Below, in pieces: positions 1 through 64,000 of a DNA stretch of 64,000 nucleotides. Position numbers and translations under genes: made by a program. The stretch is from the NCBI RefSeq assembly GCF_032108445.1, contig NZ_CP134876.1, positions 4,154,001 to 4,218,000 on the forward strand, in the 5' to 3' direction. The notes beneath the pieces are model-generated. The model saw nothing but the letters and a program-made list of their open reading frames with translations. It searched no databases and was not told where the DNA came from. The stretch comes from Micromonospora halotolerans. GTDB lineage: Bacteria; Actinomycetota; Actinomycetes; Mycobacteriales; Micromonosporaceae. Position 1 is the stretch's first letter, and each line of letters starts with the position of its first letter.

Positions 1-131
1 TCGGCCACTCCGACCCCGGATTCACCCTTTGGGTGTACACGCACCTCATGCCGGCCAGCGAGGAACGCACCCGCAACGCCATCGACCGACTGTTCCGGCC
101 CCGGGTGCTTGACGGCCCAGAGACGGCCTGA
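1..131 (+). CDS. tyrosine recombinase (phage-type integrase), C-terminal end only
   Basis: The first 131 bases encode the last 42 residues of a protein that begins left of the window. The tail reads GHSDPGFTLWVYTHLMP and then a basic, helical end. GHSDP...VYTHLMP is the box II segment of actinobacterial tyrosine integrases: the histidine follows the conserved glycine and the tyrosine in VYTH is the expected nucleophile. The reading frame starts at base 3 and stops with TGA at 129-131. Such enzymes integrate phages or integrative plasmids by site-specific recombination, usually at a tRNA gene. No tRNA is visible next to it here, so any element it belonged to should lie mostly to the left. It may be an intact gene or a relic; the window cannot tell. 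Confidence 0.85.
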   Translation, partial: GHSDPGFTLWVYTHLMPASEERTRNAIDRLFRPRVLDGPETA

Positions 132-180
132 GGTGGGAGAGTGGCCGTCTTCCCCCAGCTCGCGCCCATGCTCTCACCAG

Positions 181-213
181 AATCCGGCGTACAGGTCGAC
201 TCGTCCGTCGCCC
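181..213. repeat. imperfect 33-bp direct repeat, copy A
   Basis: The stretch consists of a 12-mer AATCCGGCGTAC, six variable bases, and a 15-mer ACTCGTCCGTCGCCC. The same two blocks, with five variable bases between them, recur at 4531-4562. Copy A lies 50 bases after the integrase stop codon. It could be an attachment-site remnant or a dispersed repeat; the sequence does not decide. Confidence 0.6.
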
Positions 214-335
214 ACCAGGTCAGCCGCCGTCATAAGCACCGACAGGTGGCCTGCCCGAGCACGCACGCCGACCTCGACCATCTGGCGCGTGCCGCCGGTC
301 GCGATCACGCCTGTGGGTACGCCCGAGAATCCGAG

Positions 336-372
336 CCCCTCTGGTGGGGGAGAGGAATCCCCCCAGGAGGGG
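336..372 (+). terminator. GC-rich hairpin before the first membrane-protein gene
   Basis: CCCCTCTGGTGGGGG at 336-350 can pair, with a small bulge, with CCCCCCAGGAGGGG at 359-372 across an 8-base loop. There is no T-run. It may end transcription from the integrase gene or act as a leader hairpin for the gene starting at 409. Otherwise the 131-408 gap shows no gene. Confidence 0.45.
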
Positions 373-408
373 AGGCGTGATGCCACCCGCGTCAATGATC
401 TTGGTGGT

Positions 409-912
409 ATGAGAGTTCACGCCAGCCCTCGTTGGGCGTACGGCACGTTCGCGTGGTTGCTGCTCTTCGTCGTCTCCCACGTGGTCGTGGTGTTCCTGCC
501 CGGCGACGATCCGACCGGCGACGGACCCTGGAGTTTCAGGGCGTACGTGATCTTCAACATCGTTCTCATCCTCATGTCGGCCGTCGGGGCGGCTGTCGTT
601 GTCGCCACCGTCCGGCCCTGGGGTCGACGCGTCCCGCGATGGATGCTCCTCACGCCGCTGTGGTTCGGCAGCGCGCTGCTCGTCGTCCGGGGGGTTCCCG
701 GGATGGTCGAGAACCTGCTCATGGCTACCGGCAACCGCGGCGGCTTCGTGGGGAGGGACGACATCTCCACGGCTGAGTTCTGGGCCGGGATCGGCATCAA
801 CACCTATTTCTTCGTGGGCGCGGTGCTGCTCGTCGTGACAACGGTCTCCTACGTCCGCCGATCACGGGGAGCCGGTGTCCGCACAGGACGGTCGGGTCCG
901 GATCCGGTATGA
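409..912 (+). CDS. small integral membrane protein (related to the next gene)
   Basis: The 167-residue product has four likely membrane helices: near residues 11-29, 45-67, 80-95 and 130-150. Between helices two and three it carries VPRWMLLTPLWFGSALLV. The next gene has VPRWLPLTPTVLGSALMI at the equivalent place, so the two are paralogous neighbours. I chose ATG 409 because the longer open frame upstream is proline- and serine-rich and runs through a hairpin. No clear ribosome-binding site precedes the ATG. I do not recognise a function; there are no catalytic motifs. It is probably a plasma-membrane protein of unknown role. Confidence 0.7.
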   Translation: MRVHASPRWAYGTFAWLLLFVVSHVVVVFLPGDDPTGDGPWSFRAYVIFNIVLILMSAVGAAVVVATVRPWGRRVPRWMLLTPLWFGSALLVVRGVPGMVENLLMATGNRGGFVGRDDISTAEFWAGIGINTYFFVGAVLLVVTTVSYVRRSRGAGVRTGRSGPDPV

Positions 913-1071
913 GACGGCCGCGACACACAGGGCCCACCCGTAGCCCCCGGTCCGCCCCACCGCCAGGCGCGCCCGCTCGGGCAGCCGACGAGCTGCCTTC
1001 CCCCTAGCGAGGGAGCGTGATCCCGCAGCCGGGTGAGGCGCCGCGTCGAGGCGCGGTGACATCGTCGGCCC

Positions 1072-1752
1072 ATGGGACGATCGGGACAACGGGGATACAC
1101 CGAAGTGCGACGAGGCGGCACGGCTCAGGGCGCCGCCCGGACACCCTCCGGCGCAACGGCGCTGCGCACACCACCGCCGCCACCCTGGGCGCGCCGCGCG
1201 GGGCACGTCGCCTGGGTCGCCCCCATCCTCGGCTTCATCCCGCTGCACATCCCATGGATTCTCGGCATCCCGCTGTTCGCCCATCCCGATCCGTTCCGCG
1301 AGTGGTACCACGGTCGCGGACCGGGCGTGGGGGACCACCCGGTCGACGGGTTGCTCGGCCTGCCTGCCGGCGCGCTCTATCTCACCGTCCTGTGCGTCCT
1401 GGCCGGACTCGGCGGAGTGCTGGCCCTCGGACTCATCAGCGACTGGGGTCTGATCTTCCCGCGCTGGATACCGGTGCTGCGTGGACATCGGGTGCCACGA
1501 TGGCTGCCGTTGACGCCGACCGTCCTGGGATCCGCGTTGATGATCGGTTACGTGGCGACGCTGCCCTGGCAGCTCGCGGCCGAACTCGCCGACACCAACC
1601 CGGAGGACGACATCTTCACCGCCACCGGTGTCCTCCTCGGCCTGCCGCTGCTGCTGGCGTGGGCGATCGCCCTGCCCGTCGCCGGCTGGTCCTACTACCG
1701 CCGCACCCGGGCCCCACGCCGATTGCCCGCCGGGAAAACCCGTTGCGCGTGA
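1072..1752 (+). CDS. integral membrane protein, paralogue of the preceding gene
   Basis: This 226-residue protein has a 40-residue polar, proline-rich N-terminal stretch and then four predicted membrane helices, near residues 43-62, 98-122, 145-163 and 188-210. The shared motif VPRWLPLTPTVLGSALMI lies between the second and third helix, and the C-terminal end is basic, so it is probably cytoplasmic. It follows its shorter paralogue in the same direction after a 159-base gap, which suggests an old tandem duplication. The function is unknown. The start ATG 1072 gives the longest plausible frame; a later start just before the first helix is possible. Confidence 0.7.
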   Translation: MGRSGQRGYTEVRRGGTAQGAARTPSGATALRTPPPPPWARRAGHVAWVAPILGFIPLHIPWILGIPLFAHPDPFREWYHGRGPGVGDHPVDGLLGLPAGALYLTVLCVLAGLGGVLALGLISDWGLIFPRWIPVLRGHRVPRWLPLTPTVLGSALMIGYVATLPWQLAAELADTNPEDDIFTATGVLLGLPLLLAWAIALPVAGWSYYRRTRAPRRLPAGKTRCA

Positions 1753-1804
1753 CCCGGCGCCGGATGTCTGGTTGATCGGCCGCCGGTACCGGAGGGAACG
1801 TGCC

Positions 1805-2359
1805 ATGTCGCTACCCGCCCCCACGCTGCACACCACTCGCCTGAGACTGCGTCCGTTCGACGACGCGGATGCGGACGACCTCTTCGCGCTGCACAGCAGC
1901 CCCTACGTGTTGCGCTACTGGGACTCGCCCCCGTGGAGCGAACGTGTGCGCGCCGAGCGGTTCATCGCGGCCTGCCGGCAGATGGCCGAGGGGGGCACCG
2001 GGGCGCGGCTGGCCGTGGATCGTGACTCCGACGGGGCGTTTCTCGGCTGGTGCGGCCTGAGCCGGTGGAATCCGGACTACCGCAGCGCATCGCTGGGCTA
2101 CTGCTTCGACGACGCGGCGTGGGGCCACGGCTACGCGACGGAGGCCGCGCGCGCTCTGCTCGGATGGGCGTTCGACACGCTGGACCTGAATCGCGTCCAG
2201 GCCGAGACCGATACCCGCAACGCGGCATCCGCCCGGGTGCTGGAGAAGCTCGGGTTCGTGCGGGAGGGGACGTTGCGGGAGGACTGCGTCGTGAACGGCG
2301 AGGTCTCCGACTCGTGGGTCTACGGGCTGATCAGGCGGGAGTGGCGGCCGCCGTCCTGA
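1805..2359 (+). CDS. GNAT-family N-acetyltransferase (RimJ/RimL type)
   Basis: The 184-residue protein opens with TLHTTRLRLRPFDDADADDL, the usual beginning of RimJ/RimL-like acetyltransferases. The acetyl-CoA-binding loop is WGHGYATEAARALLGWAF near residues 104-121. The family C-terminal pattern NAASARVLEKLGFVREGTL follows. It should transfer an acetyl group from acetyl-CoA to an amine on a protein, small molecule or antibiotic; the substrate cannot be read from sequence. The ATG at 1805 has a purine-rich GGAGGG ten bases upstream. Its last 40 bases overlap the end of the convergent MFS gene, so no terminator separates the two. Confidence 0.9.
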   Translation: MSLPAPTLHTTRLRLRPFDDADADDLFALHSSPYVLRYWDSPPWSERVRAERFIAACRQMAEGGTGARLAVDRDSDGAFLGWCGLSRWNPDYRSASLGYCFDDAAWGHGYATEAARALLGWAFDTLDLNRVQAETDTRNAASARVLEKLGFVREGTLREDCVVNGEVSDSWVYGLIRREWRPPS

Positions 2360-3558
2360 GCGGGGGCCGGTAGCCCCTGCGGTGCCCGGGCCGGGGGCCG
2401 GGCGGGCGAGCGGCGGGACAGCAGGTATCCGGTCAGCGCGGCGGCAACCCCGGCCAGCCCGGCCGCCGCGAAACCGCCCGCCGGCACGGAGGCGCTGATC
2501 GCCACCCCGGCCACGGGGGATCCGAGCGCGAACCCGGCGCTCAGCGCCGAGGACTGCAGGCCGGTCGCCTCGCCGCGCACGCCGGCCGGCGCCAGCCGGC
2601 TCACCGCGTGGGCCACCGCGGAGAGGGTCGGCGCGGCGAGCAGCCCCGCTGCGGCGCCGGCCACACACAGCCAGGGCCAGGTGTGGGCCAGGCCGGCGGG
2701 AACGGTCGCCAGCCCGAGCAGGCCGAGCAGCAGCCAGGTGGGCAGTGGCCGGGGGAACACGCCGTACGCCAGCCCGCCGGCGATGGAGGCCACGCCGTAG
2801 GTGGCCACGACCACGGCGGCCCAGGGCACCTGGCCGGCGTGTTCGAGGGTGGCGACGATGGCCAGGTCGGTGCCGCTGAGCACCATCGTGGCGCCGAAGG
2901 CCATCACCAGCACGGCGATCAGGCGGGGGTCCAGCCACTCCCGGCGACGGGGGCGGTCGAGCGTTCCGGCGTCCGCCTCGTCGTCGGCACGCAGCGGCGG
3001 GTCGAGCAGGGCGAGCCCCGCGCCACCCGCCGCGATGGCGGCACCGACGCCCCAGGCCACCACGCCCGGGGAGACCTGCGCCGCCAAGAAGATCACGATC
3101 GGCGGGCCCACCACGTACGAGAGTTCGCCCTGCACCGATTCCAGCGCGAACGCCGCCCGCCGCAGTCCCGCCGTCGTCATGGCGGCGATCGACTGCCTGG
3201 TCACGAGCTGAGCCGGCACCATCAGCAGACCGGCGGCGAAGGCGGCGCCCACCAGGATCCCGTACGGCAGGAGCGGCACGCTCAGCCAGAACACGACCTG
3301 CAGGACGACGGTGGTCAACAGCACGACACGCGCGCCGCGCCGGTCGATCATGCGGCCGAGCAGCGGCCCGCCCAGCGCCACCCCGGCGGTCAGGGCCGCC
3401 GCGACGCCACCCGCGGCCGCGTAGCTGAGGTCCAGCCCCAGCACGACGTACAGGGTCAGCGCCATCACGTCGGCGGTGATCGCGACGCGGGCGAGCAGCG
3501 AGACGCCCAGCAGCGCTGCCATCCCCGGCACGGTGAGCACCTGTCGGTATCCGGTCAC
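2320..3558 (-). CDS. MFS transporter, probable drug or metabolite exporter
   Basis: The 412-residue protein consists almost wholly of hydrophobic helices, about twelve, with the MFS motif A variant GPLLGRMIDRRGARVVLL between helices two and three. It probably sits in the plasma membrane and exports small molecules by proton antiport. The substrate is unknown. The gene is divergent from a LysR-type regulator 71 bases away, a classic regulator/exporter pair, and the intervening DNA holds a LysR box. The C-terminus overlaps the convergent acetyltransferase gene by 40 bases. The start ATG at 3558 is the first in frame and agrees with the usual short N-terminus before helix one. Confidence 0.9.
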   Translation of the reverse strand: MTGYRQVLTVPGMAALLGVSLLARVAITADVMALTLYVVLGLDLSYAAAGGVAAALTAGVALGGPLLGRMIDRRGARVVLLTTVVLQVVFWLSVPLLPYGILVGAAFAAGLLMVPAQLVTRQSIAAMTTAGLRRAAFALESVQGELSYVVGPPIVIFLAAQVSPGVVAWGVGAAIAAGGAGLALLDPPLRADDEADAGTLDRPRRREWLDPRLIAVLVMAFGATMVLSGTDLAIVATLEHAGQVPWAAVVVATYGVASIAGGLAYGVFPRPLPTWLLLGLLGLATVPAGLAHTWPWLCVAGAAAGLLAAPTLSAVAHAVSRLAPAGVRGEATGLQSSALSAGFALGSPVAGVAISASVPAGGFAAAGLAGVAAALTGYLLSRRSPARPPARAPQGLPAPAQDGGRHSRLISP

Positions 3559-3614
3559 CCTGCGACGCTAGATCCGCCGCCGAGCCATAGGAAGTGGCGA
3601 GTTTGCTGGCACCA

Positions 3615-3633
3615 CCATAATGATTGGTTATGG
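3615..3633. promoter_or_regulatory. LysR-type box and leaderless promoter of the LysR gene
   Basis: CCATAA and TTATGG form a perfect 6-bp inverted repeat with a 7-bp spacer. The central T and A (3618, 3630) are eleven bases apart, the T-N11-A signature of LysR binding. The right arm contains the ATG of the regulator. CATAAT at 3616-3621 can serve as a -10 element with the ATG eight bases further on, so the transcript would be leaderless and bound regulator would block its own promoter. Confidence 0.7.
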
Positions 3634-4472
3634 CCAGGGACCTGGAGACCGCGTTGCTGCGGTCGTTCGTGACCGCCGTCCGGGCGGGCAGCATCAGTCG
3701 GGCCGCCACCGCGCTCGGCCACACCCAGCCCGCGCTCAGCCAGCAGTTGCGCAAGCTCGAGAGGGTCGTCGGCCGCCCGTTGCTCAACCGGTCGCCGGCC
3801 GGCGTCTCGCCCACCCGGGCGGGTGAGGAGCTGCTGCCGTACGCCGAGCGCATCCTGTCGCTCTCCGCGCAGGCACTCACCGAAACCGGGCGCGCGCTCA
3901 CCGGGCACTGCGTCGTCGGGTTGCTCGAAGACCTGGCCGCGTCACAACTTCCGCAGGCACTCGCCGACCTCGCCCGGCTGCACCCCGGCGCCACGCTGGA
4001 GGTGCTCAGCATCTCCAGCGCCGCGATGCGGGAGGCCTACGACGCGGGCCGCGTCCAACTCGTGCTCGACGCGCTGCCGGACCTTCCCGGGCCGCCCCGC
4101 TGGACCGTGCGCCGCCCGCTGGTCTGGGCGATCGGCCAGGGCGTGGACGTGGCCGCCGATCCGCTGCCGGTGGTGCTGTTCTCGAACCCGTGCTCCTGGC
4201 GTACCTCGGTGCTGGAGACGTTGCAACGTACCGATCGGCGCTGGCGGGTGACGTTCGAGAGCAACAGCCTGCTCGGTGTGCTCGCCGCGGTACGGGCCGG
4301 GCTCGGCGTCGCGGCGCTCATGCCCGCGAACCTCGAACCGGTCATGGCCTGCCACGACGCGGCCGCCCTGCCCGCCCTGCCGGACGTCGAGTTCGGCCTC
4401 GCCCGGCACCCCCGGAACGAGGGTGACCCGCTGGTCGATGCCGTGGAGACCGCGCTGCGACGCACGATCTGA
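3630..4472 (+). CDS. LysR-family transcriptional regulator
   Basis: The 280-residue protein begins with a winged helix-turn-helix (residues about 4-62): FVTAVRAGSISRAATALGHTQPALSQQLRKLE is the LysR signature. The rest is a periplasmic-binding-protein-like effector domain. The ATG at 3630 is preferred over an upstream TTG (3624): it lies a leaderless distance after a CATAAT -10 element and no ribosome-binding site exists. The gene is divergent from the MFS transporter, so it probably senses a ligand of that pump, activates the pump and represses itself. The small C-terminal domain lacks about 15 residues relative to long family members. The ligand is unknown. Confidence 0.93.
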   Translation: MARDLETALLRSFVTAVRAGSISRAATALGHTQPALSQQLRKLERVVGRPLLNRSPAGVSPTRAGEELLPYAERILSLSAQALTETGRALTGHCVVGLLEDLAASQLPQALADLARLHPGATLEVLSISSAAMREAYDAGRVQLVLDALPDLPGPPRWTVRRPLVWAIGQGVDVAADPLPVVLFSNPCSWRTSVLETLQRTDRRWRVTFESNSLLGVLAAVRAGLGVAALMPANLEPVMACHDAAALPALPDVEFGLARHPRNEGDPLVDAVETALRRTI

Positions 4473-4530
4473 GTGTCGCCGGCGTGACGCGGGTCTCCCT
4501 CGGCAATCCCGCGGGGCGGATCACCACGGG

Positions 4531-4562
4531 AATCCGGCGTACCGTCTACTCGTCCGTCGCCC
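4531..4562. repeat. imperfect direct repeat, copy B
   Basis: This repeats the blocks AATCCGGCGTAC and ACTCGTCCGTCGCCC seen at 181-213, with CGTCT between them instead of six different bases. It lies in the 184-base spacer between the LysR gene and the phosphatase gene. The spacer shows no gene of its own. Confidence 0.6.
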
Positions 4563-4656
4563 CGCGCGCCGGATGTCCGATTCGACCAACCGGCGGGACG
4601 GCCGTCCCAGGGGCCGCCGGAAGCGGAACTTGTCGGGACGCAACTAGGATCGTGGG

Positions 4657-5868
4657 GTGGTTCGGGCGGAGGTCCTGGGGGACGAGCAGTGGTTACGCCG
4701 TATCGAGGCGGTAACCGACGCGACGCTGTCCCGACTCGATGTCGCCGACCTCTTCGACGAGCTGCTCGACCGGGTGCGTGACCTGTTGCGGGTCGACACG
4801 GCCGCGATCCTCCTGCTCGACGTCCGCGCCCAGCAGCTGGTGGCCACCGCCGCCCGGGGGCTGGAGGAGGAGGTCCGGCAGGGTTTCCGGGTGTCCGTCG
4901 GCCGCGGGTTCGCCGGCCAGGTCGCGTTCACCCGCCAGCCGGTCATCCTCCAGACCGTGACCAACGACAACGTCGTCAACCCGGTGCTCATCCAGACCGG
5001 GGTGCGGTCCCTCCTGGGCGTGCCGATCATGGCCCGGGGCGAGCTCGTCGGCGTGCTGCACGTGGGCACCCTGTCCCCGCGACAGTTCACCTTCGACGAC
5101 GTCCGCCTGCTCGAACTGGTCGCCGACCGGGTCAGCCTGGCCAGCAGCGCCCGGGCCAACACCCTGGACCAGACCGCGGCCCTGGCCCTGCAACGGAGCC
5201 TCATCCCCGCCGAACTGCCCCGTCTGCCCGACCTGGAACTGGCCGGCCGGTACATCCCGGGCCACGCCTCCGGCGTGGGCGGCGACTGGTACGACGTCTT
5301 CACCCTGCCGTCGGGCTGGCTGGGCGTGGTCGTCGGCGACGTCTCCGGGCACGGGCTTCAGTCCGCCGTCGTGATGGGCCGGGTCCGCAGCGCGCTGCGC
5401 GCCTACTCGCTGGTCTCCGAAGACCCGGCGGAGGTGCTCACCCTGCTCGACCGCAAGGTGGTCCACTTCGAGGCCGGCAGCCTGACCACCGCGCTGTACG
5501 CGATGATCTCCCCCGACCGGGAGACCCTGCGCGTCTCCGTGGCCGGCCACCCGCGCCCGGTGCTGGCCGCGCCCGGCCGCCCGAACACCGTGCTCGACGC
5601 GCACATCGATCCGCCGCTCGGCGCGGGCCGGAACCGGGAGCGGCGCAGCACGACGGCCGACTTCCCGCCCGGCTCGGTCCTGGTCGCCTACACCGACGGG
5701 CTGGTCGAGCGCCGTGGTGAGCTGTTCGACGCCGGCGTGGCCCGGTTGACCGCGGCCGTCCCGCTGGCTCCCGTCGACACGGTGGCCGCCACCGTTATGG
5801 CCACGCTGGACACCGAGCACCCCACCGACGACATCGCCCTGCTGGCCGTCCGCCGGTTGCCCCGGTAG
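4657..5868 (+). CDS. GAF domain plus SpoIIE-type PP2C serine/threonine phosphatase
   Basis: The 403-residue protein has an N-terminal helix, a GAF sensor domain (residues about 25-165) and a SpoIIE-type PP2C phosphatase domain (about 190-400). The metal-binding motifs are GGDWYDVF near residue 209, GDVSGHG near 227 and YTDGLVE near 344. Proteins of this design dephosphorylate anti-anti-sigma factors and so control partner-switching sigma factors; the GAF domain provides the input. There are no membrane helices, so it is cytoplasmic. No anti-sigma or antagonist gene lies beside it, and its partner is unknown. The start is the GTG at 4657; no strong ribosome-binding site precedes it. Confidence 0.92.
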   Translation: MVRAEVLGDEQWLRRIEAVTDATLSRLDVADLFDELLDRVRDLLRVDTAAILLLDVRAQQLVATAARGLEEEVRQGFRVSVGRGFAGQVAFTRQPVILQTVTNDNVVNPVLIQTGVRSLLGVPIMARGELVGVLHVGTLSPRQFTFDDVRLLELVADRVSLASSARANTLDQTAALALQRSLIPAELPRLPDLELAGRYIPGHASGVGGDWYDVFTLPSGWLGVVVGDVSGHGLQSAVVMGRVRSALRAYSLVSEDPAEVLTLLDRKVVHFEAGSLTTALYAMISPDRETLRVSVAGHPRPVLAAPGRPNTVLDAHIDPPLGAGRNRERRSTTADFPPGSVLVAYTDGLVERRGELFDAGVARLTAAVPLAPVDTVAATVMATLDTEHPTDDIALLAVRRLPR

Positions 5869-5875
5869 CCCCGCG

Positions 5876-6445
5876 TCAGCCCGGCGGCCAGTTCCGCAGC
5901 AGGGCGTCGAGCGCGTCGAGGGTGCGCGACCAGGTGGCGTCGGTCGTCCGTGGCGTGTGGCGGAAACCGCCGGCCCGCTCCAGCGACACGTAACCGTGGA
6001 AGGTGCTGTGCAGCAGGCGTACGGCGTCGGTCTGGTCGGGTTCGGCCAGCCGGTAACCGCGCAGGATCGCGCGGGTCATGTCGGCGTGCCGCCGTGCCGC
6101 GCTCGCCTCGGCGGTTTCCCGGTCGAGTTGCAGCTGCGCTGCGGCGTACCGGCCGGGGTGCTGGAGGGCGTAGTCGCGGTAGGCGTCGGCGAAGGCGACC
6201 AGCGCGTCCTTGCCCGCTCGCCCGGCGAGCGCGTCGGCGGCCCGGTCGGCCATCTCCGCCAGGGCCAGCATCGCCACCCGGACCCGCAGCTCCTGGGCGT
6301 TCCTGAGGTGGAAGTACAAGCTCGCGTCCTTCACCCCGAATCGGCGGGCGAGCGCCGAGACGGTGACGTTCTCGAAGCCGACCTCGTCGGCCATCTCCGC
6401 CGCCGCCAGGGTCAGGCGCTCGACCGTCAGCCCCGTACGGGCCAT
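5876..6445 (-). CDS. TetR/AcrR-family regulator
   Basis: The 189-residue protein has a TetR helix-turn-helix at residues about 8-55, including ENVTVSALARRFGVKDASLYFHLRNAQEL. Its all-helical C-terminal half with LLHSTFHGYVSLE resembles the WHG-type TetR ligand domain. I chose ATG 6445 rather than the GTG at 6454 because MARTGLTVERL is the natural family start and GGGTGGGA lies just upstream as a ribosome-binding site. It is divergent from the FBP-domain gene, with inverted repeats in between. Autoregulation and control of that gene are therefore likely; the ligand is unknown. Seven bases separate its stop from the end of the convergent phosphatase gene. Confidence 0.92.
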   Translation of the reverse strand: MARTGLTVERLTLAAAEMADEVGFENVTVSALARRFGVKDASLYFHLRNAQELRVRVAMLALAEMADRAADALAGRAGKDALVAFADAYRDYALQHPGRYAAAQLQLDRETAEASAARRHADMTRAILRGYRLAEPDQTDAVRLLHSTFHGYVSLERAGGFRHTPRTTDATWSRTLDALDALLRNWPPG

Positions 6446-6460
6446 GTGTCCCACCCCACG

Positions 6461-6500
6461 TCTAGATTCTCTAGTCTTCTACCTAGGAGGTCTAGACTAG
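6461..6500. promoter_or_regulatory. probable TetR operator
   Basis: CTAGTCT (6471-6477) and AGACTAG (6494-6500) are perfect inverted arms 16 bases apart. TCTAGA occurs at both 6461 and 6491, and the centre holds the palindrome CCTAGG. The cluster lies between the divergent TetR and FBP-domain genes, where both promoters must be. Confidence 0.65.
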
Positions 6501-6505
6501 CGCCT

Positions 6506-6991
6506 ATGACACCCCTGTCCGAGCCCGCCATCCGGGCCTCCTTCGTCAATTGCACCAAGGGCGAGGCGAAGCGCCTGGCCCTGCCCCGGGATCTTGCCGA
6601 GCGCCCCTGGGCTGACCTCGACTTCCTGGGCTGGCGCGATCCCGCCGCGACGGAGCGGGCCTACCTGGTCGCCGAGTCCGGTGCCGGGCTGCTCGGCGTC
6701 GCCCTGCGGGTGGCGTCGCAGGCCGGGCAGGGCCGGCGCAGCATGTGCTCGCTCTGCCTGACCACGCACACCGGGGACGGCGTCTCGCTGATGACCGCCC
6801 GCAAGGCCGGCCCGGCCGGCCGGGCCGGAAACTCGGTCGGCAGCTACCTCTGCACCGACCTGGCCTGCTCCCTCTACCTGCGAGGGAAGAAGAACGCCGG
6901 CCGGCGCCTCGACGAGTCCCTCACGCTGGCCGAGAAGATCGACCGGACCACGGCCAACCTGGCCGCCTTCCTCCAGCGGGTCGTCGAATAG
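6506..6991 (+). CDS. FBP-domain (FusB-like) zinc-finger protein
   Basis: The 161-residue protein matches the FBP/FusB family: an N-terminal helical part (FVNCTKGEAKRLALP) and a C-terminal treble-clef zinc finger. The likely ligands are two cysteines in CSLC near residue 82 and two in CTDLACSLYLRGKK near residue 127. FusB-type proteins bind elongation factor G on the ribosome and can relieve fusidic acid inhibition; actinobacterial chromosomal members are mostly uncharacterised. It is divergent from a TetR regulator, which suggests inducible expression. The ATG is at 6506; AGGAGG at 6485 is fifteen bases away, farther than usual. A resistance role is inference only. Confidence 0.82.
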   Translation: MTPLSEPAIRASFVNCTKGEAKRLALPRDLAERPWADLDFLGWRDPAATERAYLVAESGAGLLGVALRVASQAGQGRRSMCSLCLTTHTGDGVSLMTARKAGPAGRAGNSVGSYLCTDLACSLYLRGKKNAGRRLDESLTLAEKIDRTTANLAAFLQRVVE

Positions 6992-7026
6992 GTGGGCATT
7001 CCTCCCCGGCGCGGCTGCCGGGACCC

Positions 7027-7055
7027 CTATGTAGAGTTGCGATATAGTCTCGCCC
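7027..7055 (+). promoter_or_regulatory. leaderless promoter and probable operator of the PadR gene
   Basis: TATAGT at 7043-7048 is a good -10 element that ends seven bases before the ATG at 7056, so the transcript is probably leaderless. CTAT (7027-7030) and ATAG (7044-7047) are inverted arms spaced as in PadR operators. Binding there would cover the -10 element and give autorepression. Confidence 0.55.
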
Positions 7056-7388
7056 ATGCGGTTGACGATCCCGGTGGCCAAGGTGCTCTCCGCGCTTCTC
7101 GCCGACCCCGAAGCCCCGCGCTACGGGCTCGACCTGATGAAGCTCACCGGCCTGCCCAGCGGCACCCTCTATCCGGTCCTGCACCGGCTCCAGGCGGCCG
7201 GCTGGCTCGCCGCCGACTGGGAGGAGGTGGACCCGGTCGCCGCCGGCCGGCCCGCCCGCCGCTACTACCGGCTCACCGGCGAGGGGGTGGGTGCCGCCCG
7301 GCTGGCGCTGGCCGAACTGCGCGCCCTCACCCCCGGAAGCGGGACGGTCCGGGGCGGCGCCGAGCCGACGGGAGCCCCGGCGTGGTGA
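7056..7388 (+). CDS. PadR-family transcriptional regulator
   Basis: The 110-residue protein is a compact winged-helix PadR regulator. The signature is LSALLADPEAPRYGLDLMKLTGLPSGTLYPVLHRLQAAGWL, then the wing RRYYRLTGEGV. It has no long C-terminal dimerisation domain, so it is a PadR-s2 type. The stop overlaps the start of the next gene by four bases (GTGA), so the two are translationally coupled. This pairing of a short PadR with a multi-helix membrane protein is common in actinobacteria; the regulator normally represses its own operon until an inducer or stress appears. Confidence 0.93.
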   Translation: MRLTIPVAKVLSALLADPEAPRYGLDLMKLTGLPSGTLYPVLHRLQAAGWLAADWEEVDPVAAGRPARRYYRLTGEGVGAARLALAELRALTPGSGTVRGGAEPTGAPAW

Positions 7389-8356
7389 CCCGGCGGCTGG
7401 CCGGTCTCCTGCTGCGGGCGGCGGCACGGCGCTGGCCCGCGGAACTGCGCGCCGAGCTGGTCCGCGAGTGGGAGGCGGAGCTGCACGTCCTGGCCGGACG
7501 CGGGCAACGGTGGCGGATGCTGCGCTTCGCGGCCAGCCCCGCCGTCAGCCGGGCCGGTGCGCCGGTGGTCGACCGGGGCGTGCTGCACCGGCGGCTGCGG
7601 CGTACCGCCAGGGTGCTGCTGCTCGCCCCGCCGGCGTGCGTCGCCGTCGTGGTGCTCGCCGCCGTGGTGATGAACGTCGCGTACACCCTGCTCAGCGCCA
7701 ACCTCGCCTGGGCGACCGCGGTGCAGCTGCCGCTCTGGTCCGGCCTCACCGCGGTGGCGGGCGCGCTGCTGGCCCTCCTCGTCACCCGGGCGGCACGGCG
7801 GACCGTACGCACCGGACCGCTGGCCACCGCGCTCGGCGTCGTGCTGCCGATCGCGCTGACCGTGACGGTGGTGCTCGTCGCGCTCGCGGGCCGGGACGAT
7901 CGGGGTATGCCGGGCACCGTGCCCGGGCTCCTGCTCTGGCTCGCCGCGCTGGTGCCGGCCCTCTGGGGCGCGGGGATCCTGGCCCGCCGGGGACGGACCC
8001 GGCTGGCCTGGGTCGTCGGGGTGCTCGGCGCGCTGGTCGCGGCCGACGCCGCGGTCGTCCTGGCGGTGGTGTCCACCATCCCGGCGGCCCCCGTCGCGCC
8101 GGTCGCCGACGGCCTGCCCCCGGACACGGTGGACCGGATCTCCGCCCCGCTGTGGCTGCTCACCTGCTGGACCGACTCGTCGTTCGGGCTGCCGCGCCCC
8201 ACCGCCTGGGAACGGTTCCTCATCACCGACCTGGTGCTCATCGAGCCCGTCTTCTACCTGGCCTGCACCCCGTACGCGGTGGCCTACACCCTCGCCGCCG
8301 CCCGGCCGGCGCCGGCCGCCGAACCCGTGCCGGAGCCCGTGCCGACACCCACCTGA
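7385..8356 (+). CDS. membrane protein cotranscribed with PadR
   Basis: The 323-residue product starts with a cytoplasmic amphipathic segment, RRWPAELRAELVREWEAELHVL, typical of PadR-partner membrane proteins. About six membrane helices follow, then an alanine/proline-rich tail. I chose GTG 7385 because it makes a four-base overlap with the PadR stop codon; GTG 7382 is an alternative. It has no ABC or enzyme motif. It probably acts in the plasma membrane, perhaps in envelope stress or export, under the PadR regulator. The exact function is unknown. Confidence 0.8.
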   Translation: MTRRLAGLLLRAAARRWPAELRAELVREWEAELHVLAGRGQRWRMLRFAASPAVSRAGAPVVDRGVLHRRLRRTARVLLLAPPACVAVVVLAAVVMNVAYTLLSANLAWATAVQLPLWSGLTAVAGALLALLVTRAARRTVRTGPLATALGVVLPIALTVTVVLVALAGRDDRGMPGTVPGLLLWLAALVPALWGAGILARRGRTRLAWVVGVLGALVAADAAVVLAVVSTIPAAPVAPVADGLPPDTVDRISAPLWLLTCWTDSSFGLPRPTAWERFLITDLVLIEPVFYLACTPYAVAYTLAAARPAPAAEPVPEPVPTPT

Positions 8357-8390
8357 CGCCGCCGTCGGCCCGCGACGGGCCGGCTCACCG

Positions 8391-9101
8391 TCAGCTCTCC
8401 CAGGCCACCATCCGGCCGGCTCGCTCGTAGTGCCGGGCCAGCTCCGCGTCGATCCGCTCGGCCCGGGCCTCGGTGAGCACCACGGCGGGGTCCTGCCAGG
8501 ACCGCGCGGTGAGCATCCGGTGGCGCAGGCCGGCCGGGGGATGGGTGGCGAACAGCGACATGCCCTCCCGGACGGAGAGCTGGCGCACCAGCGGCAGCCG
8601 GCCGACCGCCGCGGCCAGCGAGCGCGCCGTCCCGGCCCGCCAGCGCGAACCCACCGCGGTCGCGTACGCGTTGCGGTCGCTGTCGACCCCCAGCACGTGC
8701 GGCACCGGCGCGCCGATCCGGTTCGCCGCCTCCTCGACCAGGGCGTGCAGCTCGGGCGCCTCGGCGCGGGTGAGCACGTCCACGTCCGGCGGGACGCGGC
8801 CGAAGCGCGGGCGCAACGCCAGCGCCAGCGCGATGAGCGCCAACCCCAGGACGACCGCGAAGTTCGGGAACGGGTACGCGAACAGCAGCCACACCCCGGT
8901 CACCGCGAGGGCCAGCACCCCGAGCAGAAGCAGGACGGAGATGCCCACGGTCAGCGCGCCGGCCACACTCCACCCGGTGGACTCCAGCGGCCGGCCCACC
9001 AGATCCGCGTACTGCTGGCGGGTCAGCCGGGCGGCCAGCCGGTGGGTCCGCCGGTCGATCCAGGACCAACGCAGCTCGGGCGCCTGGGGGAGGGGCCGGT
9101 C
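8391..9101 (-). pseudogene. degenerate M48-type peptidase without its catalytic motif
   Basis: The frame keeps the N-terminal part of an actinobacterial M48 family protein (PELRWSWIDRRTHRLAARL, two membrane helices, DVDVLTRAEAPELHALVEEA). It also keeps the C-terminal part (RLPLVRQLSVREGMSLFATHPPAGLRHRML). Between GVDSDRNAYATAVG and SRWRAGTARSLAAA the whole zinc-binding core is missing, including HExxH and the third ligand. The join is in frame, so one deletion of several hundred bases explains it. No ATG, GTG or TTG lies near the expected start, where the frame runs into the upstream gene; the nearest is a GTG at 9257 inside that gene. It cannot be a working protease. A non-catalytic role is possible but less likely than decay. 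Confidence 0.7.
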
Positions 9102-9531
9102 AGCGGGGGCAGGGCAGCCGCTCCAGCGGGGCGGGGGCGCCGCCCGGGCGCACCGACTGGGCGAAACAGGCGCTGGACTCGGCCCGCTGCCAGCCGAACA
9201 CCGACGCGGCGGTCTTCGCCACGCGTACCCGGAAGACCAGCCGGACCTCGGCGACACCCGCCGCCGCCGAGAGGACCTCGACGCCGTCCACGGTGTCGGC
9301 GGCGAACCGCAGGTCGGCCTCCCGCGCTGCCGGCTCGGCCAGCAGGAGGGACCGGGTGCGTTGGGCGGTGGCCGTCACCTCCCGGTCGGCCCGGCGTTCC
9401 AGCCGGTGCTGGGACCGGTCGCGCAGCAGCGGAACCCCCAGCGTCAGGCCGACCGCCACGAGCACCGCCAGCGCCGTGCCGGCCAGCAGCCCGCGTCGCC
9501 GGCGTGCCGACCGTCCTCCCCCGAAGCGCAC
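9100..9531 (-). CDS. membrane-anchored or secreted hypothetical protein
   Basis: The 143-residue protein has a very basic N-terminus (RRRR at 10-13) and one hydrophobic segment at residues about 14-36. A soluble outer domain follows, with a cysteine near 122 and one near the C-terminus that could form a disulfide. The topology suggests a single-pass protein with an extracytoplasmic domain. I do not recognise the family. Its stop codon touches the start of the decayed M48 frame, so the two were probably one operon and this protein may have worked with the lost peptidase. Confidence 0.65.
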   Translation of the reverse strand: MRFGGGRSARRRRGLLAGTALAVLVAVGLTLGVPLLRDRSQHRLERRADREVTATAQRTRSLLLAEPAAREADLRFAADTVDGVEVLSAAAGVAEVRLVFRVRVAKTAASVFGWQRAESSACFAQSVRPGGAPAPLERLPCPR

Positions 9532-9685
9532 CCCGGGATTGTGCGCCCTCGACCCGGCAGCCGGCTGCCCCGTCTTTCGCCGTTACGGCCCGGAACCGCG
9601 CTGACCAGGTCTACTGTGGAGGACATCGGGGACTATTTCCGGCGTTCCGGTGGCGGCCGGGCGGTTCGCGGTGCACAGTGATCGC

Positions 9686-9892
9686 ATGAGCGACGACGGA
9701 CGTGGTGGCGGGCACTACTACTGGTGCACCCGCCACCACCGGGTCGAGACCGATGCCGACGTGTGTCCCGCGAAGCACGTTCTCGGACCGTACGCCTCAG
9801 CCGCCGACGCGGAGAACGCCCTGCAGCAGGTGCGGGAGCGCAACGACGCGTGGGAGGCCGAGGACGCCCGTTGGGCCGGGGAGGACAGGTAG
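9686..9892 (+). CDS. small conserved actinobacterial protein (68 aa)
   Basis: The protein begins MSDDGRGGGHYYWCTRHHRVE and contains a CTRHH...DVCPAKHVLGPY segment with two cysteines and three histidines, then a helical acidic tail (ADAENALQQVRERNDAWEAED). The start at ATG 9686 is favoured because the composition changes exactly there and coding bias is strong downstream. The Cys/His spacing could bind a metal, and GPYASAADAENALQQV resembles a minimal SPOR-like fold; both are guesses. The function is unknown. It is followed by an H1-like gene in the same direction. Confidence 0.75.
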   Translation: MSDDGRGGGHYYWCTRHHRVETDADVCPAKHVLGPYASAADAENALQQVRERNDAWEAEDARWAGEDR

Positions 9893-9969
9893 ACGGCGCG
9901 GGACGGCCCGCGTCGAGGTGATCCGTGCTCCGCGAGGGCGAGAGCACGTCCCCAGGAAAGGGAACCGAG

Positions 9970-10650
9970 ATGGCCGAAGCACAGCAGGCCACCCGCCCGG
10001 CCGCGAAACGGACGACCGCGAAGAGGACCACCGCGGGCAGGACGACGGCCACCAAGGCGTCCCCGAACGCCTCCGGCGCCGGCGCCGGCCGGGTGCCGGC
10101 GAAGAAGGCCGCCGCGAAGAAGGCGACCGCCAGGAAGGCCGTGTCGGCGGCCCGGAAGGCGCCCGCGAATAAGGCGCCGGCCACGAAGACCACCGCCAAG
10201 AAGGCGCCCGCCAAGAAGACCACCGCGAAGAAGACCACCACCGCGCAGAAGGCGGCCGCCAAGAAGACGACGGCGGCGGAGAAGACCACCGCGGCGAGGA
10301 AGACGACGACCGCCGCGAAGCGGACGACCGCGAAGAAGGCCCCCGCCAAGAAGACCACGGCCGCCAAGAAGGCCCCGGCCGCGAAGAAGACCACCGCCGC
10401 GAAGAAGACCACCGCCGCGAAGAAGACCACCGCCGCGAAGAAGACCACCGCCGCGAAGAAGGCCCCCGCCAAGAAGACCACCGCCTCGACGCGCCCCGCG
10501 GCGAAGCGGACGACGGCGGCGAAGAAGGCGCCCGCCAAGAAGGCCACCGCGAAGAAGACCACCGCGGCGAAGAAGGCCCCGGCCAAGAAGACCACGGCCG
10601 CCAAGAAGACCACCGCGCGCAAGGCGCCGGCACGCAAGGCCACCGCCTGA
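9970..10650 (+). CDS. histone H1-like lysine/alanine-rich nucleoid protein
   Basis: All 226 residues are low complexity and built from lysine, alanine, threonine and proline in degenerate KKTTAAKK/KKAPA repeats. This resembles the C-terminal tail of mycobacterial HupB or bacterial histone H1 homologues, without the HU head. Such tails bind DNA by charge and compact the nucleoid. The ATG at 9970 has AGGAAAGGGA upstream. Near 10384-10460 the same 15-base unit (GCGAAGAAGACCACC) is repeated almost exactly, so length variation between strains is likely. The alternating codon pattern creates long false frames on the other strand. Confidence 0.8.
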   Translation: MAEAQQATRPAAKRTTAKRTTAGRTTATKASPNASGAGAGRVPAKKAAAKKATARKAVSAARKAPANKAPATKTTAKKAPAKKTTAKKTTTAQKAAAKKTTAAEKTTAARKTTTAAKRTTAKKAPAKKTTAAKKAPAAKKTTAAKKTTAAKKTTAAKKTTAAKKAPAKKTTASTRPAAKRTTAAKKAPAKKATAKKTTAAKKAPAKKTTAAKKTTARKAPARKATA

Positions 10651-10721
10651 CGGCGTTCGCCCGCCGCTGACCGGCGCGTGCCGGTGAGCGGATCACGCGG
10701 GGCGCTGTCAGGATTGACCCC

Positions 10722-12158
10722 GTGGTGATCCGACGCGTACTGGCGCCCCGCATCGACTTCGGCGCGCTGCGCCGCGAGCTGGGACTTCCCGAAGACTTCC
10801 CGCCCGCGGCGCAGCGCGAGGCCGACGCGGCCGCCGCCGCGCCGCTGCCGGCCGTCGCCGACCGGACCGACATCCCGTTCGTCACCGTCGACCCGGCGAC
10901 CTCGCGCGACCTCGACCAGGCCATGCACCTCGCCCGCCGTCCCGGTGGCGGTTTCCGCATCCGGTACGCGATCGCCGACGTGTTCACCCACGTCCGGGCC
11001 GGTGGGGCGCTCGAGGCGGAGACCTGGCGCCGGGGGCAGACCGTCTACCTGCCCGACGGGAACGTGCCGCTGCACCCGCACACGCTGAGCGAGGGGGCGG
11101 CCAGCCTGCTGCCCGACGCCGACCGGGCGGCGGTGCTGTGGACCATCGACCTCGACGCCGACGGCGGCACGGTGGCCGTCACCCTCGAGCGGGCCCGGGT
11201 GCGCAGCCGGGCCAAGCTCGACTACCCCGGGGTGCAGCGCGACGCCGACGCCGGCCGGCTGCCCGAGCCGATCGCCCTGCTGCCCGAGATCGGCGCCCTG
11301 CTCACCGCGCGCGGGCTGCGCCGGGGCGCGATCAACCTGCCGCTGCCCGAGCAGGACGTCGAGCCGGACGGCGACGGCTGGCGGCTGGTGCTGCGCGGGC
11401 CCGGCCCCATGGAGGAGCACAACGCCCAGATCTCCCTGCTGACCGGGATGGCCGCCGCCGACATCATGCTGGCCGGCCGGATCGGCCTGCTGCGCACGAT
11501 GCCGCCGCCCCGGCCCGACGCGGTCGACCGGCTGCGGCTGGCCGCCGGGCCGCTCGGTGTGCCCTGGCCGGCCGGCGCCACGGTGGGCGAGGTGCTCGCC
11601 GCGCTGGACGCCTCGCAGCCCCGGGCGGCGGCCTTCGTCGACCAGGCCGCCGAGCTGATGCGCGGCGCCGCCTACACGGCGTTCGACGGGGAGCTGCCCG
11701 AGCAGCCGGAGCACGGCGGGGTGGCCGCCGCGTACGCCCACGTGACGGCGCCGCTGCGCCGGCTCGCCGACCGGTACGCCACCGAGGTCTGCCTGGCCCT
11801 GCACGAGGGCCGGGAGGTCCCCGAGCACGTGCGCACCGCGCTGCCGAAGCTGCCCGAGGTGATGGCCACCACCGACCGGACCGCGTCCGCGGCCACCCGG
11901 GGCGCCGTCGAGCTGGCCGAGGCGGTGCTGCTGGCGCACCGCGTGGGCGAGACCTTCGAGGCGGCGGTGGTGGACGTCGACGAGCCACGCCCGGCGGGCA
12001 ACGGCCGGCCGGGGCGCCCGCCCGGTGGCACGGTCGCGCTGGACGAGCCGCCGGTGCGCGCCCGCTGCACCGGCGACCTGCCGCTCGGCGAGCGGGTCCG
12101 GGTCCGCCTGACCGTCGCCGACCCGGCCGAGCGCAAGGTCGCCTTCGAGACGGCGTGA
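10722..12158 (+). CDS. RNB-domain ribonuclease (RNase II/R family)
   Basis: The 478-residue protein is essentially an RNB catalytic domain: DPATSRDLDQAMHL near residues 63-76 carries the metal-binding aspartates. YAIADVFTHVRAG, LPLHPHTLSEGAASLLPD-like and ITAPLRRLADRY-like blocks follow, in order. The cold-shock and S1 domains of full RNase R are missing, as in the compact actinobacterial form. It should degrade RNA processively from the 3' end in the cytoplasm. The GTG start at 10722 follows a 70-base spacer after the H1-like gene. Confidence in the family is high; the physiological substrate is not known. Confidence 0.93.
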   Translation: MVIRRVLAPRIDFGALRRELGLPEDFPPAAQREADAAAAAPLPAVADRTDIPFVTVDPATSRDLDQAMHLARRPGGGFRIRYAIADVFTHVRAGGALEAETWRRGQTVYLPDGNVPLHPHTLSEGAASLLPDADRAAVLWTIDLDADGGTVAVTLERARVRSRAKLDYPGVQRDADAGRLPEPIALLPEIGALLTARGLRRGAINLPLPEQDVEPDGDGWRLVLRGPGPMEEHNAQISLLTGMAAADIMLAGRIGLLRTMPPPRPDAVDRLRLAAGPLGVPWPAGATVGEVLAALDASQPRAAAFVDQAAELMRGAAYTAFDGELPEQPEHGGVAAAYAHVTAPLRRLADRYATEVCLALHEGREVPEHVRTALPKLPEVMATTDRTASAATRGAVELAEAVLLAHRVGETFEAAVVDVDEPRPAGNGRPGRPPGGTVALDEPPVRARCTGDLPLGERVRVRLTVADPAERKVAFETA

Positions 12159-12231
12159 GGCGGCGGAGCGCGGGGATTCTCACAGCGCCCGGCCGCGCCG
12201 CCGTGCGGTGACCTTTGCGAGGATGACCCGT

Positions 12232-12930
12232 ATGGCTTACGACGCGACCACCCTGCCCGACGTCTCCGGGCTGACCGTCGGCATCATCGGTGGCACCGGC
12301 GACCAGGGGCGGGGTCTCGCCTACCGGTTCGCCCGGGCCGGGCAGACCGTGCTGATCGGCTCCCGCGCCGCCGACCGGGCCGCCCAGGCCGCCGCCGAGA
12401 TCGCCGCCCTGCCCGGCGTGCCGGCCGGCGCCACCGTCGCGGGCGCGGACAACGACGAGGTCGCCCGCCGCAGCGACGTGGTCATCATCGCGGTGCCGTG
12501 GGACGGGCACGCCGCCGTCGTCGGTGCGCTGGCCGGCCCGCTCGCCGGCAAGATCGTCATCGACTGCGTCAACCCGCTCGGCTTCGACAAGCAGGGCCCG
12601 TACGCGCTGACCGTCGCCGAGGGCAGCGCCGTGCAGCAGGCCGCCGGGCTGCTGCCCGACTCCCGGGTCTGCGCCGCCTTCAACCACGTCAGCGCGCCGC
12701 TGCTGGCCGACCCGGAGGTCGACCGGATCGACCTCGACGTGCTGATCTGCACCGAGGACCGGGAGCTGGTCGGCGTGGTCGCCGCGCTCGCCGCCCGGAT
12801 CCCCGGGATGCGGGGCATCTACGCCGGCCGGCTGCGGAACGCCCACCAGATCGAGGCGTTCACCGCCAACCTGATCGCGATCAACAAGCGCTACAAGGCG
12901 CACGCCGGCATCCGCGTCACCGACCTGTGA
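12232..12930 (+). CDS. npdG: NADPH-dependent F420 reductase
   Basis: The 232-residue protein begins with a Rossmann fold whose fingerprint GIIGGTGDQGRGLAYRFA (residues about 18-35) is the pattern of F420:NADPH oxidoreductases. GSRAADRA follows for the NADP phosphate. DVVIIAVPWDGH and FNHVSAPLL match the rest of the family. The reaction moves hydride between NADPH and oxidised F420, and in actinobacteria supplies reduced F420. ATG 12232 is the family start; the GTG 12208 and ATG 12223 extensions are not conserved in style. An F420-type LLM oxidoreductase occurs at 51272-52195, consistent with an F420-using host. Confidence 0.9.
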   Translation: MAYDATTLPDVSGLTVGIIGGTGDQGRGLAYRFARAGQTVLIGSRAADRAAQAAAEIAALPGVPAGATVAGADNDEVARRSDVVIIAVPWDGHAAVVGALAGPLAGKIVIDCVNPLGFDKQGPYALTVAEGSAVQQAAGLLPDSRVCAAFNHVSAPLLADPEVDRIDLDVLICTEDRELVGVVAALAARIPGMRGIYAGRLRNAHQIEAFTANLIAINKRYKAHAGIRVTDL

Positions 12931-12958
12931 CGTCGTACCCGTGCGGCACCATCGCCGC

Positions 12959-13402
12959 ATGGAATGGCAACTGGTGATCGACTGTCGGGAGCCGTCACGG
13001 CTCGTCGCGTTCTGGGCGCAGGCGCTGCGCTACCGGCCGCAGCCGCCGCCCGACGGGCATCCGACCTGGCGGGACTGGTACCTGTCGGTCGGCATCCCGC
13101 CCGAGGAACTCGGTGACGGCGACTGCCTCGACCGGCTGGAGGACCCGACCGGCGCCGGCCCGCTGATCTGGTTCCAGCCGGTCCCCGAGCCGAAGGCGGT
13201 CAAGAACCGCCTGCACATCGACCTGAAGGTCGGTGGCGGGCGTGCGGTGCCGCTGGCCGAGCGGCGCTCCCGGGTGGACGCCGAGGTGACCCGGCTGACC
13301 GCCCTGGGCGCCCGGGTGCTGGGCTCGATGGACGACCCCGACGACGGCTACTACTCGTTCCAGCTCGCCGACCCCGAGGGCAACGAGTTCTGCGTGGTCT
13401 GA
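12959..13402 (+). CDS. VOC-superfamily (glyoxalase-like) protein
   Basis: The 147-residue protein opens MEWQLVIDCREPSRLVAFWAQAL and closes ADPEGNEFCVV, the two ends of the glyoxalase-like VOC fold found in many actinobacteria. The middle has KNRLHIDLKV, giving a potential metal-binding histidine. These proteins are small metalloenzymes or antibiotic-binding proteins of varied function; nothing here fixes the substrate. It starts 28 bases after the F420 reductase stop and may share its transcript. The ATG at 12959 was chosen because the preceding frame from 12941 adds only a non-conserved MRHHRR. Confidence 0.82.
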   Translation: MEWQLVIDCREPSRLVAFWAQALRYRPQPPPDGHPTWRDWYLSVGIPPEELGDGDCLDRLEDPTGAGPLIWFQPVPEPKAVKNRLHIDLKVGGGRAVPLAERRSRVDAEVTRLTALGARVLGSMDDPDDGYYSFQLADPEGNEFCVV

Positions 13403-13447
13403 CCGGCCGGGCGGCGCGGCCCGGGAGCCGCGCCGCTCGGCGTGCGG

Positions 13448-14293
13448 TCAGAAGGTGTGCTCGGCGGCCGGGAACTGGCCGCCGCGCACCTCGTCGGCGT
13501 AGCGGCGGGTGGCGTCGGTCAGCGCGCCGGCCAGGTCGGCGTAGCGCTTCACGAAGCGCGGGGCCTTGCCGGTGCGCAACCCGGCCATGTCCTGCCAGAC
13601 CAGCACCTGCCCGTCGGTGTCCGGGCCGGCGCCGATCCCCACCGTCGGGATGCGCAGCTCGGCGGTGATCCGCTTCGCCACCTCGCCGGGCACCATCTCC
13701 AGCACCACCGCGAAGGCGCCCGCCTCGGCCACCGCGCGGGCGTCGGCGATGACCTCCTCGGCGCTGTCGCCCCGGCCCTGCACCCGGTAGCCGCCCAGGG
13801 TGTGCTCACTCTGCGGGGTGAAGCCGATGTGCGCCATCACGGGGATGCCCGCACCGACGATCGCCTCGATCTGGGCGGCGCAGCGCCGGCCGCCCTCCAG
13901 CTTCACCGCGTGGCAGCCGCCCTCCTTCATGAACCGCACCGCGGTCCGCAGCGCCTGCGTCGGCCCCTCCTCGTAGGAGCCGAACGGCAGGTCACCGACG
14001 ATCAGCGACTGCCGGGTCGCCCGCACCACCGCGCGGACCAGGGGGAGCAGCTCCTCGGCGGTCACCGGCAGGGTGGTCTCGTAGCCGAAGACGTTGTTCG
14101 CCGCCGAGTCGCCGACCAGCAGCACCGGGATCCCCGCCTGGTCGAAGATCGAGGCGGTGTACTGGTCGTACGAGGTGAGCATCGCCCAGCGCTCGCCGCG
14201 CTCCTTGGCGGCGATCAGGTCGCGGGTGCGGACCCGCCGGGTGGCCGGCCCGCCGTAGAGGACGGTCACCTCGGTCGGGGTGGACTCCACCAT
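13448..14293 (-). CDS. panB: 3-methyl-2-oxobutanoate hydroxymethyltransferase
   Basis: The 281-residue protein has the family landmarks. [16 protein letters not shown] is near residue 40, the magnesium-binding [13 protein letters not shown] has its aspartate at 62, GDLPFGSYE is near 101, and [16 protein letters not shown] and [18 protein letters not shown] follow. It adds a hydroxymethyl group from methylene-tetrahydrofolate to 2-oxoisovalerate, the first committed step to pantothenate and coenzyme A. It acts as a cytoplasmic oligomer. The gene lies 130 bases downstream of nadE on the same strand, so cofactor-synthesis genes are clustered. The start at ATG 14293 has GGAAGGAGAG upstream. Confidence 0.97.
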
Positions 14294-14423
14294 GACTCTC
14301 TCTCCTTCCTCGAGGCCGCGTTCGCGGTCCCCGGGTTCCGCCGCGATCGTCGCACCGGGGCACCGGCCGGGGGCAGGGCGGAGTGGAGGAAGTCACTCCC
14401 GGCGGCGGGGTGCCGGGCGCGGG

Positions 14424-16184
14424 TCAGCCGTCCTCGCGCCAGCGGTTGGTGACCGGCAGCCGCCGGTCCCGGCCGAACGCCTTCATGGAGATCTTGGTGC
14501 CGGGGGCCGACTGCCGGCGCTTGTACTCGGCGGTATCCACCATCCGCAGCACCCGGTCGACGACCGCCGGGTCGTGGCCGGACGCGACCAGGCCCTCCCG
14601 CCCCAGGTCGCCGTCGACGTAGCCGATCAGGATCGGGTCGAGCACGTCGTACTCCGGCAGGCTGTCGCTGTCGAGCTGGCCCGGGCTCAGCTCGGCCGAC
14701 GGCGGCTTGCCGATCGAGTTCTCCGGGATCGGCGGCGTCTCGCCGCGCCGCTCCGCGTCGGCGTTGCGCCACTTGGCCAGCCGCCAGATCAGCGTCTTCC
14801 AGACGTCCTTGACCGGGTTGTAGCCGCCCACCGAGTCGCCGTACAGGGTGGAGTAGCCCACCGCCAGCTCGCTCTTGTTGCCGGTGGTGAGGACCAGGTG
14901 GCCCTCCTGGTTCGACAGCGCCATGAGGATCACGCCGCGGACCCGCGCCTGGAGGTTCTCCACGGCCACGCCGGAGAGCGACAGGTTGGCCAGGAAGGCG
15001 TCCACCATGGGCTGGATCGGCTCGATCCGGAAGTCGAGGCCGGTGCGCTTGGCCAGTTCCTCGGCGTCGGCGCGGGAGTGCTCCGAGGAGTGCTGGCTGG
15101 GCAGCGACACCCCGACCACCCGCTTCGCGCCGAGCGCGTCGACGGCCAGCGCCGCCACCACCGCCGAGTCGATGCCGCCGGACAGGCCGAGCACCACCGA
15201 CGGGAACCGGTTCTTGTTGACGTAGTCGCGCAGGCCCAGCACCAGCGCCTGCCAGACCTCCGCCTCGTCGGCGACCGGCGCGATGATCCCGCCGACCGCG
15301 ACCCCGTCCCCGTGCCCCCGCGGGAGGGTGTCGCTGACCTTGGTGCGGACGATCCGCATGTCGTCGGCGACCTCCTCGTCGCCGACCGGCTCCCTGGCCG
15401 CCGGCAGCTCCACGTCGTGCACCAGCAGGTGCTCGACGAACTGGGGCGCCCGGGCGAGCAGCGTGCCGTTCGCGTCGACGATCATCGAGTCGCCGTCGTA
15501 GACCAGCTCGTCCTGGCCGCCGACCATGTTCACGTACGCGACGGTGGCGCCCGCCTCGGCCGCCCGCCGGCGGACCAGCGGCAGCCGGATGTCGTCCTTG
15601 TTCAGCTCGTAGGGCGAGCCGTTGATGTTGAGCACCAGCCCGACGCCCGCCTGCCGGGCCACCGCGAACGGGCCGCCCGCCTGCCACAGGTCCTCGCAGA
15701 TGGTGAGCGCGACGTCCACCCCGCCGATCCGGACCACGGTGAGCGCGTCACCCGGGACGAAGTAGCGGTCCTCGTCGAACACGCCGTAGTTGGGCAGGTG
15801 GTGCTTGAAGTAGACGGCCGCCACCGCCCCGCGGTGCAGCAGCGCCGCCGCGTTGCGGGCCCCCCTGCCCGGCTCGGCGTCGGCGCTGACCTGCGGCGGG
15901 CCGTCCGCGTCCAAGTAGCCGACCAGGACCGGCAGGTCACCGAGGCCGTCGGCGGCCAGGTCGGCGGCGAGCCGGTGCAGCGCGGCCCGGGAGGCGGCGA
16001 CGAACGACCGGCGGAAGACCAGGTCCTCGACCGGGTAGCCGGTCAGCATCAGCTCGGGGAAGAGGGCGAGCTGAGCGCCGGCGTCGGCGGCCCTGCGGGC
16101 CCAGCCGCGGACCATGTCGGCGTTGCCGGCGATGTCGCCGACCGTCGGGTCGACCTGGCACAGGGCGAGACGCAGGGTGGGCAT
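14424..16184 (-). CDS. nadE: glutamine-dependent NAD+ synthetase
   Basis: The 586-residue enzyme joins an N-terminal nitrilase-type glutaminase domain to an NAD synthetase domain. The glutaminase triad is Glu44 (FPELMLTGYP), Lys127 (YFKHHLPNYG) and Cys163 (LTICEDLW). The synthetase domain has the PP-loop LGLSGGIDSAVVAALAV and the conserved STLYGDSVGGYNPVKDV. It makes NAD from deamido-NAD using glutamine-derived ammonia. The gene is divergent from glnA2 across a 152-base spacer with a GlnR-type box, so nitrogen control could reach it too. A separate ammonia-dependent NadE is encoded at 43013-43837. Confidence 0.97.
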   Translation of the reverse strand: MPTLRLALCQVDPTVGDIAGNADMVRGWARRAADAGAQLALFPELMLTGYPVEDLVFRRSFVAASRAALHRLAADLAADGLGDLPVLVGYLDADGPPQVSADAEPGRGARNAAALLHRGAVAAVYFKHHLPNYGVFDEDRYFVPGDALTVVRIGGVDVALTICEDLWQAGGPFAVARQAGVGLVLNINGSPYELNKDDIRLPLVRRRAAEAGATVAYVNMVGGQDELVYDGDSMIVDANGTLLARAPQFVEHLLVHDVELPAAREPVGDEEVADDMRIVRTKVSDTLPRGHGDGVAVGGIIAPVADEAEVWQALVLGLRDYVNKNRFPSVVLGLSGGIDSAVVAALAVDALGAKRVVGVSLPSQHSSEHSRADAEELAKRTGLDFRIEPIQPMVDAFLANLSLSGVAVENLQARVRGVILMALSNQEGHLVLTTGNKSELAVGYSTLYGDSVGGYNPVKDVWKTLIWRLAKWRNADAERRGETPPIPENSIGKPPSAELSPGQLDSDSLPEYDVLDPILIGYVDGDLGREGLVASGHDPAVVDRVLRMVDTAEYKRRQSAPGTKISMKAFGRDRRLPVTNRWREDG

Positions 16185-16245
16185 GACCTCATCTTGCCCC
16201 AGCCGGAGGGGCCGAATCCGGCCGGACGCCGGAGACGCCGGAGGC

Positions 16246-16261
16246 GTAACGTCGGCGTAAC
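16246..16261 (+). promoter_or_regulatory. probable GlnR box upstream of glnA2
   Basis: GTAAC, six bases, GTAAC fits the actinobacterial GlnR/NnaR-type nitrogen box (gTnAC-n6-GnAAC). It lies 75 bases before the GTG of glnA2 and about 60 bases before the divergent nadE start. A matching box precedes glnA1 at 33427-33453. Confidence 0.55.
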
Positions 16262-16336
16262 GAGCCCGGTGGAGACTGGGCGGTCAGGCCGGGCTCGGCC
16301 CGACCGGTGCGGACGTACGTGTCACGAGGGGTGGAA

Positions 16337-17686
16337 GTGGACCGTCAGCAGGAGTTCGTCCTCCGTACGCTGGAAGAGCGGGACATCCGGTTCGTCCGGC
16401 TGTGGTTCACCGACGTGCTCGGCACACTCAAGAGCGTGTCGGTGGCCCCCGCGGAGCTGGAGGCGGCCTTCGAGGAGGGCATCGGCTTCGACGGCTCGGC
16501 CATCGAGGGCTTCGCCCGGGTCTTCGAGTCGGACATGGTCGCCATGCCCGACCCGACCACCTTCCAGGTCTTCCCCTTCGAGGGCGGGGTCAGCGGCGAG
16601 AGCGCCCGGATGTTCTGCGACATCCTGCTCCCCGACGGCAGCCCGTCCTGGGCCGACCCGCGGCACGTGCTGCGCCGGGCGCTCTCCCGGGCCGCCGAGA
16701 AGGGCTTCACCTTCTACACCCATCCGGAGATCGAGTTCTTCCTGCTGGAGAACGGCCCGCAGGACGGCTCGCTGCCGGTCCCGGTGGACACCGGCGGCTA
16801 CTTCGAGCACACCACCCACGCGGTGGCCCGCGACTTCCGCCGCCAGGCGGTGCTGGCGCTGGAGCGGATCGGCATCTCGGTGGAGTTCAGCCACCACGAG
16901 GTGGCCCCCGGCCAGCAGGAGATCGACCTGCGCTACGCCGACGCCCTCACCACCGCCGACAACATCATGACCTTCCGGCACGTGGTGAAGGAGGTCGCCC
17001 TCTCCACCGGGGTGCAGGCCAGCTTCATGCCGAAGCCCTTCACCGACCAGCCGGGCAGCGGCATGCACACCCACCTGTCGCTGTTCGAGGGGGAGCGCAA
17101 CGCGTTCCACGACGCCGGTGACCCGATGAAGCTCTCCAAGGTGGCCAAGTCGTTCATCGCCGGGCTGCTCACCCACGCCCGGGAGTACACCGCCGTCACC
17201 AACCAGTGGGTCAACTCCTACAAGCGGCTCTTCCCGCAGGCGCTGCCGGACCGGATCACGGAGAGCCCGGCGTACGTCTGCTGGGGTCACCTGAACCGGT
17301 CCGCGCTGGTCCGGGTCCCCGCCTACGGCAAGCCGAACTCGGCCCGGGTCGAGGTCCGCTCGCTGGACTCGGCGACCAACCCCTACCTGGCGTTCGCGGT
17401 CATGCTCGGCGCCGGCCTCAAGGGCATCGAGGAGGGCTACGAGCTGCCGCCGGGCGCCGAGGACGACGTCTGGTCGCTGAGCACCGCCGAGCGCCGCGCC
17501 ATGGGCTATCCGGCGCTGCCGGAGAACCTGGCCGAGGCGATCGACGTGATGGCCGGCTCCGAGCTGGTCGCCGAGGTACTCGGCGAGCACGTCTTCGACT
17601 TCTTCCTGCGCAACAAGCGGGCCGAGTGGGAGCAGTACCGCCGCGAGGTCACCCCCTACGAGCGGCAGCGTTACCTGTCGCTCTAG
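16337..17686 (+). CDS. glnA2: glutamine synthetase-like protein GlnA2
   Basis: The 449-residue protein resembles mycobacterial GlnA2 along its whole length. It opens with DRQQEFVLRTLEERDIRFVRLWFTD. The glutamine synthetase blocks are GFDGSAIEGFARVFESDM, HPEIEFFLLENG, VEFSHHEVAPGQQEIDLRY, GSGMHTHLSLFEG and ARVEVRSLDSATNPYLAF. I chose GTG 16337 because it has GAGGGGTGGA upstream and gives the family N-terminus. Where GlnA1 has the adenylylated tyrosine, this protein has tryptophan (DDVWSLSTAER), so GlnE should not modify it. Relatives make glutamine or gamma-glutamyl-polyamines or act in glutamate/isoglutamine chemistry; the exact reaction is open. Confidence 0.92.
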   Translation: MDRQQEFVLRTLEERDIRFVRLWFTDVLGTLKSVSVAPAELEAAFEEGIGFDGSAIEGFARVFESDMVAMPDPTTFQVFPFEGGVSGESARMFCDILLPDGSPSWADPRHVLRRALSRAAEKGFTFYTHPEIEFFLLENGPQDGSLPVPVDTGGYFEHTTHAVARDFRRQAVLALERIGISVEFSHHEVAPGQQEIDLRYADALTTADNIMTFRHVVKEVALSTGVQASFMPKPFTDQPGSGMHTHLSLFEGERNAFHDAGDPMKLSKVAKSFIAGLLTHAREYTAVTNQWVNSYKRLFPQALPDRITESPAYVCWGHLNRSALVRVPAYGKPNSARVEVRSLDSATNPYLAFAVMLGAGLKGIEEGYELPPGAEDDVWSLSTAERRAMGYPALPENLAEAIDVMAGSELVAEVLGEHVFDFFLRNKRAEWEQYRREVTPYERQRYLSL

Positions 17687-17769
17687 ATCACGGTGGTGCG
17701 GTGCCGCTATCGTCTGCGGCACCGCCCCCGGCACCCCGCCGGTCGGCGCGGAGGCCGGGGAGGCGTTCG

Positions 17770-18195
17770 GTGCTGGAGGAGCTGCTCAGCGGGGCCTGGC
17801 AGAGCATCGTGTTCGGGGTCGTCGGGGTGGCGCTGATGGCCGCCGGCTTCCTGCTGGTCGACCTGCTCACGCCCGGGAAGCTGCGGGAGCTGATCTGGGT
17901 GCGCCGCAACGGCAACGCGGCGCTGCTGCTCGCCGCCAACCAGCTCGGCATCGCCGGCATCGTCTTCACCGCGATCCTCACCAGCTACAGCTCCTTCGGC
18001 AAGGGGCTGGCCTCCACGGTGGTCTTCGGTCTGGTCGGCCTGCTCGTCATGGCGCTCGCCTTCTTCGTGCTCGACCTGCTCACCCCCGGCCGACTCGGCG
18101 AGATCATCTGCGCCGACGAGCCACACCCCGCGGCCCGGGTCAGCGCCGCCACCCACTTCGGCGCCGCGCTGATCGTCTGCGCCTGCATCGCCTGA
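17770..18195 (+). CDS. DUF350 membrane protein with internal duplication
   Basis: The 141-residue protein has four helices arranged as two similar halves: IVFGVVGVALMAAGFLLVDLLTPGKL and TVVFGLVGLLVMALAFFVLDLLTPGRL. This is the DUF350 pattern, a plasma-membrane family of unknown biochemical role. I chose GTG 17770 because GGGGAGG lies seven bases upstream; the frame before it is a proline/arginine-rich extension. It follows glnA2 in the same direction after 83 bases, and a WYL regulator gene follows it. The sequence gives no indication of a transported substrate. Confidence 0.85.
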   Translation: MLEELLSGAWQSIVFGVVGVALMAAGFLLVDLLTPGKLRELIWVRRNGNAALLLAANQLGIAGIVFTAILTSYSSFGKGLASTVVFGLVGLLVMALAFFVLDLLTPGRLGEIICADEPHPAARVSAATHFGAALIVCACIA

Positions 18196-18227
18196 GGCGT
18201 GTCGTACCCGGGGCATAGCCTCCGGGC

Positions 18228-18920
18228 GTGAACCGCACCGACCGTCTCTACGCCCTGGTGGAGGAGCTGCGGGCGGTGTCGCCCCGGCCGCGCAGCGCCC
18301 GGTGGCTGGCCGGGCGCTTCGAGGTCAGCACCCGCACCATCGAGCGGGACATCACCGCGTTGCAGGGCGCCGGGGTGCCGATCTGGGCCGAGCCGGGCCG
18401 CACCGGCGGCTACGTGGTCGACCGCGCCCGCACCCTGCCCCCGGTCAACCTGACGCCGGGCGAGGCGGTGGCCATGGCCGTCGCGCTGCACGGCTTGGAT
18501 GGCACGCCGTTCGCCCCGGCCGCCGGCGCGGCGCTGCGCAAGCTGGTCGCGGTGATGCCGCCCGCTGACGCCGCCGAGGCGCACCGCCTCGCCGGCCGGG
18601 TGCACCTGATCGGCGGCCGGCCGGCAGCCCCCGTCCCGGCCGCCGTGGCCGACGCGGTCGCCGCCCGGCGCGTGCTCCGCCTGCGCTACGCCGATCGCGC
18701 GGGCGCGACCTCGGCCCGGGACGTGGAGCCGCTGGCCTACCTGGGCAACGCGACGCACTGGTACCTGGTGGGTTGGTGCCGGCTGCGCAACGGGCTGCGC
18801 TGCTTCCGGACCGACCGGATCGTGGCGGTGCGCCCGCTGGCCGAGCCGGTGACCCGGGAGCTGCGCCCCGAGGACCTGGACATCCCCGCCGGGCGGCTCC
18901 GTCCACTGAGTCTGGTCTGA
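18228..18920 (+). CDS. WYL-domain transcriptional regulator with N-terminal HTH
   Basis: The 230-residue protein has an HTH_11 winged helix (residues 1-60; RPRSARWLAGRFEVSTRTIERDITALQGAG) followed by a WYL domain near residues 140-205. The latter has LRLRYADRAGA and the signature HWYLVGWCRLRNGLRCFRTDRI. WYL domains bind nucleic acids or nucleotides and control DNA-damage, defence or metabolic genes. This short YafY-type form lacks the C-terminal WCX extension. No defence gene lies beside it. The bases after the stop hold the remains of a broken gene and a VOC gene, its most likely former targets. Confidence 0.9.
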   Translation: MNRTDRLYALVEELRAVSPRPRSARWLAGRFEVSTRTIERDITALQGAGVPIWAEPGRTGGYVVDRARTLPPVNLTPGEAVAMAVALHGLDGTPFAPAAGAALRKLVAVMPPADAAEAHRLAGRVHLIGGRPAAPVPAAVADAVAARRVLRLRYADRAGATSARDVEPLAYLGNATHWYLVGWCRLRNGLRCFRTDRIVAVRPLAEPVTRELRPEDLDIPAGRLRPLSLV

Positions 18921-19155
18921 CGTCCGCCTGCTCGGTGGGGAGAAGAGCAGTTCGACAGGCTTACGTCGGCGGTTCCGGTGCCTCCGCTGCTCGGCATCCT
19001 CGACGCCCGGGGGATTCGTCCGGCTCGGGCACGAGCTCCGACGTGAACCGGTCTCGGCCGCGGAGGCGGAGAGCTTCCGGCAGCGGTGCGGTCGCCGCCG
19101 ACCCGACCTGGTCGAACGCCTGCGACCGCTCGCGGACGCCGACTGGGTGGGGTGA
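18921..19155 (+). pseudogene. relic of a short gene with a +1 frameshift
   Basis: The 326-base gap between the WYL and VOC genes contains coding-like sequence in two frames. Frame one, immediately after the WYL stop, reads WGEEQFDRLTSAVPV and then PPLLGILDARG. After the run of five G (19010-19014) the sense continues one frame over as FVRLGHELRREPVSAAEAES, then RPDLVERLRPLADADWVG, and stops at 19153-19155. Removing one G would join them into a protein of about 75 residues. No start codon remains. The family is unrecognised. It could be a sequencing artefact in the G run, but the missing start argues for decay. Confidence 0.5.
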
Positions 19156-19246
19156 TTCGGAAACACCGACAGGACGGTGTCGCGGACGGGGGCGAGGCTT
19201 GCCTCCTGACGCCGGCCGACCGTGCCGGCGCGGAGCAGGAGGAAAC

Positions 19247-19618
19247 ATGTCCAGCACGCCCGTGACCTGGTTCGAGATCGGCTCCGACCGTCCGGATGAG
19301 GCCGAGCGCTTCTACGGCGACCTGTTCGGCTGGACCTTCGAGGAGCAGGGCGGCCCGGGCGGGTCCTACCGGCAGACGACCGCCGGCGGGGAGCACGGGA
19401 TCGGGGGCGCCATCCGGGCCCTCGACGGCGACTCCCCGAACTACGCGATCTTCTACGCCGAGGTCGCCGACGTGGCGGAGACCTGCCGGCGGGCCGAGGC
19501 GGCCGGCGGCAAGGTGCTGGTGCCGCCGCGGACCACGCCGGCCGGCCTGAGCCTCGCCCAGCTGCTCGACCCGTCGGGCAACCGCGTCGGCGTCTTCACC
19601 CCGCCCGCTCAGGGATGA
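19247..19618 (+). CDS. VOC-family protein (glyoxalase/bleomycin-resistance-like)
   Basis: The 123-residue protein starts PVTWFEIGSDRPDEAERFYGDLFGWTF and ends LAQLLDPSGNRVGVFTPP. This is the VOC subfamily of 27-kDa-antigen-like single-module proteins. The module includes GGKVLVPPRTTPAGLSLAQLLDPSGN. The ATG at 19247 has a consensus AGGAGG four bases upstream. The fold binds a metal and a small ligand in a dimer; the substrate is unknown. It is the third of four VOC-type genes in the window in terms of sequence style, and it follows a broken gene. Confidence 0.87.
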   Translation: MSSTPVTWFEIGSDRPDEAERFYGDLFGWTFEEQGGPGGSYRQTTAGGEHGIGGAIRALDGDSPNYAIFYAEVADVAETCRRAEAAGGKVLVPPRTTPAGLSLAQLLDPSGNRVGVFTPPAQG

Positions 19619-19760
19619 GCGCTCCGGGTGCGTCTGATGCCGCCGGAGCGACACCAGACGCACCCGAATCCAGGGCGGTCAGCCCGGTGGCCCCGCCGCG
19701 GAGCGGGCTCCGGCCGCGGAGGGAGGTGCGGCCGGTGAGGAGACGGCGGGGCCGCCCGGG

Positions 19761-20207
19761 TCACCTGCCCCAGCGGCCGTCCCCGCCGCGGTGGCCGTGA
19801 CCGCCCGGGCCCGGGAAGACGCCGGCCTCGGCGGCCTTCAACACCGCGTCGGCCTGCTCCTGGGTGAGCTTGCCGTCCTTGACGGCCTGGTCCAGCCGCT
19901 CCTTCAGCGCGGCCTGCCGGTCCTCGGTCGACGGCCGCTCCGGCCGGTCGGCCTGGCGCTGCTCGCGCAGCTTGTCCAGCGCGGCGGTCACCTTGTCGGT
20001 CGGGACGCCCAGTTCCTTGGCGAGCGCCTCGGCGAAGTCGGCCTGCCGATCGGTCCGCTGCTGCTGCTGGTCGGTGCTCATGCTGGCGCTCGGGCTGGGG
20101 CTCTTGTCGTCGGCGAGCGCCACCGTCGGGGCGGCGATCCCGACGCCGAGCACGCCGGCGGCGGCCAGGCCGGCCAGCAGGTGCTTCCTCGACATCCTGC
20201 GGATCAT
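19761..20207 (-). CDS. secreted hypothetical protein
   Basis: The 148-residue product has a clear signal peptide: KH..LAGLAAAGVLGVGIAAPTVALADD, with cleavage probable after ALA near residue 32. The mature part is charged and helical. ELGVPTDKVTAALDKLREQR and AVKDGKLTQEQADAVLKAAEAG form two short helical hairpins, a pattern seen in many actinobacterial exported proteins. The tail is glycine/histidine-rich (PGPGGHGHRGG) and might bind metal. ACAGGAGAATC precedes the ATG. The function is unknown. The 142 bases between this and the VOC gene contain nothing I recognise. Confidence 0.8.
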   Translation of the reverse strand: MIRRMSRKHLLAGLAAAGVLGVGIAAPTVALADDKSPSPSASMSTDQQQQRTDRQADFAEALAKELGVPTDKVTAALDKLREQRQADRPERPSTEDRQAALKERLDQAVKDGKLTQEQADAVLKAAEAGVFPGPGGHGHRGGDGRWGR

Positions 20208-20388
20208 GCGATTCTCCTGTTCGATGGTGATGCGATGACCTCACCGACAGTGACCGGCGGAGCTGGGCGCAACCCGTGGCGAACCTGTCAGCGCGCTGGC
20301 AATCGCCCCGGCGAACGGGGACAAAGCAGTTGCGACGGGCTGCGGCGGCCGGGAGGGTGGGCCGGTCACCGACGGAAGGCGAAGCCGC

Positions 20389-21273
20389 ATGACGAACCCC
20401 TCCATCCGGGAGATCGCGCTCGGGGAACCAGGCTCGGGACCGTACGGGATCACCGCCGGCCCGGACGGCGCGCTCTGGCTGACGCTGGCCGGGACGGGCG
20501 GCGTCGCCCGGGTCGGGCCCGACGGCGAGGTGCGGACGTACCCCGCGGACCCGGCGGAGAGCCGCCCGCTGATCATCACCGCCGGCCCGGACGGCGCGCT
20601 CTGGTACACCCGCTCCGGCGACGACCGGCTGGGCCGGATCACCGTCGACGGGGAGACCAGCACCGTCGCGCTCCCGCCGGGGACCGCGCCGTGCGGCCTC
20701 GCCGTCGGCCCGGACGACGCCCTCTGGTACGCCGGCATGGGCGACGACACCGTCGGCCGGGTCACCGTCGACGGGGCGGTCACCACCTTCCCGCTGCCCG
20801 CCGCCAAGGGCTTCCCCTCGATGCTGGCCGCCGGGCCGGACGGCGCCCTCTGGCTCACCCTCAACCAGGCGAACGCGATCGCCCGGGTCGCGCTGGACGG
20901 GCAGGTGACCCTGCACGCCCTGCCGACCGAGGCCGCCGGACCGGTCGGCATCACCCTGGGCGGCGACGGCGCGCTCTGGTTCGTGGAGATCGCCGCCGGC
21001 CAGCTCGGCCGGATCACCCCCGACGGCCGGATCGACGAGTTCCCGCTGCCGGACCGCGCGGCCCGCCCGCATGCCATCGTGGCCGACCCGGCCGGCGGCT
21101 GCTGGTTCACCGAGTGGGCCGCCAACCGCATCGGCCACATGGACAAGGCCGGCCACATCACGGGCCACGACCTGCCCACCCCGCAGTCCGAACCGCACGG
21201 CCTGACGGTGACCCCCGACGGCACGGTCTGGGCCGCCCTGGAGATCGGCAAGGTCGCCCACCTCACCCCCTGA
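20389..21273 (+). CDS. vgb: virginiamycin B lyase (Vgb) family protein
   Basis: The 294-residue protein is a seven-bladed beta-propeller built from repeats of GxTAGPDGALWLT/GRITVDG. The catalytic pair of Vgb is kept: His228 in RPHAIVADP and Glu242 in CWFTEWAANRIG, fourteen residues apart as in the characterised staphylococcal enzyme. Vgb linearises type B streptogramins by eliminative cleavage of the ester bond. In soil actinomycetes such chromosomal copies can be intrinsic resistance genes or related lyases. The gene stands alone, divergent from a secreted protein, and ends before a strong bidirectional hairpin. Confidence 0.88.
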   Translation: MTNPSIREIALGEPGSGPYGITAGPDGALWLTLAGTGGVARVGPDGEVRTYPADPAESRPLIITAGPDGALWYTRSGDDRLGRITVDGETSTVALPPGTAPCGLAVGPDDALWYAGMGDDTVGRVTVDGAVTTFPLPAAKGFPSMLAAGPDGALWLTLNQANAIARVALDGQVTLHALPTEAAGPVGITLGGDGALWFVEIAAGQLGRITPDGRIDEFPLPDRAARPHAIVADPAGGCWFTEWAANRIGHMDKAGHITGHDLPTPQSEPHGLTVTPDGTVWAALEIGKVAHLTP

Positions 21274-21279
21274 CCCGGT

Positions 21280-21334
21280 GATCATGAGGTTGGCGGCAGT
21301 GGTGGACCTTCAAACTGCCGCCAACCTCATGATC
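21280..21334. repeat. perfect 21-bp inverted repeat between convergent genes
   Basis: The left arm (21280-21300), beginning GATCATGAGGTTGGCGG, and the right arm (21314-21334) are perfect reverse complements across a 13-base loop. The structure lies between the convergent vgb and LD-carboxypeptidase genes and can work as a terminator for both. Its arm length, low relation to the flanks and lack of a T-run also fit a dispersed REP-like element. Confidence 0.75.
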
Positions 21335-21354
21335 GACTGCGGGAGCCCGGCGGG

Positions 21355-22284
21355 TCAGCGGACGGCGGGGGAGACGCTCAGGGTGCCGGTGGTCGCGTCG
21401 AGGACGGCGGGGGTGCCTACCGGGACGGTCAGTTGGTCGGGGCCGTGGCCGATGGGGAGGCCGCCGAGGACAGGCACGCCCAGGTCGCCCAGGCGTTCGG
21501 TGAGCACATCCGTGATCGTGGTGTCCCAGCCGTCCGCGCAGTCGGTGAACTGGCCCACCGCCACCCCGGCGATCCCGTCCAGGGCGCCGCAGCGGCGCAG
21601 GTGGGTGAGCATCCGGTCGACCTTGTACGGCGGCTCCTCCACCTCCTCGACCAGCAGCACCGCCCCGGTCAGGTCCGGCATGTCCGGCGTGCCGATCGAC
21701 GCCGTGATCAGGCACAGATTGCCACCGAGCAGCCGACCCTCGGCCCGCCCGGGCACCCGGACCGCGTACGTCTCCTCCTCCTTCAACGCCTCGATCGTCA
21801 CCGGTTCCGTGGTCATCAGCGCGGCGTGCAGCGACTCCGCCGAGCGCAGCGGGGTGCGCTCGTCCCGCCACGCCGCGCCGGGGCCGTGCACGCCGGTCAG
21901 CCGGGCGCCCCGCCAGAGCGCGAACTGCAGCGCGGTGATGTCGGAGAAGCCCGCCACCACCTTCGGGTCGCGGCGGACCGCCGCCATGTCGATGTGGTCC
22001 ACCACCCGCTGCGCGCCGTAGCCGCCCCGGGTGCAGATCACCCCGCGGATCTCCGGGTCGGCGAAGGCGGCGTTCAGATCTGCGGCCCGCAGCTCGTCGG
22101 CGCCGGCCAGGTAGCCCTGGCGGGCGTACGCGTGCGGCGCGGGCACGGGGCGCAGCCCCCAGCCGGTGAGCAGCTCGATGCCGCGGGCCACCCGCTCCGG
22201 ACGGGTCGGGCCGGAGGGCGAGACCAGCATCACCTGGTCGCCGGGGCGCAGGACCGGTGGGCGCAGGCAGTCGTCGGTGGGCAC
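21355..22284 (-). CDS. LD-carboxypeptidase, peptidase family S66
   Basis: The 309-residue protein has the S66 landmarks. They are MLVSPSG near residue 19, the nucleophile serine in VVAGFSDITALQFAL, the glutamate region VLLVEEVEEPPYKVDRML, and the histidine in PIGHGPDQLTVPVG. S66 enzymes remove the terminal D-alanine from muropeptide tetrapeptides during cell-wall recycling; some family members instead cleave microcin C-like adenylates. There is no signal peptide, so it is cytoplasmic. The gene is divergent from the amidotransferase gene at 22350, 65 bases away. The ATG is at 22284. Confidence 0.92.
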   Translation of the reverse strand: MPTDDCLRPPVLRPGDQVMLVSPSGPTRPERVARGIELLTGWGLRPVPAPHAYARQGYLAGADELRAADLNAAFADPEIRGVICTRGGYGAQRVVDHIDMAAVRRDPKVVAGFSDITALQFALWRGARLTGVHGPGAAWRDERTPLRSAESLHAALMTTEPVTIEALKEEETYAVRVPGRAEGRLLGGNLCLITASIGTPDMPDLTGAVLLVEEVEEPPYKVDRMLTHLRRCGALDGIAGVAVGQFTDCADGWDTTITDVLTERLGDLGVPVLGGLPIGHGPDQLTVPVGTPAVLDATTGTLSVSPAVR

Positions 22285-22349
22285 GACGGGAGCCTAGTGC
22301 GGCCGAGCCGGACCGGCCCTCGCCGGGCGTACCGGATAGCCTCGACGTC

Positions 22350-23117
22350 GTGGCGACCGCGCTGGTGATCGAGAACGACCCGACCGACGACCTCCGCCGC
22401 CTGGGGGAGTGGCTCACCGAGGGAGGCCTGGACCTGTGGGTGCTGCGCCCGCACGCCGGTGACGCGCTCCCCGCCGACCTCGACGGCTACGTCGCGCTCG
22501 TGGTGCTCGGCGGCGAGCAGCAGGCCTACCCGCTGCCGGACGGCACCCCGGGCGCGCCCTGGTTCCCGGCCCTCGAAGGGCTGCTGCGCAAGGCGGTCCG
22601 GCAGCGGATCCCCACCCTCGGGGTCTGCCTCGGCGGGCAGCTGCTGGCCACCGCCCACGCCGGGCAGGTCGAGCGCAGCCCGTCCGGGCCGGAGGTCGGG
22701 CCCGCCGTGGTGGGCAAGCGGGACGCCGCCGAGACCGACCCGCTCTTCCGGTACGTGCCGCTGATGCCGGACGTGCTCCAGTGGCACAGCGACGAGATCA
22801 CCGCGCTGCCGCACGGCGCCACCCTGCTGGCCGCCTCGACCCGCTACCCGAACCAGGCGTTCCGCCTCGGCGACCGGGCCTGGGGGCTCCAGTTCCACAT
22901 CGAGTGCGACACCGCGATGATCGCCGACTGGGCCCGCGACTCGGAGCTGCTGGCCGAGCTGGGCTACGACCCGGAGCTGGTGGTGGCCGCCTGCGACCGG
23001 GTGATGGCCGACGTGGAGGAGGTCTGGCAGCCGTTCGCCGTCCGGTTCGCCGCCCTCGCGCTCGGCGAGCTGGACGCCGCCACGATCCGTCCCACCCTGC
23101 CGCTGCTCGGGCACTGA
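22350..23117 (+). CDS. class I glutamine amidotransferase-like protein
   Basis: The 255-residue protein has the class I amidotransferase triad. The cysteine is in TLGVCLGGQLLATA (near residue 93), and the histidine and glutamate are in WGLQFHIECD (near 182). VALVVLGGEQQAYP is the N-terminal oxyanion-strand region. Related stand-alone proteins hydrolyse gamma-glutamyl compounds or feed ammonia to a partner. The GTG start at 22350 is the only one close to the conserved beginning. Its stop is one base from the ATG of glnE, so the two genes are almost certainly cotranscribed. That suggests a link to glutamine metabolism, though its substrate is unknown. Confidence 0.85.
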   Translation: MATALVIENDPTDDLRRLGEWLTEGGLDLWVLRPHAGDALPADLDGYVALVVLGGEQQAYPLPDGTPGAPWFPALEGLLRKAVRQRIPTLGVCLGGQLLATAHAGQVERSPSGPEVGPAVVGKRDAAETDPLFRYVPLMPDVLQWHSDEITALPHGATLLAASTRYPNQAFRLGDRAWGLQFHIECDTAMIADWARDSELLAELGYDPELVVAACDRVMADVEEVWQPFAVRFAALALGELDAATIRPTLPLLGH

Positions 23118-23118
23118 G

Positions 23119-26100
23119 ATGACCCGACCGGCCCGGGGCCGCTTGGCCCGCTACGGGTTCGCCGAGGGCGACGGCTCGGCGCGCGCCGCCGACCTGCTCG
23201 GGCCGGACGGGCTCGGGTTGTGGCGCGTCGAGGAGCAGGAACCCGCCGACGAGGCGGCCGGTGAGCTGCTCGCCGCCCTGTCCCGGGCCGCCGACCCGGA
23301 CCTGGCGCTGCGCCAGCTGCACCGCGTCGTCGAGGCGGAACGGCGTACCGGGGAGAAGCCGGCGGTGCTGGACGCCCTCGCCGCCGACCCGGGGCTGCGC
23401 CGCCGCCTGGTCGCGGTCCTCGGCGCCTCCTCGGCGCTCGGCGATCACCTCGTGGCCAACCCCGCCCAGTGGCCCGTGCTGGCCACCGAGGCGGACGGGC
23501 TGGCGCCCTCCGCCGACGGCCGGCTCGACCTGGCCACCGCCGCCCGGCTGACCGCCGCCACGGGCCCGGTCCCGGCGCTGCGGCAGGCGTACCGGTTGGC
23601 GCTGCTGCGGATCGCGGCGGCCGACCTGACCGGCGGCCGCGGCCTCGAGCAGACCATGGCGGCGCTGTCCCGGCTCGCCGACGCCACCCTGGCCGCCGCC
23701 TACGACATCGCCGCCGACGAGCTGCCGGAGGGCACTGCCCGGCCCCGGCTGGCCGTGGTGGCGATGGGCAAGTGCGGGGGCGACGAGCTGAACTACGTCT
23801 CCGACGTCGACGTCATCTTCGTGGCCGCCACCGACGACGACCTGGCCGCCGCGACCCAGGTCGCCACCCGGCTGATCCACATCTGCGGGCTGGTCGCCTG
23901 GCCGGTCGACGCCGCGCTGCGTCCCGAGGGCAACCGCGGCCCGCTGGTCCGGACCCTCGCCAGCCACCTGGCCTACTACCGCCGCTGGGCCCGCACCTGG
24001 GAGTTCCAGGCGCTGCTCAAGGCCCGGCCGGCGGCCGGCGACCTGGCGCTGGCCGGCGAGTGGATCGACGCGCTCGCCCCGCTGGTCTGGACGGCCGCCG
24101 AGCGGCCGGAGGCCGTCGAGGACGTCCGGGCGATGCGCCGGAAGATCATCGACCACATCCCGCCGAAGGAGCTGGAACGCGAGATCAAGCGCGGCCCGGG
24201 CGGGCTGCGCGACATCGAGTTCGCCGTCCAGCTGCTCCAGCTCGTGCACGGCCGCGTCGACGAGTCGCTGCGGGCGCCGGGCACCATCCCGGCGCTGCGC
24301 GCCCTGGTCGCCGGCGGCTACGTGGGCCGCGCCGACGGGGAGGCACTGCTGCGCGGCTACCGCTTCCTGCGCGGCGTCGAGCACCGCCTCCAGCTCCAGG
24401 GCCTGCGCCGCACCCACACCGTGCCGACCGAGCCGGCCGCGCTGCGCTGGCTGGCCGCCGCGCTCGACTACGCCGCCACCCCGGGCCGCAGCGCCGTCGA
24501 GGAGTTCCGCGCCGAGTGGGTCACCCACGCCACCGAGGTACGCCGGCTGCACGCCAAACTGCTCTACCGGCCGCTGCTGGAGTCGGTCGCCCGGGTGCCC
24601 GCCGAGGGGCTGCGGCTCACCCCGGAGGCGGCACGGCGCCGGCTGGAGATCCTCGGCTTCGCCGACCCGGCCGGAGCGCTGCGGCACCTCCAGGCGCTCA
24701 CCGGCGGGGTGAGCCGCACCGCCGCCATCCAGCGCACCCTGCTGCCGGTGCTGCTCAGCGAGTTCGCCGACGCGCCCGAGCCGGACCGGGGGCTGCTCAA
24801 CTACCGGCAGGTCTCCGACAAGCTCGGCAGCACCCCCTGGTACCTGCGCCTGCTGCGCGACTCCGGCCCGGTGGCCCGTCGGCTGGCCCGGGTGCTCTCC
24901 TCCTCCCGGTACGCCGCCGACCTGCTGGCCCGGGAGCCCGAGGCGCTGCGGCTGCTGGCCGAGGACACCGAGCTGACCCCGCGCCCCCGGGAGGTGCTCG
25001 GCGAGGGCTTCACGGCCGCCGCGACCCGGCACGACGACCCGGTCGAGGCCACCCGCGCCGTACGCGCGCTGCGCCGCCGGGAGCTGGTCCGGCTGGCCTG
25101 CGCCGACGTGCTCAGCCGGGCCGGTACGCTCGCCCCGCTCACCCCACGGTCGCCGGACGGCGGCGGGCGGGTGCCCACCCTGGCGGACGTCACGGCGGTC
25201 GGGGCCGCCCTCTCCGACGTCGCCGACGCCACCCTGGCCGCCGCGCTGCGCACCGCCCGGGCCGCCCAGCCGGGGCCGCCCGGCCTGCGCTTCGCCGTCA
25301 TCGGCATGGGTCGGCTCGGCGGACGCGAGTCGAACTACCTCTCCGACGCCGACGTGCTCTTCGTCTACGACCCGCCCCAGGGCGCGGACGAGCAGGCCGC
25401 GGCCGCCGCCGCCCACGCCGTCGCCGAGGAGCTGCGCCGGCTGCTCTCCGCGCCCGCCCCCGACCCGCCGCTCGGGGTCGACGCCGACCTGCGCCCCGAG
25501 GGCCGGCAGGGCCCACTGGTACGCAGCCTCGCCGCGTACGCCCAGTACTACGCCCGCTGGTCGAAGGTGTGGGAGGCGCAGGCGCTGCTGCGGGCCCGGT
25601 TCGTCTGCGGCGACGCCGACCTGGGCGCCGACTTCGAGGCGATGGTCGACCCGGTGCGCTACCCGGCCGACGGCCTGACCCGCGAGCAGGTGGTGGAGAT
25701 CCGCCGGATCAAGGCGCGGGTGGAGACCGAGCGGCTGCCCCGGGGCGCCGACCCGGCCACCCACACCAAGCTGGGGCGGGGCGGGCTCGCCGACGTGGAG
25801 TGGGCCGTGCAGCTGCTCCAGCTCCGGCACGCCGGCCGGCTGCCCGCGCTGCGCGGCACGAGCACCCTCGGCGCGCTGGCCGCGGCCCGTGACGCCGGTC
25901 TGGTCGACCCCGAGGACGCGGCCGAGATGGCGGCCGGCTGGACGCTCGCCGCCCAGGTCCGCAACGCGCTGATGCTGGTCCGCGGCCGGGCCGGTGACCA
26001 ACTTCCGCGACACGGGGTGGAGCTGGCCGGCGTCGTGCGGCTGCTCGGCGGGGACGACCCGGGCGAGTTCCTCGACGAGTACCTGCGCACGGGCCGCCGC

Positions 26101-26142
26101 GCCCGGACCGCCATGGAGCGGGTGCTCGACTCCCCGGCATGA
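23119..26142 (+). CDS. glnE: bifunctional glutamine synthetase adenylyltransferase/deadenylase
   Basis: The 1007-residue protein has the expected duplicated architecture. Nucleotidyltransferase domain one has MGKCGGDELNYVSDVDVIFV near residue 215, followed by the first PII-uridylyl-transferase-like helical region. Domain two has MGRLGGRESNYLSDADVLFVYD near 730, followed by the second helical region. One half adds AMP to the conserved tyrosine of glutamine synthetase and the other removes it by phosphorolysis. Its target is most likely GlnA1 (31932-33356), which has that tyrosine. It starts one base after the amidotransferase stop. Full length; no defects seen. Confidence 0.97.
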   Translation: MTRPARGRLARYGFAEGDGSARAADLLGPDGLGLWRVEEQEPADEAAGELLAALSRAADPDLALRQLHRVVEAERRTGEKPAVLDALAADPGLRRRLVAVLGASSALGDHLVANPAQWPVLATEADGLAPSADGRLDLATAARLTAATGPVPALRQAYRLALLRIAAADLTGGRGLEQTMAALSRLADATLAAAYDIAADELPEGTARPRLAVVAMGKCGGDELNYVSDVDVIFVAATDDDLAAATQVATRLIHICGLVAWPVDAALRPEGNRGPLVRTLASHLAYYRRWARTWEFQALLKARPAAGDLALAGEWIDALAPLVWTAAERPEAVEDVRAMRRKIIDHIPPKELEREIKRGPGGLRDIEFAVQLLQLVHGRVDESLRAPGTIPALRALVAGGYVGRADGEALLRGYRFLRGVEHRLQLQGLRRTHTVPTEPAALRWLAAALDYAATPGRSAVEEFRAEWVTHATEVRRLHAKLLYRPLLESVARVPAEGLRLTPEAARRRLEILGFADPAGALRHLQALTGGVSRTAAIQRTLLPVLLSEFADAPEPDRGLLNYRQVSDKLGSTPWYLRLLRDSGPVARRLARVLSSSRYAADLLAREPEALRLLAEDTELTPRPREVLGEGFTAAATRHDDPVEATRAVRALRRRELVRLACADVLSRAGTLAPLTPRSPDGGGRVPTLADVTAVGAALSDVADATLAAALRTARAAQPGPPGLRFAVIGMGRLGGRESNYLSDADVLFVYDPPQGADEQAAAAAAHAVAEELRRLLSAPAPDPPLGVDADLRPEGRQGPLVRSLAAYAQYYARWSKVWEAQALLRARFVCGDADLGADFEAMVDPVRYPADGLTREQVVEIRRIKARVETERLPRGADPATHTKLGRGGLADVEWAVQLLQLRHAGRLPALRGTSTLGALAAARDAGLVDPEDAAEMAAGWTLAAQVRNALMLVRGRAGDQLPRHGVELAGVVRLLGGDDPGEFLDEYLRTGRRARTAMERVLDSPA

Positions 26143-26241
26143 CCCGCCGGCGCCTCAGGGCCCGCGCCCGGACCGCCCGCCGGTCCTAAGACTCCGACAG
26201 GAACCGGCAGTGGTGAGTCGGCGGCGACATCAGCTGGAAGG

Positions 26242-26377
26242 CGCTCGCCGCTGCCTGCCCGGGTCGCCGGCTAGGCGTTTGCTGCTGCCTGGCCGGGTTG
26301 GCGGCTGGGCGTTTGCTGCTGCCTGGCTGGGTTGGCGGCTAGGCGCTCGCCGCTGCCTGGCCGGGTCGTCGGCTTCC
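26242..26377. repeat. four tandem 34-bp repeats
   Basis: Units start at 26242, 26276, 26310 and 26344. Each reads CG(C/T)T(C/T)GC(C/T)GCTGCCTG, then a (G/C)C(C/T)GGGT(C/T)G core, and three of the four end in GGCTAGG or GGCTGGG. Units two and three are nearly identical, and the outer two resemble each other. They fill the spacer after glnE. No open frame with coding character crosses them. Confidence 0.8.
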
Positions 26378-26386
26378 TCGTCGGTG

Positions 26387-26756
26387 GCTACAAACTTGAT
26401 GACGTGGGTGAATCGCCGTCCCCGCACCGGCCCACCCGCCGCGGGGGCCGGCCCGATGGCGGCCCTGTGGCGGCCCAACGTTGGCTCGGTGGTGGGCCGG
26501 CCCGATGGCGGCCCTGTGGCGGCCCGATGGCGGCCCGCAGATGGCTCTGTGGCGGCCCGGAGATGGTCCGATGGTGGGGTCCAATGGCGGCCCGGAGATG
26601 GTCCGTGGTGGCCCAATTGCGGCCGGAGGTGCCCCGGTGGTGGCCCAATGGCGGCCGGAGCTGGCCCGGTGGTGGTCCAGAGGCGGACCGAGGCGGACCG
26701 GTTTCGGAGAGGGCCGGCCGGGCGGGGTGAGTCGTTCACGTCATCACGTTCGTAGC
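26387..26756. repeat. inverted-repeat-bounded low-complexity element
   Basis: A 28-base sequence at 26387-26414 (GCTACAAACTTGATGACGTG at its start) recurs inverted at 26729-26756 with 22 of 28 positions matching. The 314 bases between are dominated by GGCGGCCC and GATGG units, such as GATGGCGGCCCTGTGGCGG at two places. No convincing gene is present in either direction. Terminal inverted repeats around non-coding DNA suggest a MITE-like or repeat-derived insertion in the 635-base gap between glnE and the next gene. No target duplication is obvious. Confidence 0.55.
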
Positions 26757-26777
26757 GGCTGGCGAGAAGGTCCCGGG

Positions 26778-28475
26778 TCAGCTGCCGAGGGTGTAGGTGC
26801 CCGCGTGCGGGACCGTCACTGTCGTCCACTCGCCGTCGGGGGCGACGGTGGCGCCGCCGGAGGCGGTCAGCCAGCGGTCGTGGCGTATCCGCAGGGGTAC
26901 CGGGCCGGGGCCGGGTGCGCGGAAGGTCACCGTGGCGGCGTCCTGGCGGACCAGTTCCCCGGGCGTGCCGACCAGCGGGGTCGGGTCGGTCACCGCGTAG
27001 AGCCGCCAGTGCGGGTCCGACCAGACCTCGGTGAGGTACGGCAGGCCGGCGCGGACCAGGTCCGCCTCGGGCCGCCCCACCCAGGACAGCTCGACGTCGG
27101 GCACGGCGACGTACTGGACCGCGTTCTCCGCCAACCATGCGCGGTAGGTGTCGGCGGTCAGCGGGACCCCGGTGCCGGGCGCGCCGGGAACCGTGGTGAA
27201 GAAGAGCGGGTTGCGGGCGATGTCGGCCTGGCGCAGCCAGCCCCGCGCCAGTGGCATCTCGCCGAGGTGGGCGGCCTCCCAGTAGTTGCGGGTCGGCGGC
27301 ACCTCCACCCGCCCGCTGAGCCCGCGCCGGTCCAGCTCCGCGCGCAGCGGCGCGAAGTACGCCGGGTCGGCCGTGGGATCGTCCGCGCTGGCCAGGTCGG
27401 CGGTGACCACGGGCGGTTGCCACACGCAGACCGCCGCCAGCAGCGCGGCCAGCACGGCCGCTCCTACCGTCCGCCGTCGCCCTACCGCCACCCTCGGCTC
27501 GTCCGCCGGCCCGGGCTCGTCCGCGGGTCTGGGCTCGACTGCGGGCCCGGCGGGGTGGCGTCCGGGCCACCGGGCGGTCAGCCGGCGGGGGAGCGTCGCG
27601 GTGGCGGCCAGCACGGGCAGCGCGAACATCACCACGAGGCGGGTGGCGTTCAACCCGACCGGGGTGTGCAGCAGTGCGGCGGCCAGCACCCCGGCCGCCG
27701 ACAGCAGCGCGCCGACCCGCACCGGCCGGTGGGCCACCAGCGCGGCCACCAGGAGGCTCGTCACCACGGCGTGCAGGGTGTCCGTGTGGCTGATGTTCAT
27801 CCAGCCGCCCTCGCCGAAGAGCAGTCCGGTCACGGCGAGCGGCGCGGCGGCCGGCACGGCGAGGAGCAGGCCGTCGGCGTACCGGCGGGTGAGCAGCAGC
27901 GCGACCCCGGCCAGGCCGACGAAGAGCCCGGCCACCGGGCTGGTCGCCGAGGCGAGCAGGGCGGCCAGGGCGGCCAGCCCGACGCGCCACCACCGGGCGC
28001 GGCCGGCAGCCCCGGCAGCCCCGGCAGCCCCGGCGGCCCCGGCGGCCCCGGCGGGCAGGGTCAGCGCGAGGAGCGCGGCCAGGCCGAAGGTGACCCCGAG
28101 GGCGTACGTCACCCGGCCGGAGACCAGATTGCCGGCGATGGTGAGCACTCCGACCAGGCTGCCCAGCAGCGGCCGAGGCACCCGGGTCCGGACCAGCAGG
28201 GCCGCGAACGCGGTGGCCGAGGCGAGCAGGGTGAGCGCCCCGGTGAGGTGGACCCCGAGCAGGGCCATGAGCGGCGGCGAGACCAGGCTGTAGCCCCACG
28301 GGTGGACGCCGCCGTACCAGCGCAGGTCGACCAGGGCGGGCCCGTGCTCGGCGAAGAAGCCGGCCCGTGCCACCTGGGCGGACAGGTCCGAGCCGGTGGC
28401 CGGCAGGGTGAGATACAGCACGGCGAGGACCAGCGCGGACGCGGCGGACACCGCCACCACCCGACCGCCCCGCAT
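26778..28475 (-). CDS. multi-pass membrane protein with extracytoplasmic C-terminal domain
   Basis: The 565-residue protein has about ten membrane helices in its first 360 residues. A soluble part of about 200 residues follows (VEVPPTRNYWEAAHLGEMPLARG..., ending in a beta-rich TVTVPHAGTYTLGS). The topology resembles GT-C-type glycosyltransferases or EPS-related membrane proteins, but I find no firm catalytic motif. I chose ATG 28475 because AGGAGGTGGGC precedes it; the frame runs open for 2.5 kb further only as a shadow of the opposite-strand genes. Residues near 142-156 are an Ala-Ala-Gly run encoded by five 9-base repeats. It is divergent from two MptB-like genes, so a joint role in envelope glycan assembly is likely. 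Confidence 0.78.
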   Translation of the reverse strand: MRGGRVVAVSAASALVLAVLYLTLPATGSDLSAQVARAGFFAEHGPALVDLRWYGGVHPWGYSLVSPPLMALLGVHLTGALTLLASATAFAALLVRTRVPRPLLGSLVGVLTIAGNLVSGRVTYALGVTFGLAALLALTLPAGAAGAAGAAGAAGAAGRARWWRVGLAALAALLASATSPVAGLFVGLAGVALLLTRRYADGLLLAVPAAAPLAVTGLLFGEGGWMNISHTDTLHAVVTSLLVAALVAHRPVRVGALLSAAGVLAAALLHTPVGLNATRLVVMFALPVLAATATLPRRLTARWPGRHPAGPAVEPRPADEPGPADEPRVAVGRRRTVGAAVLAALLAAVCVWQPPVVTADLASADDPTADPAYFAPLRAELDRRGLSGRVEVPPTRNYWEAAHLGEMPLARGWLRQADIARNPLFFTTVPGAPGTGVPLTADTYRAWLAENAVQYVAVPDVELSWVGRPEADLVRAGLPYLTEVWSDPHWRLYAVTDPTPLVGTPGELVRQDAATVTFRAPGPGPVPLRIRHDRWLTASGGATVAPDGEWTTVTVPHAGTYTLGS

Positions 28476-28511
28476 GCCCACCTCCTGATCGCGACCCACC
28501 GTACTGGCAGC

Positions 28512-29936
28512 ATGTCCGGCGTGCCTCACCACCTCTCGCGCTGGATCGGCCTGGCGGGCTCGGTGCTGCTCGCCGTGGCCGCCTACCTCGGCGGCGCGCT
28601 GCCGCACGGTGACCTGCGCCCCACCCCGGTCAGCATCTGGCAGGGCCCCAACGGGCCCCTGATCATCGCGCTCTGGTTGGTCGGCACCGCCCTGCTGGCC
28701 GGGGCCTGGTGGTCGCTGCGCGACCAGGCCCCGTCGACCCGCTGGGTGCTCGTCACGGTCGCCCTCTGGCTGCTGCCGATGCTGTTCACCCCGCCGCTGG
28801 GCAGCCGGGACGCGTACGCCTACGCCTGCCAGGGTGCCAGCTACTCGGCCGGGATCAACCCGTACGAGCAGGGCGTGTCGGCGCTGCCCTGCCCGTGGCT
28901 GGACACCATCTCCTACATCTGGCGGGACACCCCGGCCCCGTACGGGCCGCTGTTCGTGGTGCTTTCCGGGGCCGTGGTGTCGGCGGCCGGGTCGCTGGCC
29001 GGCAGCGTGGCGCTGTTCCGGCTGCTCGCGGTCGCCGGGGTGGGGCTGACCGCCTGGGCGCTGCCGGTGCTGGCCCGCCGCTGCGGGGTGCCGCCGCAGC
29101 GGGCGCTCTGGCTGGCGCTGGCCTGCCCGCTGGTGCCCGTGCACCTGATCTCCGGGGCGCACAACGACGCGCTCATGGTGGGCCTGCTCGTCGCCGGGCT
29201 GGCCGTGGTGGCGGCCCGGCCCGGTCGGCCGCTGCCGCTGCTCGCCGGTGGGCTGCTGCTCGGCCTGGCCGCCGCCGTCAAGGTCACCGCGCTGGTCGTG
29301 GTGCCGTTCGCCGCGCTGGCCGCGATCGTCGGGCCGTACCGGATCCGGGCGCTGGTCCGCGACGGCGCGTGGGTGGTCGGCGCGGCCGTGGCCACCGTGG
29401 TGGCCGTGACCCTGGCCGCGGGCCTGGACTTCGGCTTCATCAGCGGACTCGAACAGGGCGGGCTGGTCGTGGCCTGGACCTCGCCGCCCACCGCGGTCGG
29501 GCAGACCGCCGGGTACGTCGCGGCGATCTTCGGCGCGCACATCGACGCGCTGCCGGTCACCCGCGGGATCGCCGTGGTGGTCCTGGTGGGGGTGCTGGTC
29601 TGGCTCTGGTTCCGGGCGCTGCGCCGGGGGGAGCCGTTCTGGCACGCCGGCCTGGCGCTGACCGCGACGGTCGCGCTCTCGCCGCTGTTCCACCCCTGGT
29701 ACTGGATCTGGCCGCTCACCGTGCTCGCCGCCACCGCGCGCCGGACGGGCTGGTTCGCGCTGGTGGCGCTGGTCTCGTCGTTCCTGGTCCTGGCCGACGG
29801 CACCGGCCTGCCCCGGTGGAGCAAGATGCCGGGCGCGCCCCTCATGACGCTGTTGGTGATCGTGGTGGTGGTCCGGTTGGTACGTTCGGCTCGGGCGGCC
29901 CGCCGGCCGGTCCCCGCCGACCGAGGAGCCGACTGA
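28512..29936 (+). CDS. MptB-like polyprenol-phosphomannose mannosyltransferase, copy 1
   Basis: The 474-residue protein has about twelve membrane helices and the MptA/MptB family motifs. These are TPPLGSRDAYAYACQGA near residue 96, YIWRDTPAPYGPLFVVLSG near 137, LISGAHNDALMVGLL near 214 and LSPLFHPWYWIWPL near 394. The family transfers mannose from polyprenyl-phosphate-mannose outside the membrane to build alpha-1,6-mannan cores of lipomannan-type glycolipids. The ATG is at 28512. A second copy follows eleven bases downstream, so they form an operon. Confidence 0.88.
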   Translation: MSGVPHHLSRWIGLAGSVLLAVAAYLGGALPHGDLRPTPVSIWQGPNGPLIIALWLVGTALLAGAWWSLRDQAPSTRWVLVTVALWLLPMLFTPPLGSRDAYAYACQGASYSAGINPYEQGVSALPCPWLDTISYIWRDTPAPYGPLFVVLSGAVVSAAGSLAGSVALFRLLAVAGVGLTAWALPVLARRCGVPPQRALWLALACPLVPVHLISGAHNDALMVGLLVAGLAVVAARPGRPLPLLAGGLLLGLAAAVKVTALVVVPFAALAAIVGPYRIRALVRDGAWVVGAAVATVVAVTLAAGLDFGFISGLEQGGLVVAWTSPPTAVGQTAGYVAAIFGAHIDALPVTRGIAVVVLVGVLVWLWFRALRRGEPFWHAGLALTATVALSPLFHPWYWIWPLTVLAATARRTGWFALVALVSSFLVLADGTGLPRWSKMPGAPLMTLLVIVVVVRLVRSARAARRPVPADRGAD

Positions 29937-29947
29937 GAGAGGTGCCG

Positions 29948-31423
29948 GTGAGCGAGCCCGGCGCGCTGCCCGACGGACCGGTCCGGCCGGTGGCCGCCGC
30001 GGTCGCCCGGTACGCCGGACTCGCCGGGGCCGCGCTGCTGACCGTCGCCGGCTGGCTCGGCGGCGCGCTGCCCGACACCCCCGCCGTGACCAGCCTCGGC
30101 GACGCCTGGCGCGCCCCGCACGGGCCGGCGGTGCTCGGCTGCTGGCTGGTCGGCACGGTGCTGCTGGTCGGGGCCTGGTGGTCGCTGCGCTGGGGCGCCC
30201 CGTCGGGCCGGTGGGCGTACCTGACCGCCGGGCTCTGGCTGCTCCCGCTGCTGGCCGCGCCGCCGCTCGGCAGCCGGGACGTCTACTCGTACGCCTGCCA
30301 GGGCTGGTCCTGGACGCACGGCGCCGATCCGTACCGGGTCGGCGTGGCGGCGGCCGGCTGCCCGTGGGCGGAGAGCGTGTCGCCGATCTGGCGGGACACC
30401 CCGGCTCCGTACGGGCCGTTCTTCGTGCTGCTCGCCGGCCTGGCCGTGCTGCTCGGGGGTGGCCTGGTCGGCGCGATCGTGCTGCTGCGCGTGGTGGCCC
30501 TGGCCGGGGTGCTGCTGGCGGCGCTCTGCCTGCCCGGGCTGGCCCGGGCCGTCGGGGTGCCCACCCGGCGGGCGGCCTGGCTGGTGCTGGCCTGCCCGCT
30601 GGTGGGGGTGCACCTGGTGGCCGGCGCGCACAACGACGCCGTCGGCCTCGGGCTGCTGCTGTTCGGCCTGCTGGTGCTGATCCGCCGGCCCGGCGGGCCG
30701 CGGGCGCTGGTCGTCGCCGGGGTGCTGTTCGGGCTGGCCGTCGCCGTGAAGGCGGTCGCCGTGGTGGTGCTCCCGTTCGCGGTGCTGGCCGCCGTGCCGG
30801 GCCGCTACACCTGGCGCGCGTTGCTGCGCGACGGCGGTTGGCTGGCCGGGGGAGTGCTGGCCACGCTGGCGGCCACCAGCCTGGCCACGGGCCTGGGTCT
30901 CGGCTGGGTACGCGGCCTGGCCCGAAGCGGCGACTCCGAGCAGTGGACCTCCCCACCGACCGCGGTCGGTCTGGTGGTCGACTACGCGGGCGGCCTGGCC
31001 GGCCGGGATCCGCAGGCCGTGCAGGTGGTCCGGGCGGCCGCGCTCGCCGTGCTCGCCGTGCTGCTGGTGATCCTCTGGTGGCGGGCCTGGACGGCGCTGC
31101 GCCGGCTGGGCGACGTCGGGCAGCCGGCCGCCCGGCCGCGGGCGGCCCTGGCCGGGGCCGGCCTGGCGCTGGCCGCCACCGTGCTGCTCGCCCCGGTCTT
31201 CCACCCCTGGTACGCGACCTGGCCCCTCGCGCTGCTCGCCGTGGCGACGCTCGCCGTGGCCCGGACGGCGTGGTTCGTGGCGCCCTGCGCGGTGGCCTCG
31301 TTGCTCGCCCTGCCCGACGGCACCAACCTGGCCCGGTTCACCAAGGCGCCGGGGGCGATCCTCATGACCGCGCTGGTGGTGGTGGTCGTGGTGGTCGCGA
31401 TCCGAGCCCGCCGAGCCCGCTGA
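29948..31423 (+). CDS. MptB-like polyprenol-phosphomannose mannosyltransferase, copy 2
   Basis: The 491-residue protein shares all motifs with its upstream neighbour: APPLGSRDVYSYACQGW, SPIWRDTPAPYGPFFVLLAG, LVAGAHNDAVGLGLL and LAPVFHPWYATWPL. The two arose by tandem duplication and have diverged, perhaps to different acceptor positions or steps of mannan synthesis. I chose GTG 29948 because AGAGAGG lies five bases before it; GTG 29942 is an alternative. It would act in the plasma membrane with the active site facing outward. Nothing follows in the operon except a GYD-protein gene with its own ribosome-binding site. Confidence 0.88.
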   Translation: MSEPGALPDGPVRPVAAAVARYAGLAGAALLTVAGWLGGALPDTPAVTSLGDAWRAPHGPAVLGCWLVGTVLLVGAWWSLRWGAPSGRWAYLTAGLWLLPLLAAPPLGSRDVYSYACQGWSWTHGADPYRVGVAAAGCPWAESVSPIWRDTPAPYGPFFVLLAGLAVLLGGGLVGAIVLLRVVALAGVLLAALCLPGLARAVGVPTRRAAWLVLACPLVGVHLVAGAHNDAVGLGLLLFGLLVLIRRPGGPRALVVAGVLFGLAVAVKAVAVVVLPFAVLAAVPGRYTWRALLRDGGWLAGGVLATLAATSLATGLGLGWVRGLARSGDSEQWTSPPTAVGLVVDYAGGLAGRDPQAVQVVRAAALAVLAVLLVILWWRAWTALRRLGDVGQPAARPRAALAGAGLALAATVLLAPVFHPWYATWPLALLAVATLAVARTAWFVAPCAVASLLALPDGTNLARFTKAPGAILMTALVVVVVVVAIRARRAR

Positions 31424-31546
31424 CGGCGTACGCGCGAACCGGAGCTGGCAGAGCGGGCACGGAAGGACCGGGATGTTGATGCAGATCCCGTCCATTATGT
31501 CCAGAATTGACCTTACGATGAGGTCTCTTCATGGAGGTGAAGGCCC

Positions 31547-31843
31547 ATGCCGACGTATGTCGCGTTGCTGAACTGGACCGATCAGGGGATCCGAGGCTAC
31601 AAGGACACCGGGAAGCGCGCTGAGGCCTTCGCCGCAGCGACCCAGAATCTCGGGGCGAATCTCCTGACCATCTACTGGACTGTCGGTCCGTACGACCTCG
31701 TGGCCGTCGTCGAGGCTCCGGACGAGGAAACCGGCACCGCGGCGCTCCTGAAGCTCGGCGGGGCGGGCAACGTCCGTACCACGACCCTGCGGGCCTTCGG
31801 TCGAGAGGAGATGGACGGCATCATCGCCAAAGCCGCTGGCTAA
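31547..31843 (+). CDS. GYD-domain protein
   Basis: The 98-residue protein has the GYD family marks: YVALLNWTDQGIRGYKDTGKRAEAF at the start and YWTVGPYDLVAVVEAPDEETGTAALLKLGGAGNVRTTTLRAF in the second half. The fold is a ferredoxin-like dimer of unknown role, common beside glutamine synthetase genes in actinobacteria. Here glnA1 is convergent with it, 88 bases away. The ATG has GGAGGTGAAGGCCC upstream, a strong ribosome-binding site. The 123 bases upstream contain AT-richer DNA, likely its promoter. Confidence 0.92.
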   Translation: MPTYVALLNWTDQGIRGYKDTGKRAEAFAAATQNLGANLLTIYWTVGPYDLVAVVEAPDEETGTAALLKLGGAGNVRTTTLRAFGREEMDGIIAKAAG

Positions 31844-31931
31844 GGCGACAGAGCGCGACGGGCCATCGATCGCGCGTACGCGGAGATCGATGGCCCGTCG
31901 GTTGTACCCAAGTTGTGCCCAGGGGCTCTGC

Positions 31932-33356
31932 TCAGCAGTCGAAGTACAGGGCGAACTCGTGCGGGGTCGGGCGCAGGCGCACCGGGTCGACCTCGTTGGC
32001 CCGCTTCCACGACACCCAGGTGGAGATGAGGTCCGGGGTGAACACGCCGCCGTCGAGGAGGTAGTCGTGGTCGGCCTCCAGGGCGTCGAGCACCTCCGGC
32101 AGCGAGCCCGGCACCTGCTTGACGTCGCCCCACTCCTCCGGCGGCAGGTCGTACAGGTCCTTGTCGATCGGCGCCGGCGGTTCGGTCTTGTTCTTGATGC
32201 CGTCGAGACCGGCCATCATCATCGCCGAGAACGCCAGGTAGGGGTTGCTGGACGGGTCGGGCACCCGGAACTCGACCCGCTTGGCCTTCGGGTTGCTACC
32301 CGTGACCGGGATGCGGGTGCAGGCGGAGCGGTTGCGCTGCGAGTAGACGAGGTTGACCGGCGCTTCGAAGCCGGGCACGAGCCGCCGGTAGGAGTTGATC
32401 GTGGGGTTGGTGAAGGCCAGCAGCGACGGGGCGTGGTGCAGCAGGCCGCCGATGTACCAGCGGGCGGTGTCGGACAGGCCGGCGTAGCCGGTCTCGTCGT
32501 AGAACAGGGGTTCGCCGTTCAGCCACAGGCTCTGGTGGGTGTGCATGCCGGAGCCGTTGTCGCCGAACAGGGGTTTGGGCATGAAGGTGGCGGTCTTGCC
32601 GTTGGCCCACGCCTCGTTCTTCACGATGTACTTGAACAGCTGCAGCTGGTCGGCGGAGTGCAGCAGGGTGGAGAACCTGTAGTTGATCTCCGATTGGCCG
32701 GCGGTGCCGACCTCGTGGTGCGAACGCTCCACGGTGAAGCCGGTGTCGACCAGGCGGCGCACGATGCTGTCGCGCAGGTCGGCGTAGTGATCCACCGGCG
32801 GGACGGGGAAGTAGCCACCCTTGTACGCGGTCTTGTACCCGCGGTTGCCGCCGGGCTCGTCCCGGCCGGAGTTCCAGGCGCCCTCGATCGAGTCGATGTA
32901 GTAGAACGACTGGTGGGCGGAGGTTTCGTGGCGGATGGAGTCGAAGATGTAGAACTCCGCCTCGGCGCCGAAGTAGGCGGTGTCGGCGATGCCGCTGGCC
33001 GCGAGGAACGCCTCGGCCTTCTTGGCCACGTTGCGCGGGTCCCGCGAGTAGGCCTCGCGGGTGAACGGGTCGTGGATGAAGAAGTTCAACGCGAGGGTCT
33101 TCTGCGCCCGGAACGGGTCGATGAACGCCGACGCGACGTCGGGCAGCAGCAGCATGTCCGACTCGTGGATCGCCTGGAAGCCGCGGATCGACGAACCGTC
33201 GAACGCGAGGCCGTCGGTGAACAGGCTGTCGTCGACGGACTCGACCGGCAGGTTGAAGTGCTGCATCACGCCGGGCAGGTCACAGAAACGTACGTCGACG
33301 AACTTCACGTCCTCGTTGGTGAGGTAGCGCAGCAGTTCCTCGGGATTGGCGAACAC
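31932..33356 (-). CDS. glnA: glutamine synthetase type I
   Basis: The 474-residue enzyme has all class I-beta landmarks. These are [67 protein letters not shown] and [23 protein letters not shown]. The adenylylation site is the tyrosine in [11 protein letters not shown] near residue 406. It makes glutamine from glutamate, ammonia and ATP as a dodecamer. I chose GTG 33356 because AGGAGG lies five bases upstream; the longer frame from 33377 is not needed. A GlnR box lies about 70 bases upstream of the start. Activity should be tuned by GlnE. Confidence 0.98.
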
Positions 33357-33426
33357 AGGTCCTCCTGGCGGGTCCACTCCGGTCGCTGTCTTCCTGGCGA
33401 CGCTATGGCCGCGGGGTTGCCCGGCC

Positions 33427-33453
33427 GTGTCTCGTCTGTTTCCGCCGTGTTAC
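33427..33453 (-). promoter_or_regulatory. GlnR box upstream of glnA
   Basis: On the minus strand the site reads GTAAC, six bases, GAAAC, six bases, GACAC. This is the double-site nitrogen box pattern (gTnAC-n6-GaAAC) bound by GlnR in actinobacteria. It begins 71 bases upstream of the glnA start. The rest of the 290-base spacer before the RDD gene shows no gene. Confidence 0.82.
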
Positions 33454-33646
33454 GTCCCTCGCGGAGCGTCATTCCGGCCGCTCAGCCGCGCGGCTCCGAC
33501 GCTCCCGCTGCGCCGGTCTGTCGCCGTCTGCGCGGTTTGGTCCCGTTCCCCGCTGGGCGCCGAACCGCCGTACCGGGCAGTGACCGGCACCCCTGCCCGC
33601 CGCGGCGCTCCCGTCACCGCGCCGGCCGCTGGCTACCCTGGCCGCT

Positions 33647-34057
33647 GTGACCGATACCGCCGCCGTGCCGGTGCCGCCCGCCGCGGACCCGACCTTCACG
33701 CCTCCGAGCCTCGGCCGCCGCTTCGGCGCGCTGCTCGTCGACTGGCTGCTCTGCCTGCTGATTGCCAACATCTTCGCCAACCCGGTCCGGGACGGCTGGG
33801 CCCCGGTCCTGGTGCTGATCCTGGAGTACGGCTTCTTCCTCGGCCTCTTCGCCCAGACCCCCGGCATGTACCTCACCCGGATCCGCTGCCTCTCCTGGGC
33901 CGACGGGGGCCGGATCGGCCTGGTCCGGGCGCTGCTGCGCGGCGTGCTGCTGGCCGTCGTGGTGCCCGCTCTGATCATGGACGAGCACCGGCGCGGCCTG
34001 CACGACCGGCTCACCGGGTCGGTCGTCACCGACGCCCCGCGCGCCGCCCGCCGCTGA
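33647..34057 (+). CDS. RDD-family membrane protein
   Basis: The 136-residue protein has a short proline-rich N-terminus, then the RDD domain: SLGRRFGALLVDWLLCLLI, a second helix pair EYGFFLGLFAQTPGMYLTRIRC, and RALLRGVLLAVVVPALIMDEHRRGLHDRLTGSVV. RDD proteins are small plasma-membrane proteins; some are sodium/proton antiporters, but most are uncharacterised. The start is GTG 33647. It is convergent with the DUF4191 gene across a strong terminator hairpin. The first domain residue pattern GRRFGALLVDW keeps the family's arginine and aspartate. Confidence 0.92.
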   Translation: MTDTAAVPVPPAADPTFTPPSLGRRFGALLVDWLLCLLIANIFANPVRDGWAPVLVLILEYGFFLGLFAQTPGMYLTRIRCLSWADGGRIGLVRALLRGVLLAVVVPALIMDEHRRGLHDRLTGSVVTDAPRAARR

Positions 34058-34074
34058 CCCTGGCCCGCACGACG

Positions 34075-34106
34075 AAGGAGCCGGCCCCGCGCGGGACCGG
34101 CTCCTT
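34075..34106. terminator. bidirectional terminator hairpin
   Basis: AAGGAGCCGG (34075-34084) and CCGGCTCCTT (34097-34106) are perfect inverted arms around a 12-base GC-rich loop. The TT end on the plus strand and AA start on the minus strand suit termination of both the RDD gene and the convergent DUF4191 gene. Confidence 0.8.
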
Positions 34107-34123
34107 CTCGCGTACGACGGGGA

Positions 34124-34813
34124 TCAGCGACCCCGGGTCTGGCGGAACGCGCCCCGCGGCGGCCGCATGTTCTTGGGGATCGCGCCCTTGGGCATCTGCG
34201 GGCGGGCGGTGAGCGCCTTGAGCCGCTTGTCGAGGGCGTTGACGTCCTTCGGGGCGAGGCTGCGGGGCAGCCGCATCAGCGTCATCCGCAGCTTGCGGAT
34301 CGGCAGTTCGCCCTCGCCCTGGCCGATCACGTAGTCGTGCAGCGGCGCCGAGCCGATCACCTTGGCCAGCCGGCGCTTCTCCTGGCCGAGCAGGCCGCGC
34401 ACCCGCTGCGGGTTCCCCTCGGCCAGCAGGATCACCCCCGGCCGCCCGATCACCAGGTGCACCATGTCCATCTGGGTGGTGGAGCTGACCGCCGGCGTGA
34501 CCCGCCAGTCGCCGCGCATGCTCTCCATGATCTGGGCCGCCGCCCCGGGCTGCCCCTCGGCCGCGTTCATCATCGCCTTGTTGGACCGCAGGTTGAGCAC
34601 GATCAGCACGGCGAGCAGGATGAACAGGATGCCGATCGGCAGCCAGATCCAGCCCCAGAGCAGCACCGCCACCACGGTGAGCGCGAGCGGGATCAGCACC
34701 GCCGCCGCGGTCAGCGGCGCGAACCACCGGTCCTGCTTGGCGGTGAACTGGAACACCATCCCGATCTGCTTCAGCCGCTGGCCGAACGAGACCTTCTCCT
34801 GGGGCTTTGCCAT
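34124..34813 (-). CDS. DUF4191-domain membrane protein
   Basis: The 229-residue protein begins KVSFGQRLKQIGMVFQFTAKQDRW and has two membrane helices near residues 37-57 and 60-80. A cytoplasmic domain follows, with VIGRPGVILLAEGNPQRVRGLLGQEKRRLAKVIG near 135 and a basic tail. This is the actinobacterial DUF4191 family, usually encoded between lipA and glnA, as it is here. Its biochemical role is unknown. The 170-base spacer upstream separates it from the small protein gene at 35026. Confidence 0.92.
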   Translation of the reverse strand: MAKPQEKVSFGQRLKQIGMVFQFTAKQDRWFAPLTAAAVLIPLALTVVAVLLWGWIWLPIGILFILLAVLIVLNLRSNKAMMNAAEGQPGAAAQIMESMRGDWRVTPAVSSTTQMDMVHLVIGRPGVILLAEGNPQRVRGLLGQEKRRLAKVIGSAPLHDYVIGQGEGELPIRKLRMTLMRLPRSLAPKDVNALDKRLKALTARPQMPKGAIPKNMRPPRGAFRQTRGR

Positions 34814-35025
34814 GGTGCAGAGTCTAGTGGTCGCCGCGCAGCCGGTTGATCCGTGGCCGCCCCTCCGCCGCGGCTGAGTACCTTACGTCGCGGCCGGGCC
34901 GCTGAGGCCCCCGGGTAAGGAGGGGGAACGGCCGAAGATCAGGCAGCGCACCCATGCCCCGGGGGCACCTTCGCGCGGAAAGTCAGTGTCGACAGCGACA
35001 GACACCGCACGACAGGAGAACCGAG

Positions 35026-35196
35026 ATGTTCGGCAACGACGCAGACCTGCTCCTCAGCATCCACCGCAGCCACGCCTCCGAGCTGCAGGCCGACGCGGCC
35101 CGTGACCGGCTCGCCCGGTCCCTGCCCCGCCGCCACCCGCGCGGCTGGCTGGGCCGCCGGCAGCACGCCGCCCGCGTCTCCGACGCCCGCCGGTGA
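35026..35196 (+). CDS. 56-residue basic protein
   Basis: The product MFGNDADLLLSIHRSHASEL... is a helical, strongly basic protein rich in arginine and histidine in its second half (LARSLPRRHPRGWLGRRQHAARV). The ATG has GACAGGAGAACCGAG upstream, a good ribosome-binding site, and codon third positions are strongly GC. Its leader (about 34900-35020) can form a 9-bp GCCCCCGGG/CCCGGGGGC stem. It ends before a 14-bp perfect hairpin and then the LuxR gene. I do not recognise a function; the size and charge suggest a nucleic-acid or membrane-interacting peptide. Confidence 0.65.
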   Translation: MFGNDADLLLSIHRSHASELQADAARDRLARSLPRRHPRGWLGRRQHAARVSDARR

Positions 35197-35307
35197 CCGC
35201 CCCGGCGCTGCCGGCGCACCCGAGCGCCGCAGCCGGGGCGGGCTCCACGGACGCTGGTCCGGCCGTCCCGGACCGGGGTGGTGCGGCCGGGTCGGGTTCC
35301 AGGCCCG

Positions 35308-35340
35308 CCGGTCCGGCCGCCACGGGGGCGGCCGGACCGG
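35308..35340 (+). terminator. perfect 14-bp hairpin between the small gene and the LuxR gene
   Basis: CCGGTCCGGCCGCC (35308-35321) and GGCGGCCGGACCGG (35327-35340) are exact reverse complements around a five-base loop. There is no T-run. It probably ends or attenuates transcription of the 56-residue gene. It also argues that the LuxR frame really starts downstream, at 35388 or 35400. Confidence 0.65.
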
Positions 35341-35387
35341 CGGGGAACCGGCCGGTCGGCCGGGACGGCGCCGGCGTACGCCGTGGC

Positions 35388-38366
35388 ATGCTCGACGGCG
35401 TGACCCCACGCGCCGCCAGCACCGTCCTCGTCGGCCGCCAGTCCGAGCTGACCGGGCTGCGCGAGGCGCTCGGCCGGGCCCGGGCCGGGGACCCGGCGAC
35501 CGTCCTGGTGGGCGGGGAGGCCGGGGTCGGCAAGACCCGGCTGCTGGAGGAGTTCGGGGCGCACGCCACCGCGACCGGGGCGCGGCTGCTCATCGGCCAG
35601 TGCCTGGAGCTCGGCGAGGCCGGCCTGCCCTTCGCGCCGTTCGCCGCCGCGCTGCGCGACGTGCTGCGCCACGACGGCCCGGCCGCCTTCGCCGGCTACG
35701 AGGCCGAGTTCGCCCGGCTGCTGCCCGAGCTGGCCCGGGTGCCGGCCGGGGCCGCCGCGCCGATCGGCCTGCCCGTCTCCGACACCCCGCGCGGCTACCT
35801 GTTCGACCTGGTCGCCGACCTGTTCCGGCGGCTCGCCGAGGAGCGGCCGCTGGTGCTGCTCATCGAGGACCTGCACTGGGCCGACCGGTCCACCCGGGAC
35901 CTGATCGACTTCCTGGTCCGGGCCGCCCGGTCCACCCGCCTGCTGCTGGTCTGCACCTACCGCACCGACGAGCTGCACCGCGGCCACCCGCTGCGCCCCT
36001 TCCTCGCCGAGCTGGACCGGGCCCGGGGCGTGAGCCGGGTCGAGGTGGGCCGGCTGGACCGGGACGGCACGGCCGCCGTCCTCGCCGACCTGCTCGGCGT
36101 CGAGCCGGCGCCCCGCGCCGTGGACGACGTGCACGGGCGTACCCAGGGCAATCCGTTCTTCATCGAGGAGCTGGCCGCGGCCGGTGACCCGGTCGGCTGC
36201 GCGGTGCTCCCGGAGACGCTGCGCGACCTGCTGCTGGCCCGGGTGGACCGGCTGCCCGAGCCGGCCCAGCGGGTGCTGCGGATCGCCGCCGCCGGTGGCA
36301 CCCGCTTCGCCCACCAGCTCCTCGCCGAGGTGGCCGGCCTGCCCGAGAACGAGCTGGAGGACGCGCTGCGCGCGGCCGTGGCCGGCCAGCTCGTGGTGGC
36401 CGACCCGGACGGCGACTACGAGTTCCGGCACGCGCTGGTGCGCGAGGCCGTCCACGACGACCTGCTCCCCGGCGAGCACGCCCGGCTGCACGCCCGGTAC
36501 GCCGCCGCCATCGAGGCGCAGCCGCACCTGGTGGCCGCCGGCCGCGCCCCGGCCGAGATCGCCCACCACTGGTACGCGGCACACGACCACCCGCGCGCGC
36601 TGATCGCCGCCCGGGAGGCCGCCGGCGCGGCGGGCGACCGGTACGCGTACGCGGAGCAGAGCCGGCTGCTGGAACGGGTCCTCGAACTGTGGGAGCTGGT
36701 GCCCGACGCCGCCGACCGGCTCGGGATGGACCACCTGCGGGTGCTGGAGGAGACCCTGGCGGCGGCCACCACGGCCGGCGACTACAGCCGGGCGCTCACC
36801 CTGACCCGGGCCGCGCTGGCCGAGGTGGACACCGCCGCCGAGCCGCTGCGCGCCGCCCACCTGCTGCACCGGCGTGGCCGGCTGCTCGCCCTGCTCGGCA
36901 AGAGCGACGGCACCGCCGAGGTGCGCGAGGCGTACCGGCTGGCGGGCGGGCTGGCGGACGCGCCGGAGCGGGTGCGGCTGCTCGCCGACATCGCCGCCCA
37001 CCTGGTCAAGATCGACCCCGCGCAGGCCGCCTCGGTGGCCGACGAGGCGATGGCCGCGGCCGAGGCGATCGGCGAGGACGTGGCCCTGCTGCCCACCCGG
37101 ATCGCCCTGCTCTGCCGCACCGACAAGGCCCCCGACCTGGGGCTGGCCGAGCTGCGCCGGGCCGAGGCCCTCGCCCGGGCCACCGGCAACGCGCCGGCGC
37201 TGGTCAGCGCGCTGGTGTACCTCTCCGACGTGCTCTACGAGCTGGGCCGGTACGCCGAGAGCGAGGAGGCCGCCGCGGCCGGCGTGAGCGAGGCGCGGCG
37301 GGTGGGGATCAGCCGCTCCACCGGGGCGTACCTGCTGTCGAACCGGGCCGAGGCGCTGCTCGCGCTGGGCCGCTGGGACGAGGCCGACGCGGCCTGCGCC
37401 GAGGCGGCCCGGATCGACCCGCCGGGCGTCTCCGGGCTGCACTGGCTCCAGCTCCGGGCCGGGCTGCGGCTGGCCCGCGCGCATCCCGCCGCCGACGAGG
37501 TGGTCGGCCGGGCGCTGGCCTTCCTGGCCCGGCCGTACCTGTGGCCGAACCACCGGCTGCCGCTGCACGAACTGCGGGTCGAGGCCGCCCTGGCGGCGGA
37601 CGACAAGGTGGCCGCGCTCGCCGCGAGCCGGGCCGCCCTGGCCGACGAGCGCCTGGTCGACCTGCCGCGGGAGGGCTGGCCGGTGCTCAGCGCGGTGGCC
37701 CGCGCCGCGGCGCTCGTCGGCGACGCCGAGCTGGCCGCCGAGGCGGCCGCGGTGGCCGCCGTGCTGCCCGCCCGCTTTCCGGCGGAGCAGGCGCACGCCG
37801 CCCAGGTCACCGCGATCCTCACCGGCGTCACCCCCGCCACCGACGGCGGTGCCGGAACGCCCCTCGCTCCGGCGGAGCGGCCGGTTGGGGCGCTGCCGGC
37901 CTGGCGGGCGGCGGTGGCGGAGTGGCGGGCGGTGGGGCAGCCGTACCCGCTGGGCCGGGCGCTGCTCGCGCTGGCCGAGGCGGCCGCGGCGGCCGGCGAG
38001 CGGGACGAGGTGGCCGCCGCCGTCCGCGAGGCCGCGGACATCGCCACCGCGCTCGGCGCCGCCCCGCTGGGGGAGCAGGCCGCCACCCTGGCCCGGCGGG
38101 TCGGGCTGCGTGGCGCCGGCCGGCCCGGCCCGGACCTGCTGACCAGCCGGGAGCAGGAGGTGCTCCGGCTGGTCGCCGAGGGGCACAGCAACAGCCGGAT
38201 CGCCGAGCGACTCTTCATCTCGCCGAAGACGGCGAGCGTGCACGTGTCCCGGATCATCGCGAAGCTGGACGTGACCAACCGGGTGGAGGCCGCCGCGCTG
38301 GCCCACCGCCTCGGGCTGCTCGACCCGGCGCCACCCGTCACGCCGGCTCAGCGGCGGGGCAGGTAG
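35388..38366 (+). CDS. large ATPase LuxR-family regulator (LAL type)
   Basis: The 992-residue protein begins with an AAA-type ATPase. VLVGRQSELTGLREAL is at residues 11-26, Walker A is GGEAGVGKTR near 45, and Walker B with sensor is LVLLIEDLHWADRS near 158. A long helical TPR-like middle follows. The C-terminus is a LuxR HTH (LTSREQEVLRLVAEGHSNSRIAERLFISPKTASVHVSRIIAKL). LAL regulators bind ATP and inducers and activate sugar or secondary-metabolite genes. The frame is open from GTG 35193, but that extension is low-complexity and crosses a hairpin, so I start at ATG 35388; GTG 35400 is equally possible. The 3' end overlaps the convergent gene by 19 bases. Confidence 0.9.
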   Translation: MLDGVTPRAASTVLVGRQSELTGLREALGRARAGDPATVLVGGEAGVGKTRLLEEFGAHATATGARLLIGQCLELGEAGLPFAPFAAALRDVLRHDGPAAFAGYEAEFARLLPELARVPAGAAAPIGLPVSDTPRGYLFDLVADLFRRLAEERPLVLLIEDLHWADRSTRDLIDFLVRAARSTRLLLVCTYRTDELHRGHPLRPFLAELDRARGVSRVEVGRLDRDGTAAVLADLLGVEPAPRAVDDVHGRTQGNPFFIEELAAAGDPVGCAVLPETLRDLLLARVDRLPEPAQRVLRIAAAGGTRFAHQLLAEVAGLPENELEDALRAAVAGQLVVADPDGDYEFRHALVREAVHDDLLPGEHARLHARYAAAIEAQPHLVAAGRAPAEIAHHWYAAHDHPRALIAAREAAGAAGDRYAYAEQSRLLERVLELWELVPDAADRLGMDHLRVLEETLAAATTAGDYSRALTLTRAALAEVDTAAEPLRAAHLLHRRGRLLALLGKSDGTAEVREAYRLAGGLADAPERVRLLADIAAHLVKIDPAQAASVADEAMAAAEAIGEDVALLPTRIALLCRTDKAPDLGLAELRRAEALARATGNAPALVSALVYLSDVLYELGRYAESEEAAAAGVSEARRVGISRSTGAYLLSNRAEALLALGRWDEADAACAEAARIDPPGVSGLHWLQLRAGLRLARAHPAADEVVGRALAFLARPYLWPNHRLPLHELRVEAALAADDKVAALAASRAALADERLVDLPREGWPVLSAVARAAALVGDAELAAEAAAVAAVLPARFPAEQAHAAQVTAILTGVTPATDGGAGTPLAPAERPVGALPAWRAAVAEWRAVGQPYPLGRALLALAEAAAAAGERDEVAAAVREAADIATALGAAPLGEQAATLARRVGLRGAGRPGPDLLTSREQEVLRLVAEGHSNSRIAERLFISPKTASVHVSRIIAKLDVTNRVEAAALAHRLGLLDPAPPVTPAQRRGR

Positions 38367-40216
38367 ATCCGCCAGCCCGGGACGTCGACCACCCTGAGCC
38401 CGCCCGGGCCGGGTCCGAGTCGCCCGTCCAGCCGGGCGGCCAGCGGCGACCCGGCCGGGGCCACCCAGGCCGCGTCCGGGTCGGCGCCCACCGCCCGCCG
38501 GTATCCGGGCAGCCGGTCGAACCCGGGGCGTAGTTCGTCGTCGACCACCGCGCAGCGCACCTCCTCGCCGCTGGCGAAAGCGAGCCGGTTGCAGGTCCAG
38601 TAGCCGGCGCGGACGTGGCGCAGGTTCAGGTCGCCGAGGGCGTCGACGAGTATGCGGTGCCGGTCGGCCTCCCCGTGGGTGGCCGGCACGGTCCCGACCG
38701 CGCCCGTTGTGGCGACCGCCCCGGTGCCCAGCATCCCCGCCAGCACGGCGACCGCCGCCACCCCGGCCGCCCGGATCCGCTTCCGGCCGCCCGCAGCCCG
38801 ACTGATCGACTCCGGCTCGCCGATGTGGCGGTATCCAGGCCGGTCGGATCCCGCCAGCTCGCCGAGGTGGTGGCCGGCCGGGTCGAATTTCGCCACCTCG
38901 CCGGGGTGGTGGGGCGGCCCGGCCGGTCGGGGCCACAGGCCGGCCCGGCGGGCGGCGGACCAGAGGGGCCAGAGCAGGGCGGGCGTGGCGACCGCGAGGA
39001 CCGAGAGGTAACGGGCGCTCTCCATCGGGGCCCGCCCGGCCGCGTTGCTCATCGCATAGGCCGCCAGCACCGCCGCGGCTCCCGCGAGCAGGGCGAGGCG
39101 GACCCCAGCCGACACCCGCTGGCCCGCCTCGCCAGCGGAGTCGTCACCAGATCTTGGAGAGTTGTCGTTCGCAGGGAACCGGAACTCTCCAAGATCCGCG
39201 GGCGACGCGGCTCGGCGGAGCGTGCGCCAGGCGGTGATCGCCGCGAGCAGCAGCAGGACGAGGAACGTCGGCGCCCACCAGAGTTGCCACCCGGCACAGC
39301 GGCCGGGGGAGCAGAAGCCCATGGCCAGCGGCGGCCCGAGCACCAGCCCGCCGTGCAGGCGCTCGCCCAAGCTCGCCGCCGCATCGGCGCCGCTGGCGGT
39401 CAGGACGGCGGCGAGCGGGTTGCGGCCGTGCCGGAGGCTGTCCACCAGCATCGGCGCCGCGCCCAGCAGCAGGCCCCCGGCCAGGGCCGCCCCGGCCCGC
39501 CCGACCAGATCCCGCCGGCGCCACCCCACCAGCACCGCGCCGAGCGCCAGCACGAACGGCAGGATCAGCGGGTCGACCCAGAGCAGCAACCCGGAGACAA
39601 ACCCCCAGGACGCCCAGCGCGGCAGGCCCGCCGCGGGCCCGCCCGCGGCCGCCCGGCGGGAAAGCCCTCGCGAGCCGCCGGCGCACAACCCCACGGTGAG
39701 CAGCGCCAGCGCCGCCGCGGCCGGGTTCAGCTCCGGGTAGCCGCCGCCGGCGATGAGCTGGTTCTTGAGCACCCGGTCGGAGCCGAGCGCGAGCACGGCG
39801 ACGACCAGCAGGGCGTACCAGCGGTCGCCGCCGAGCCGGCGGGCGAGCCGCCAGGACAGGGCGAGGAAGAGGGCGTAGAGCGCCAGGGTGGGCAGGCGCA
39901 GGGCGAGCACCGACGGCCCGGCCAGGGCGATCAGCGGCGCGGCCAGGTACGCCTCCAGGGTGCCCATGTACGCCTGGCCGTAGAACCAGACCGGGAAGTC
40001 CGCGCCGCGGGCGATGTGCAGGGCGGCCAGCCCCATGGTCGCCTCGTCGCTGTTGGTGGGCGGCGCGTCGGCGAGCAGCAGCGCCAGCCGGTAGCCGACC
40101 CCGGCCAGCCCGACCAGCAGGGCGAGCAGGACCGGCAGCCGGGGACGCCGGGGCGCGCGCGGGCGGGTGGCCTCGCGCGGCTCCTGGCGTACCCCGGCGG
40201 TCATCCCTGCGATCAT
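38348..40216 (-). CDS. GT-C-type glycosyltransferase-like membrane protein with in-frame repeats
   Basis: The 622-residue protein has about ten membrane helices. Helix one is followed by an extracytoplasmic loop with the acidic motif PPTNSDEATMGLAALHIARGADFPVWFYGQAYMGTLEAYL, typical of polyprenyl-phosphate-sugar-using GT-C enzymes. The acceptor is unknown. Two polar loops look inserted: one near residues 341-357 encoded by a 47-base palindromic repeat, and one near 430-470 (HHPGEVAKFDPAGHHLGELAGSD) encoded by three 39-base repeats. Both keep the frame open. The C-terminus is a soluble domain (LNLRHVRAGYWTCNRLAFASGEEVRCAVVDDELRPG). The start may be ATG 40216 or 40204. Confidence 0.85.
   Translation of the reverse strand: MIAGMTAGVRQEPREATRPRAPRRPRLPVLLALLVGLAGVGYRLALLLADAPPTNSDEATMGLAALHIARGADFPVWFYGQAYMGTLEAYLAAPLIALAGPSVLALRLPTLALYALFLALSWRLARRLGGDRWYALLVVAVLALGSDRVLKNQLIAGGGYPELNPAAAALALLTVGLCAGGSRGLSRRAAAGGPAAGLPRWASWGFVSGLLLWVDPLILPFVLALGAVLVGWRRRDLVGRAGAALAGGLLLGAAPMLVDSLRHGRNPLAAVLTASGADAAASLGERLHGGLVLGPPLAMGFCSPGRCAGWQLWWAPTFLVLLLLAAITAWRTLRRAASPADLGEFRFPANDNSPRSGDDSAGEAGQRVSAGVRLALLAGAAAVLAAYAMSNAAGRAPMESARYLSVLAVATPALLWPLWSAARRAGLWPRPAGPPHHPGEVAKFDPAGHHLGELAGSDRPGYRHIGEPESISRAAGGRKRIRAAGVAAVAVLAGMLGTGAVATTGAVGTVPATHGEADRHRILVDALGDLNLRHVRAGYWTCNRLAFASGEEVRCAVVDDELRPGFDRLPGYRRAVGADPDAAWVAPAGSPLAARLDGRLGPGPGGLRVVDVPGWRIYLPRR
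38814..38930. repeat. three tandem 39-bp repeats inside a coding sequence
   Basis: Units at 38814, 38853 and 38892 share the core CTCGCCG(A/G)(T/G)GTGG and a GG(C/T)CGG...GGTCG tail. Because 39 is a multiple of three, the array adds 13 residues per unit without breaking the frame of the GT-C gene. Confidence 0.7.
39150..39196. repeat. palindromic repeat inserted in frame in the GT-C gene
   Basis: GATCTTGGAGAGTT (39150-39163) and AACTCTCCAAGATC (39183-39196) are perfect 14-bp inverted arms with a 19-base loop. The base composition is lower in GC than its surroundings. Read on the minus strand it encodes a polar stretch LGEFRFPANDNSPRSG between membrane helices, unlike the protein around it. 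It looks like a mobile REP-like palindrome. Confidence 0.75.
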
Positions 40217-40264
40217 GGCATCCGGCGGGTGGCCGGCGGTGGGTGACGCGGCGGACGGCCGGCC

Positions 40265-41254
40265 TCAGCCGGCGGCCACGACCTCGTCGCGGGCGGCGAG
40301 CGCCTGCTGGTAGAGCCGCCCGGCTCGGTACGACGAGCGGACCAGCGGGCCGCTCATCACACCGGCGAAGCCGATCTCCTCGGCCTCCTCGCGCAGCTCG
40401 ACGAACTCCTCCGGCTTGACCCAGCGGGTGACCGGGTGGTGCCGGGGGGAGGGGCGCAGGTACTGGGTGATGGTGATCAGCTCGCAGCCGGCCTCGTGCA
40501 GGTCGCGCAGCGCCTGGGAGACCTCGGCCCGCTCCTCGCCCATGCCGAGGATCAGGTTGCTCTTGGTGACCAGGCCGGCGGCGCGTGCCTGCCGGATCAC
40601 GTCGAGGGAGCGCTCGTAGCGGAAGGCGGGGCGGATCCGCTTGAAGATCCGCGGCACGGTCTCCACGTTGTGCGCCAGCACCTCGGGCCGCGCGCCGAAG
40701 ACCTCGGCGAGCTGCTCGGGCACCGCGTTGAAGTCGGGGATCAGCAGTTCGACGCCGCAGCCGGACTGGAGGGCGTGGATCTGCCGGACCGTCTCGGCGT
40801 AGAGCCAGGCGCCGCCGTCGGGCAGGTCGTCGCGGGCCACGCCGGTGATGGTGGCGTAGCGCAGGCCCATCGCGGCCACCGACTCGGCGACCCGGCGGGG
40901 CTCGTCGGCGTCGAACTCGGCGGGCTTGCCGGTGTCGATCTGGCAGAAGTCGCAGCGCCGGGTGCACTGGTCGCCACCGATGAGGAAGGTGGCCTCCCGG
41001 TCCTCCCAGCACTCGTAGATGTTGGGGCAGCCGGCCTCCTGGCAGACGGTGTGCAGCCCCTCCCGCGAGACGAGCCCGCGCAGCTGGGTGTACTCCGGGC
41101 CCATCTTGGCCTTGACCTTGATCCACGGCGGCTTGCGCTCGATCGGCGTCTCGGCGTTGCGCGCCTCGATCCGCAGCATGCGCCGCCCCTCGGGGGCGAC
41201 AGTCGCGGTGCGCGCTGCCTGCTCGGTCGTCGGCGCGGAGTGCTCGATCGTCAC
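40265..41254 (-). CDS. lipA: lipoyl synthase
   Basis: The 329-residue radical-SAM enzyme has both iron-sulfur motifs. [12 protein letters not shown] near residue 67 binds the auxiliary cluster, and CTRRCDFC near 95 is the SAM-cluster CxxxCxxC form. It also has [21 protein letters not shown] and the closing [14 protein letters not shown] serine motif. It inserts two sulfur atoms into protein-bound octanoyl groups to give lipoate, used by SucB and the glycine cleavage system encoded in this window. I chose GTG 41254. Its partner lipB lies 3 kb away, separated by aspS and an NAD synthetase. Confidence 0.97.
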
Positions 41255-41387
41255 GAAACCGAGCCTACGCCGGTCGGCGGCCGTCGATGAACGTCGGGCG
41301 ACGGCCGTCACGCCCGAATCGTTGTGACACCGGACACGAGCGACCAGAAAACCCCGTCACACCGGGCCGGGAGAGGGTGCTAGCGTG

Positions 41388-41660
41388 CCCGACAGAGCTG
41401 CGACGGAGCCGAGTAGTGGGCCGATCCGCCAGCGCAGAGAGCCGCCGATGTGCTGGAAGGCGGTCTGGCGCCGGCCCGCGAAGACCCTCCCGAGCTGCGG
41501 GAAGAACGGCGTGCGCGCCCAGTAGAACCCGCCCGGCTGGCCCCGGTGAAAAGGCGACGAACGAGGCTCCGCCACCGTGCGGGGCGAAGGTGTGGTGGCA
41601 CCGCGAGGCTCCCGCTCGCCCACACCTCCCGGGGATCGCGTTGCGATTGATCGAGGAGGT
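41388..41660 (+). promoter_or_regulatory. T-box riboswitch with aspartate (GAC) specifier
   Basis: The leader of aspS has the T-box sequence TGGTGGCACCGCG at 41593-41605, matching the pairing site for an uncharged tRNA acceptor end. Stem I shows AGTA (41412-41415) opposite GAA followed by the specifier GAC at 41483-41485. The distal part has AGAGAG (41436-41441) and the stem CCGCC/GGCGG (41442-41446, 41459-41463). CCCG/CGGG (41388-41391, 41498-41501) closes the base. GAC is an aspartate codon, matching the downstream gene. ACCTCC (41624-41629) can pair with the ribosome-binding GGAGGT (41655-41660), so control is probably at translation: uncharged tRNA-Asp would free the site. Confidence 0.9.
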
Positions 41661-41667
41661 AACCGCC

Positions 41668-42954
41668 GTGCAACGCATCCTGTCCTCCCAGCTCAGCTCC
41701 CAGGTCGGCGAGTCCGTCCGGATCGCCGGTTGGGTGCACCGCCGCCGGCTGCTCAAGTCGGTGGCCTTCCTGATCGTCCGGGACGCCGCCGGCCTGGCCC
41801 AGGTGGTGGTCACCGACCCCGCCGTGCGGGCGGCCGTCGAGTCGCTTCCCGAGGAGACCGTCGTCGAGGTCACCGGCACGGTGGTCGCGAACGCCACGGC
41901 GCCCGCCGGGGTCGAGCTGGCCGAGCCGACGGTACGCCCGCTCGGCCCGCCCGCCGTCCCGCCGCCGTTCGACCTGTACCGGCCGGCGCTCACCGCCACC
42001 CTGCCCACCCAGCTCGACCACGCGCCGGCCGCGCTGCGCCACCCGACCCGCTCCGCCGCGCTGCGGATCTCGGCGGCGGCGGTGGCCGGCTTCCGGGCCA
42101 GCCTGGACGCCCGCGGGTTCGTGGAGATCCACACGCCGAAGGTGGTCGCCTCGTCCACCGAGAGCGGGGCGAACGTGTTCGCGCTGGACTGGTTCGGCCG
42201 GCCCGCGTACCTGGCCCAGTCGCCGCAGTTCTACAAGCAGCTCATGGTCGGCGTCTTCGAGCGGGTCTACGAGGTCGGGCCGGTGTTCCGCGCCGAGCCG
42301 CACGACACGGTCCGGCACCTGGCCCAGTACACGTCGCTCGACGTCGAACTGGGCTTCGTGGCCGACCACCGGGACGTGATGGCCGCGCTGCGGGAGACCC
42401 TGGCCGGGATGCTGGCCGAGGTCGCGGCGCGGGCCGGCGCGGCCGTCGCCACCCTCGGGCTCACCCTGCCCGAGGTGCCCACCGAGATCCCGGCCGTGCA
42501 CTTCACCGAGGCGCTGAAGATCGCCGGCGCGCCGGCCGACGAGCCGGACCTCGCCCCGGCGCACGAGCGCGCGCTGGGGGAGTGGGCGCTTCGCGAGCAC
42601 GGCTCGGACTTCCTCTTCGTCACCGGGTACCCGATGGCGAAGCGGCCGTTCTACACCCACCCGGACCCGGCGCGGCCGGCCCACTCCAACGGCTTCGACC
42701 TGCTCTTCCGGGGGATGGAGCTGGTCACCGGCGGGCAGCGGCTGCACCGGTACGAGGACTATCTCGCCGCCCTGGCCGCCCGCGGCGAGCCGGTCGAGCC
42801 GTACGCCGGCTACGTGGACGCGTTCCGCCACGGCATGCCGCCGCACGGGGGCTTCGCCATCGGGCTGGAGCGCTTCGTCGCCCGGCTCACCGGCGCGGCC
42901 AACGTGCGGGAGGTGACCGCCTTCCCGCGCGACCTGCACCGCCTCACGCCCTGA
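41668..42954 (+). CDS. aspS: aspartyl-tRNA synthetase, archaeal/short type
   Basis: The 428-residue enzyme has an N-terminal OB-fold anticodon domain (VRIAGWVHRRRLLKSVAFLIVRDAAG) and a class II core. The core has FVEIHTPKVVASSTESGANVF, SPQFYKQLMVGVFERVYEVGPVFRAEPHDTVRHLAQYTSLDVELGF (motif 2) and GGFAIGLERFVARLTG (motif 3). It lacks the large insertion domain of the roughly 590-residue bacterial AspRS, so it is the archaeal-type form and may also charge tRNA-Asn. The GTG start has GGAGGT seven bases upstream, inside a T-box leader. It is probably a second, inducible AspRS gained by transfer; the main bacterial-type gene would be elsewhere. Confidence 0.93.
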   Translation: MQRILSSQLSSQVGESVRIAGWVHRRRLLKSVAFLIVRDAAGLAQVVVTDPAVRAAVESLPEETVVEVTGTVVANATAPAGVELAEPTVRPLGPPAVPPPFDLYRPALTATLPTQLDHAPAALRHPTRSAALRISAAAVAGFRASLDARGFVEIHTPKVVASSTESGANVFALDWFGRPAYLAQSPQFYKQLMVGVFERVYEVGPVFRAEPHDTVRHLAQYTSLDVELGFVADHRDVMAALRETLAGMLAEVAARAGAAVATLGLTLPEVPTEIPAVHFTEALKIAGAPADEPDLAPAHERALGEWALREHGSDFLFVTGYPMAKRPFYTHPDPARPAHSNGFDLLFRGMELVTGGQRLHRYEDYLAALAARGEPVEPYAGYVDAFRHGMPPHGGFAIGLERFVARLTGAANVREVTAFPRDLHRLTP

Positions 42955-42958
42955 GGAG

Positions 42959-43010
42959 AAAGGAGGGGCCCCCTGTTAACAGACGGGTGTTAACAGGGGG
43001 CCCCTCCTTT
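42959..43010. terminator. 23-bp perfect hairpin after aspS
   Basis: Arms at 42959-42981 and 42988-43010 are exact reverse complements with a six-base loop; they contain AAGGAGGGGCCC and GTTAAC. The plus-strand end CCTTT and minus-strand end CCTTT allow termination of both aspS and the convergent NAD synthetase gene. Confidence 0.85.
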
Positions 43011-43012
43011 CG

Positions 43013-43837
43013 TCAGGGGGCGATCGGGAGCTGGCGCTTGTGGTCGGTGGCGTGGTAGCGGGCCACCAGCGCCGCCTCCACCTCCGGGGGCACCGGCTGG
43101 CCCTCCAGGTAGTCGTCGATGTGCTCGTAGGCCAGGCCGAGCGCGTCCTCGTCGAGCTTGCCCGGGGCCAGGGTCTCCAGGTCGGCCGTGGGCGCCTTGC
43201 CGACGAGTTCGGTGGGGGCGCCGAGCGCCGCGGCCAGCGCCCGCACCCGCCGCTTGGTGAGCCCGGTCAGCGGGACCAGGTCCGCCGCGCCGTCGCCGTG
43301 CTTGGTGAAGAAGCCGGTGACCGCCTCGGCGGCGTGGTCGGTGCCGACCACCAGCCCGCCCTCCGCGCCGGCCACCGCGTACTGGGCGATCATGCGCTGG
43401 CGGGCCTTGACGTTGCCGAGCACGAAGTCCTGCTGCGCGGCGTCGCGGAAGGTCAGCCCGCCGGCGACCAGCGCGGCCAGGGCGGCGTCGGCGGCCGGCT
43501 TGACGTCGACCGTGAGCACCCGGTCGGGACGGATGAACTCCAGCGCGGCCTGCGCGTGGTGCTCGTCGGCCTGCACCCCGTAGGGCAGCCGCATGGCGAT
43601 GAAGACGGCCGGGTGGCCGGCGGCGCGGGCCCGCTCCGCGGCGAGCTGGCAGAGCCGGCCGGCGGTGGTCGAGTCGACGCCGCCGCTGATGCCCAGGACC
43701 AGCGTGGTGAGGCCGGTGTCGACCAGGCGGTCGGCGAGGAAGACGACGCGGCGCTCGATCTCCTGGGCGGCGTCGAAGGTCGCCGGCACCCGGAGCTCCT
43801 CGGCGATCCGTTGCTGGGTCGACATCACGTCGGTCAT
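43013..43837 (-). CDS. nadE: ammonia-dependent NAD+ synthetase
   Basis: The 274-residue enzyme is the short NadE type without a glutaminase domain. The PP-loop is [21 protein letters not shown] near residue 48, with [35 protein letters not shown] and [28 protein letters not shown] following, as in E. coli NadE. It makes NAD from deamido-NAD with free ammonia. It is separate from the glutamine-dependent enzyme at 14424-16184. It is last in a likely lipB-VOC-nadE operon (gaps of 4 and 20 bases). ATG 43837 is used; ATG 43825 is possible. Confidence 0.95.
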
Positions 43838-43857
43838 CGGGGGTGGTCCTCTCCTCG

Positions 43858-44250
43858 TCAGGCGGAACCGAGCAGGTCCCAGGGGTTGCCGGCGAGGTCG
43901 CGGAACACGGCGACCCGCCCGTACGGCTCGGTGCGCGGGGGCTTCACGAACTCGACCTTCGCCTCGACCATCCGGCGGTAGGTGGCGTCGAAGTCGTCGA
44001 CCTGGAGGAAGAAGCCGACCCGGCCGTGGGTCTGGTCGCCCACCGCGGCCGCCTGCCGTTCCCCGTCGGCGCGGGCCAGCAGCAGCCCGGTCCCGCCGCC
44101 CGGCGGGCGGACGACCACCCAGCGCTTCGGCCGGCCGTCGTTGGTCAGCGAGGGCTTGTCCTCCACCAGCTCGAAGCCGAGCACCTCGGTGAAGAAGGTG
44201 ATCGCCGGGTCGTACTCGGCGACGACGAGGGTGACGAGGTCGATCCGCAC
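43858..44250 (-). CDS. VOC-family protein (glyoxalase-like)
   Basis: The 130-residue protein has [30 protein letters not shown] at the start, [30 protein letters not shown] and [19 protein letters not shown] at the end. This is the single-module VOC fold of the glyoxalase/bleomycin-resistance group. The likely metal-binding residues are poorly kept, so a lyase, isomerase or binding role cannot be fixed. Four bases separate it from the lipB stop, so it belongs to the lipB operon. Confidence 0.9.
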
Positions 44251-44254
44251 CGGG

Positions 44255-44902
44255 TCAGCCCTGGACCGCGACCAGGGTCGGCAGGTGCCGCTCGACCACC
44301 GGCAGCACGTCGGCGACCGTGACGGGGCGGCCCAGCTCGGCGGTGAGCGAGGTGACCCCGGCGTCGCGGATGCCGCACGGCACGATCCGGTCGTAGTGGC
44401 TGAGGTCGCAGTCGCAGTTGATCGCGAAGCCGTGCAGGGTCACGCCGCGGGCCACCCGGATGCCGATGGCGGCGACCTTGCGGGCCGGCCCCCGGTCGTC
44501 CTCCGGCACCCAGACGCCGCTGCGCCCCTCGACCCGGCCGGCGGCCAGCCCGAACTCGGCGCAGACGTCGATCAGCAGCTGCTCGGTGCGCCGGACGTAC
44601 GCCACCACGTCGACCGGGTCGGGCAGCCTCACGATCGGGTAGCCGACGAGCTGCCCCGGCCCGTGCCAGGTGATCTTGCCGCCGCGGTCCACGTCGACCA
44701 CCGGGGTGCCGTCCATCGGCCGGTCCCACGGCTCGGTCCGCTTGCCGGCGGTGTAGACGCTGGGGTGCTCCAGCAGCAGCACGGTGTCGCCCTGCTCGCC
44801 GGCCACCACGGCCTCGTGCACCCGGCGCTGCTCGTCCCAGGCGGCCCGGTAGTCGATCAGGCCGGCACGGACGGCGGTCAGCCCGGAAGTCGTCACGCTC
44901 AC
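44255..44902 (-). CDS. lipB: octanoyltransferase (lipoate biosynthesis)
   Basis: The 215-residue protein has the LipB blocks: [16 protein letters not shown] near residue 44, [20 protein letters not shown] near 74, [27 protein letters not shown] with the catalytic lysine, and IVPCGI with the catalytic cysteine near 176. It moves octanoate from acyl carrier protein to the lipoyl domains of SucB and glycine cleavage H protein; LipA then adds sulfur. The GTG start at 44902 leads into the conserved [22 protein letters not shown]. It is first in the operon with VOC and nadE. Confidence 0.97.
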
Positions 44903-45007
44903 CCGTCCAGCCTAGTCGCGCCGGGCCGCGCGGCACCGTGTGAGCCTCGTCGCGAGCGCGAGGCGTGCGGCGGAGCGGCGCCCCGCGGTCGCGAGCACCG
45001 GTCGCCG

Positions 45008-46825
45008 TCAGGCCGGCGGCACCCGCCAGACCCAGACGTCCTCGACCCGCTCGGGCCGGCCGAGCAGGGCCGTGGCGGTGCGTCGCACCGCCTCCTCGTC
45101 GACATCGAACTTCGCCCCGTGCACCCGGTCGGCCAGCACCACCGTCTCGACCCCCCAGTAGCGCAGGTCGGTTCGGGACTCCCGGATGCTGCCGTCGGTG
45201 ATGATCGGCACCAGCCCGGTCCGGCCGGCCTGGTCCATGAGCGCGCTGAAGGTGCGCGGGACGGGCCCGATCCGGCCCCGGCCGTCCGGCCCGCCCGGGC
45301 CGAGGAAGAAGCCGGCCGGGATGCGGAACTCGCCCTGCCGGTGCGCCAGGGCGTACGCCTGCCAGCGCTGGCCGTCGGGATAGATGTCGACGGTCAGCGG
45401 CAGCGGGGTGAGCACCCCGCCGGGGGAGACGTAGCGCTGCCAGGCGCCGGTGGTGATGAACGCCGGCACCGGCTCCCGGACGCTGGTCAGCAGCGGGGTG
45501 GGCAGCAGCGGCAGCAGCGCGGCGGCGAAGCCGAGCGCCCAGGCCAGCTCGGTGGAGCGGTGCCGGGGCGGCCGGGCGCGCAGCGAGTCGACCGCGTACG
45601 CCAGCAGCAGCCCGATCACCGGGGCCACCACCAGGGCGAGCCGGGAGGGCAGCGCCGCGTTGATCACCGGCAGGTTGTCCAGCACCCCGAACGGCAGCAG
45701 CTGGTCGGTGCGCCGGCCGTTCCACTTGGCCGTGGGGCCCCAGGAGAGCACGGCGAAGACCAGCGCGGTCACGCCGAGCGCGGTGAGCGTGGCCCGGAAC
45801 GCCCGGTCGGCGCGCCGCCGGAGCAGGACGAAGCAGGCCACGGCGAGCAGCAGCAGCGGGATGCCGAAGAAGGAGTTCTCCTCGGTCGGGTTGGGCGCCA
45901 GCGAGGTGCCGAGCCCGGCCCAGCCGGCCAGCGACCGGCGGGGGTACGACCCGAAGGCCGCGATGTCCTCGGAGTGGATGAGCGGGTCGAAGCCGGTGCC
46001 GTGGAACCGCTGCGGCCCGGCGAAGTGCAGCCACAGCGGGTACGCCAGCAGCACCCCGGAGACGAGCGCGGTCACGCCGAGCCCGCGCAGGAAGCTCGGC
46101 AGCGCGGCCCGCGCCTCGGCCCGGCGGGCCGGGTGCAGCGCCCACACCAGCAGGAACAGGGCGAGCGCCAGCGCCGTGAAGAAGAGCCCCTCGGCGGCGA
46201 TCGAGAAGGCGACCGCCACCAGCACGCCGAGCACGACGCCGCCGGCGACCGCGCGCCCGGGGCGGCGCAGCCGGAGCACGCCCCAGATGAGCAGCGGCAC
46301 CAGCCAGCCGGCGGTCCAGTTCAGGTGCGCGTTGGCGTGCGACACCATGGCCGGGCAGTAGGCGATGAAGAGGGCACCGATCCCGGCGGCCAGCCGGCTG
46401 GCGACCAGGTGCCGGCTGAGCAGCCAGTACCAGGCCACCGCGGTGGCGGCCAGGTTGAGCGTGAGGATCACCAGGAACGTCGCGGGCGGCCCGATCAGGT
46501 ACGTCAGCGGCGCGAAGACCACCGCGTACGCGGTGATCGAGGTGTTGACCGCGAGGTTCACCCCGTCCGGCACGTTGATCAGGTGGGTGAAGAGCGGGTT
46601 CTCCCCGTGGGTCACGGCGTGCCCGCCGAAGGCCAGCAGCCACTCGAAGAGCGCCTGGTCGCTGGAGTTCACGGTGATCGTGCGGGTGTTCGGGTCCCGC
46701 CACATCCCGCTGGTCACCCAGAGGGCCAGGGCCACCGCGGCGAGCACCAGCACCAGGTCGGCGCGCCGGCTCCGGGTGGCGGGCGCGGTCGGCGGGCCGG
46801 TGGCCAGGGACGGGGAGGACGGCAC
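45008..46825 (-). CDS. multi-pass membrane protein, GT-C glycosyltransferase-like
   Basis: The 605-residue protein has about twelve membrane helices. An outer loop after helix one reads SSDQALFEWLLAFGGHAVTHGENPLFTHLINVPDGVNLAVNTS; its acidic/asparagine pattern is shared by many actinobacterial putative glycosyltransferases. A soluble C-terminal domain of about 160 residues follows (SVREPVPAFITTGAWQRYVSPGGVLTPLPLTVDIYPDGQRWQ). The function is inferred only from topology; no characterised homologue is recognised. The GTG start at 46825 is used. It is upstream of the lipB operon on the same strand, 105 bases away. Confidence 0.8.
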   Translation of the reverse strand: MPSSPSLATGPPTAPATRSRRADLVLVLAAVALALWVTSGMWRDPNTRTITVNSSDQALFEWLLAFGGHAVTHGENPLFTHLINVPDGVNLAVNTSITAYAVVFAPLTYLIGPPATFLVILTLNLAATAVAWYWLLSRHLVASRLAAGIGALFIAYCPAMVSHANAHLNWTAGWLVPLLIWGVLRLRRPGRAVAGGVVLGVLVAVAFSIAAEGLFFTALALALFLLVWALHPARRAEARAALPSFLRGLGVTALVSGVLLAYPLWLHFAGPQRFHGTGFDPLIHSEDIAAFGSYPRRSLAGWAGLGTSLAPNPTEENSFFGIPLLLLAVACFVLLRRRADRAFRATLTALGVTALVFAVLSWGPTAKWNGRRTDQLLPFGVLDNLPVINAALPSRLALVVAPVIGLLLAYAVDSLRARPPRHRSTELAWALGFAAALLPLLPTPLLTSVREPVPAFITTGAWQRYVSPGGVLTPLPLTVDIYPDGQRWQAYALAHRQGEFRIPAGFFLGPGGPDGRGRIGPVPRTFSALMDQAGRTGLVPIITDGSIRESRTDLRYWGVETVVLADRVHGAKFDVDEEAVRRTATALLGRPERVEDVWVWRVPPA

Positions 46826-47014
46826 GCAGCGGACGTTACCAACCGGACCTGGACCCGCCGGTCAGACACGAAACCCGGTGGGGTCGGCCCCGTCCGCACA
46901 CTTCGGCGTTCGTGAATGTGTGAACGGCGGCCATTCCGGGAGCGCGAAACACGGACGTAACGTCGCGGCAACTCGACAGTGACCCAGTTCACACTTCGTC
47001 GTCAGGAGGCCGCC

Positions 47015-48226
47015 GTGCGCCGTTCCTCATCCCTTCTCACCCGCCTGTCCGGGGTGGCGGCCGGGGTCGTGCTGGCCGCGGCCGCCGTCCTCGCCGCCGC
47101 GCCGCCCGCACAGGCCGCCGCGCTCACCCAGGTCACCGGCTTCGGCTCGAACCCCGGCAACCTGGCCATGTACGCCTACCGCCCGGACGGCCTGCCGGCC
47201 AACGCCCCGGCCGTCGTGCTGCTGCACGGCTGCACCCAGAACGCCTCGACCTACTTCACCAACTCGGGCTGGCAGAAGTACGCCGACCAGTGGAAGTTCA
47301 CGCTGATCGTGCCGCAGCAGCCCTCGGCCAACAACGCGAACTCCTGCTTCAACTGGTTCGAGACCGGGGACACCGCCCGGGGCCAGGGCGAGGCGCTGTC
47401 GATCAAGCAGATGGTCGACTACGCCCGGTCCAGCTACGGAACCGACGGGAGCCGGGTCTTCGTCAGCGGCCTGTCCGGCGGCGGGGCGATGAGCGCCGTC
47501 ATGCTCGCCACCTACCCGGACGTGTTCGCCGCCGGCTCGGTCATCGCCGGCCTGCCGTACCGCTGCGCCACCAGCATGACCAACGCCTTCACCTGCATGA
47601 ACCCCGGCGTGGACAAGACCCCGGCGCAGTGGGGCGACCTGGTCCGCAACGCCTACCCCGGCTACACCGGCAAGCGGCCCCGGGTGGCCATCTGGCACGG
47701 CACCTCGGACACCACGGTCGCGCCGCTGAACGCCACCGAGTCGCGGGACCAGTGGACCAACGTGCTGGGTGTCCCGCAGACCCCGAGCAGCACCGCCTCG
47801 CTGCCGGCGGGCACGAGCATGGAGGTCTACGGCAGCGACCAGGTGCGGCTCTACCGGGTCTCCGGCATGGGCCACGGCACCCCGATCGACCCGGGCTCGG
47901 CGGCCGACCAGTGCGGCACCGCCGGGGCGTACTTCCTGGACACCATCTGCTCGACCTACCGCGACGCGCTCTTCTTCGGCCTGAACGGCGGGGGCGGCAC
48001 GCCCAGCCCGACGCCGACGGCGACCGCGTCGCCGACCCCGACCCCGACCACCGCGCCGGTCTGCGTCACCGCGAGCAACTACGCGCACGTCACGGCCGGC
48101 CGCGCCTACCAGTCCGGCGGCTACGCCTACGCCCTGGGCAGCAACCAGCGGATGGGCCTCGACAACACCTTCTACACCAGCACCCTCAAGCAGACCGGCC
48201 CCGCCTACTGGGTCATCGGCTGCTGA
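47015..48226 (+). CDS. secreted PHB depolymerase / feruloyl-esterase-type alpha/beta hydrolase
   Basis: The 403-residue protein has a signal peptide ending AAPPAQAAA near residue 34. An esterase domain follows with the nucleophile elbow VFVSGLSGGGAMSAVM (serine near 156), the aspartate in VAIWHGTSDTTVAP and the histidine in SGMGHGTPIDPG. After a PTPTATASPTPTPT linker comes a C-terminal domain CVTASNYAHVTAGRAYQSGGYAYALGS...WVIGC, a short substrate-binding module often found on PHB depolymerases and xylan esterases. The enzyme should hydrolyse polyhydroxyalkanoate or polysaccharide esters outside the cell. The GTG has AGGAGG five bases upstream. Confidence 0.92.
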   Translation: MRRSSSLLTRLSGVAAGVVLAAAAVLAAAPPAQAAALTQVTGFGSNPGNLAMYAYRPDGLPANAPAVVLLHGCTQNASTYFTNSGWQKYADQWKFTLIVPQQPSANNANSCFNWFETGDTARGQGEALSIKQMVDYARSSYGTDGSRVFVSGLSGGGAMSAVMLATYPDVFAAGSVIAGLPYRCATSMTNAFTCMNPGVDKTPAQWGDLVRNAYPGYTGKRPRVAIWHGTSDTTVAPLNATESRDQWTNVLGVPQTPSSTASLPAGTSMEVYGSDQVRLYRVSGMGHGTPIDPGSAADQCGTAGAYFLDTICSTYRDALFFGLNGGGGTPSPTPTATASPTPTPTTAPVCVTASNYAHVTAGRAYQSGGYAYALGSNQRMGLDNTFYTSTLKQTGPAYWVIGC

Positions 48227-48248
48227 CCGCGCCGCCGCCCTCGCCGGC

Positions 48249-49148
48249 TCAGTCGGTGAGGGCGGCGTGCAGCGCGCCCGGCAGGTCCGGGTGGGTCCAG
48301 GAGAAGCCGGCCTTGCCGAGCACACCGGGCAGCACCCGGGTGCTGGTGAGCGCCTCGTGGGCGAAGCCGCCCAGGGCGACCTTCAGGGCCACCGCCGGGA
48401 TCGGCATGACCGCCGGCCGGTGCAGCTGGCGGGCCAGTTCCCGGGTGAACTCGGCGTTGGTGACCGGGGCCGGACCGACCACGTTGACCGGACCGGCGAG
48501 GTCGTCGCGGGCCAGCAGGAAGGTCACCGCGTCCAGCCAGTCCCGCAGCGAGATCCACGGCAGCCACTGCCGGCCGTTGCCCAGCTTGCCGCCGACGCCC
48601 AGCCGGAACGGCAGCAGCTGCGGCTTGAGCGCCCCGCCGTCGCGGTGCAGGGGGAGCCCGGTGCGCAGCCGCACCACCCGGGCGCCGGCGTCCTCGGCCG
48701 GGCGGGTGGCCGCCTCCCACACCCGGCAGACGTCGGCCAGGAAGCCCTCGCCGGCCGGCGAGTCCTCCTCGACCGTCCGGTCGCCGGTGTTGCCGTACCA
48801 GCCGACGGCGGAGGAGTTGAGCAGCACGGCGGGCCGGTCGGCGGCGGGCAGCCCGGCGATGGTGATCGCCAGCGTGGTGGTGCTGTCCACCCGGCTGGAC
48901 CGGATCAGGCCCTTGTACGCGTCGTTCCAGCGCTTGTCGCCCACCCCCGCGCCGGCCAGGTTCACCACCGCGTCGGCGTCGGCCACCACCTGCGGGTCGA
49001 GCTGCGCGGCGGACGGGTTCCAGCGCCGCTCGTCAGGGGTGCGCGGCGCGCGGCGGACCAGGCGGGTGACCTGGTGCCCGTCCGCGGTGAGTCGGTCGAC
49101 CAGTCGGGTGCCGAGGAAACCGGAGACTCCGGCCATGAGGATCCGCAT
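48249..49148 (-). CDS. TIGR01777-family NAD(P)-binding epimerase-like protein
   Basis: The 299-residue protein has the Rossmann start MRILMAGVSGFLGTRLVDRL, then VVNLAGAGVGDKRWNDAYKGLIRSSRVDSTTTL, LLNSSAVGWYGNTGDRTVEEDSPAGEGFLADVCRVWEAAT and LPWISLRDWLDAVTFLL. This is the YfcH/TIGR01777 sugar-epimerase-like family. Its substrate is unknown. The start may be ATG 49148 or 49154; the frame reaches 49199, but MISLNASAP is outside the family start. It is convergent with the secreted esterase, 22 bases away. Confidence 0.92.
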   Translation of the reverse strand: MRILMAGVSGFLGTRLVDRLTADGHQVTRLVRRAPRTPDERRWNPSAAQLDPQVVADADAVVNLAGAGVGDKRWNDAYKGLIRSSRVDSTTTLAITIAGLPAADRPAVLLNSSAVGWYGNTGDRTVEEDSPAGEGFLADVCRVWEAATRPAEDAGARVVRLRTGLPLHRDGGALKPQLLPFRLGVGGKLGNGRQWLPWISLRDWLDAVTFLLARDDLAGPVNVVGPAPVTNAEFTRELARQLHRPAVMPIPAVALKVALGGFAHEALTSTRVLPGVLGKAGFSWTHPDLPGALHAALTD

Positions 49149-49262
49149 GCGCATATCTTCGGGTACGGACGCCGGCGCGGATGCGTTGAGCGAAATCACT
49201 CACTCGTCGTTCCCGACTCCGGCCCGCCGACCTCGGGGCGGTTCTCGTGAGTGAGTGCCGCT

Positions 49263-49769
49263 TCACTCCCCGGTCCGGCCGTCGATCGCCTCCCGCAGGA
49301 TGTCGGCGTGCCCGAGGTGGCGGGCGTACTCGTCGATCATGTGCGCGAGAACCCAGCGCAGGGAGTGCGGGCGCCCGGTGCCGGGGTTGCGGCCGACCGC
49401 GTCCAGCGGGCGTTCGGCGGTGATCCGCCGCGCGGCGGCCACCTCCGCGCGCCAGAGCGCGAAGGTCTCCGCGCCGGTGGCCTCCGCGACGTCGGTGAAC
49501 GGGGCGTCCGGGTCGTCGGTGAGGTCGTAGAGGTCGCCGGGGCGGGCCTCGGCGAGCACCGCCTGGAAATACCACCGCTCCACGGTGGCCAGGTGCCGGA
49601 CCAGGCCGATCAGGGACAGGCCGGACGAGGGCACCGGCCGCAGGCGCAGCTGCGCGTCGGTGAGGTCGGCGCACTTGCGGACCAGCGCGTCCCGCTGGAA
49701 ATCCAGGAACGTCTCGAGCAGGGAGCGTTCGTCCACGGTGGCCGGCAACGCGAACCGTTCATCGATCAT
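49263..49769 (-). CDS. DinB-family (DUF664) protein
   Basis: The 168-residue protein is a DinB four-helix bundle: ETFLDFQRDALVRKCADLTDAQL, SLIGLVRHLATVERWYF, FALWRAEVAAARRITAE and SLRWVLAHMIDEYARHLGHADILREAIDG. The histidines in VRHLATVE and DEYARHLGHAD are the expected metal ligands. These proteins act as thiol-dependent transferases or detoxification enzymes with mycothiol or bacillithiol; the substrate is not known. ATG 49769 is used. It is downstream of the alpha/beta hydrolase on the same strand, 71 bases away. Confidence 0.92.
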   Translation of the reverse strand: MIDERFALPATVDERSLLETFLDFQRDALVRKCADLTDAQLRLRPVPSSGLSLIGLVRHLATVERWYFQAVLAEARPGDLYDLTDDPDAPFTDVAEATGAETFALWRAEVAAARRITAERPLDAVGRNPGTGRPHSLRWVLAHMIDEYARHLGHADILREAIDGRTGE

Positions 49770-49840
49770 TGGCCGGATCGTACACGCGTTCGACGTCCGA
49801 TGGGGGGCGGCCGCGGTGGCCGGGCGGCAGCCGCGCCGGG

Positions 49841-50623
49841 TCAGTCCCGGCCGGCCAGTGCGGCCGCCACGGCCAGGGCGAATCGCGTCGGGTTGTCGAC
49901 CATGATGTTGTGGCCGCAGTCCGGAATCGCCACCGCGTCGACACCCGCGGCGGCCAGCCGGCTCGCATCGGACCGCGGCCGGTCCGCCGCCGGATACAGC
50001 ACCGTGCGCGGCACGGCCAGCCTCTCCAGTTCCTCGCGTACGCCCGGGGTCGTGCCGCGGAGCAGGCTCATGGCCGTGCGGTAGAGCGCCTCCGGTCCGG
50101 CCAGGCGCATCGTGGCCGCCCACTCCGGCCCGACGAACGCCATCGTCTCGTCCCAGCCGTGGTCCAGGAACTCCTGCTCGGTGTGGTAGACGCCGATGCC
50201 CGAGCTGCCCGGCCGCTTCGTCGTCGGCAACGTCTCCGTCGCGTCGAGGGCGGGATCGACGAGCACGAGGCGGCGTACCAACCGGGGGTGGCGCGCCGCC
50301 AGCAGGACCGCGACGGCGCCGCCCGCGCTGTGCGCGATCACGTCGGCGTCCGTCACCGCCGCCTGGTCCAGCGCGTGGGCCAGCAGGTCCGCGTGCATGT
50401 CCAGGGTGTACGCCGCGTGCGCCGGCCGGTCGCTGATGCCGAAGCCCAGCAGGTCCAGGAGCAGTGAGCGGTGCCCGGCCAGGGCGGGGTGGGCGACGGC
50501 CTCGGCGTAGTAGGTGGCGGAGCTGGCACCGAGTCCGTGCAGGTAGACGCGGGTGGGTTCGGTGCCGGGGAGCTCGGCCCAGCGGATGCGGGAACCGTCC
50601 GGGGTCACGATGGCGCTGTGCAT
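49841..50623 (-). CDS. alpha/beta hydrolase
   Basis: The 260-residue protein has VYLHGLGASSATYY (oxyanion-hole loop near residue 27), the nucleophile region VIAHSAGGAVAVLLAARHP (serine near 97), LYPAADRPRSDASRLA with the acid, and IPDCGHNIMVDNPTRFALAVAAAL with the histidine near 239. It is a cytoplasmic serine hydrolase, substrate unknown. ATG 50623 begins directly at the conserved fold. It is divergent from the PadR regulator, with a perfect 10-bp inverted repeat between them, so it is likely the regulated gene. Confidence 0.93.
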   Translation of the reverse strand: MHSAIVTPDGSRIRWAELPGTEPTRVYLHGLGASSATYYAEAVAHPALAGHRSLLLDLLGFGISDRPAHAAYTLDMHADLLAHALDQAAVTDADVIAHSAGGAVAVLLAARHPRLVRRLVLVDPALDATETLPTTKRPGSSGIGVYHTEQEFLDHGWDETMAFVGPEWAATMRLAGPEALYRTAMSLLRGTTPGVREELERLAVPRTVLYPAADRPRSDASRLAAAGVDAVAIPDCGHNIMVDNPTRFALAVAAALAGRD

Positions 50624-50630
50624 GGCGAAG

Positions 50631-50656
50631 AAGATACCTCCATTCCGAGGTATCTT
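50631..50656. promoter_or_regulatory. probable PadR operator
   Basis: AAGATACCTC (50631-50640) and GAGGTATCTT (50647-50656) are perfect 10-bp inverted arms with a six-base spacer. They lie eight bases upstream of the hydrolase ATG and 40 bases upstream of the PadR gene. A -10 element TATGAT at 50683-50688 lies seven bases before the PadR ATG, so that transcript is probably leaderless. Confidence 0.75.
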
Positions 50657-50695
50657 GGCAAGAGGGTATATCGGCACGGGGGTATGATCTGGATC

Positions 50696-51220
50696 ATGTT
50701 GGAACTCGCGGTCCTCGGCTTCCTCTACGACGACCAGCTGCACGGCTACGACCTGCGGAAGCGCATCGCCGCCCTGACCGGGCACGTGCGCCCGATCGCC
50801 GACGGCACGCTCTACCCGCTGCTCAAGCGCCTGGAGGCGGCCGGACTGCTGACCCGCGAGCTCCAGCCCGGCCGGGTGGCCGCGCCGCGACAGGTGCTGT
50901 CGCTGACCGCCGCCGGCCGCCGGGCCCTGCTCGACCGGCTGCGCGAGCCCGACGACCTGTTCATCACCGACGAGAACCGGTGGTTCACCCTGCTCGCGTT
51001 CCTGCGTCACCTCGACGACCCGGCGGCCCAGGCGGCGGTCCTGCGGCGGCGCCTGACCTTCCTCACCCAGCCGGCCAGCTTCTTCTGGGACGGCGACCGG
51101 CCGCTGCGCGCCGCCGACTTCGACGACCCGTTCCGGCGGGGGCTGTTCACCATCGCGACGGCGACGACGCGCACCGAGCTGGCCTGGCTGCGGGAGACGC
51201 TCGCGGATCTCGACGCCTGA
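50696..51220 (+). CDS. PadR-family transcriptional regulator, long form
   Basis: The 174-residue protein has the PadR winged helix (LELAVLGFLYDDQLHGYDLRKRIAALTG...DGTLYPLLKRLEAAGLLTREL, wing RQVLSLTAAGRRALL) followed by a helical C-terminal dimerisation domain of the Vir_act_alpha_C type. I chose ATG 50696 because it lies a leaderless distance after TATGAT and gives the standard MLELAVLG start; ATG 50684 would fall inside the promoter. It should repress itself and the divergent alpha/beta hydrolase. The inducer is unknown. Confidence 0.93.
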   Translation: MLELAVLGFLYDDQLHGYDLRKRIAALTGHVRPIADGTLYPLLKRLEAAGLLTRELQPGRVAAPRQVLSLTAAGRRALLDRLREPDDLFITDENRWFTLLAFLRHLDDPAAQAAVLRRRLTFLTQPASFFWDGDRPLRAADFDDPFRRGLFTIATATTRTELAWLRETLADLDA

Positions 51221-51271
51221 GCGCCCGGGTGTCGCGGCGACCGGGCCGGAACGCCGGCGAGCCGGAGTTGG

Positions 51272-52195
51272 TCAGGCGATGGCGGTCAGGCGGGGGAGCA
51301 GCGGGGCCAGGGCGTCGACGGCGCCGGCGCGGACCACGAAGCGGGTGATCCCCCAGCGGCGCCGGTGCTCGGCGACGGCCGCGACGATCTCGTCAGCGGT
51401 GCCGACCAGCACGAACGGCGTGGCCAGCAGATCGGCGACGGTCAGCCCGGTGTCGGCGGCGATCGAAGCGGCCGCGGCCTCCGCGTCGTCGGTCACGGTC
51501 ACCTGCTGGACCAGGGCCTCCAGCGCGGGCGGCGCGTCCCGCCCGGCCGCCCCCGCCGCCACGTGCGCGAGCTGCGCCTCGATCTGGTCGGCGCGCCACC
51601 GCACGTCGTGGGCGTGGCCGTCGGCCAGGGTACGTCCGAAGCCGGTCAGCCCGACCACGTCGGCGTGCGCGCCGGCCCAGCGCAGCAGCGCCGAGTTGGC
51701 CGTACCCATGGTGAGCGGGACCCGGTCCCGCACCGGTCGCAGCTCGGTCAGCCGGGCGGCGTACGCGGCCAGCTCGGGGGTGTCCACGGTGACCTCGTTC
51801 CCGGCCAGCAGGTCCCGCACGGCCTCGGCGACCGCGACGCAGCGGCGGACCCGGGCGGCGACGTCGGGGCGCTCGCGCCCGACGGCCCGCCACTCGGCCG
51901 GGGTGTGCCCGGCGCCCAGGCCGAGCCGGGCCCGGCCGCCGGAGACCACGTCGAGGGTGGCCACGTCGGTGGCGAGCAGGATCGGCTCCCGCACCCCGGC
52001 GTTCGAGACGTACGAGCCGAGGCCGAGTGTCGACGTCACCGCCGCCGCGGCCGCGAGCGCCACGAACGGCGACGGGCCGTGGCCGGGGTGGTCGGCGGCC
52101 AGCAACGCGTCGAACCCGGCCGCCTCGACCCGTCGGGCCAGGTCGGTCCAGCTCGCCGCGTCGGTCGGGCCGGCCTGCACGGAGAAGGTCACCAT
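51272..52195 (-). CDS. LLM-class (luciferase-like) oxidoreductase, probably F420-dependent
   Basis: The 307-residue protein has MVTFSVQAGPTDAASWTDLARRVEAAGFDALLAADHPG at the start, TSTLGLGSYVSNAGVREPILLATDVATLDVVSGGRARLGLGAGHTPAEW, and a C-terminal TADEIVAAVAEHRRRWGITRFVV. These are marks of the TIM-barrel LLM family, in the F420-dependent branch (TIGR03621-like). It would use reduced F420, consistent with the npdG-like gene at 12232. The substrate is unknown. ATG 52195 is used; the upstream extension to 52279 is serine/proline-rich and not conserved in style. A hairpin lies 90 bases upstream. Confidence 0.9.
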   Translation of the reverse strand: MVTFSVQAGPTDAASWTDLARRVEAAGFDALLAADHPGHGPSPFVALAAAAAVTSTLGLGSYVSNAGVREPILLATDVATLDVVSGGRARLGLGAGHTPAEWRAVGRERPDVAARVRRCVAVAEAVRDLLAGNEVTVDTPELAAYAARLTELRPVRDRVPLTMGTANSALLRWAGAHADVVGLTGFGRTLADGHAHDVRWRADQIEAQLAHVAAGAAGRDAPPALEALVQQVTVTDDAEAAAASIAADTGLTVADLLATPFVLVGTADEIVAAVAEHRRRWGITRFVVRAGAVDALAPLLPRLTAIA

Positions 52196-52285
52196 CGGCC
52201 CAGCATTCCTTGGGTACGCCGGTCCCGGCCAGTCCGGACCCGCCGATTCTGCTGACCGGCGAATCCGCGGAAGTCTCATGGGCAG

Positions 52286-52323
52286 GGGCCCTTCCTTGAC
52301 GCCCAGGCGTCAAGGAGGGGCCC
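52286..52323. terminator. 18-bp hairpin downstream of the hemerythrin operon
   Basis: Arms at 52286-52303 and 52306-52323 pair over 18 positions with one G-U wobble and a two-base loop. The right arm contains AAGGAGGGGCCC, the same core as the hairpin at 42959-43010. It lies just past the stop of the minus-strand small frame, so it probably ends that operon. Confidence 0.75.
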
Positions 52324-52329
52324 GTCCTG

Positions 52330-52416
52330 TCACGCGGCCCGGTGCACGGCGTCGAGGCGGGACAGGTCGTCGTCGTTGAGGCGGAGCGCGGCGGCGGCGA
52401 CGGTGTCGACGGTCAT
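52330..52416 (-). CDS. 28-residue frame coupled to the hemerythrin gene (possible aldo/keto reductase tail)
   Basis: The frame MTVDTVAAAALRLNDDDLSRLDAVHRAA starts with an ATG that overlaps the hemerythrin stop codon by ATGA. Its sequence LRLNDDDLSRLDAVHR looks like the C-terminal helix of aldo/keto reductases. It may be the remnant left when a reductase gene was deleted, kept in frame by chance, or a real small peptide. A hairpin follows directly. Confidence 0.35.
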   Translation of the reverse strand: MTVDTVAAAALRLNDDDLSRLDAVHRAA

Positions 52417-52925
52417 GCGGTCTCCGTCCGTTCGAGGATGTCCCCGTCTCCGGGTGGCGTGACACCGAGCAGTTCCACGGGGTCGCCGCCCAGCCGGTTC
52501 AACGCGGCGGCCAGTTTCCGCTCCTCGTAGCTGAAGTGCGACTCCAGCAGCGCCGCCAGCCCGTCCAGCTCGGCCCGGACGGTCCGGCCGTCGGCCGCGC
52601 CGGCGAGCAGGGCGTCGATCCGGCGCAGCAGGTCGGCGACCACCCGGTGGTCGGCGCTCAGCTCGGCGAGCACGGGACGCAGCTCGGGCGCCCGCTCGGC
52701 CAGGGCCTGGAACGCGCCGCCGTCCTCGCCGGTGTGGTGCCGGTCCAGCGCGGCGCAGAAGCCGACGCAGTGCGCGCGCAGCTCCCGGGTCAGGGCGGCG
52801 CCGCCGGCGGGGGAGTCGAGGCTCGCGCGGAGCCGGGCCAGCTCCTCGCGGAGCCAGTGGTGGATCTCGATCAACTGGGTGCCGAGGGCGGTCAGCCGGC
52901 CGCTCGACGGGTGGGATGGGTGCAC
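52413..52925 (-). CDS. hemerythrin HHE-domain protein
   Basis: The 170-residue protein is a four-helix HHE domain. Candidate iron ligands are histidines in LIEIHHWLREEL near residue 22, LDRHHTGEDGGAFQAL near 63, LSADHRVVADLL near 91 and ESHFSYEERKL near 132, with the glutamates in HTGED and YEE. These proteins bind a di-iron centre and sense or handle oxygen, NO or peroxide. I chose GTG 52925 because AGGGGA lies upstream; the longer frame to 52982 is not conserved in style. It overlaps the small frame downstream by four bases. Confidence 0.9.
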   Translation of the reverse strand: MHPSHPSSGRLTALGTQLIEIHHWLREELARLRASLDSPAGGAALTRELRAHCVGFCAALDRHHTGEDGGAFQALAERAPELRPVLAELSADHRVVADLLRRIDALLAGAADGRTVRAELDGLAALLESHFSYEERKLAAALNRLGGDPVELLGVTPPGDGDILERTETA

Positions 52926-53007
52926 ATGGTCCCCTGCTGTCCCGCGCCTCCATGCCCACGGCGGCCTTCGTGCCGGGTGCACCGCGACGCTCCGGGCAGT
53001 GTACGCG

Positions 53008-53632
53008 TCACGAGGAGACCGCCACGGCGGTGCGGAAGGTGGCGGGATCGTCCAGCGCGGCGACCACGTACGCGGCCAGGTCCGCCCGGCTGATCTGGCG
53101 GCCGACCGGTGTGGCGCCGCCGATCGAGGTGCGGACCCGGCCGGTCGCCGGACCGTCGGTCAGACGGGTGGGGCGCACGGCGGTCCAGTCCAGCTCGGTC
53201 CCGGCCAGCAGTTCCTCCATCCGGGCCTGGTCGGCGTACGTGTCCCGCATGACGCGCCGCAGGATGCGGGCCGCGAGCCGGGTGCCGGGACCGGCGCCGG
53301 CCGGAACGGCGAGGCCGGCGGAGGAGAGCACGACCAGCCGCCGTGTGGTCCCCAGGGCCGCCACCAGGGCGGCCGTGCCGGCGGAGTAGACGGCGGTGGG
53401 TCCGCGACCGGCCGCGCCGAGCGCCGAGCGCCGAGACCTGGCCACGCAGCGCGGCACGCAGCTCCGCGGAGTGGAGCACGTCGGCGGCGTGCTGGCGCAG
53501 CCGGTGGTGCGGGTGGGCCGGCGACTGCGGGCGCCGGGCGACGGCGGTGACCGTGTGTCCAGCGGTCAGTGCCCGGTCGACGATGAGCCGTCCGGTGCGT
53601 CCGGTCGCGCCGACGACCGCGATGGCGGACAT
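53008..53632 (-). pseudogene. NAD(P)H-binding oxidoreductase split by a 7-bp repeat frameshift
   Basis: The gene begins MSAIAVVGATGRTGRLIVDRALTAGHTVTAVARRP, the start of a NAD(P)H-binding atypical SDR. The frame is good to about 53435. It then continues in another frame as SALGAAGRGPTAVYSAGTAALVAAL...RRLVVLSSAGLAVPAG...LDWTAVRPTRLTDGP...ISRADLAAYVVAALDDP to the stop at 53008. At the switch, GCGCCGA occurs three times in tandem (53414-53434). Two copies would restore one frame of about 206 residues. The change could be a fixed mutation, slippage-based on/off switching, or a sequencing error. Confidence 0.8.
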
Positions 53633-53656
53633 GAGGCTGCTTCCTCCCGGTCCCGG

Positions 53657-54112
53657 TCAGCGGCCGACCGCGGGCCGGGTCGCGGGCTGGAGCCGGAACG
53701 AGACGCCTTCCATGAGGCGCTGGTGCCGGGTGTTGTGGAAGCTGGCCACGCGCCATTCGCCGTCCGCGCCCCGCACCAGGGTCCAGGTCTGGATCTTGTC
53801 CGGCTTCCCCGGCCGCCCCTTGCCCGTGGCGCCGCGACTGACCAGCACGGCCACGTCGTCGGTGAGGAACCGGAGGTCATCGGCCTCGATGGTGAGCCGT
53901 GTGCCCTTGAGGAAGCTGTCGAAGAGCGCCTGGTGCGCGGCGCCGATCTCGGCCGCCCCTCGGTAGTGGGTGCCGACGTAGGTGACGTAGCTGGCGTCCT
54001 CGGTGAAGGCGGCGCCGTAGCCGGCGCCGTCTCCGCCGGCCCAGGCTTCGGCGAGCTGGTCCAGCAGGGCACGGATGGCGGCGTTGTCGCGCTGGCTGTC
54101 GGCCTGTCGCAT
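53657..54112 (-). CDS. SnoaL-like / SgcJ-type small protein
   Basis: The 151-residue protein has the NTF2-like cone fold marks: AAIRALLDQLAEAWAGGDGAGYGAAFTEDASYVTYVGTHYRGAAEI, FDSFLKGTRL, DDVAVLVSRGATG and TLVRGADGEWRVASFHNTRH. This matches the SgcJ/EcaC group of polyketide-cyclase-like or isomerase-like proteins. The function is unknown. ATG 54112 is used. It is divergent from a MarR regulator, across palindromic repeats, and the disrupted SDR gene follows it 25 bases on, so the three probably form one regulated unit. Confidence 0.88.
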   Translation of the reverse strand: MRQADSQRDNAAIRALLDQLAEAWAGGDGAGYGAAFTEDASYVTYVGTHYRGAAEIGAAHQALFDSFLKGTRLTIEADDLRFLTDDVAVLVSRGATGKGRPGKPDKIQTWTLVRGADGEWRVASFHNTRHQRLMEGVSFRLQPATRPAVGR

Positions 54113-54140
54113 GGTCTAACCTCCGGTGATAGCTGCACGG

Positions 54141-54180
54141 AGGAAGTGTCTTCCTTCAGGAAGCTTCTTCCTTAAAGAAG
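54141..54180. promoter_or_regulatory. interlocked palindromes, probable MarR operators
   Basis: Three overlapping inverted repeats occupy 40 bases: AGGAAG-tgt-CTTCCT (54141-54155), CTTCCT-tc-AGGAAG (54150-54163) and CTTCTT-cctta-AAGAAG (54164-54180). They lie between the divergent SnoaL-like and MarR genes. Shared half-sites suggest cooperative or competing binding by MarR dimers. Confidence 0.7.
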
Positions 54181-54202
54181 AGATTAGGGAGGGGATCGGT
54201 TC

Positions 54203-54649
54203 GTGTCAACTCCGCAGATACGTCCGGATGCCGCGATCTACCGGCGCTACCTGAGCGCGGTGCTGCTGCACGGCCACGCGGGCGCGAAGGAGTGCGGCCT
54301 CGGCGGCACCGACCTGTACGCGCTCAACATCCTGGAGCTGGCCGGGCCGATGACACCGGGCGAGCTGGGAGCGCGGACCGGCCTGACCACCGGGCCGACC
54401 ACCCGGCTCATCGACCGCCTGGAACAGGCCGGCTACGTGCGCCGGGTGCCGTCACCGGACGACCGGCGGAAGGTGATCGTCGAGCTGGTCGGCAAGCCGG
54501 CCGGCCTGGACGAGGTGCTGGCCCCGGCGCGCCGGAAGATCGGCGAGATCCTCCAGGGCTACTCCCCGGAGCAGCGGGAGGTCCTGTTCGACTACTTCGC
54601 CCGTGCCGCGGCCGCGTACGAGGAGGCCGCCGCCGAGTTGCGCCGCTGA
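54203..54649 (+). CDS. MarR-family transcriptional regulator
   Basis: The 148-residue protein has the MarR winged helix: LNILELAGPMTPGELGARTGLTTGPTTRLIDRLEQAGYVRRVPSPDDRRKVIVELV at residues about 47-102, with dimerisation helices on both sides. The DDRRK wing is intact. GTG 54203 has GGGAGGGG nine bases upstream. It is divergent from the SnoaL-like/SDR genes, which it likely represses through the operators at 54141-54180. The ligand is unknown; the cysteine near residue 33 (AKECGLGG) could be a redox sensor. Confidence 0.93.
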   Translation: MSTPQIRPDAAIYRRYLSAVLLHGHAGAKECGLGGTDLYALNILELAGPMTPGELGARTGLTTGPTTRLIDRLEQAGYVRRVPSPDDRRKVIVELVGKPAGLDEVLAPARRKIGEILQGYSPEQREVLFDYFARAAAAYEEAAAELRR

Positions 54650-54662
54650 GTCCGAGGTCGGC

Positions 54663-55994
54663 TCACTCGCCCTCGTCGCGTTCGTGGGGTTCGTGCCAGC
54701 GTGCCCGGTAGGCCGCCTCGTGGGCCTCGTGGCTGGTGCGCTCCTCGAAGACCAACCTCCGCAGCGCCCGCCGGCCCTCGTCGAAGACCACCACCTCGGC
54801 GGCCACCATGCCGACGGTGATGGCGGTCAGCAGCGTCAGGGCGGCCAGCGCGGGCAGGTGTACGGCCACCGGGATGCTCACGGCCAGCAGCAGCACGGCG
54901 ACGACCCGGGTCCAGCTCAGCGTGCGCAGGGTGCGGAGCTGGAAGAGCATGTTGCCGCAGATGTAGCAGATCACCCCGCCGAAGAGCAGCGGCACGCCGG
55001 GGCCGGGCGCCGGCAGGTGCTGCGCCACGTGGGGGTCGGCGATCTGGTGCACGATCATCTCCGCGCCGAGCGCGAACAGGATGATGCCGGCGATCATCGG
55101 CAGGAACAGGTAGCCGTAGGCGTCCCGGGCCATGGCGACGCGGGGGCCGTCCTCGGCGGCGTGCAGGGCGATCCGGGCGGCCGGCCCGATCATGTCGTAG
55201 TGCGCCCACCAGAGCGCGGCGGTGAAGAAGATGCCGAGCGCGGCCGCCGCCACGGCCGGCCAGGTCGGGGGCTGGCCGAGCAGGTTGCTGCCGACGCCCA
55301 CGGAGATGACCGACTCGCCCAGCGCGATGATCAGGATGAGGTCGTACCGCTCGGTCCAGTGCTCGGCGGAGGCCACGCCCCAGCCCCAGGTGCCCGCGAC
55401 GAGGCCCGTGGCGTACTGGAGCAGCACGACGAGCGCCCACAGCCCGTCCCGGACCGCCGCCGCCGAGAAGAGGTCGTCGATCTTCGGCGGGATCAGGGCG
55501 GCGATCCCCAGCAGCAGGGTGCTGCCCACCAGTTCGGGGGTGAACCGGAGGAGCTGCCGGCGCTCCGTCGGGCTGTCCCGCACGGCGTGCAGGTAGAGCA
55601 GCAGGTGCACGCCCCGGATGACGGTGTAGCTGATCGCCGCGACGATCGGCCCGGCCGCGTTGCCGCGCGGGTCCCGGAACGCGTTCGGCAGGGACAGGGC
55701 GAAGGTGAACAGGGCCGCCATGCCGACCGTCATGAGGACCGGGACGAAGCCCTCGCCGAGCCGGATCCGGGTGGCCACGATGCTGTGCACGACCCACGTC
55801 CACCACAGCACGGCGAGGACCAGCAGCGCGTGCAGCAGCGCGCCGCCGTTGACCTGGAGCGCGGTGGCCCGGGTGATGATGAAGAACGAGAAGACGAAGA
55901 CCAGGTCGAAGAAGACCTCGAACCGGTCCACCCGGGCCCCGGGCGCCACCGGCACCGCCGGCCCGAGGCGTCCCCGCCACCCGAAGCCGCTCAC
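54663..55994 (-). CDS. ltrA: low temperature requirement protein A (LtrA) family membrane protein
   Basis: The 443-residue protein begins APGARVDRFEVFFDLVFVFSFFIITRATALQV, the LtrA signature, and has about eleven membrane helices. TERYDLILIIALGESVISVGVG in the middle is the second family block. LtrA was named for growth of Listeria at low temperature; its biochemical role is unresolved. The protein acts in the plasma membrane. It is convergent with the MarR gene (13 bases between stops). The last 50 residues are charged and cytoplasmic. Confidence 0.93.
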   Translation of the reverse strand: MSGFGWRGRLGPAVPVAPGARVDRFEVFFDLVFVFSFFIITRATALQVNGGALLHALLVLAVLWWTWVVHSIVATRIRLGEGFVPVLMTVGMAALFTFALSLPNAFRDPRGNAAGPIVAAISYTVIRGVHLLLYLHAVRDSPTERRQLLRFTPELVGSTLLLGIAALIPPKIDDLFSAAAVRDGLWALVVLLQYATGLVAGTWGWGVASAEHWTERYDLILIIALGESVISVGVGSNLLGQPPTWPAVAAAALGIFFTAALWWAHYDMIGPAARIALHAAEDGPRVAMARDAYGYLFLPMIAGIILFALGAEMIVHQIADPHVAQHLPAPGPGVPLLFGGVICYICGNMLFQLRTLRTLSWTRVVAVLLLAVSIPVAVHLPALAALTLLTAITVGMVAAEVVVFDEGRRALRRLVFEERTSHEAHEAAYRARWHEPHERDEGE

Positions 55995-56039
55995 CGACCG
56001 AGTCTGTCAGCGTCGGGTCGGCGGCGGGTCGGATTGGGC

Positions 56040-56606
56040 TCAGCCCGGGCGGTGGCGCAGCCCGTCCATGAGCAGGTCGAGCAGGCGGCCGGCCTGGGCG
56101 CGCTGGTCCGGCTCGCCGGCCACCAGGGAGACGCCGCTCAGCCCGGCGAGCACGTCGGCGGGGGCCACGTCGGCGCGTACGGTGCCGGCGGCGGCGCCGG
56201 CCGCCAGCAGGTCGCTCAGCGCCGCGAGCAGCCGGTCCCGGCTGTGCGCGTACGGGTTGGCGCCGGAGGCGATGGCCAGCCGCAGCGCGTCGGCCATGCC
56301 TCGCTTGGTGGCGAGGTAGTCGACGAAGCGGTCCATCCAGGCCCGGACGGCCGCCTCGGCGGGCAGCGCCGCGAGCAGCTCGGGCACGGCGTCACAGAGC
56401 TTGGCCAGCTCCTTGCGGTAGGCCGCCTCGATCAGCGCCTCCCGGCTGGGGAAGTGGCGGTAGAGGGTGCCGATGCCGACGCCGGCCTCCTTGGCGATGC
56501 GGTCCAGCGTTACCTCGCCGCCGGCCTGGGAAAAGGTGTGGACCGCGACGTCCAGCAGTCGCTGCCGGTTGCGCAGCGCGTCGGCGCGCAGCGGGCGGTC
56601 GGGCAC
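56040..56606 (-). CDS. TetR/AcrR-family regulator
   Basis: The 188-residue protein has a TetR helix-turn-helix at residues about 8-55 (RNRQRLLDVAVHTFSQAGGEVTLDRIAKEAGVGIGTLYRHFPSREALIEAAYRKEL), followed by a ligand domain with GLSGVSLVAGEPDQRAQAGRLLDLLMDGLR. I chose GTG 56606 because GAGGAGGGGCC lies directly upstream; the frame to 56654 adds a proline-rich tail. It is divergent from the SDR gene. Two perfect palindromes with a CGGAGG...CCTCCG core lie between, its probable operators. It likely represses both genes until a substrate of the SDR or a related toxin binds. Confidence 0.93.
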   Translation of the reverse strand: MPDRPLRADALRNRQRLLDVAVHTFSQAGGEVTLDRIAKEAGVGIGTLYRHFPSREALIEAAYRKELAKLCDAVPELLAALPAEAAVRAWMDRFVDYLATKRGMADALRLAIASGANPYAHSRDRLLAALSDLLAAGAAAGTVRADVAPADVLAGLSGVSLVAGEPDQRAQAGRLLDLLMDGLRHRPG

Positions 56607-56652
56607 GGCCCCTCCTCGGCTCGACCGGGGCGTGGGCCCGGCCGGGTTTGGC

Positions 56653-56699
56653 AACCGGAGGAGCCTCCGGTTAGGGTCGGAGTAACGGAGGATCCTCCG
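56653..56699. promoter_or_regulatory. two TetR operators in the SDR promoter region
   Basis: AACCGGAGG-AG-CCTCCGGTT (56653-56672) and CGGAGGATCCTCCG (56686-56699) are perfect palindromes with the same half-site. Their centres are 30 bases apart, about three helical turns, so two dimers would bind the same face of the DNA. Confidence 0.8.
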
Positions 56700-56755
56700 C
56701 TTCTCATCGTAGCGCTCGGACGACCGGTCCGTGCCGCCGCCGACAAGGATGGATC

Positions 56756-57700
56756 ATGACCACCAGCACAGCCGTCAGCACCCCGTTCTCCCGCGAGACC
56801 ACCGCCCTGGAGGTGGTCCGTGACCTCGACCTGACCGGCCGGCGGGCCGTCGTCACCGGCGGCGCCTCCGGCATCGGCGTCGAGACCGCCCGCGCGCTCG
56901 CCGCCGCCGGGGCCGACGTCACCCTCGCGGTCCGCAACACCGAGGCCGGGCAGCGTGCCGCCGCCGACATCACGGGCACCACCGGCAACGACCGGATCCT
57001 GGTCGCCCCGCTCGACCTGGCCGACCTCGGCTCGGTAGCCACCTTCGTGCGCACTTGGGACGGGCCGCTGCACATGCTGGTCAACAACGCGGGCATCATG
57101 GCCTCGCCCGAGATGCGCACCGAGCAGGGCTGGGAGATGCAATTCGCGACCAACCACCTCGGGCACTTCGCGCTGGCCACCGGGCTGCACCCGGCCCTCG
57201 CCGCAGCCGAGGGCGCGCGGATCGTCTCGGTCAGCTCGGCGGCCCACCTGCGCTCGCCGGTGGTCTTCGAGGACATCCACTTCCGGCAGCGGCCGTACGA
57301 CCCGTGGCAGGCGTACGGGCAGTCGAAGACCGCGAACGTGCTCTTCGCGGTGGACGCCACCCGGCGCTGGGCCGACGACGGCATCTACACCAACGCGCTC
57401 ATGCCGGGCGCGATCCGGACCAACCTCCAGCGCTACATCAGCGAGGAGGAGCTGGACCGGATGCGCACGCAGAGTGGCGGCGGCGCGGCGTACTGGAAGA
57501 ACCCCGAGCAGGGCGCCGCCACCTCGGTGCTGGTCGCCGCCTCGCCGCTGGTCGCCGGCGTCGGCGGCCGGTACTTCGAGGACTGCCAGGAGGCCGGGCC
57601 GAACCAGCCGGGCACCCGCACCGGCTACGCCCCGTACGCCCGGGACCCCGAGGCCGCCGAGCGGCTCTGGGCGGTCTCCGAGGAGCACCTGCGCGGCTGA
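56756..57700 (+). CDS. short-chain dehydrogenase/reductase
   Basis: The 314-residue protein is a classical SDR: the cofactor motif TGGASGIG near residue 39, NNAGIMA near 110, the catalytic serine in VSVSSAAH and YxxxK in YGQSKTAN near 182. Its length and TNLGHF-like NHLGHFALATGL segment match the retinol-dehydrogenase/WW-oxidoreductase-like group, which usually uses NADP. The substrate is unknown. ATG 56756 has AAGGA upstream. Expression is probably repressed by the divergent TetR protein. A strong terminator follows. Confidence 0.93.
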   Translation: MTTSTAVSTPFSRETTALEVVRDLDLTGRRAVVTGGASGIGVETARALAAAGADVTLAVRNTEAGQRAAADITGTTGNDRILVAPLDLADLGSVATFVRTWDGPLHMLVNNAGIMASPEMRTEQGWEMQFATNHLGHFALATGLHPALAAAEGARIVSVSSAAHLRSPVVFEDIHFRQRPYDPWQAYGQSKTANVLFAVDATRRWADDGIYTNALMPGAIRTNLQRYISEEELDRMRTQSGGGAAYWKNPEQGAATSVLVAASPLVAGVGGRYFEDCQEAGPNQPGTRTGYAPYARDPEAAERLWAVSEEHLRG

Positions 57701-57713
57701 CCCGGAAACGACG

Positions 57714-57747
57714 AGAGGGGCGCGCGGCTTCCGCCGCGCGCCCCTCT
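57714..57747. terminator. bidirectional terminator hairpin
   Basis: AGAGGGGCGCGCGGC (57714-57728) and GCCGCGCGCCCCTCT (57733-57747) are perfect 15-bp arms with a TTCC loop, between the convergent SDR and sucB genes. Confidence 0.85.
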
Positions 57748-57759
57748 GCCGTCAGGGGG

Positions 57760-59577
57760 TCAGAGCCCCAGTTCGGCCTCGAAGTTGCCGGCCTCCAGCC
57801 GCTCCTTGACCGCGACGAGGAAGCGGGCCGCGTCCGCGCCGTCGATCAGCCGGTGGTCGTACGACAGGGCCAGGTAGACCATCGACCGGACCGCGACGAC
57901 CTCGCCCAGGTCCGGGTCGTTGACCACGACCGGGCGCTTCACCACGGCACCCGTGCCGAGCATCGCCGACTGCGGCGACGGCACGATCGGCGTGTCGAAG
58001 AGCGCGCCCCGGCTGCCGGTGTTGGTCAGCGTGAAGGTCGCGCCGGCGATCTCGTCCGGGCTGATCTTGTTGGTCCGGGTGCGCTCGGCCAGGTCGGCGA
58101 CCCGCTTGGCGATCCCACCCAGGTTGAGGTCACCGGCGTTGTGGATGACCGGCACGAGCAGGCCCCGCTCGGTGTCCACGGCGATGCCGAGGTGCTCGGC
58201 GTCCGGGTAGGTGATCGTCCCGCCGTCCAGGTCCAGCTGGGCGTTGAGGATCGGGTACGTCTGCAGCGCCTCGATGGCGGCGAGGGCGAAGAACGGCAGG
58301 AAGGACAGCTTCACGCCGTGCCGCTGCTGGAAGGAGTCCTTGGCCTGGGCCCGCAGCTTGGCGATGCGGGTGACGTCCACCTCGATCACCGTGGTCAGCT
58401 GCGCCATCTCGTGCAGCGACTCGTGCATCCGGTTGGCGATGGCCTTGCGGATCCGGGGCAGCTTCTCGACGGTGCCCCGCTTGCCGCTCGGCTGCGGCTT
58501 CGCGGCCGGCTTGGCCGGAGCCGGAGCCGCGGCGGCCGGTGCCGGCTGCGCGGCCGGCTTGGCCTGGGCGGCCTTCGCCTTCTCGGCCGCCTCCAGCACG
58601 TCCTGCTTGCGGATCCGCCCGCCGACGCCGGTGCCGTTGACCGAGGAGAGGTTCACCCCGTGCTCGGCGGCCAGCTTGCGGACCAGCGGGGTCACGTAGC
58701 CGGCGCCCTCCTCGCCACCGGCCTGGGCCGGGACGGTCGGCCGCTGCGGCGTGGCGGCCGGCGCGGGCGGGGTCGCGGCCTGCTCGGCCTTGGCCGGCTG
58801 CGCGGCCTGCTCCGCCTCGGCGGCCGGCTCGTTGTAGGACAGGCCCGGGGTCGGCTCCTCGACCGTGGGCTCCGGCTCCGGCTTCGGCTCGGGCTTCGGC
58901 TCCGGCTTCGCCTCGACCTTGGGCTCCGGCTTCGGCTCGGGCTTCGGCTCCGCCTTCGGCGCGGCGCCGGCCGCGCCCACGATCGCCAGGACGCCGCCGA
59001 CCTCGGCGGTCTCGTCCTCGGGGACCTTGATCTCCAGCAGCGTGCCGGCCACCGGCGACGGGATCTCGGTGTCGACCTTGTCGGTGGAGACCTCCAGCAG
59101 CGGCTCGTCCACCTCGACGGTGTCGCCGACCTGCTTGAGCCAGCGGGTCACCGTGCCCTCGGTGACGCTCTCACCCAGGGCCGGCATGGTGACCGGCGTG
59201 CCCTCGCCCGACGGCGCGGCGGCCGGGGCGGGCTCCTCGACGGCCGGCTGCTCCGCCTCGGCCTGCGGCTCGGCGGCGGCCTGCTCGGCCTCCTCCGCCG
59301 GGGCCTCCTGCTGCGGGGCGGCTCCGCCGGCCTCCTCGCCCTCACCGGCGATGATCGCCAGCTCGCTGCCGACCTCGGCGGTCTCGTCCTCGCCGACCAC
59401 GATCCGGCTCAGCACGCCCGCCGCGGGCGACGGGATCTCGGTGTCCACCTTGTCCGTGGACACCTCAAGCAGCGGCTCGTCCGCCTCGACGGTGTCGCCC
59501 TCCTGCTTGAGCCAGCGCGTGACGGTGCCCTCGGTGACGCTCTCGCCGAGCCGGGGCATGGTGACCGATACCGGCAT
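57760..59577 (-). CDS. sucB: dihydrolipoamide acyltransferase (E2), 2-oxo acid dehydrogenase complex
   Basis: The 605-residue protein has two lipoyl domains (residues about 3-78 and 130-205). Each has [14 protein letters not shown] with the lipoylated lysine, and they are separated by alanine/proline/glutamate-rich linkers ([10 protein letters not shown]). A peripheral-subunit-binding domain follows ([37 protein letters not shown]). The catalytic core ends with [19 protein letters not shown] (histidine and aspartate). It transfers acyl groups to coenzyme A in the 2-oxoglutarate or pyruvate dehydrogenase complex. It is the second gene of the lpdA-sucB operon; the lipoyl groups come from LipB and LipA. 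Confidence 0.96.
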
Positions 59578-59644
59578 GTTCTCCAGACTCCTTCATTCCC
59601 CTGGTGGGATCATCGCCCGTCGCCGGACGCCGCGGTTGTCGTGA

Positions 59645-61036
59645 TCAGGCGTGCGAGTGCAGCGGCTTGCCGGCCAGGGCCAGGTGCGCCTCGCCCAGGG
59701 CCTCGGTCTGCGTGGGGTGGGCGTGCACGAGCTGCGCCACCTCGGCCGGGTACGCCTCCCAGTTGTAGATGAGCTGCGCCTCGCCGATCAGCTCGCCGAC
59801 CCGGGCCCCCACCATGTGCACGCCGACCACCGGGCCGTCCTCGACCCGGACCAGCTTCACGTGGCCGGCGGTCTTGAGGATCTGGCTCTTGCCGTTGCCG
59901 CCCAGGTTGTAGTTGTAGGTCTTGATCTTGTCGGCGCCGTACTGCTCCTTGGCCTTCGCCTCGGTGAGCCCGACCGACGCCAGCTCCGGGTCGCAGTAGG
60001 TGACCCGCGGGATGCCGGCCTCGTCGATCACGGCCGGGGTCTTGCCGGCGATCTCCTCGGCGACGAAGATGCCCTGCTGGAAGCCACGGTGGGCGAGCTG
60101 GAGGCCGGGCACGATGTCGCCGACCGCATAGACGTTCGGCACGCTCGTGCGCAGCCGCTCGTCGGTCAGCACGTAGCCGCGGTCCATCTTGACGCCCTGC
60201 TCCTCGTAGCCGAGGTTGGCGGTGTTCGGGCCGCGGCCGACGGCGACGAGCAGCAGCTCCGCCTCGACGGTGTCGCCACCCTGGATGGTCAGCTTCACAC
60301 CGTTCTCGGTCTTCTCGACCTTCTCGAACGGCTTGCCGACCTTGAAGTTGATCTTCCGCTTGCGGAACGCCCGCTCCAGCGCCTTCGAGGACTCCTCGTC
60401 CTCGGCCGCGACCAGCCGCGGCAGCGCCTCGACGATGGTCACGTCCACGCCGAAGGACTTCCAGACGCTGGCGAACTCGACGCCGATCACGCCGCCGCCC
60501 AGCACGATCACCGACGAGGGGACGCGGTCCAGGGTCAGCGCGTGGTCGCTGGTGATGATCCGCTCGCCGTCGACCTCCAGGCCGGGCAGGCTCTTCGCGT
60601 ACGAGCCGGAGGCCAGGATGACGTTGCGGCCGGTGTAGCGCTTGCCGTCGACCTCGACGACGTTCTTCCCGACCAGCTTGCCGGCGCCCGCCACGAAGGT
60701 GATCTTCTTGGCGCTGCCCACCAGGCCCTGCAGACCCTTGTAGAGGCGGGAGATCACACCGTCCTTGTACGAGTTGACCGCCGCCATGTCGATGCCGACC
60801 AGCTCGGCCTTGACGCCGAACTGCTCCGACTCGCGGGTCTGGTCGGCGATCTCGGCGGCGTGCAGGAGCGCCTTGGTGGGGATGCAGCCGTTGTGCAGGC
60901 AGGTGCCCCCGAGCTTGCCCTTCTCGATCAGGGCGACGGACAGGTCCAGCTGGGCGGCACGCAGCGCCGCCGCGTAGCCGCCGCTACCACCTCCGAGGAT
61001 GACGATGTCGAAGGTTGCGTCGTTCGGCTCGCTCAC
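59645..61036 (-). CDS. lpdA: dihydrolipoyl dehydrogenase (E3)
   Basis: The 463-residue flavoenzyme has the FAD fingerprint VILGGGSGGYAAALRA near residue 11 and the redox-active disulfide GGTCLHNGCIPTKALLHAAE near 43. The NAD-binding SVIVLGGGVIGVEFASVWKSFG and the C-terminal His-Glu pair HAHPTQTEALGEAHL follow. It reoxidises dihydrolipoamide on SucB, passing electrons to NAD. GTG 61036 is the family start; the longer frame to 61093 is a shadow. It lies 67 bases upstream of sucB on the same strand, so they form an operon. Confidence 0.97.
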   Translation of the reverse strand: MSEPNDATFDIVILGGGSGGYAAALRAAQLDLSVALIEKGKLGGTCLHNGCIPTKALLHAAEIADQTRESEQFGVKAELVGIDMAAVNSYKDGVISRLYKGLQGLVGSAKKITFVAGAGKLVGKNVVEVDGKRYTGRNVILASGSYAKSLPGLEVDGERIITSDHALTLDRVPSSVIVLGGGVIGVEFASVWKSFGVDVTIVEALPRLVAAEDEESSKALERAFRKRKINFKVGKPFEKVEKTENGVKLTIQGGDTVEAELLLVAVGRGPNTANLGYEEQGVKMDRGYVLTDERLRTSVPNVYAVGDIVPGLQLAHRGFQQGIFVAEEIAGKTPAVIDEAGIPRVTYCDPELASVGLTEAKAKEQYGADKIKTYNYNLGGNGKSQILKTAGHVKLVRVEDGPVVGVHMVGARVGELIGEAQLIYNWEAYPAEVAQLVHAHPTQTEALGEAHLALAGKPLHSHA

Positions 61037-61213
61037 GTCCAACTCCCAGGTCGCGTCGCTGCATCGGGGGTTACGGCGGAGTAACAGGCACACCCCACCT
61101 CGGTCATCTTGTCACCACCGGGGACGGGGCGCGTAGTGAGGTGCCCAACGACACGTCGGTGACACGTACGCTTGGCACCGTCTTCGATGACGGACGGGGG
61201 AGGAGTGGGTTCG

Positions 61214-61543
61214 GTGGGGCTGTTCCGACGACGTAAGCAGGCGGGCGCGCTGAGTCGCGACCGGGTCGCCGACCGCGCCGATCTGGACCATCTTGAGAGT
61301 TTCGTCCGCACCCGGCGGGGCGTCGAGGCGTACCTGGAACCCCGGACCACGGTCACCGAGACGACGATCATGCTGATCGCCGACGACGGCGAGTGGACCC
61401 GGCGGCGGGTCGGCGGGCCGGAGGAGGCCCGCCGGTTCGCCCACCGGCTGGCCATCCCGATCTACGACGTCCGGCTGATGGGCTACCCGCAGCGGATGCG
61501 CGACTACAACGAGCGCCGCAAGCGCCGCCCCGAGTTGTTCTGA
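61214..61543 (+). CDS. conserved actinobacterial hypothetical protein
   Basis: The 109-residue protein GLFRRRKQAGALSRDRVADRADLDHLESFVRTRRGVEAYLEPRTTVTETTIMLIADDGEWTRRRV... ends with a basic RMRDYNERRKRRPELF. It has an alpha/beta look without motifs I can assign. I chose GTG 61214 because AGGAG lies eight bases upstream; ATG 61187 and 61172 are alternatives. Its position between lpdA and pepA is typical for actinobacteria, so it is a conserved neighbour rather than a mobile gene. The function is unknown. Confidence 0.82.
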   Translation: MGLFRRRKQAGALSRDRVADRADLDHLESFVRTRRGVEAYLEPRTTVTETTIMLIADDGEWTRRRVGGPEEARRFAHRLAIPIYDVRLMGYPQRMRDYNERRKRRPELF

Positions 61544-61556
61544 CCCGGACACGCGG

Positions 61557-61589
61557 ACGGGGCGCCCCCCGGCGAGGGGAGCGCCCCGT
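61557..61589. terminator. terminator hairpin between convergent genes
   Basis: ACGGGGCGC (61557-61565) and GCGCCCCGT (61581-61589) are perfect arms. Inside, CCCC (61566-61569) pairs with GGGG (61576-61579) past a one-base bulge, giving a long stem. A TT follows on the plus strand. Confidence 0.75.
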
Positions 61590-61607
61590 TGCGGCGTGGT
61601 GGACGCG

Positions 61608-63176
61608 TCAGCCGTTGGCGGCGACGTCGTCGACCAGGTGCAGCAGCGTGCGCACCGGGACGCCGGTGCCGCCCTTGGTCCAGTAGCCGGTGGCCTCGCC
61701 CGAGTGGTAGCCGGGGCCGGCGATGTCGATGTGCGCCCACGCCACGTCGTCGGTGACGAACTCGCGCAGGAAGACACCACCCTGGAGCATGTGGCCCGCC
61801 CGGTCCATGCCGGCGTTGACCTGCGAGATGTCCGCGACCTCGGAGTCCATGCCCTTGCGCACGTCGTCCGGCAGCGGCATCGGCCAGGCCGGCTCGCCCG
61901 TCGCGTCACCCGCGGCCCGGACCCGCTCGCACAGCTCCGGGGTGCCCATCACGCCGGCGATCCGCTTGCCCAGCGCGATCACCTGACCGCCGGTCAGCGT
62001 CGAGGTCTCGAACAGGTAGTCGGCGCCGTCCTCGCAGGCCCGGGCGATGGCGTCGGCCAGGATCATCCGGCCCTCGGCGTCGGTGTTGAGCACCTCGACC
62101 CGCTTGCCGCTGTACATCGTGATCACGTCGCCCGGCCGGTAGCTGGTGCCCGACGGCATGTTCTCCGCCATCGGCAGGTAGCCGGTGACCGCGACCGACG
62201 GCTTGAGCGCCGCGACGGCCAGCATGGCCGCGCCGACCGCCGCCGCACCCGCCATGTCGGACTTCATCTCCCACATGCCCTGGGCCGGCTTGATCGAGAT
62301 GCCGCCGGTGTCGAAGGTGATGCCCTTGCCGACCAGCGCCACCCGCTTGCCGTTGCCACCGCCCTCCGGGGTGTAGGTCAGCTTGACCAGCCGCGGCGGG
62401 GCCTCCGAACCCTGGCCGACGGCCAGGATGCCGCCGTAGCCACCGGCGGCCAGCGCCGCCTCGTCGAGCACCTCGACGCCGAGTCCGGCCTCCCGGGCGG
62501 CGGCGGCCACGGCCTCGGCGAACGACGGCGGGCGCAGCTCGTTCGGGGCGGTGTTGACCCAGTCCCGGCTGGTCCGCACCGCGCCGGCCACCGCCTGGGC
62601 GCGGGTGACCTCGGCCTGGGCGGTCGCGTCGGCCGCGTCCGGCACCGCGACCAGCACCTCGGCCACCGGCTCGCGCCGGGCCGGCTGCGGCTTGGTCTTG
62701 TAGCCGGCGAACCGGTAGCCGCCGAGCAGCGCGCCCTCGGTGACGGCGCGCAGCGCGGCGGGGGCGTCGGCGTCGTCGGGCAGCGGCAGGGCGAGCGCGA
62801 CGCGGGACGCGCCGGCCAGGGCCCGGACGGCCGCGCCGGCGGCCCGGCGCAGGGTCTCCGGGGCCGGAGCGGCGCCGGACGGCTCGGGGCCGAGGCCGAC
62901 GGCGACCACCACCGGTGCGGTGACCGTGCCCAGTGTGGCCAGCTTGATCACCTCGCCGGGGCCGCCGGTGGCGCCGAGCAGGGCCAGCGTCTCGGTCAGC
63001 TTGCCGTCGAACGCGGCGGCGATGCTCTCCGCGCCGCTGGCCAGCAGCAGGGCGCCGGCGGGTGAGCCGGCCTCCTGCTCGGTCGTCTGGCTGTGCACGC
63101 CGATCACGATCGCGTCGACGGCGAGTTCGGCGGGGTCGGTGTCGACCAGGCTGAGGGTGGTGCGGGGCGATGTCAC
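61608..63176 (-). CDS. pepA: leucyl aminopeptidase (M17)
   Basis: The 522-residue enzyme has an N-terminal regulatory domain and a C-terminal M17 catalytic domain. Motifs are [19 protein letters not shown] with the metal-binding lysine and aspartate, [16 protein letters not shown], the M17 signature [14 protein letters not shown], and [27 protein letters not shown]. It cleaves N-terminal residues from peptides as a hexamer with two metals. GTG 63176 is the family start; the longer frame to 63782 is a shadow of gcvT. It is divergent from gcvT across a 268-base spacer filled largely with tandem repeats. Confidence 0.96.
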
Positions 63177-63279
63177 GAAAGCTACTCCGGGCGGGCCGGG
63201 CCGGCCGCTGCGTCGCGTGCCGGCGATGAAGGTCTCCGGCGGCGAACCTACCCGCCGGACGCGTGGCTGTCCCGCCGAT

Positions 63280-63405
63280 GGGTCCAGGCGGGGCTGTCCC
63301 GCCTGCACCCGAGGGGATGCGGGCGGGCTGTCCCGCCTGCACCCGATGAGTCCAGGCGGGCCGTCCCGCCTGCACCCGAGGGGACGCGGGCGGGACCTCC
63401 CGCCG
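63280..63405. repeat. tandem 33/34-bp hairpin repeats between pepA and gcvT
   Basis: GTCCCGCCTGCACCCGA occurs three times with periods of 34 and 33 bases (starting near 63295, 63329 and 63362). Each is preceded by GGCGGG, so each unit can fold GGCGGG-N5-CCCGCC. A partial fourth unit ends near 63405. Two unit types, with GAGTCCA/GGGTCCA or GGGGA(T/C)GCG spacers, alternate. The array sits about 40 bases before gcvT. Confidence 0.8.
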
Positions 63406-63444
63406 ATGCTAGCCAGCCGGTCACGGGCCGGTAAGTTCGCACCC

Positions 63445-64000
63445 ATGACCGAGGTGACCTCCGACGCCGCCGCGACCCGGCTGCGCCGTTCCCCGTTGCA
63501 CGAGCGGCACACCGCGCTCGGCGCCAAGTTCGCCCCCTTCGGGGGATGGGAGATGCCGCTCGAGTACGCCGGGGGCGGCGTGCTCAAGGAGCACACCGCC
63601 GTGCGTACCGGGGTGGGCGTCTTCGACGTCTCGCACCTCGGCAAGGCCCGCGTCACCGGGCCGGGCGCCGCGGACTTCGTCAACTCCTGCCTGTCCAACG
63701 ACCTCGGCCGGATCGCCCCCGGCAAGGCCCAGTACACGCTCTGCTGCGACGACGCCACCGGCGGCGTGGTGGACGACATCATCGCCTACCTGTACGCCGA
63801 CGACCACGTCTTCCTGGTGCCGAACGCGGCGAACACCGCCGAGGTGGTCGGCCGGTTGCGCGCCGCCGCGCCCGAGGGCGTGATCGTCACCGACGAGCAC
63901 GAGGCGTACGCGGTGCTCGCCGTCCAGGGGCCGCGCTCGGCGGAGCTGCTGGGCACGCTCGGCCTGCCCACCGGGCACGACTACATGAGCTTCTCGGCCG
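63445..64000 (+). CDS. gcvT: aminomethyltransferase (glycine cleavage T protein), N-terminal part
   Basis: The window ends inside this gene; 185 residues are visible. They match Gcv[64 protein letters not shown], then [36 protein letters not shown] and [17 protein letters not shown]. The T protein releases ammonia from the aminomethyl-lipoyl H protein and makes methylene-tetrahydrofolate. ATG 63445 is the family start. The spacer upstream holds tandem repeats but no recognisable glycine riboswitch. Confidence 0.96.

Follow-up and report, generated by a model that had tools for sequence, protein, structure and literature searches.

T-box riboswitches in Actinobacteria have been described before ileS (PMC1262725, PMC2494555), and a review of the class reports that most translational T-boxes are without a long Stem I (PMC7583486). 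In Firmicutes, an Asp-specific T-box on one of several gene copies is not new, the described example being C. acetobutylicum, where one of three aspS genes carries a T-box (PMC2494555). The T-box database searched actinobacterial reference genomes with a class II model of its own and may already list leaders such as those reported here (PMC7778990). Our literature search, which covered papers rather than T-box database entries, turned up no publication describing an actinobacterial Asp T-box. The class of RNA is a known one; its Asp specificity and its position before aspS2 are not described for Actinobacteria in the literature found.

The window analyzed here is a 64-kb stretch (64,000 nucleotides) of a single-contig genome of 6.96 Mb, and its closest named relatives, judged by the AspRS2 protein, are Micromonospora. 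An earlier note, made from the letters of this DNA, had placed an Asp T-box in front of an archaeal-type aspartyl-tRNA synthetase (AspRS2, encoded by aspS2). Our analysis makes it very likely that an Asp-specific T-box riboswitch controls the translation of a backup, probably non-discriminating AspRS.

Identification of a T-box leader upstream of aspS2

The features of the leader and the gene, all on the forward strand of the window, are as follows.

41396-41499 (+): Stem I with the specifier loop and the AGAGA/distal-loop region (RF00230 alignment; covariation in 32 relatives; 104.7 bits with the Stem I model R1)
41412-41415 (+): specifier-loop AGTA, the same in all 32 aligned sequences
41480-41482 (+): GAA preceding the specifier, invariant in the 32-sequence alignment
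41483-41485 (+): specifier GAC (Asp), invariant in 32 sequences and matching tRNA-Asp(GUC), which has G73
41497-41532 (+): probable Stem II with the S-turn AGTAGAA, read by eye against the S-turn description in PMC10651847
41589-41626 (+): antisequestrator, pairing 41589-41595 with 41620-41626 and 41603-41607 with 41615-41619; 97.3% of cells paired in 25 sequences
41594-41605 (+): T-box core GGTGGCACCGCG with the bulge TGGC at 41596-41599; core present in 79 of 80 relatives and in the window
41624-41629 (+): sequestering segment ACCTCC, complementary to 41655-41660 and sharing ACC with the antisequestrator (swap test, see below)
41655-41660 (+): ribosome-binding GGAGGT, 8 bases upstream of the GTG start
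41668-42954 (+): aspS2, archaeal-type AspRS of 428 amino acids with a GTG start (NCBIfam PRK05159; PDB match 1n9w)

An E-value search of 381 bases gave a full-length RF00230 match at 41391-41626 (+) with 49.1 bits and E 5.9e-10, and in the whole genome (6.96 Mb, E <= 10) the aspS2 leader was the better of two RF00230 matches, with E 2.5e-9. The gathering-score Rfam scan of the 64-kb window returned no entry, the 49.1 bits of the leader standing against a gathering score of 93, which is a search cut-off and not an anatomical feature of a T-box. The RF00230 search proposed in the earlier note thus came out positive by E-value and negative by the curated cut-off. The second match in the genome has just 18.2 bits and covers, as read by eye, the end of the leader before an IleRS-like gene; the curated Rfam cut-off overlooks the Asp T-box leader. 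That ileS-like gene (L156, C1:3826000-3830200) carries a T-box with a very short Stem I, the loop CCATCA, and the bulge TGGT. No RF00230 match was found at the main bacterial AspRS gene in the genome search at E <= 10. Folded alone, the leader was no more stable than its shuffles (z +1.08).

Conservation of the leader among relatives

The relatives comprised the best 80 of 387 stretches encoding a relative, together with 27 further loci (L095 and L158-L183). The GAAGAC mark and the T-box core are both present in 73 of the 80. By eye, the remaining seven divide into three in which the core is kept and Stem I is very short or unclear (L074, L078, and L079), three with a palindromic repeat in the expected place of Stem I (L043, L069, and L080), and one in which the T-box is lost (L017). 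The gene is kept despite loss of Stem I or of the whole T-box in 4 of 80 relatives.

Removal of near-identical sequences left 32 of 84 for the Stem I alignment. The RNAalifold consensus contains 21 pairs, 15 of them with compensatory change, and in a structure that we specified 95.2% of cells are paired and both sides change in 15 of 23 pairs. Six slid controls reached 35 to 51% of cells paired, all below the real structure. None of 500 shuffles reached any of five covariation measures for Stem I; for the antisequestrator, in which both sides vary in 5 of the 12 pairs among 25 sequences, 9 of 500 shuffles reached the both-side changes, 36 the number of pair types, and none the covariation score, and both sets of shuffle statistics ignore the relatedness of the sequences. 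The RF00230 match, the Stem I covariation, the antisequestrator, and the core together bear out the claim of a T-box leader before aspS.

The leader varies in form. Among the genomes of the class with two AspRSs, a long Stem I occurs in 15 of 22, 14 recognized by R1 together with L162, which is cut by a contig end, and a very short Stem I, read by eye, in the other seven (L163 and L166-L171). L163 retains GGAG and CTCC around CAGACA and looks as though it had lost an arm that its relative L161 has. In five leaders of Actinoplanes type (L073, L075, L076, L077, and L082), just 55 to 63 bases separate the mark from the core, and Stem II seems to be missing.

A palindromic repeat with the arm GGGCCCCCTGTTAAC lies directly 3' of aspS2, at 42962-43007 of the window. 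The genome gives 21 exact matches to the arm and 0 to the control, and the repeat lies within parts of the leader or replaces them in L012, L017, L043, L069, and L080. It may be a terminator or a small mobile repeat.

tRNA specificity of the leader

The specifier and the bulge fit one tRNA, the GAC triplet pairing with tRNA-Asp(GUC) and TGGC with an end carrying G73. The bulge is TGGC in 92 and TGGT in 6 of the 98 leaders with a core. In a survey of base 73 in the genome itself, covering 35 anticodons and leaving out several long tRNAs, tRNA-Asp and tRNA-Asn have G73, tRNA-Thr has U73, and tRNA-Ile, -Ala, -Arg, -Glu, and -Lys have A73. Among the codons of the strand GCGAAGACC, just GAC has a tRNA whose base 73 pairs with TGGC, namely the G73 of tRNA-Asp. 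The reading of GAC as an Asp specifier matching the downstream aspS is upheld by its invariance in 32 relatives and by this fit of TGGC. Sensing of tRNA-Asp or tRNA-Asn had been suggested; GAC agrees with the former, and the latter would need AAC.

The register of the specifier must be assigned with caution, since GAA-N-AUC is the reading in Ile leaders of the class. Shifted by one base in the same way, the specifier would be ACC or ACA and the leader would sense tRNA-Thr. This is highly improbable, and we rejected it: the U73 of tRNA-Thr here would demand a TGGA bulge and is mismatched with TGGC, the downstream gene encodes an AspRS, and UCC leaders before SerRS follow the GAA-NNN register. 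That register is supported by a leader in genome G281 (L197 and L218) that reads GAA-UCC-A, has a TGGC bulge, scores 80.5 bits with R1, and stands before a second full SerRS (362 bits, versus 443 for the main copy). The UCC leader shows specifier and gene changing together.

Mode of control

No terminator-like site was found on the leader strand in 41250-43050. Because ACCTCC faces GGAGGT and a terminator was not found, control of aspS2 is probably translational, and the leader has the arrangement of a translational (class II) T-box, in which a segment covers the ribosome-binding site and no terminator is present. Forced folds of 41587-41690 are near-equal, with -39.2 kcal/mol for the antisequestrator (ON) and -40.6 kcal/mol for the sequestrator (OFF). 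In another lineage (L095 and L165), the sequester pair is CACTCC with GGAGTG. In a swap test of 36 leaders chosen from 98, the native sequester pairing beat the swapped mean in 27 (native mean -11.2 versus swapped -9.3 kcal/mol; Wilcoxon p 4e-4, uncorrected for relatedness). Sequester pairing is weak in some lineages, and many Micromonospora leaders keep just GGAG facing CTCC, with an extra hairpin between them and a longer spacer. The near-equal folds, the lack of a terminator-like site in the region searched, and the swap test make the translational control proposed for ACCTCC and GGAGGT a probable one.

Two spacings were seen among Micromonospora leaders (e.g., L006, L016, and L026), with the core ~70 to 77 or 100 to 112 bases before the start. 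Those with the longer spacing have the extra hairpin, and in most of them GGAGCAG replaces GGAGGT.

In the proposed mechanism, the anticodon GUC of uncharged tRNA-Asp would pair with the specifier GAC and its GCCA end with the bulge TGGC. The antisequestrator, held by the tRNA, would keep ACCTCC off GGAGGT, and AspRS2 would be made. Charged tRNA-Asp would be unable to hold the antisequestrator, and GGAGGT would stay covered.

AspRS2 and the synthetase content of carrier genomes

AspRS2 scores 534.3 bits against PRK05159 (cut-off 353), in agreement with its description as an archaeal-type AspRS, and 342.9 bits against TIGR00458, under the cut-off of 368.4. Its best PDB match is the Thermus thermophilus AspRS2 (1n9w). 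The same genome encodes GatB and a bacterial AspRS; an AsnRS above cut-off was not found. These results answer the checks on aspS, gatCAB, and asnS that had been suggested, and AspRS2 is, as the earlier note supposed, a second AspRS.

Within the genus, AspRS2 is over the cut-off in 32 of 37 genomes, in pieces in one, and missing in four. Together with the four relatives that have the gene and no Stem I or T-box, these five genomes without an intact gene indicate that the AspRS2/T-box system is, on this pattern of presence and loss, dispensable. In the class, an archaeal-type AspRS occurs in 36 of 394 genomes. All 36 carriers have GatB, 22 also have a bacterial AspRS, and none has an AsnRS over the cut-off; below-cut-off AsnRS matches in 16 of the 36 fall on the archaeal-type AspRS genes themselves. 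The leader is present in 22 of the 22 genomes with two AspRSs (18 loci, G012, G025, the window, and G066).

In G066 (L183 and L192; contig C895), aspS2 is interrupted: R1 places Stem I ~3.5 kb upstream of the remaining part of the gene, and the model R2 detects the antisequestrator. By eye, the stretch between the leader and the remainder of aspS2 resembles a site-specific recombinase.

The 14 other carriers are all f51; neither a bacterial AspRS (at E 1e-60) nor an AsnRS over the cut-off was found in them. In f51 genomes (e.g., L174 and L176-L182), the archaeal-type AspRS is the sole AspRS found. Loci of eight of the 14 f51 genomes were examined, and none of the eight has a T-box core in the motif scan or an R2 match. 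Some of the sequences used to build R2 came from L166-L168, L074, and L078, so that its matches there are by construction; L043, L069, L080, and L192 had no part in it. Besides the eight f51 loci, R2 was silent on L017 and on L183, whose leader falls outside the locus. When 14 loci were scanned with Rfam at E 0.5, the results were the leader of L172 and four weak matches to microRNAs, the latter taken as noise. The Rfam silence on f51 loci means little because the same scan missed very short leaders.

The f51 enzymes are just 33 to 36% identical to the AspRS2 of the window, so clade and redundancy are confounded in this comparison. This bears on a quite possible alternative, in which no inhibitor is involved and AspRS2, under ordinary feedback, adds charging capacity when aspartate is short or growth is fast. 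Such a role is in keeping with Firmicutes, where a T-box on one of several synthetase copies is common (PMC2494555). The lack of a T-box in all eight examined sole-AspRS loci points the other way, although the contrast is weak, as those enzymes belong to another protein clade.

H24 and P79 are present in AspRS2, and among 26 T-box-bearing AspRSs the H occurs in 24 and the P in 25. We take these residues to be marks of a non-discriminating AspRS, which charges both tRNA-Asp and tRNA-Asn. Both are missing in all eight f51 enzymes, despite GatB and the lack of an AsnRS over the cut-off in those genomes, and we therefore rejected them as a sure mark. AspRS2 may be non-discriminating.

The leader is tied to AspRS redundancy, which would also suit a resistance enzyme, that is, an AspRS insensitive to a natural inhibitor and induced by the T-box once the main enzyme is blocked. 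Such a role narrows the backup explanation rather than contradicting it, and we put it forward tentatively. Self-resistance by a second SerRS, IleRS, or TrpRS is known (PMC9437257), and several synthetases, Plasmodium AspRS among them, are hijacked by a nucleoside sulfamate from Streptomyces (PMC12262901). However, a table in the former source gives no auxiliary function for AspRS (PMC9437257), and lipA lies divergently upstream of aspS2 in 78 of 80 relatives' loci, which marks a common chromosomal location rather than the gene cluster of a producer; a biosynthesis-cluster setting was rejected for this reason. The downstream nadE of the window recurs in just 16 of 80 loci, some of which are short.

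Related leaders elsewhere in the class

At E 0.01, R1 gave 67 matches in 65 of 394 class genomes. Sixteen matches have at least 80 bits: 14 stand before an archaeal-type AspRS, one of these genes being broken and one of another lineage, and the other two are in G281 and G115. In G115 (L196 and L217), the leader (85.5 bits) is followed by just a C-terminal SerRS fragment (positions 385-416), and of the leader itself just Stem I remains. Eighteen of the remaining 51 matches were examined. A T-box core with TGGT is present in 17 of these; among the 17, the part of the sequence displayed shows AUC in 14, and an IleRS-like protein was recognized by eye beside 15. The match in L214 was taken as spurious, the T-box core being missing; R1 also hit some loci, f51 and others, weakly (12-17 bits), and these hits were taken as noise.

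A FastTree phylogeny of 34 proteins with midpoint rooting places 25 T-box-bearing AspRS2 on one side (labelled 0.64) and the eight f51 enzymes with L172 in the other group (support 1.0). L172 (G239) nevertheless has a full long Asp leader (RF00230 69.8 bits), though its enzyme groups with the f51 type. Together with the SerRS case, L172 suggests attachment of the leader to more than one kind of synthetase; the same pattern would result if the leader had stayed in place and the gene behind it had been replaced. A broader and rather unlikely reading holds that one long-Stem-I translational T-box, found in at least three lineages (AspRS2, f51-type AspRS, and a second SerRS, with GAC changed to UCC), is a re-targetable cassette for spare synthetases whose spread would mark a wide, undescribed selection by natural AspRS and SerRS inhibitors.

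Discussion

The structure and specificity of the leader, its complementarity to the ribosome-binding site, the presence of two AspRS genes, and the association of the leader with redundancy are computed results. From gene content and known T-box logic, we infer the backup role of AspRS2. As the main bacterial AspRS is without a T-box, production of AspRS2 would begin once the main enzyme charges less tRNA-Asp; the leader would then act as the switch and AspRS2 would aminoacylate tRNA-Asp. If AspRS2 also charges tRNA-Asn, GatCAB could restore Asn-tRNA too. That AspRS2 would be used on meeting an AspRS inhibitor, as the earlier note had imagined, is a plausible hypothesis.

A backup AspRS behind a charging sensor in antibiotic-rich genera makes the question of selection by AspRS inhibitors testable. 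The leaders also form a natural study series, from a long Stem I through Stem I without Stem II to very short hairpins, and with a specifier changed from Asp to Ser along with the gene.

The system can be compared with four described ones. The second SerRS, IleRS, or TrpRS of antibiotic producers likewise represents two synthetases of distinct origins for one amino acid (PMC9437257). Those enzymes are tied to a known antibiotic in the same account, whereas none is known for AspRS2. Thermus thermophilus AspRS2 (1n9w and 3kfu) is also an archaeal-type second AspRS in a bacterium, matching residues 3-428 of the query with 389 bits; Thermus also has an AsnRS (PMC4206432), whereas none is over the cut-off here. 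The aspS T-box of C. acetobutylicum shares the arrangement of several Asp synthetase copies with one under a T-box. However, Firmicutes aspS T-boxes are discussed as antitermination (PMC2494555), and here no terminator was found. The actinobacterial ileS translational T-box shares the core, the antisequestrator, and the pairing over the ribosome-binding site that replaces a terminator (PMC1262725, PMC7583486), but the present leader has an Asp specifier, a TGGC bulge, and AspRS2 rather than IleRS downstream. Translational T-boxes mostly have a shortened Stem I (PMC7583486), whereas here it is long in most two-AspRS genomes of the class. Relative to the literature found, the aspS2 leader extends translational T-boxes beyond ileS.
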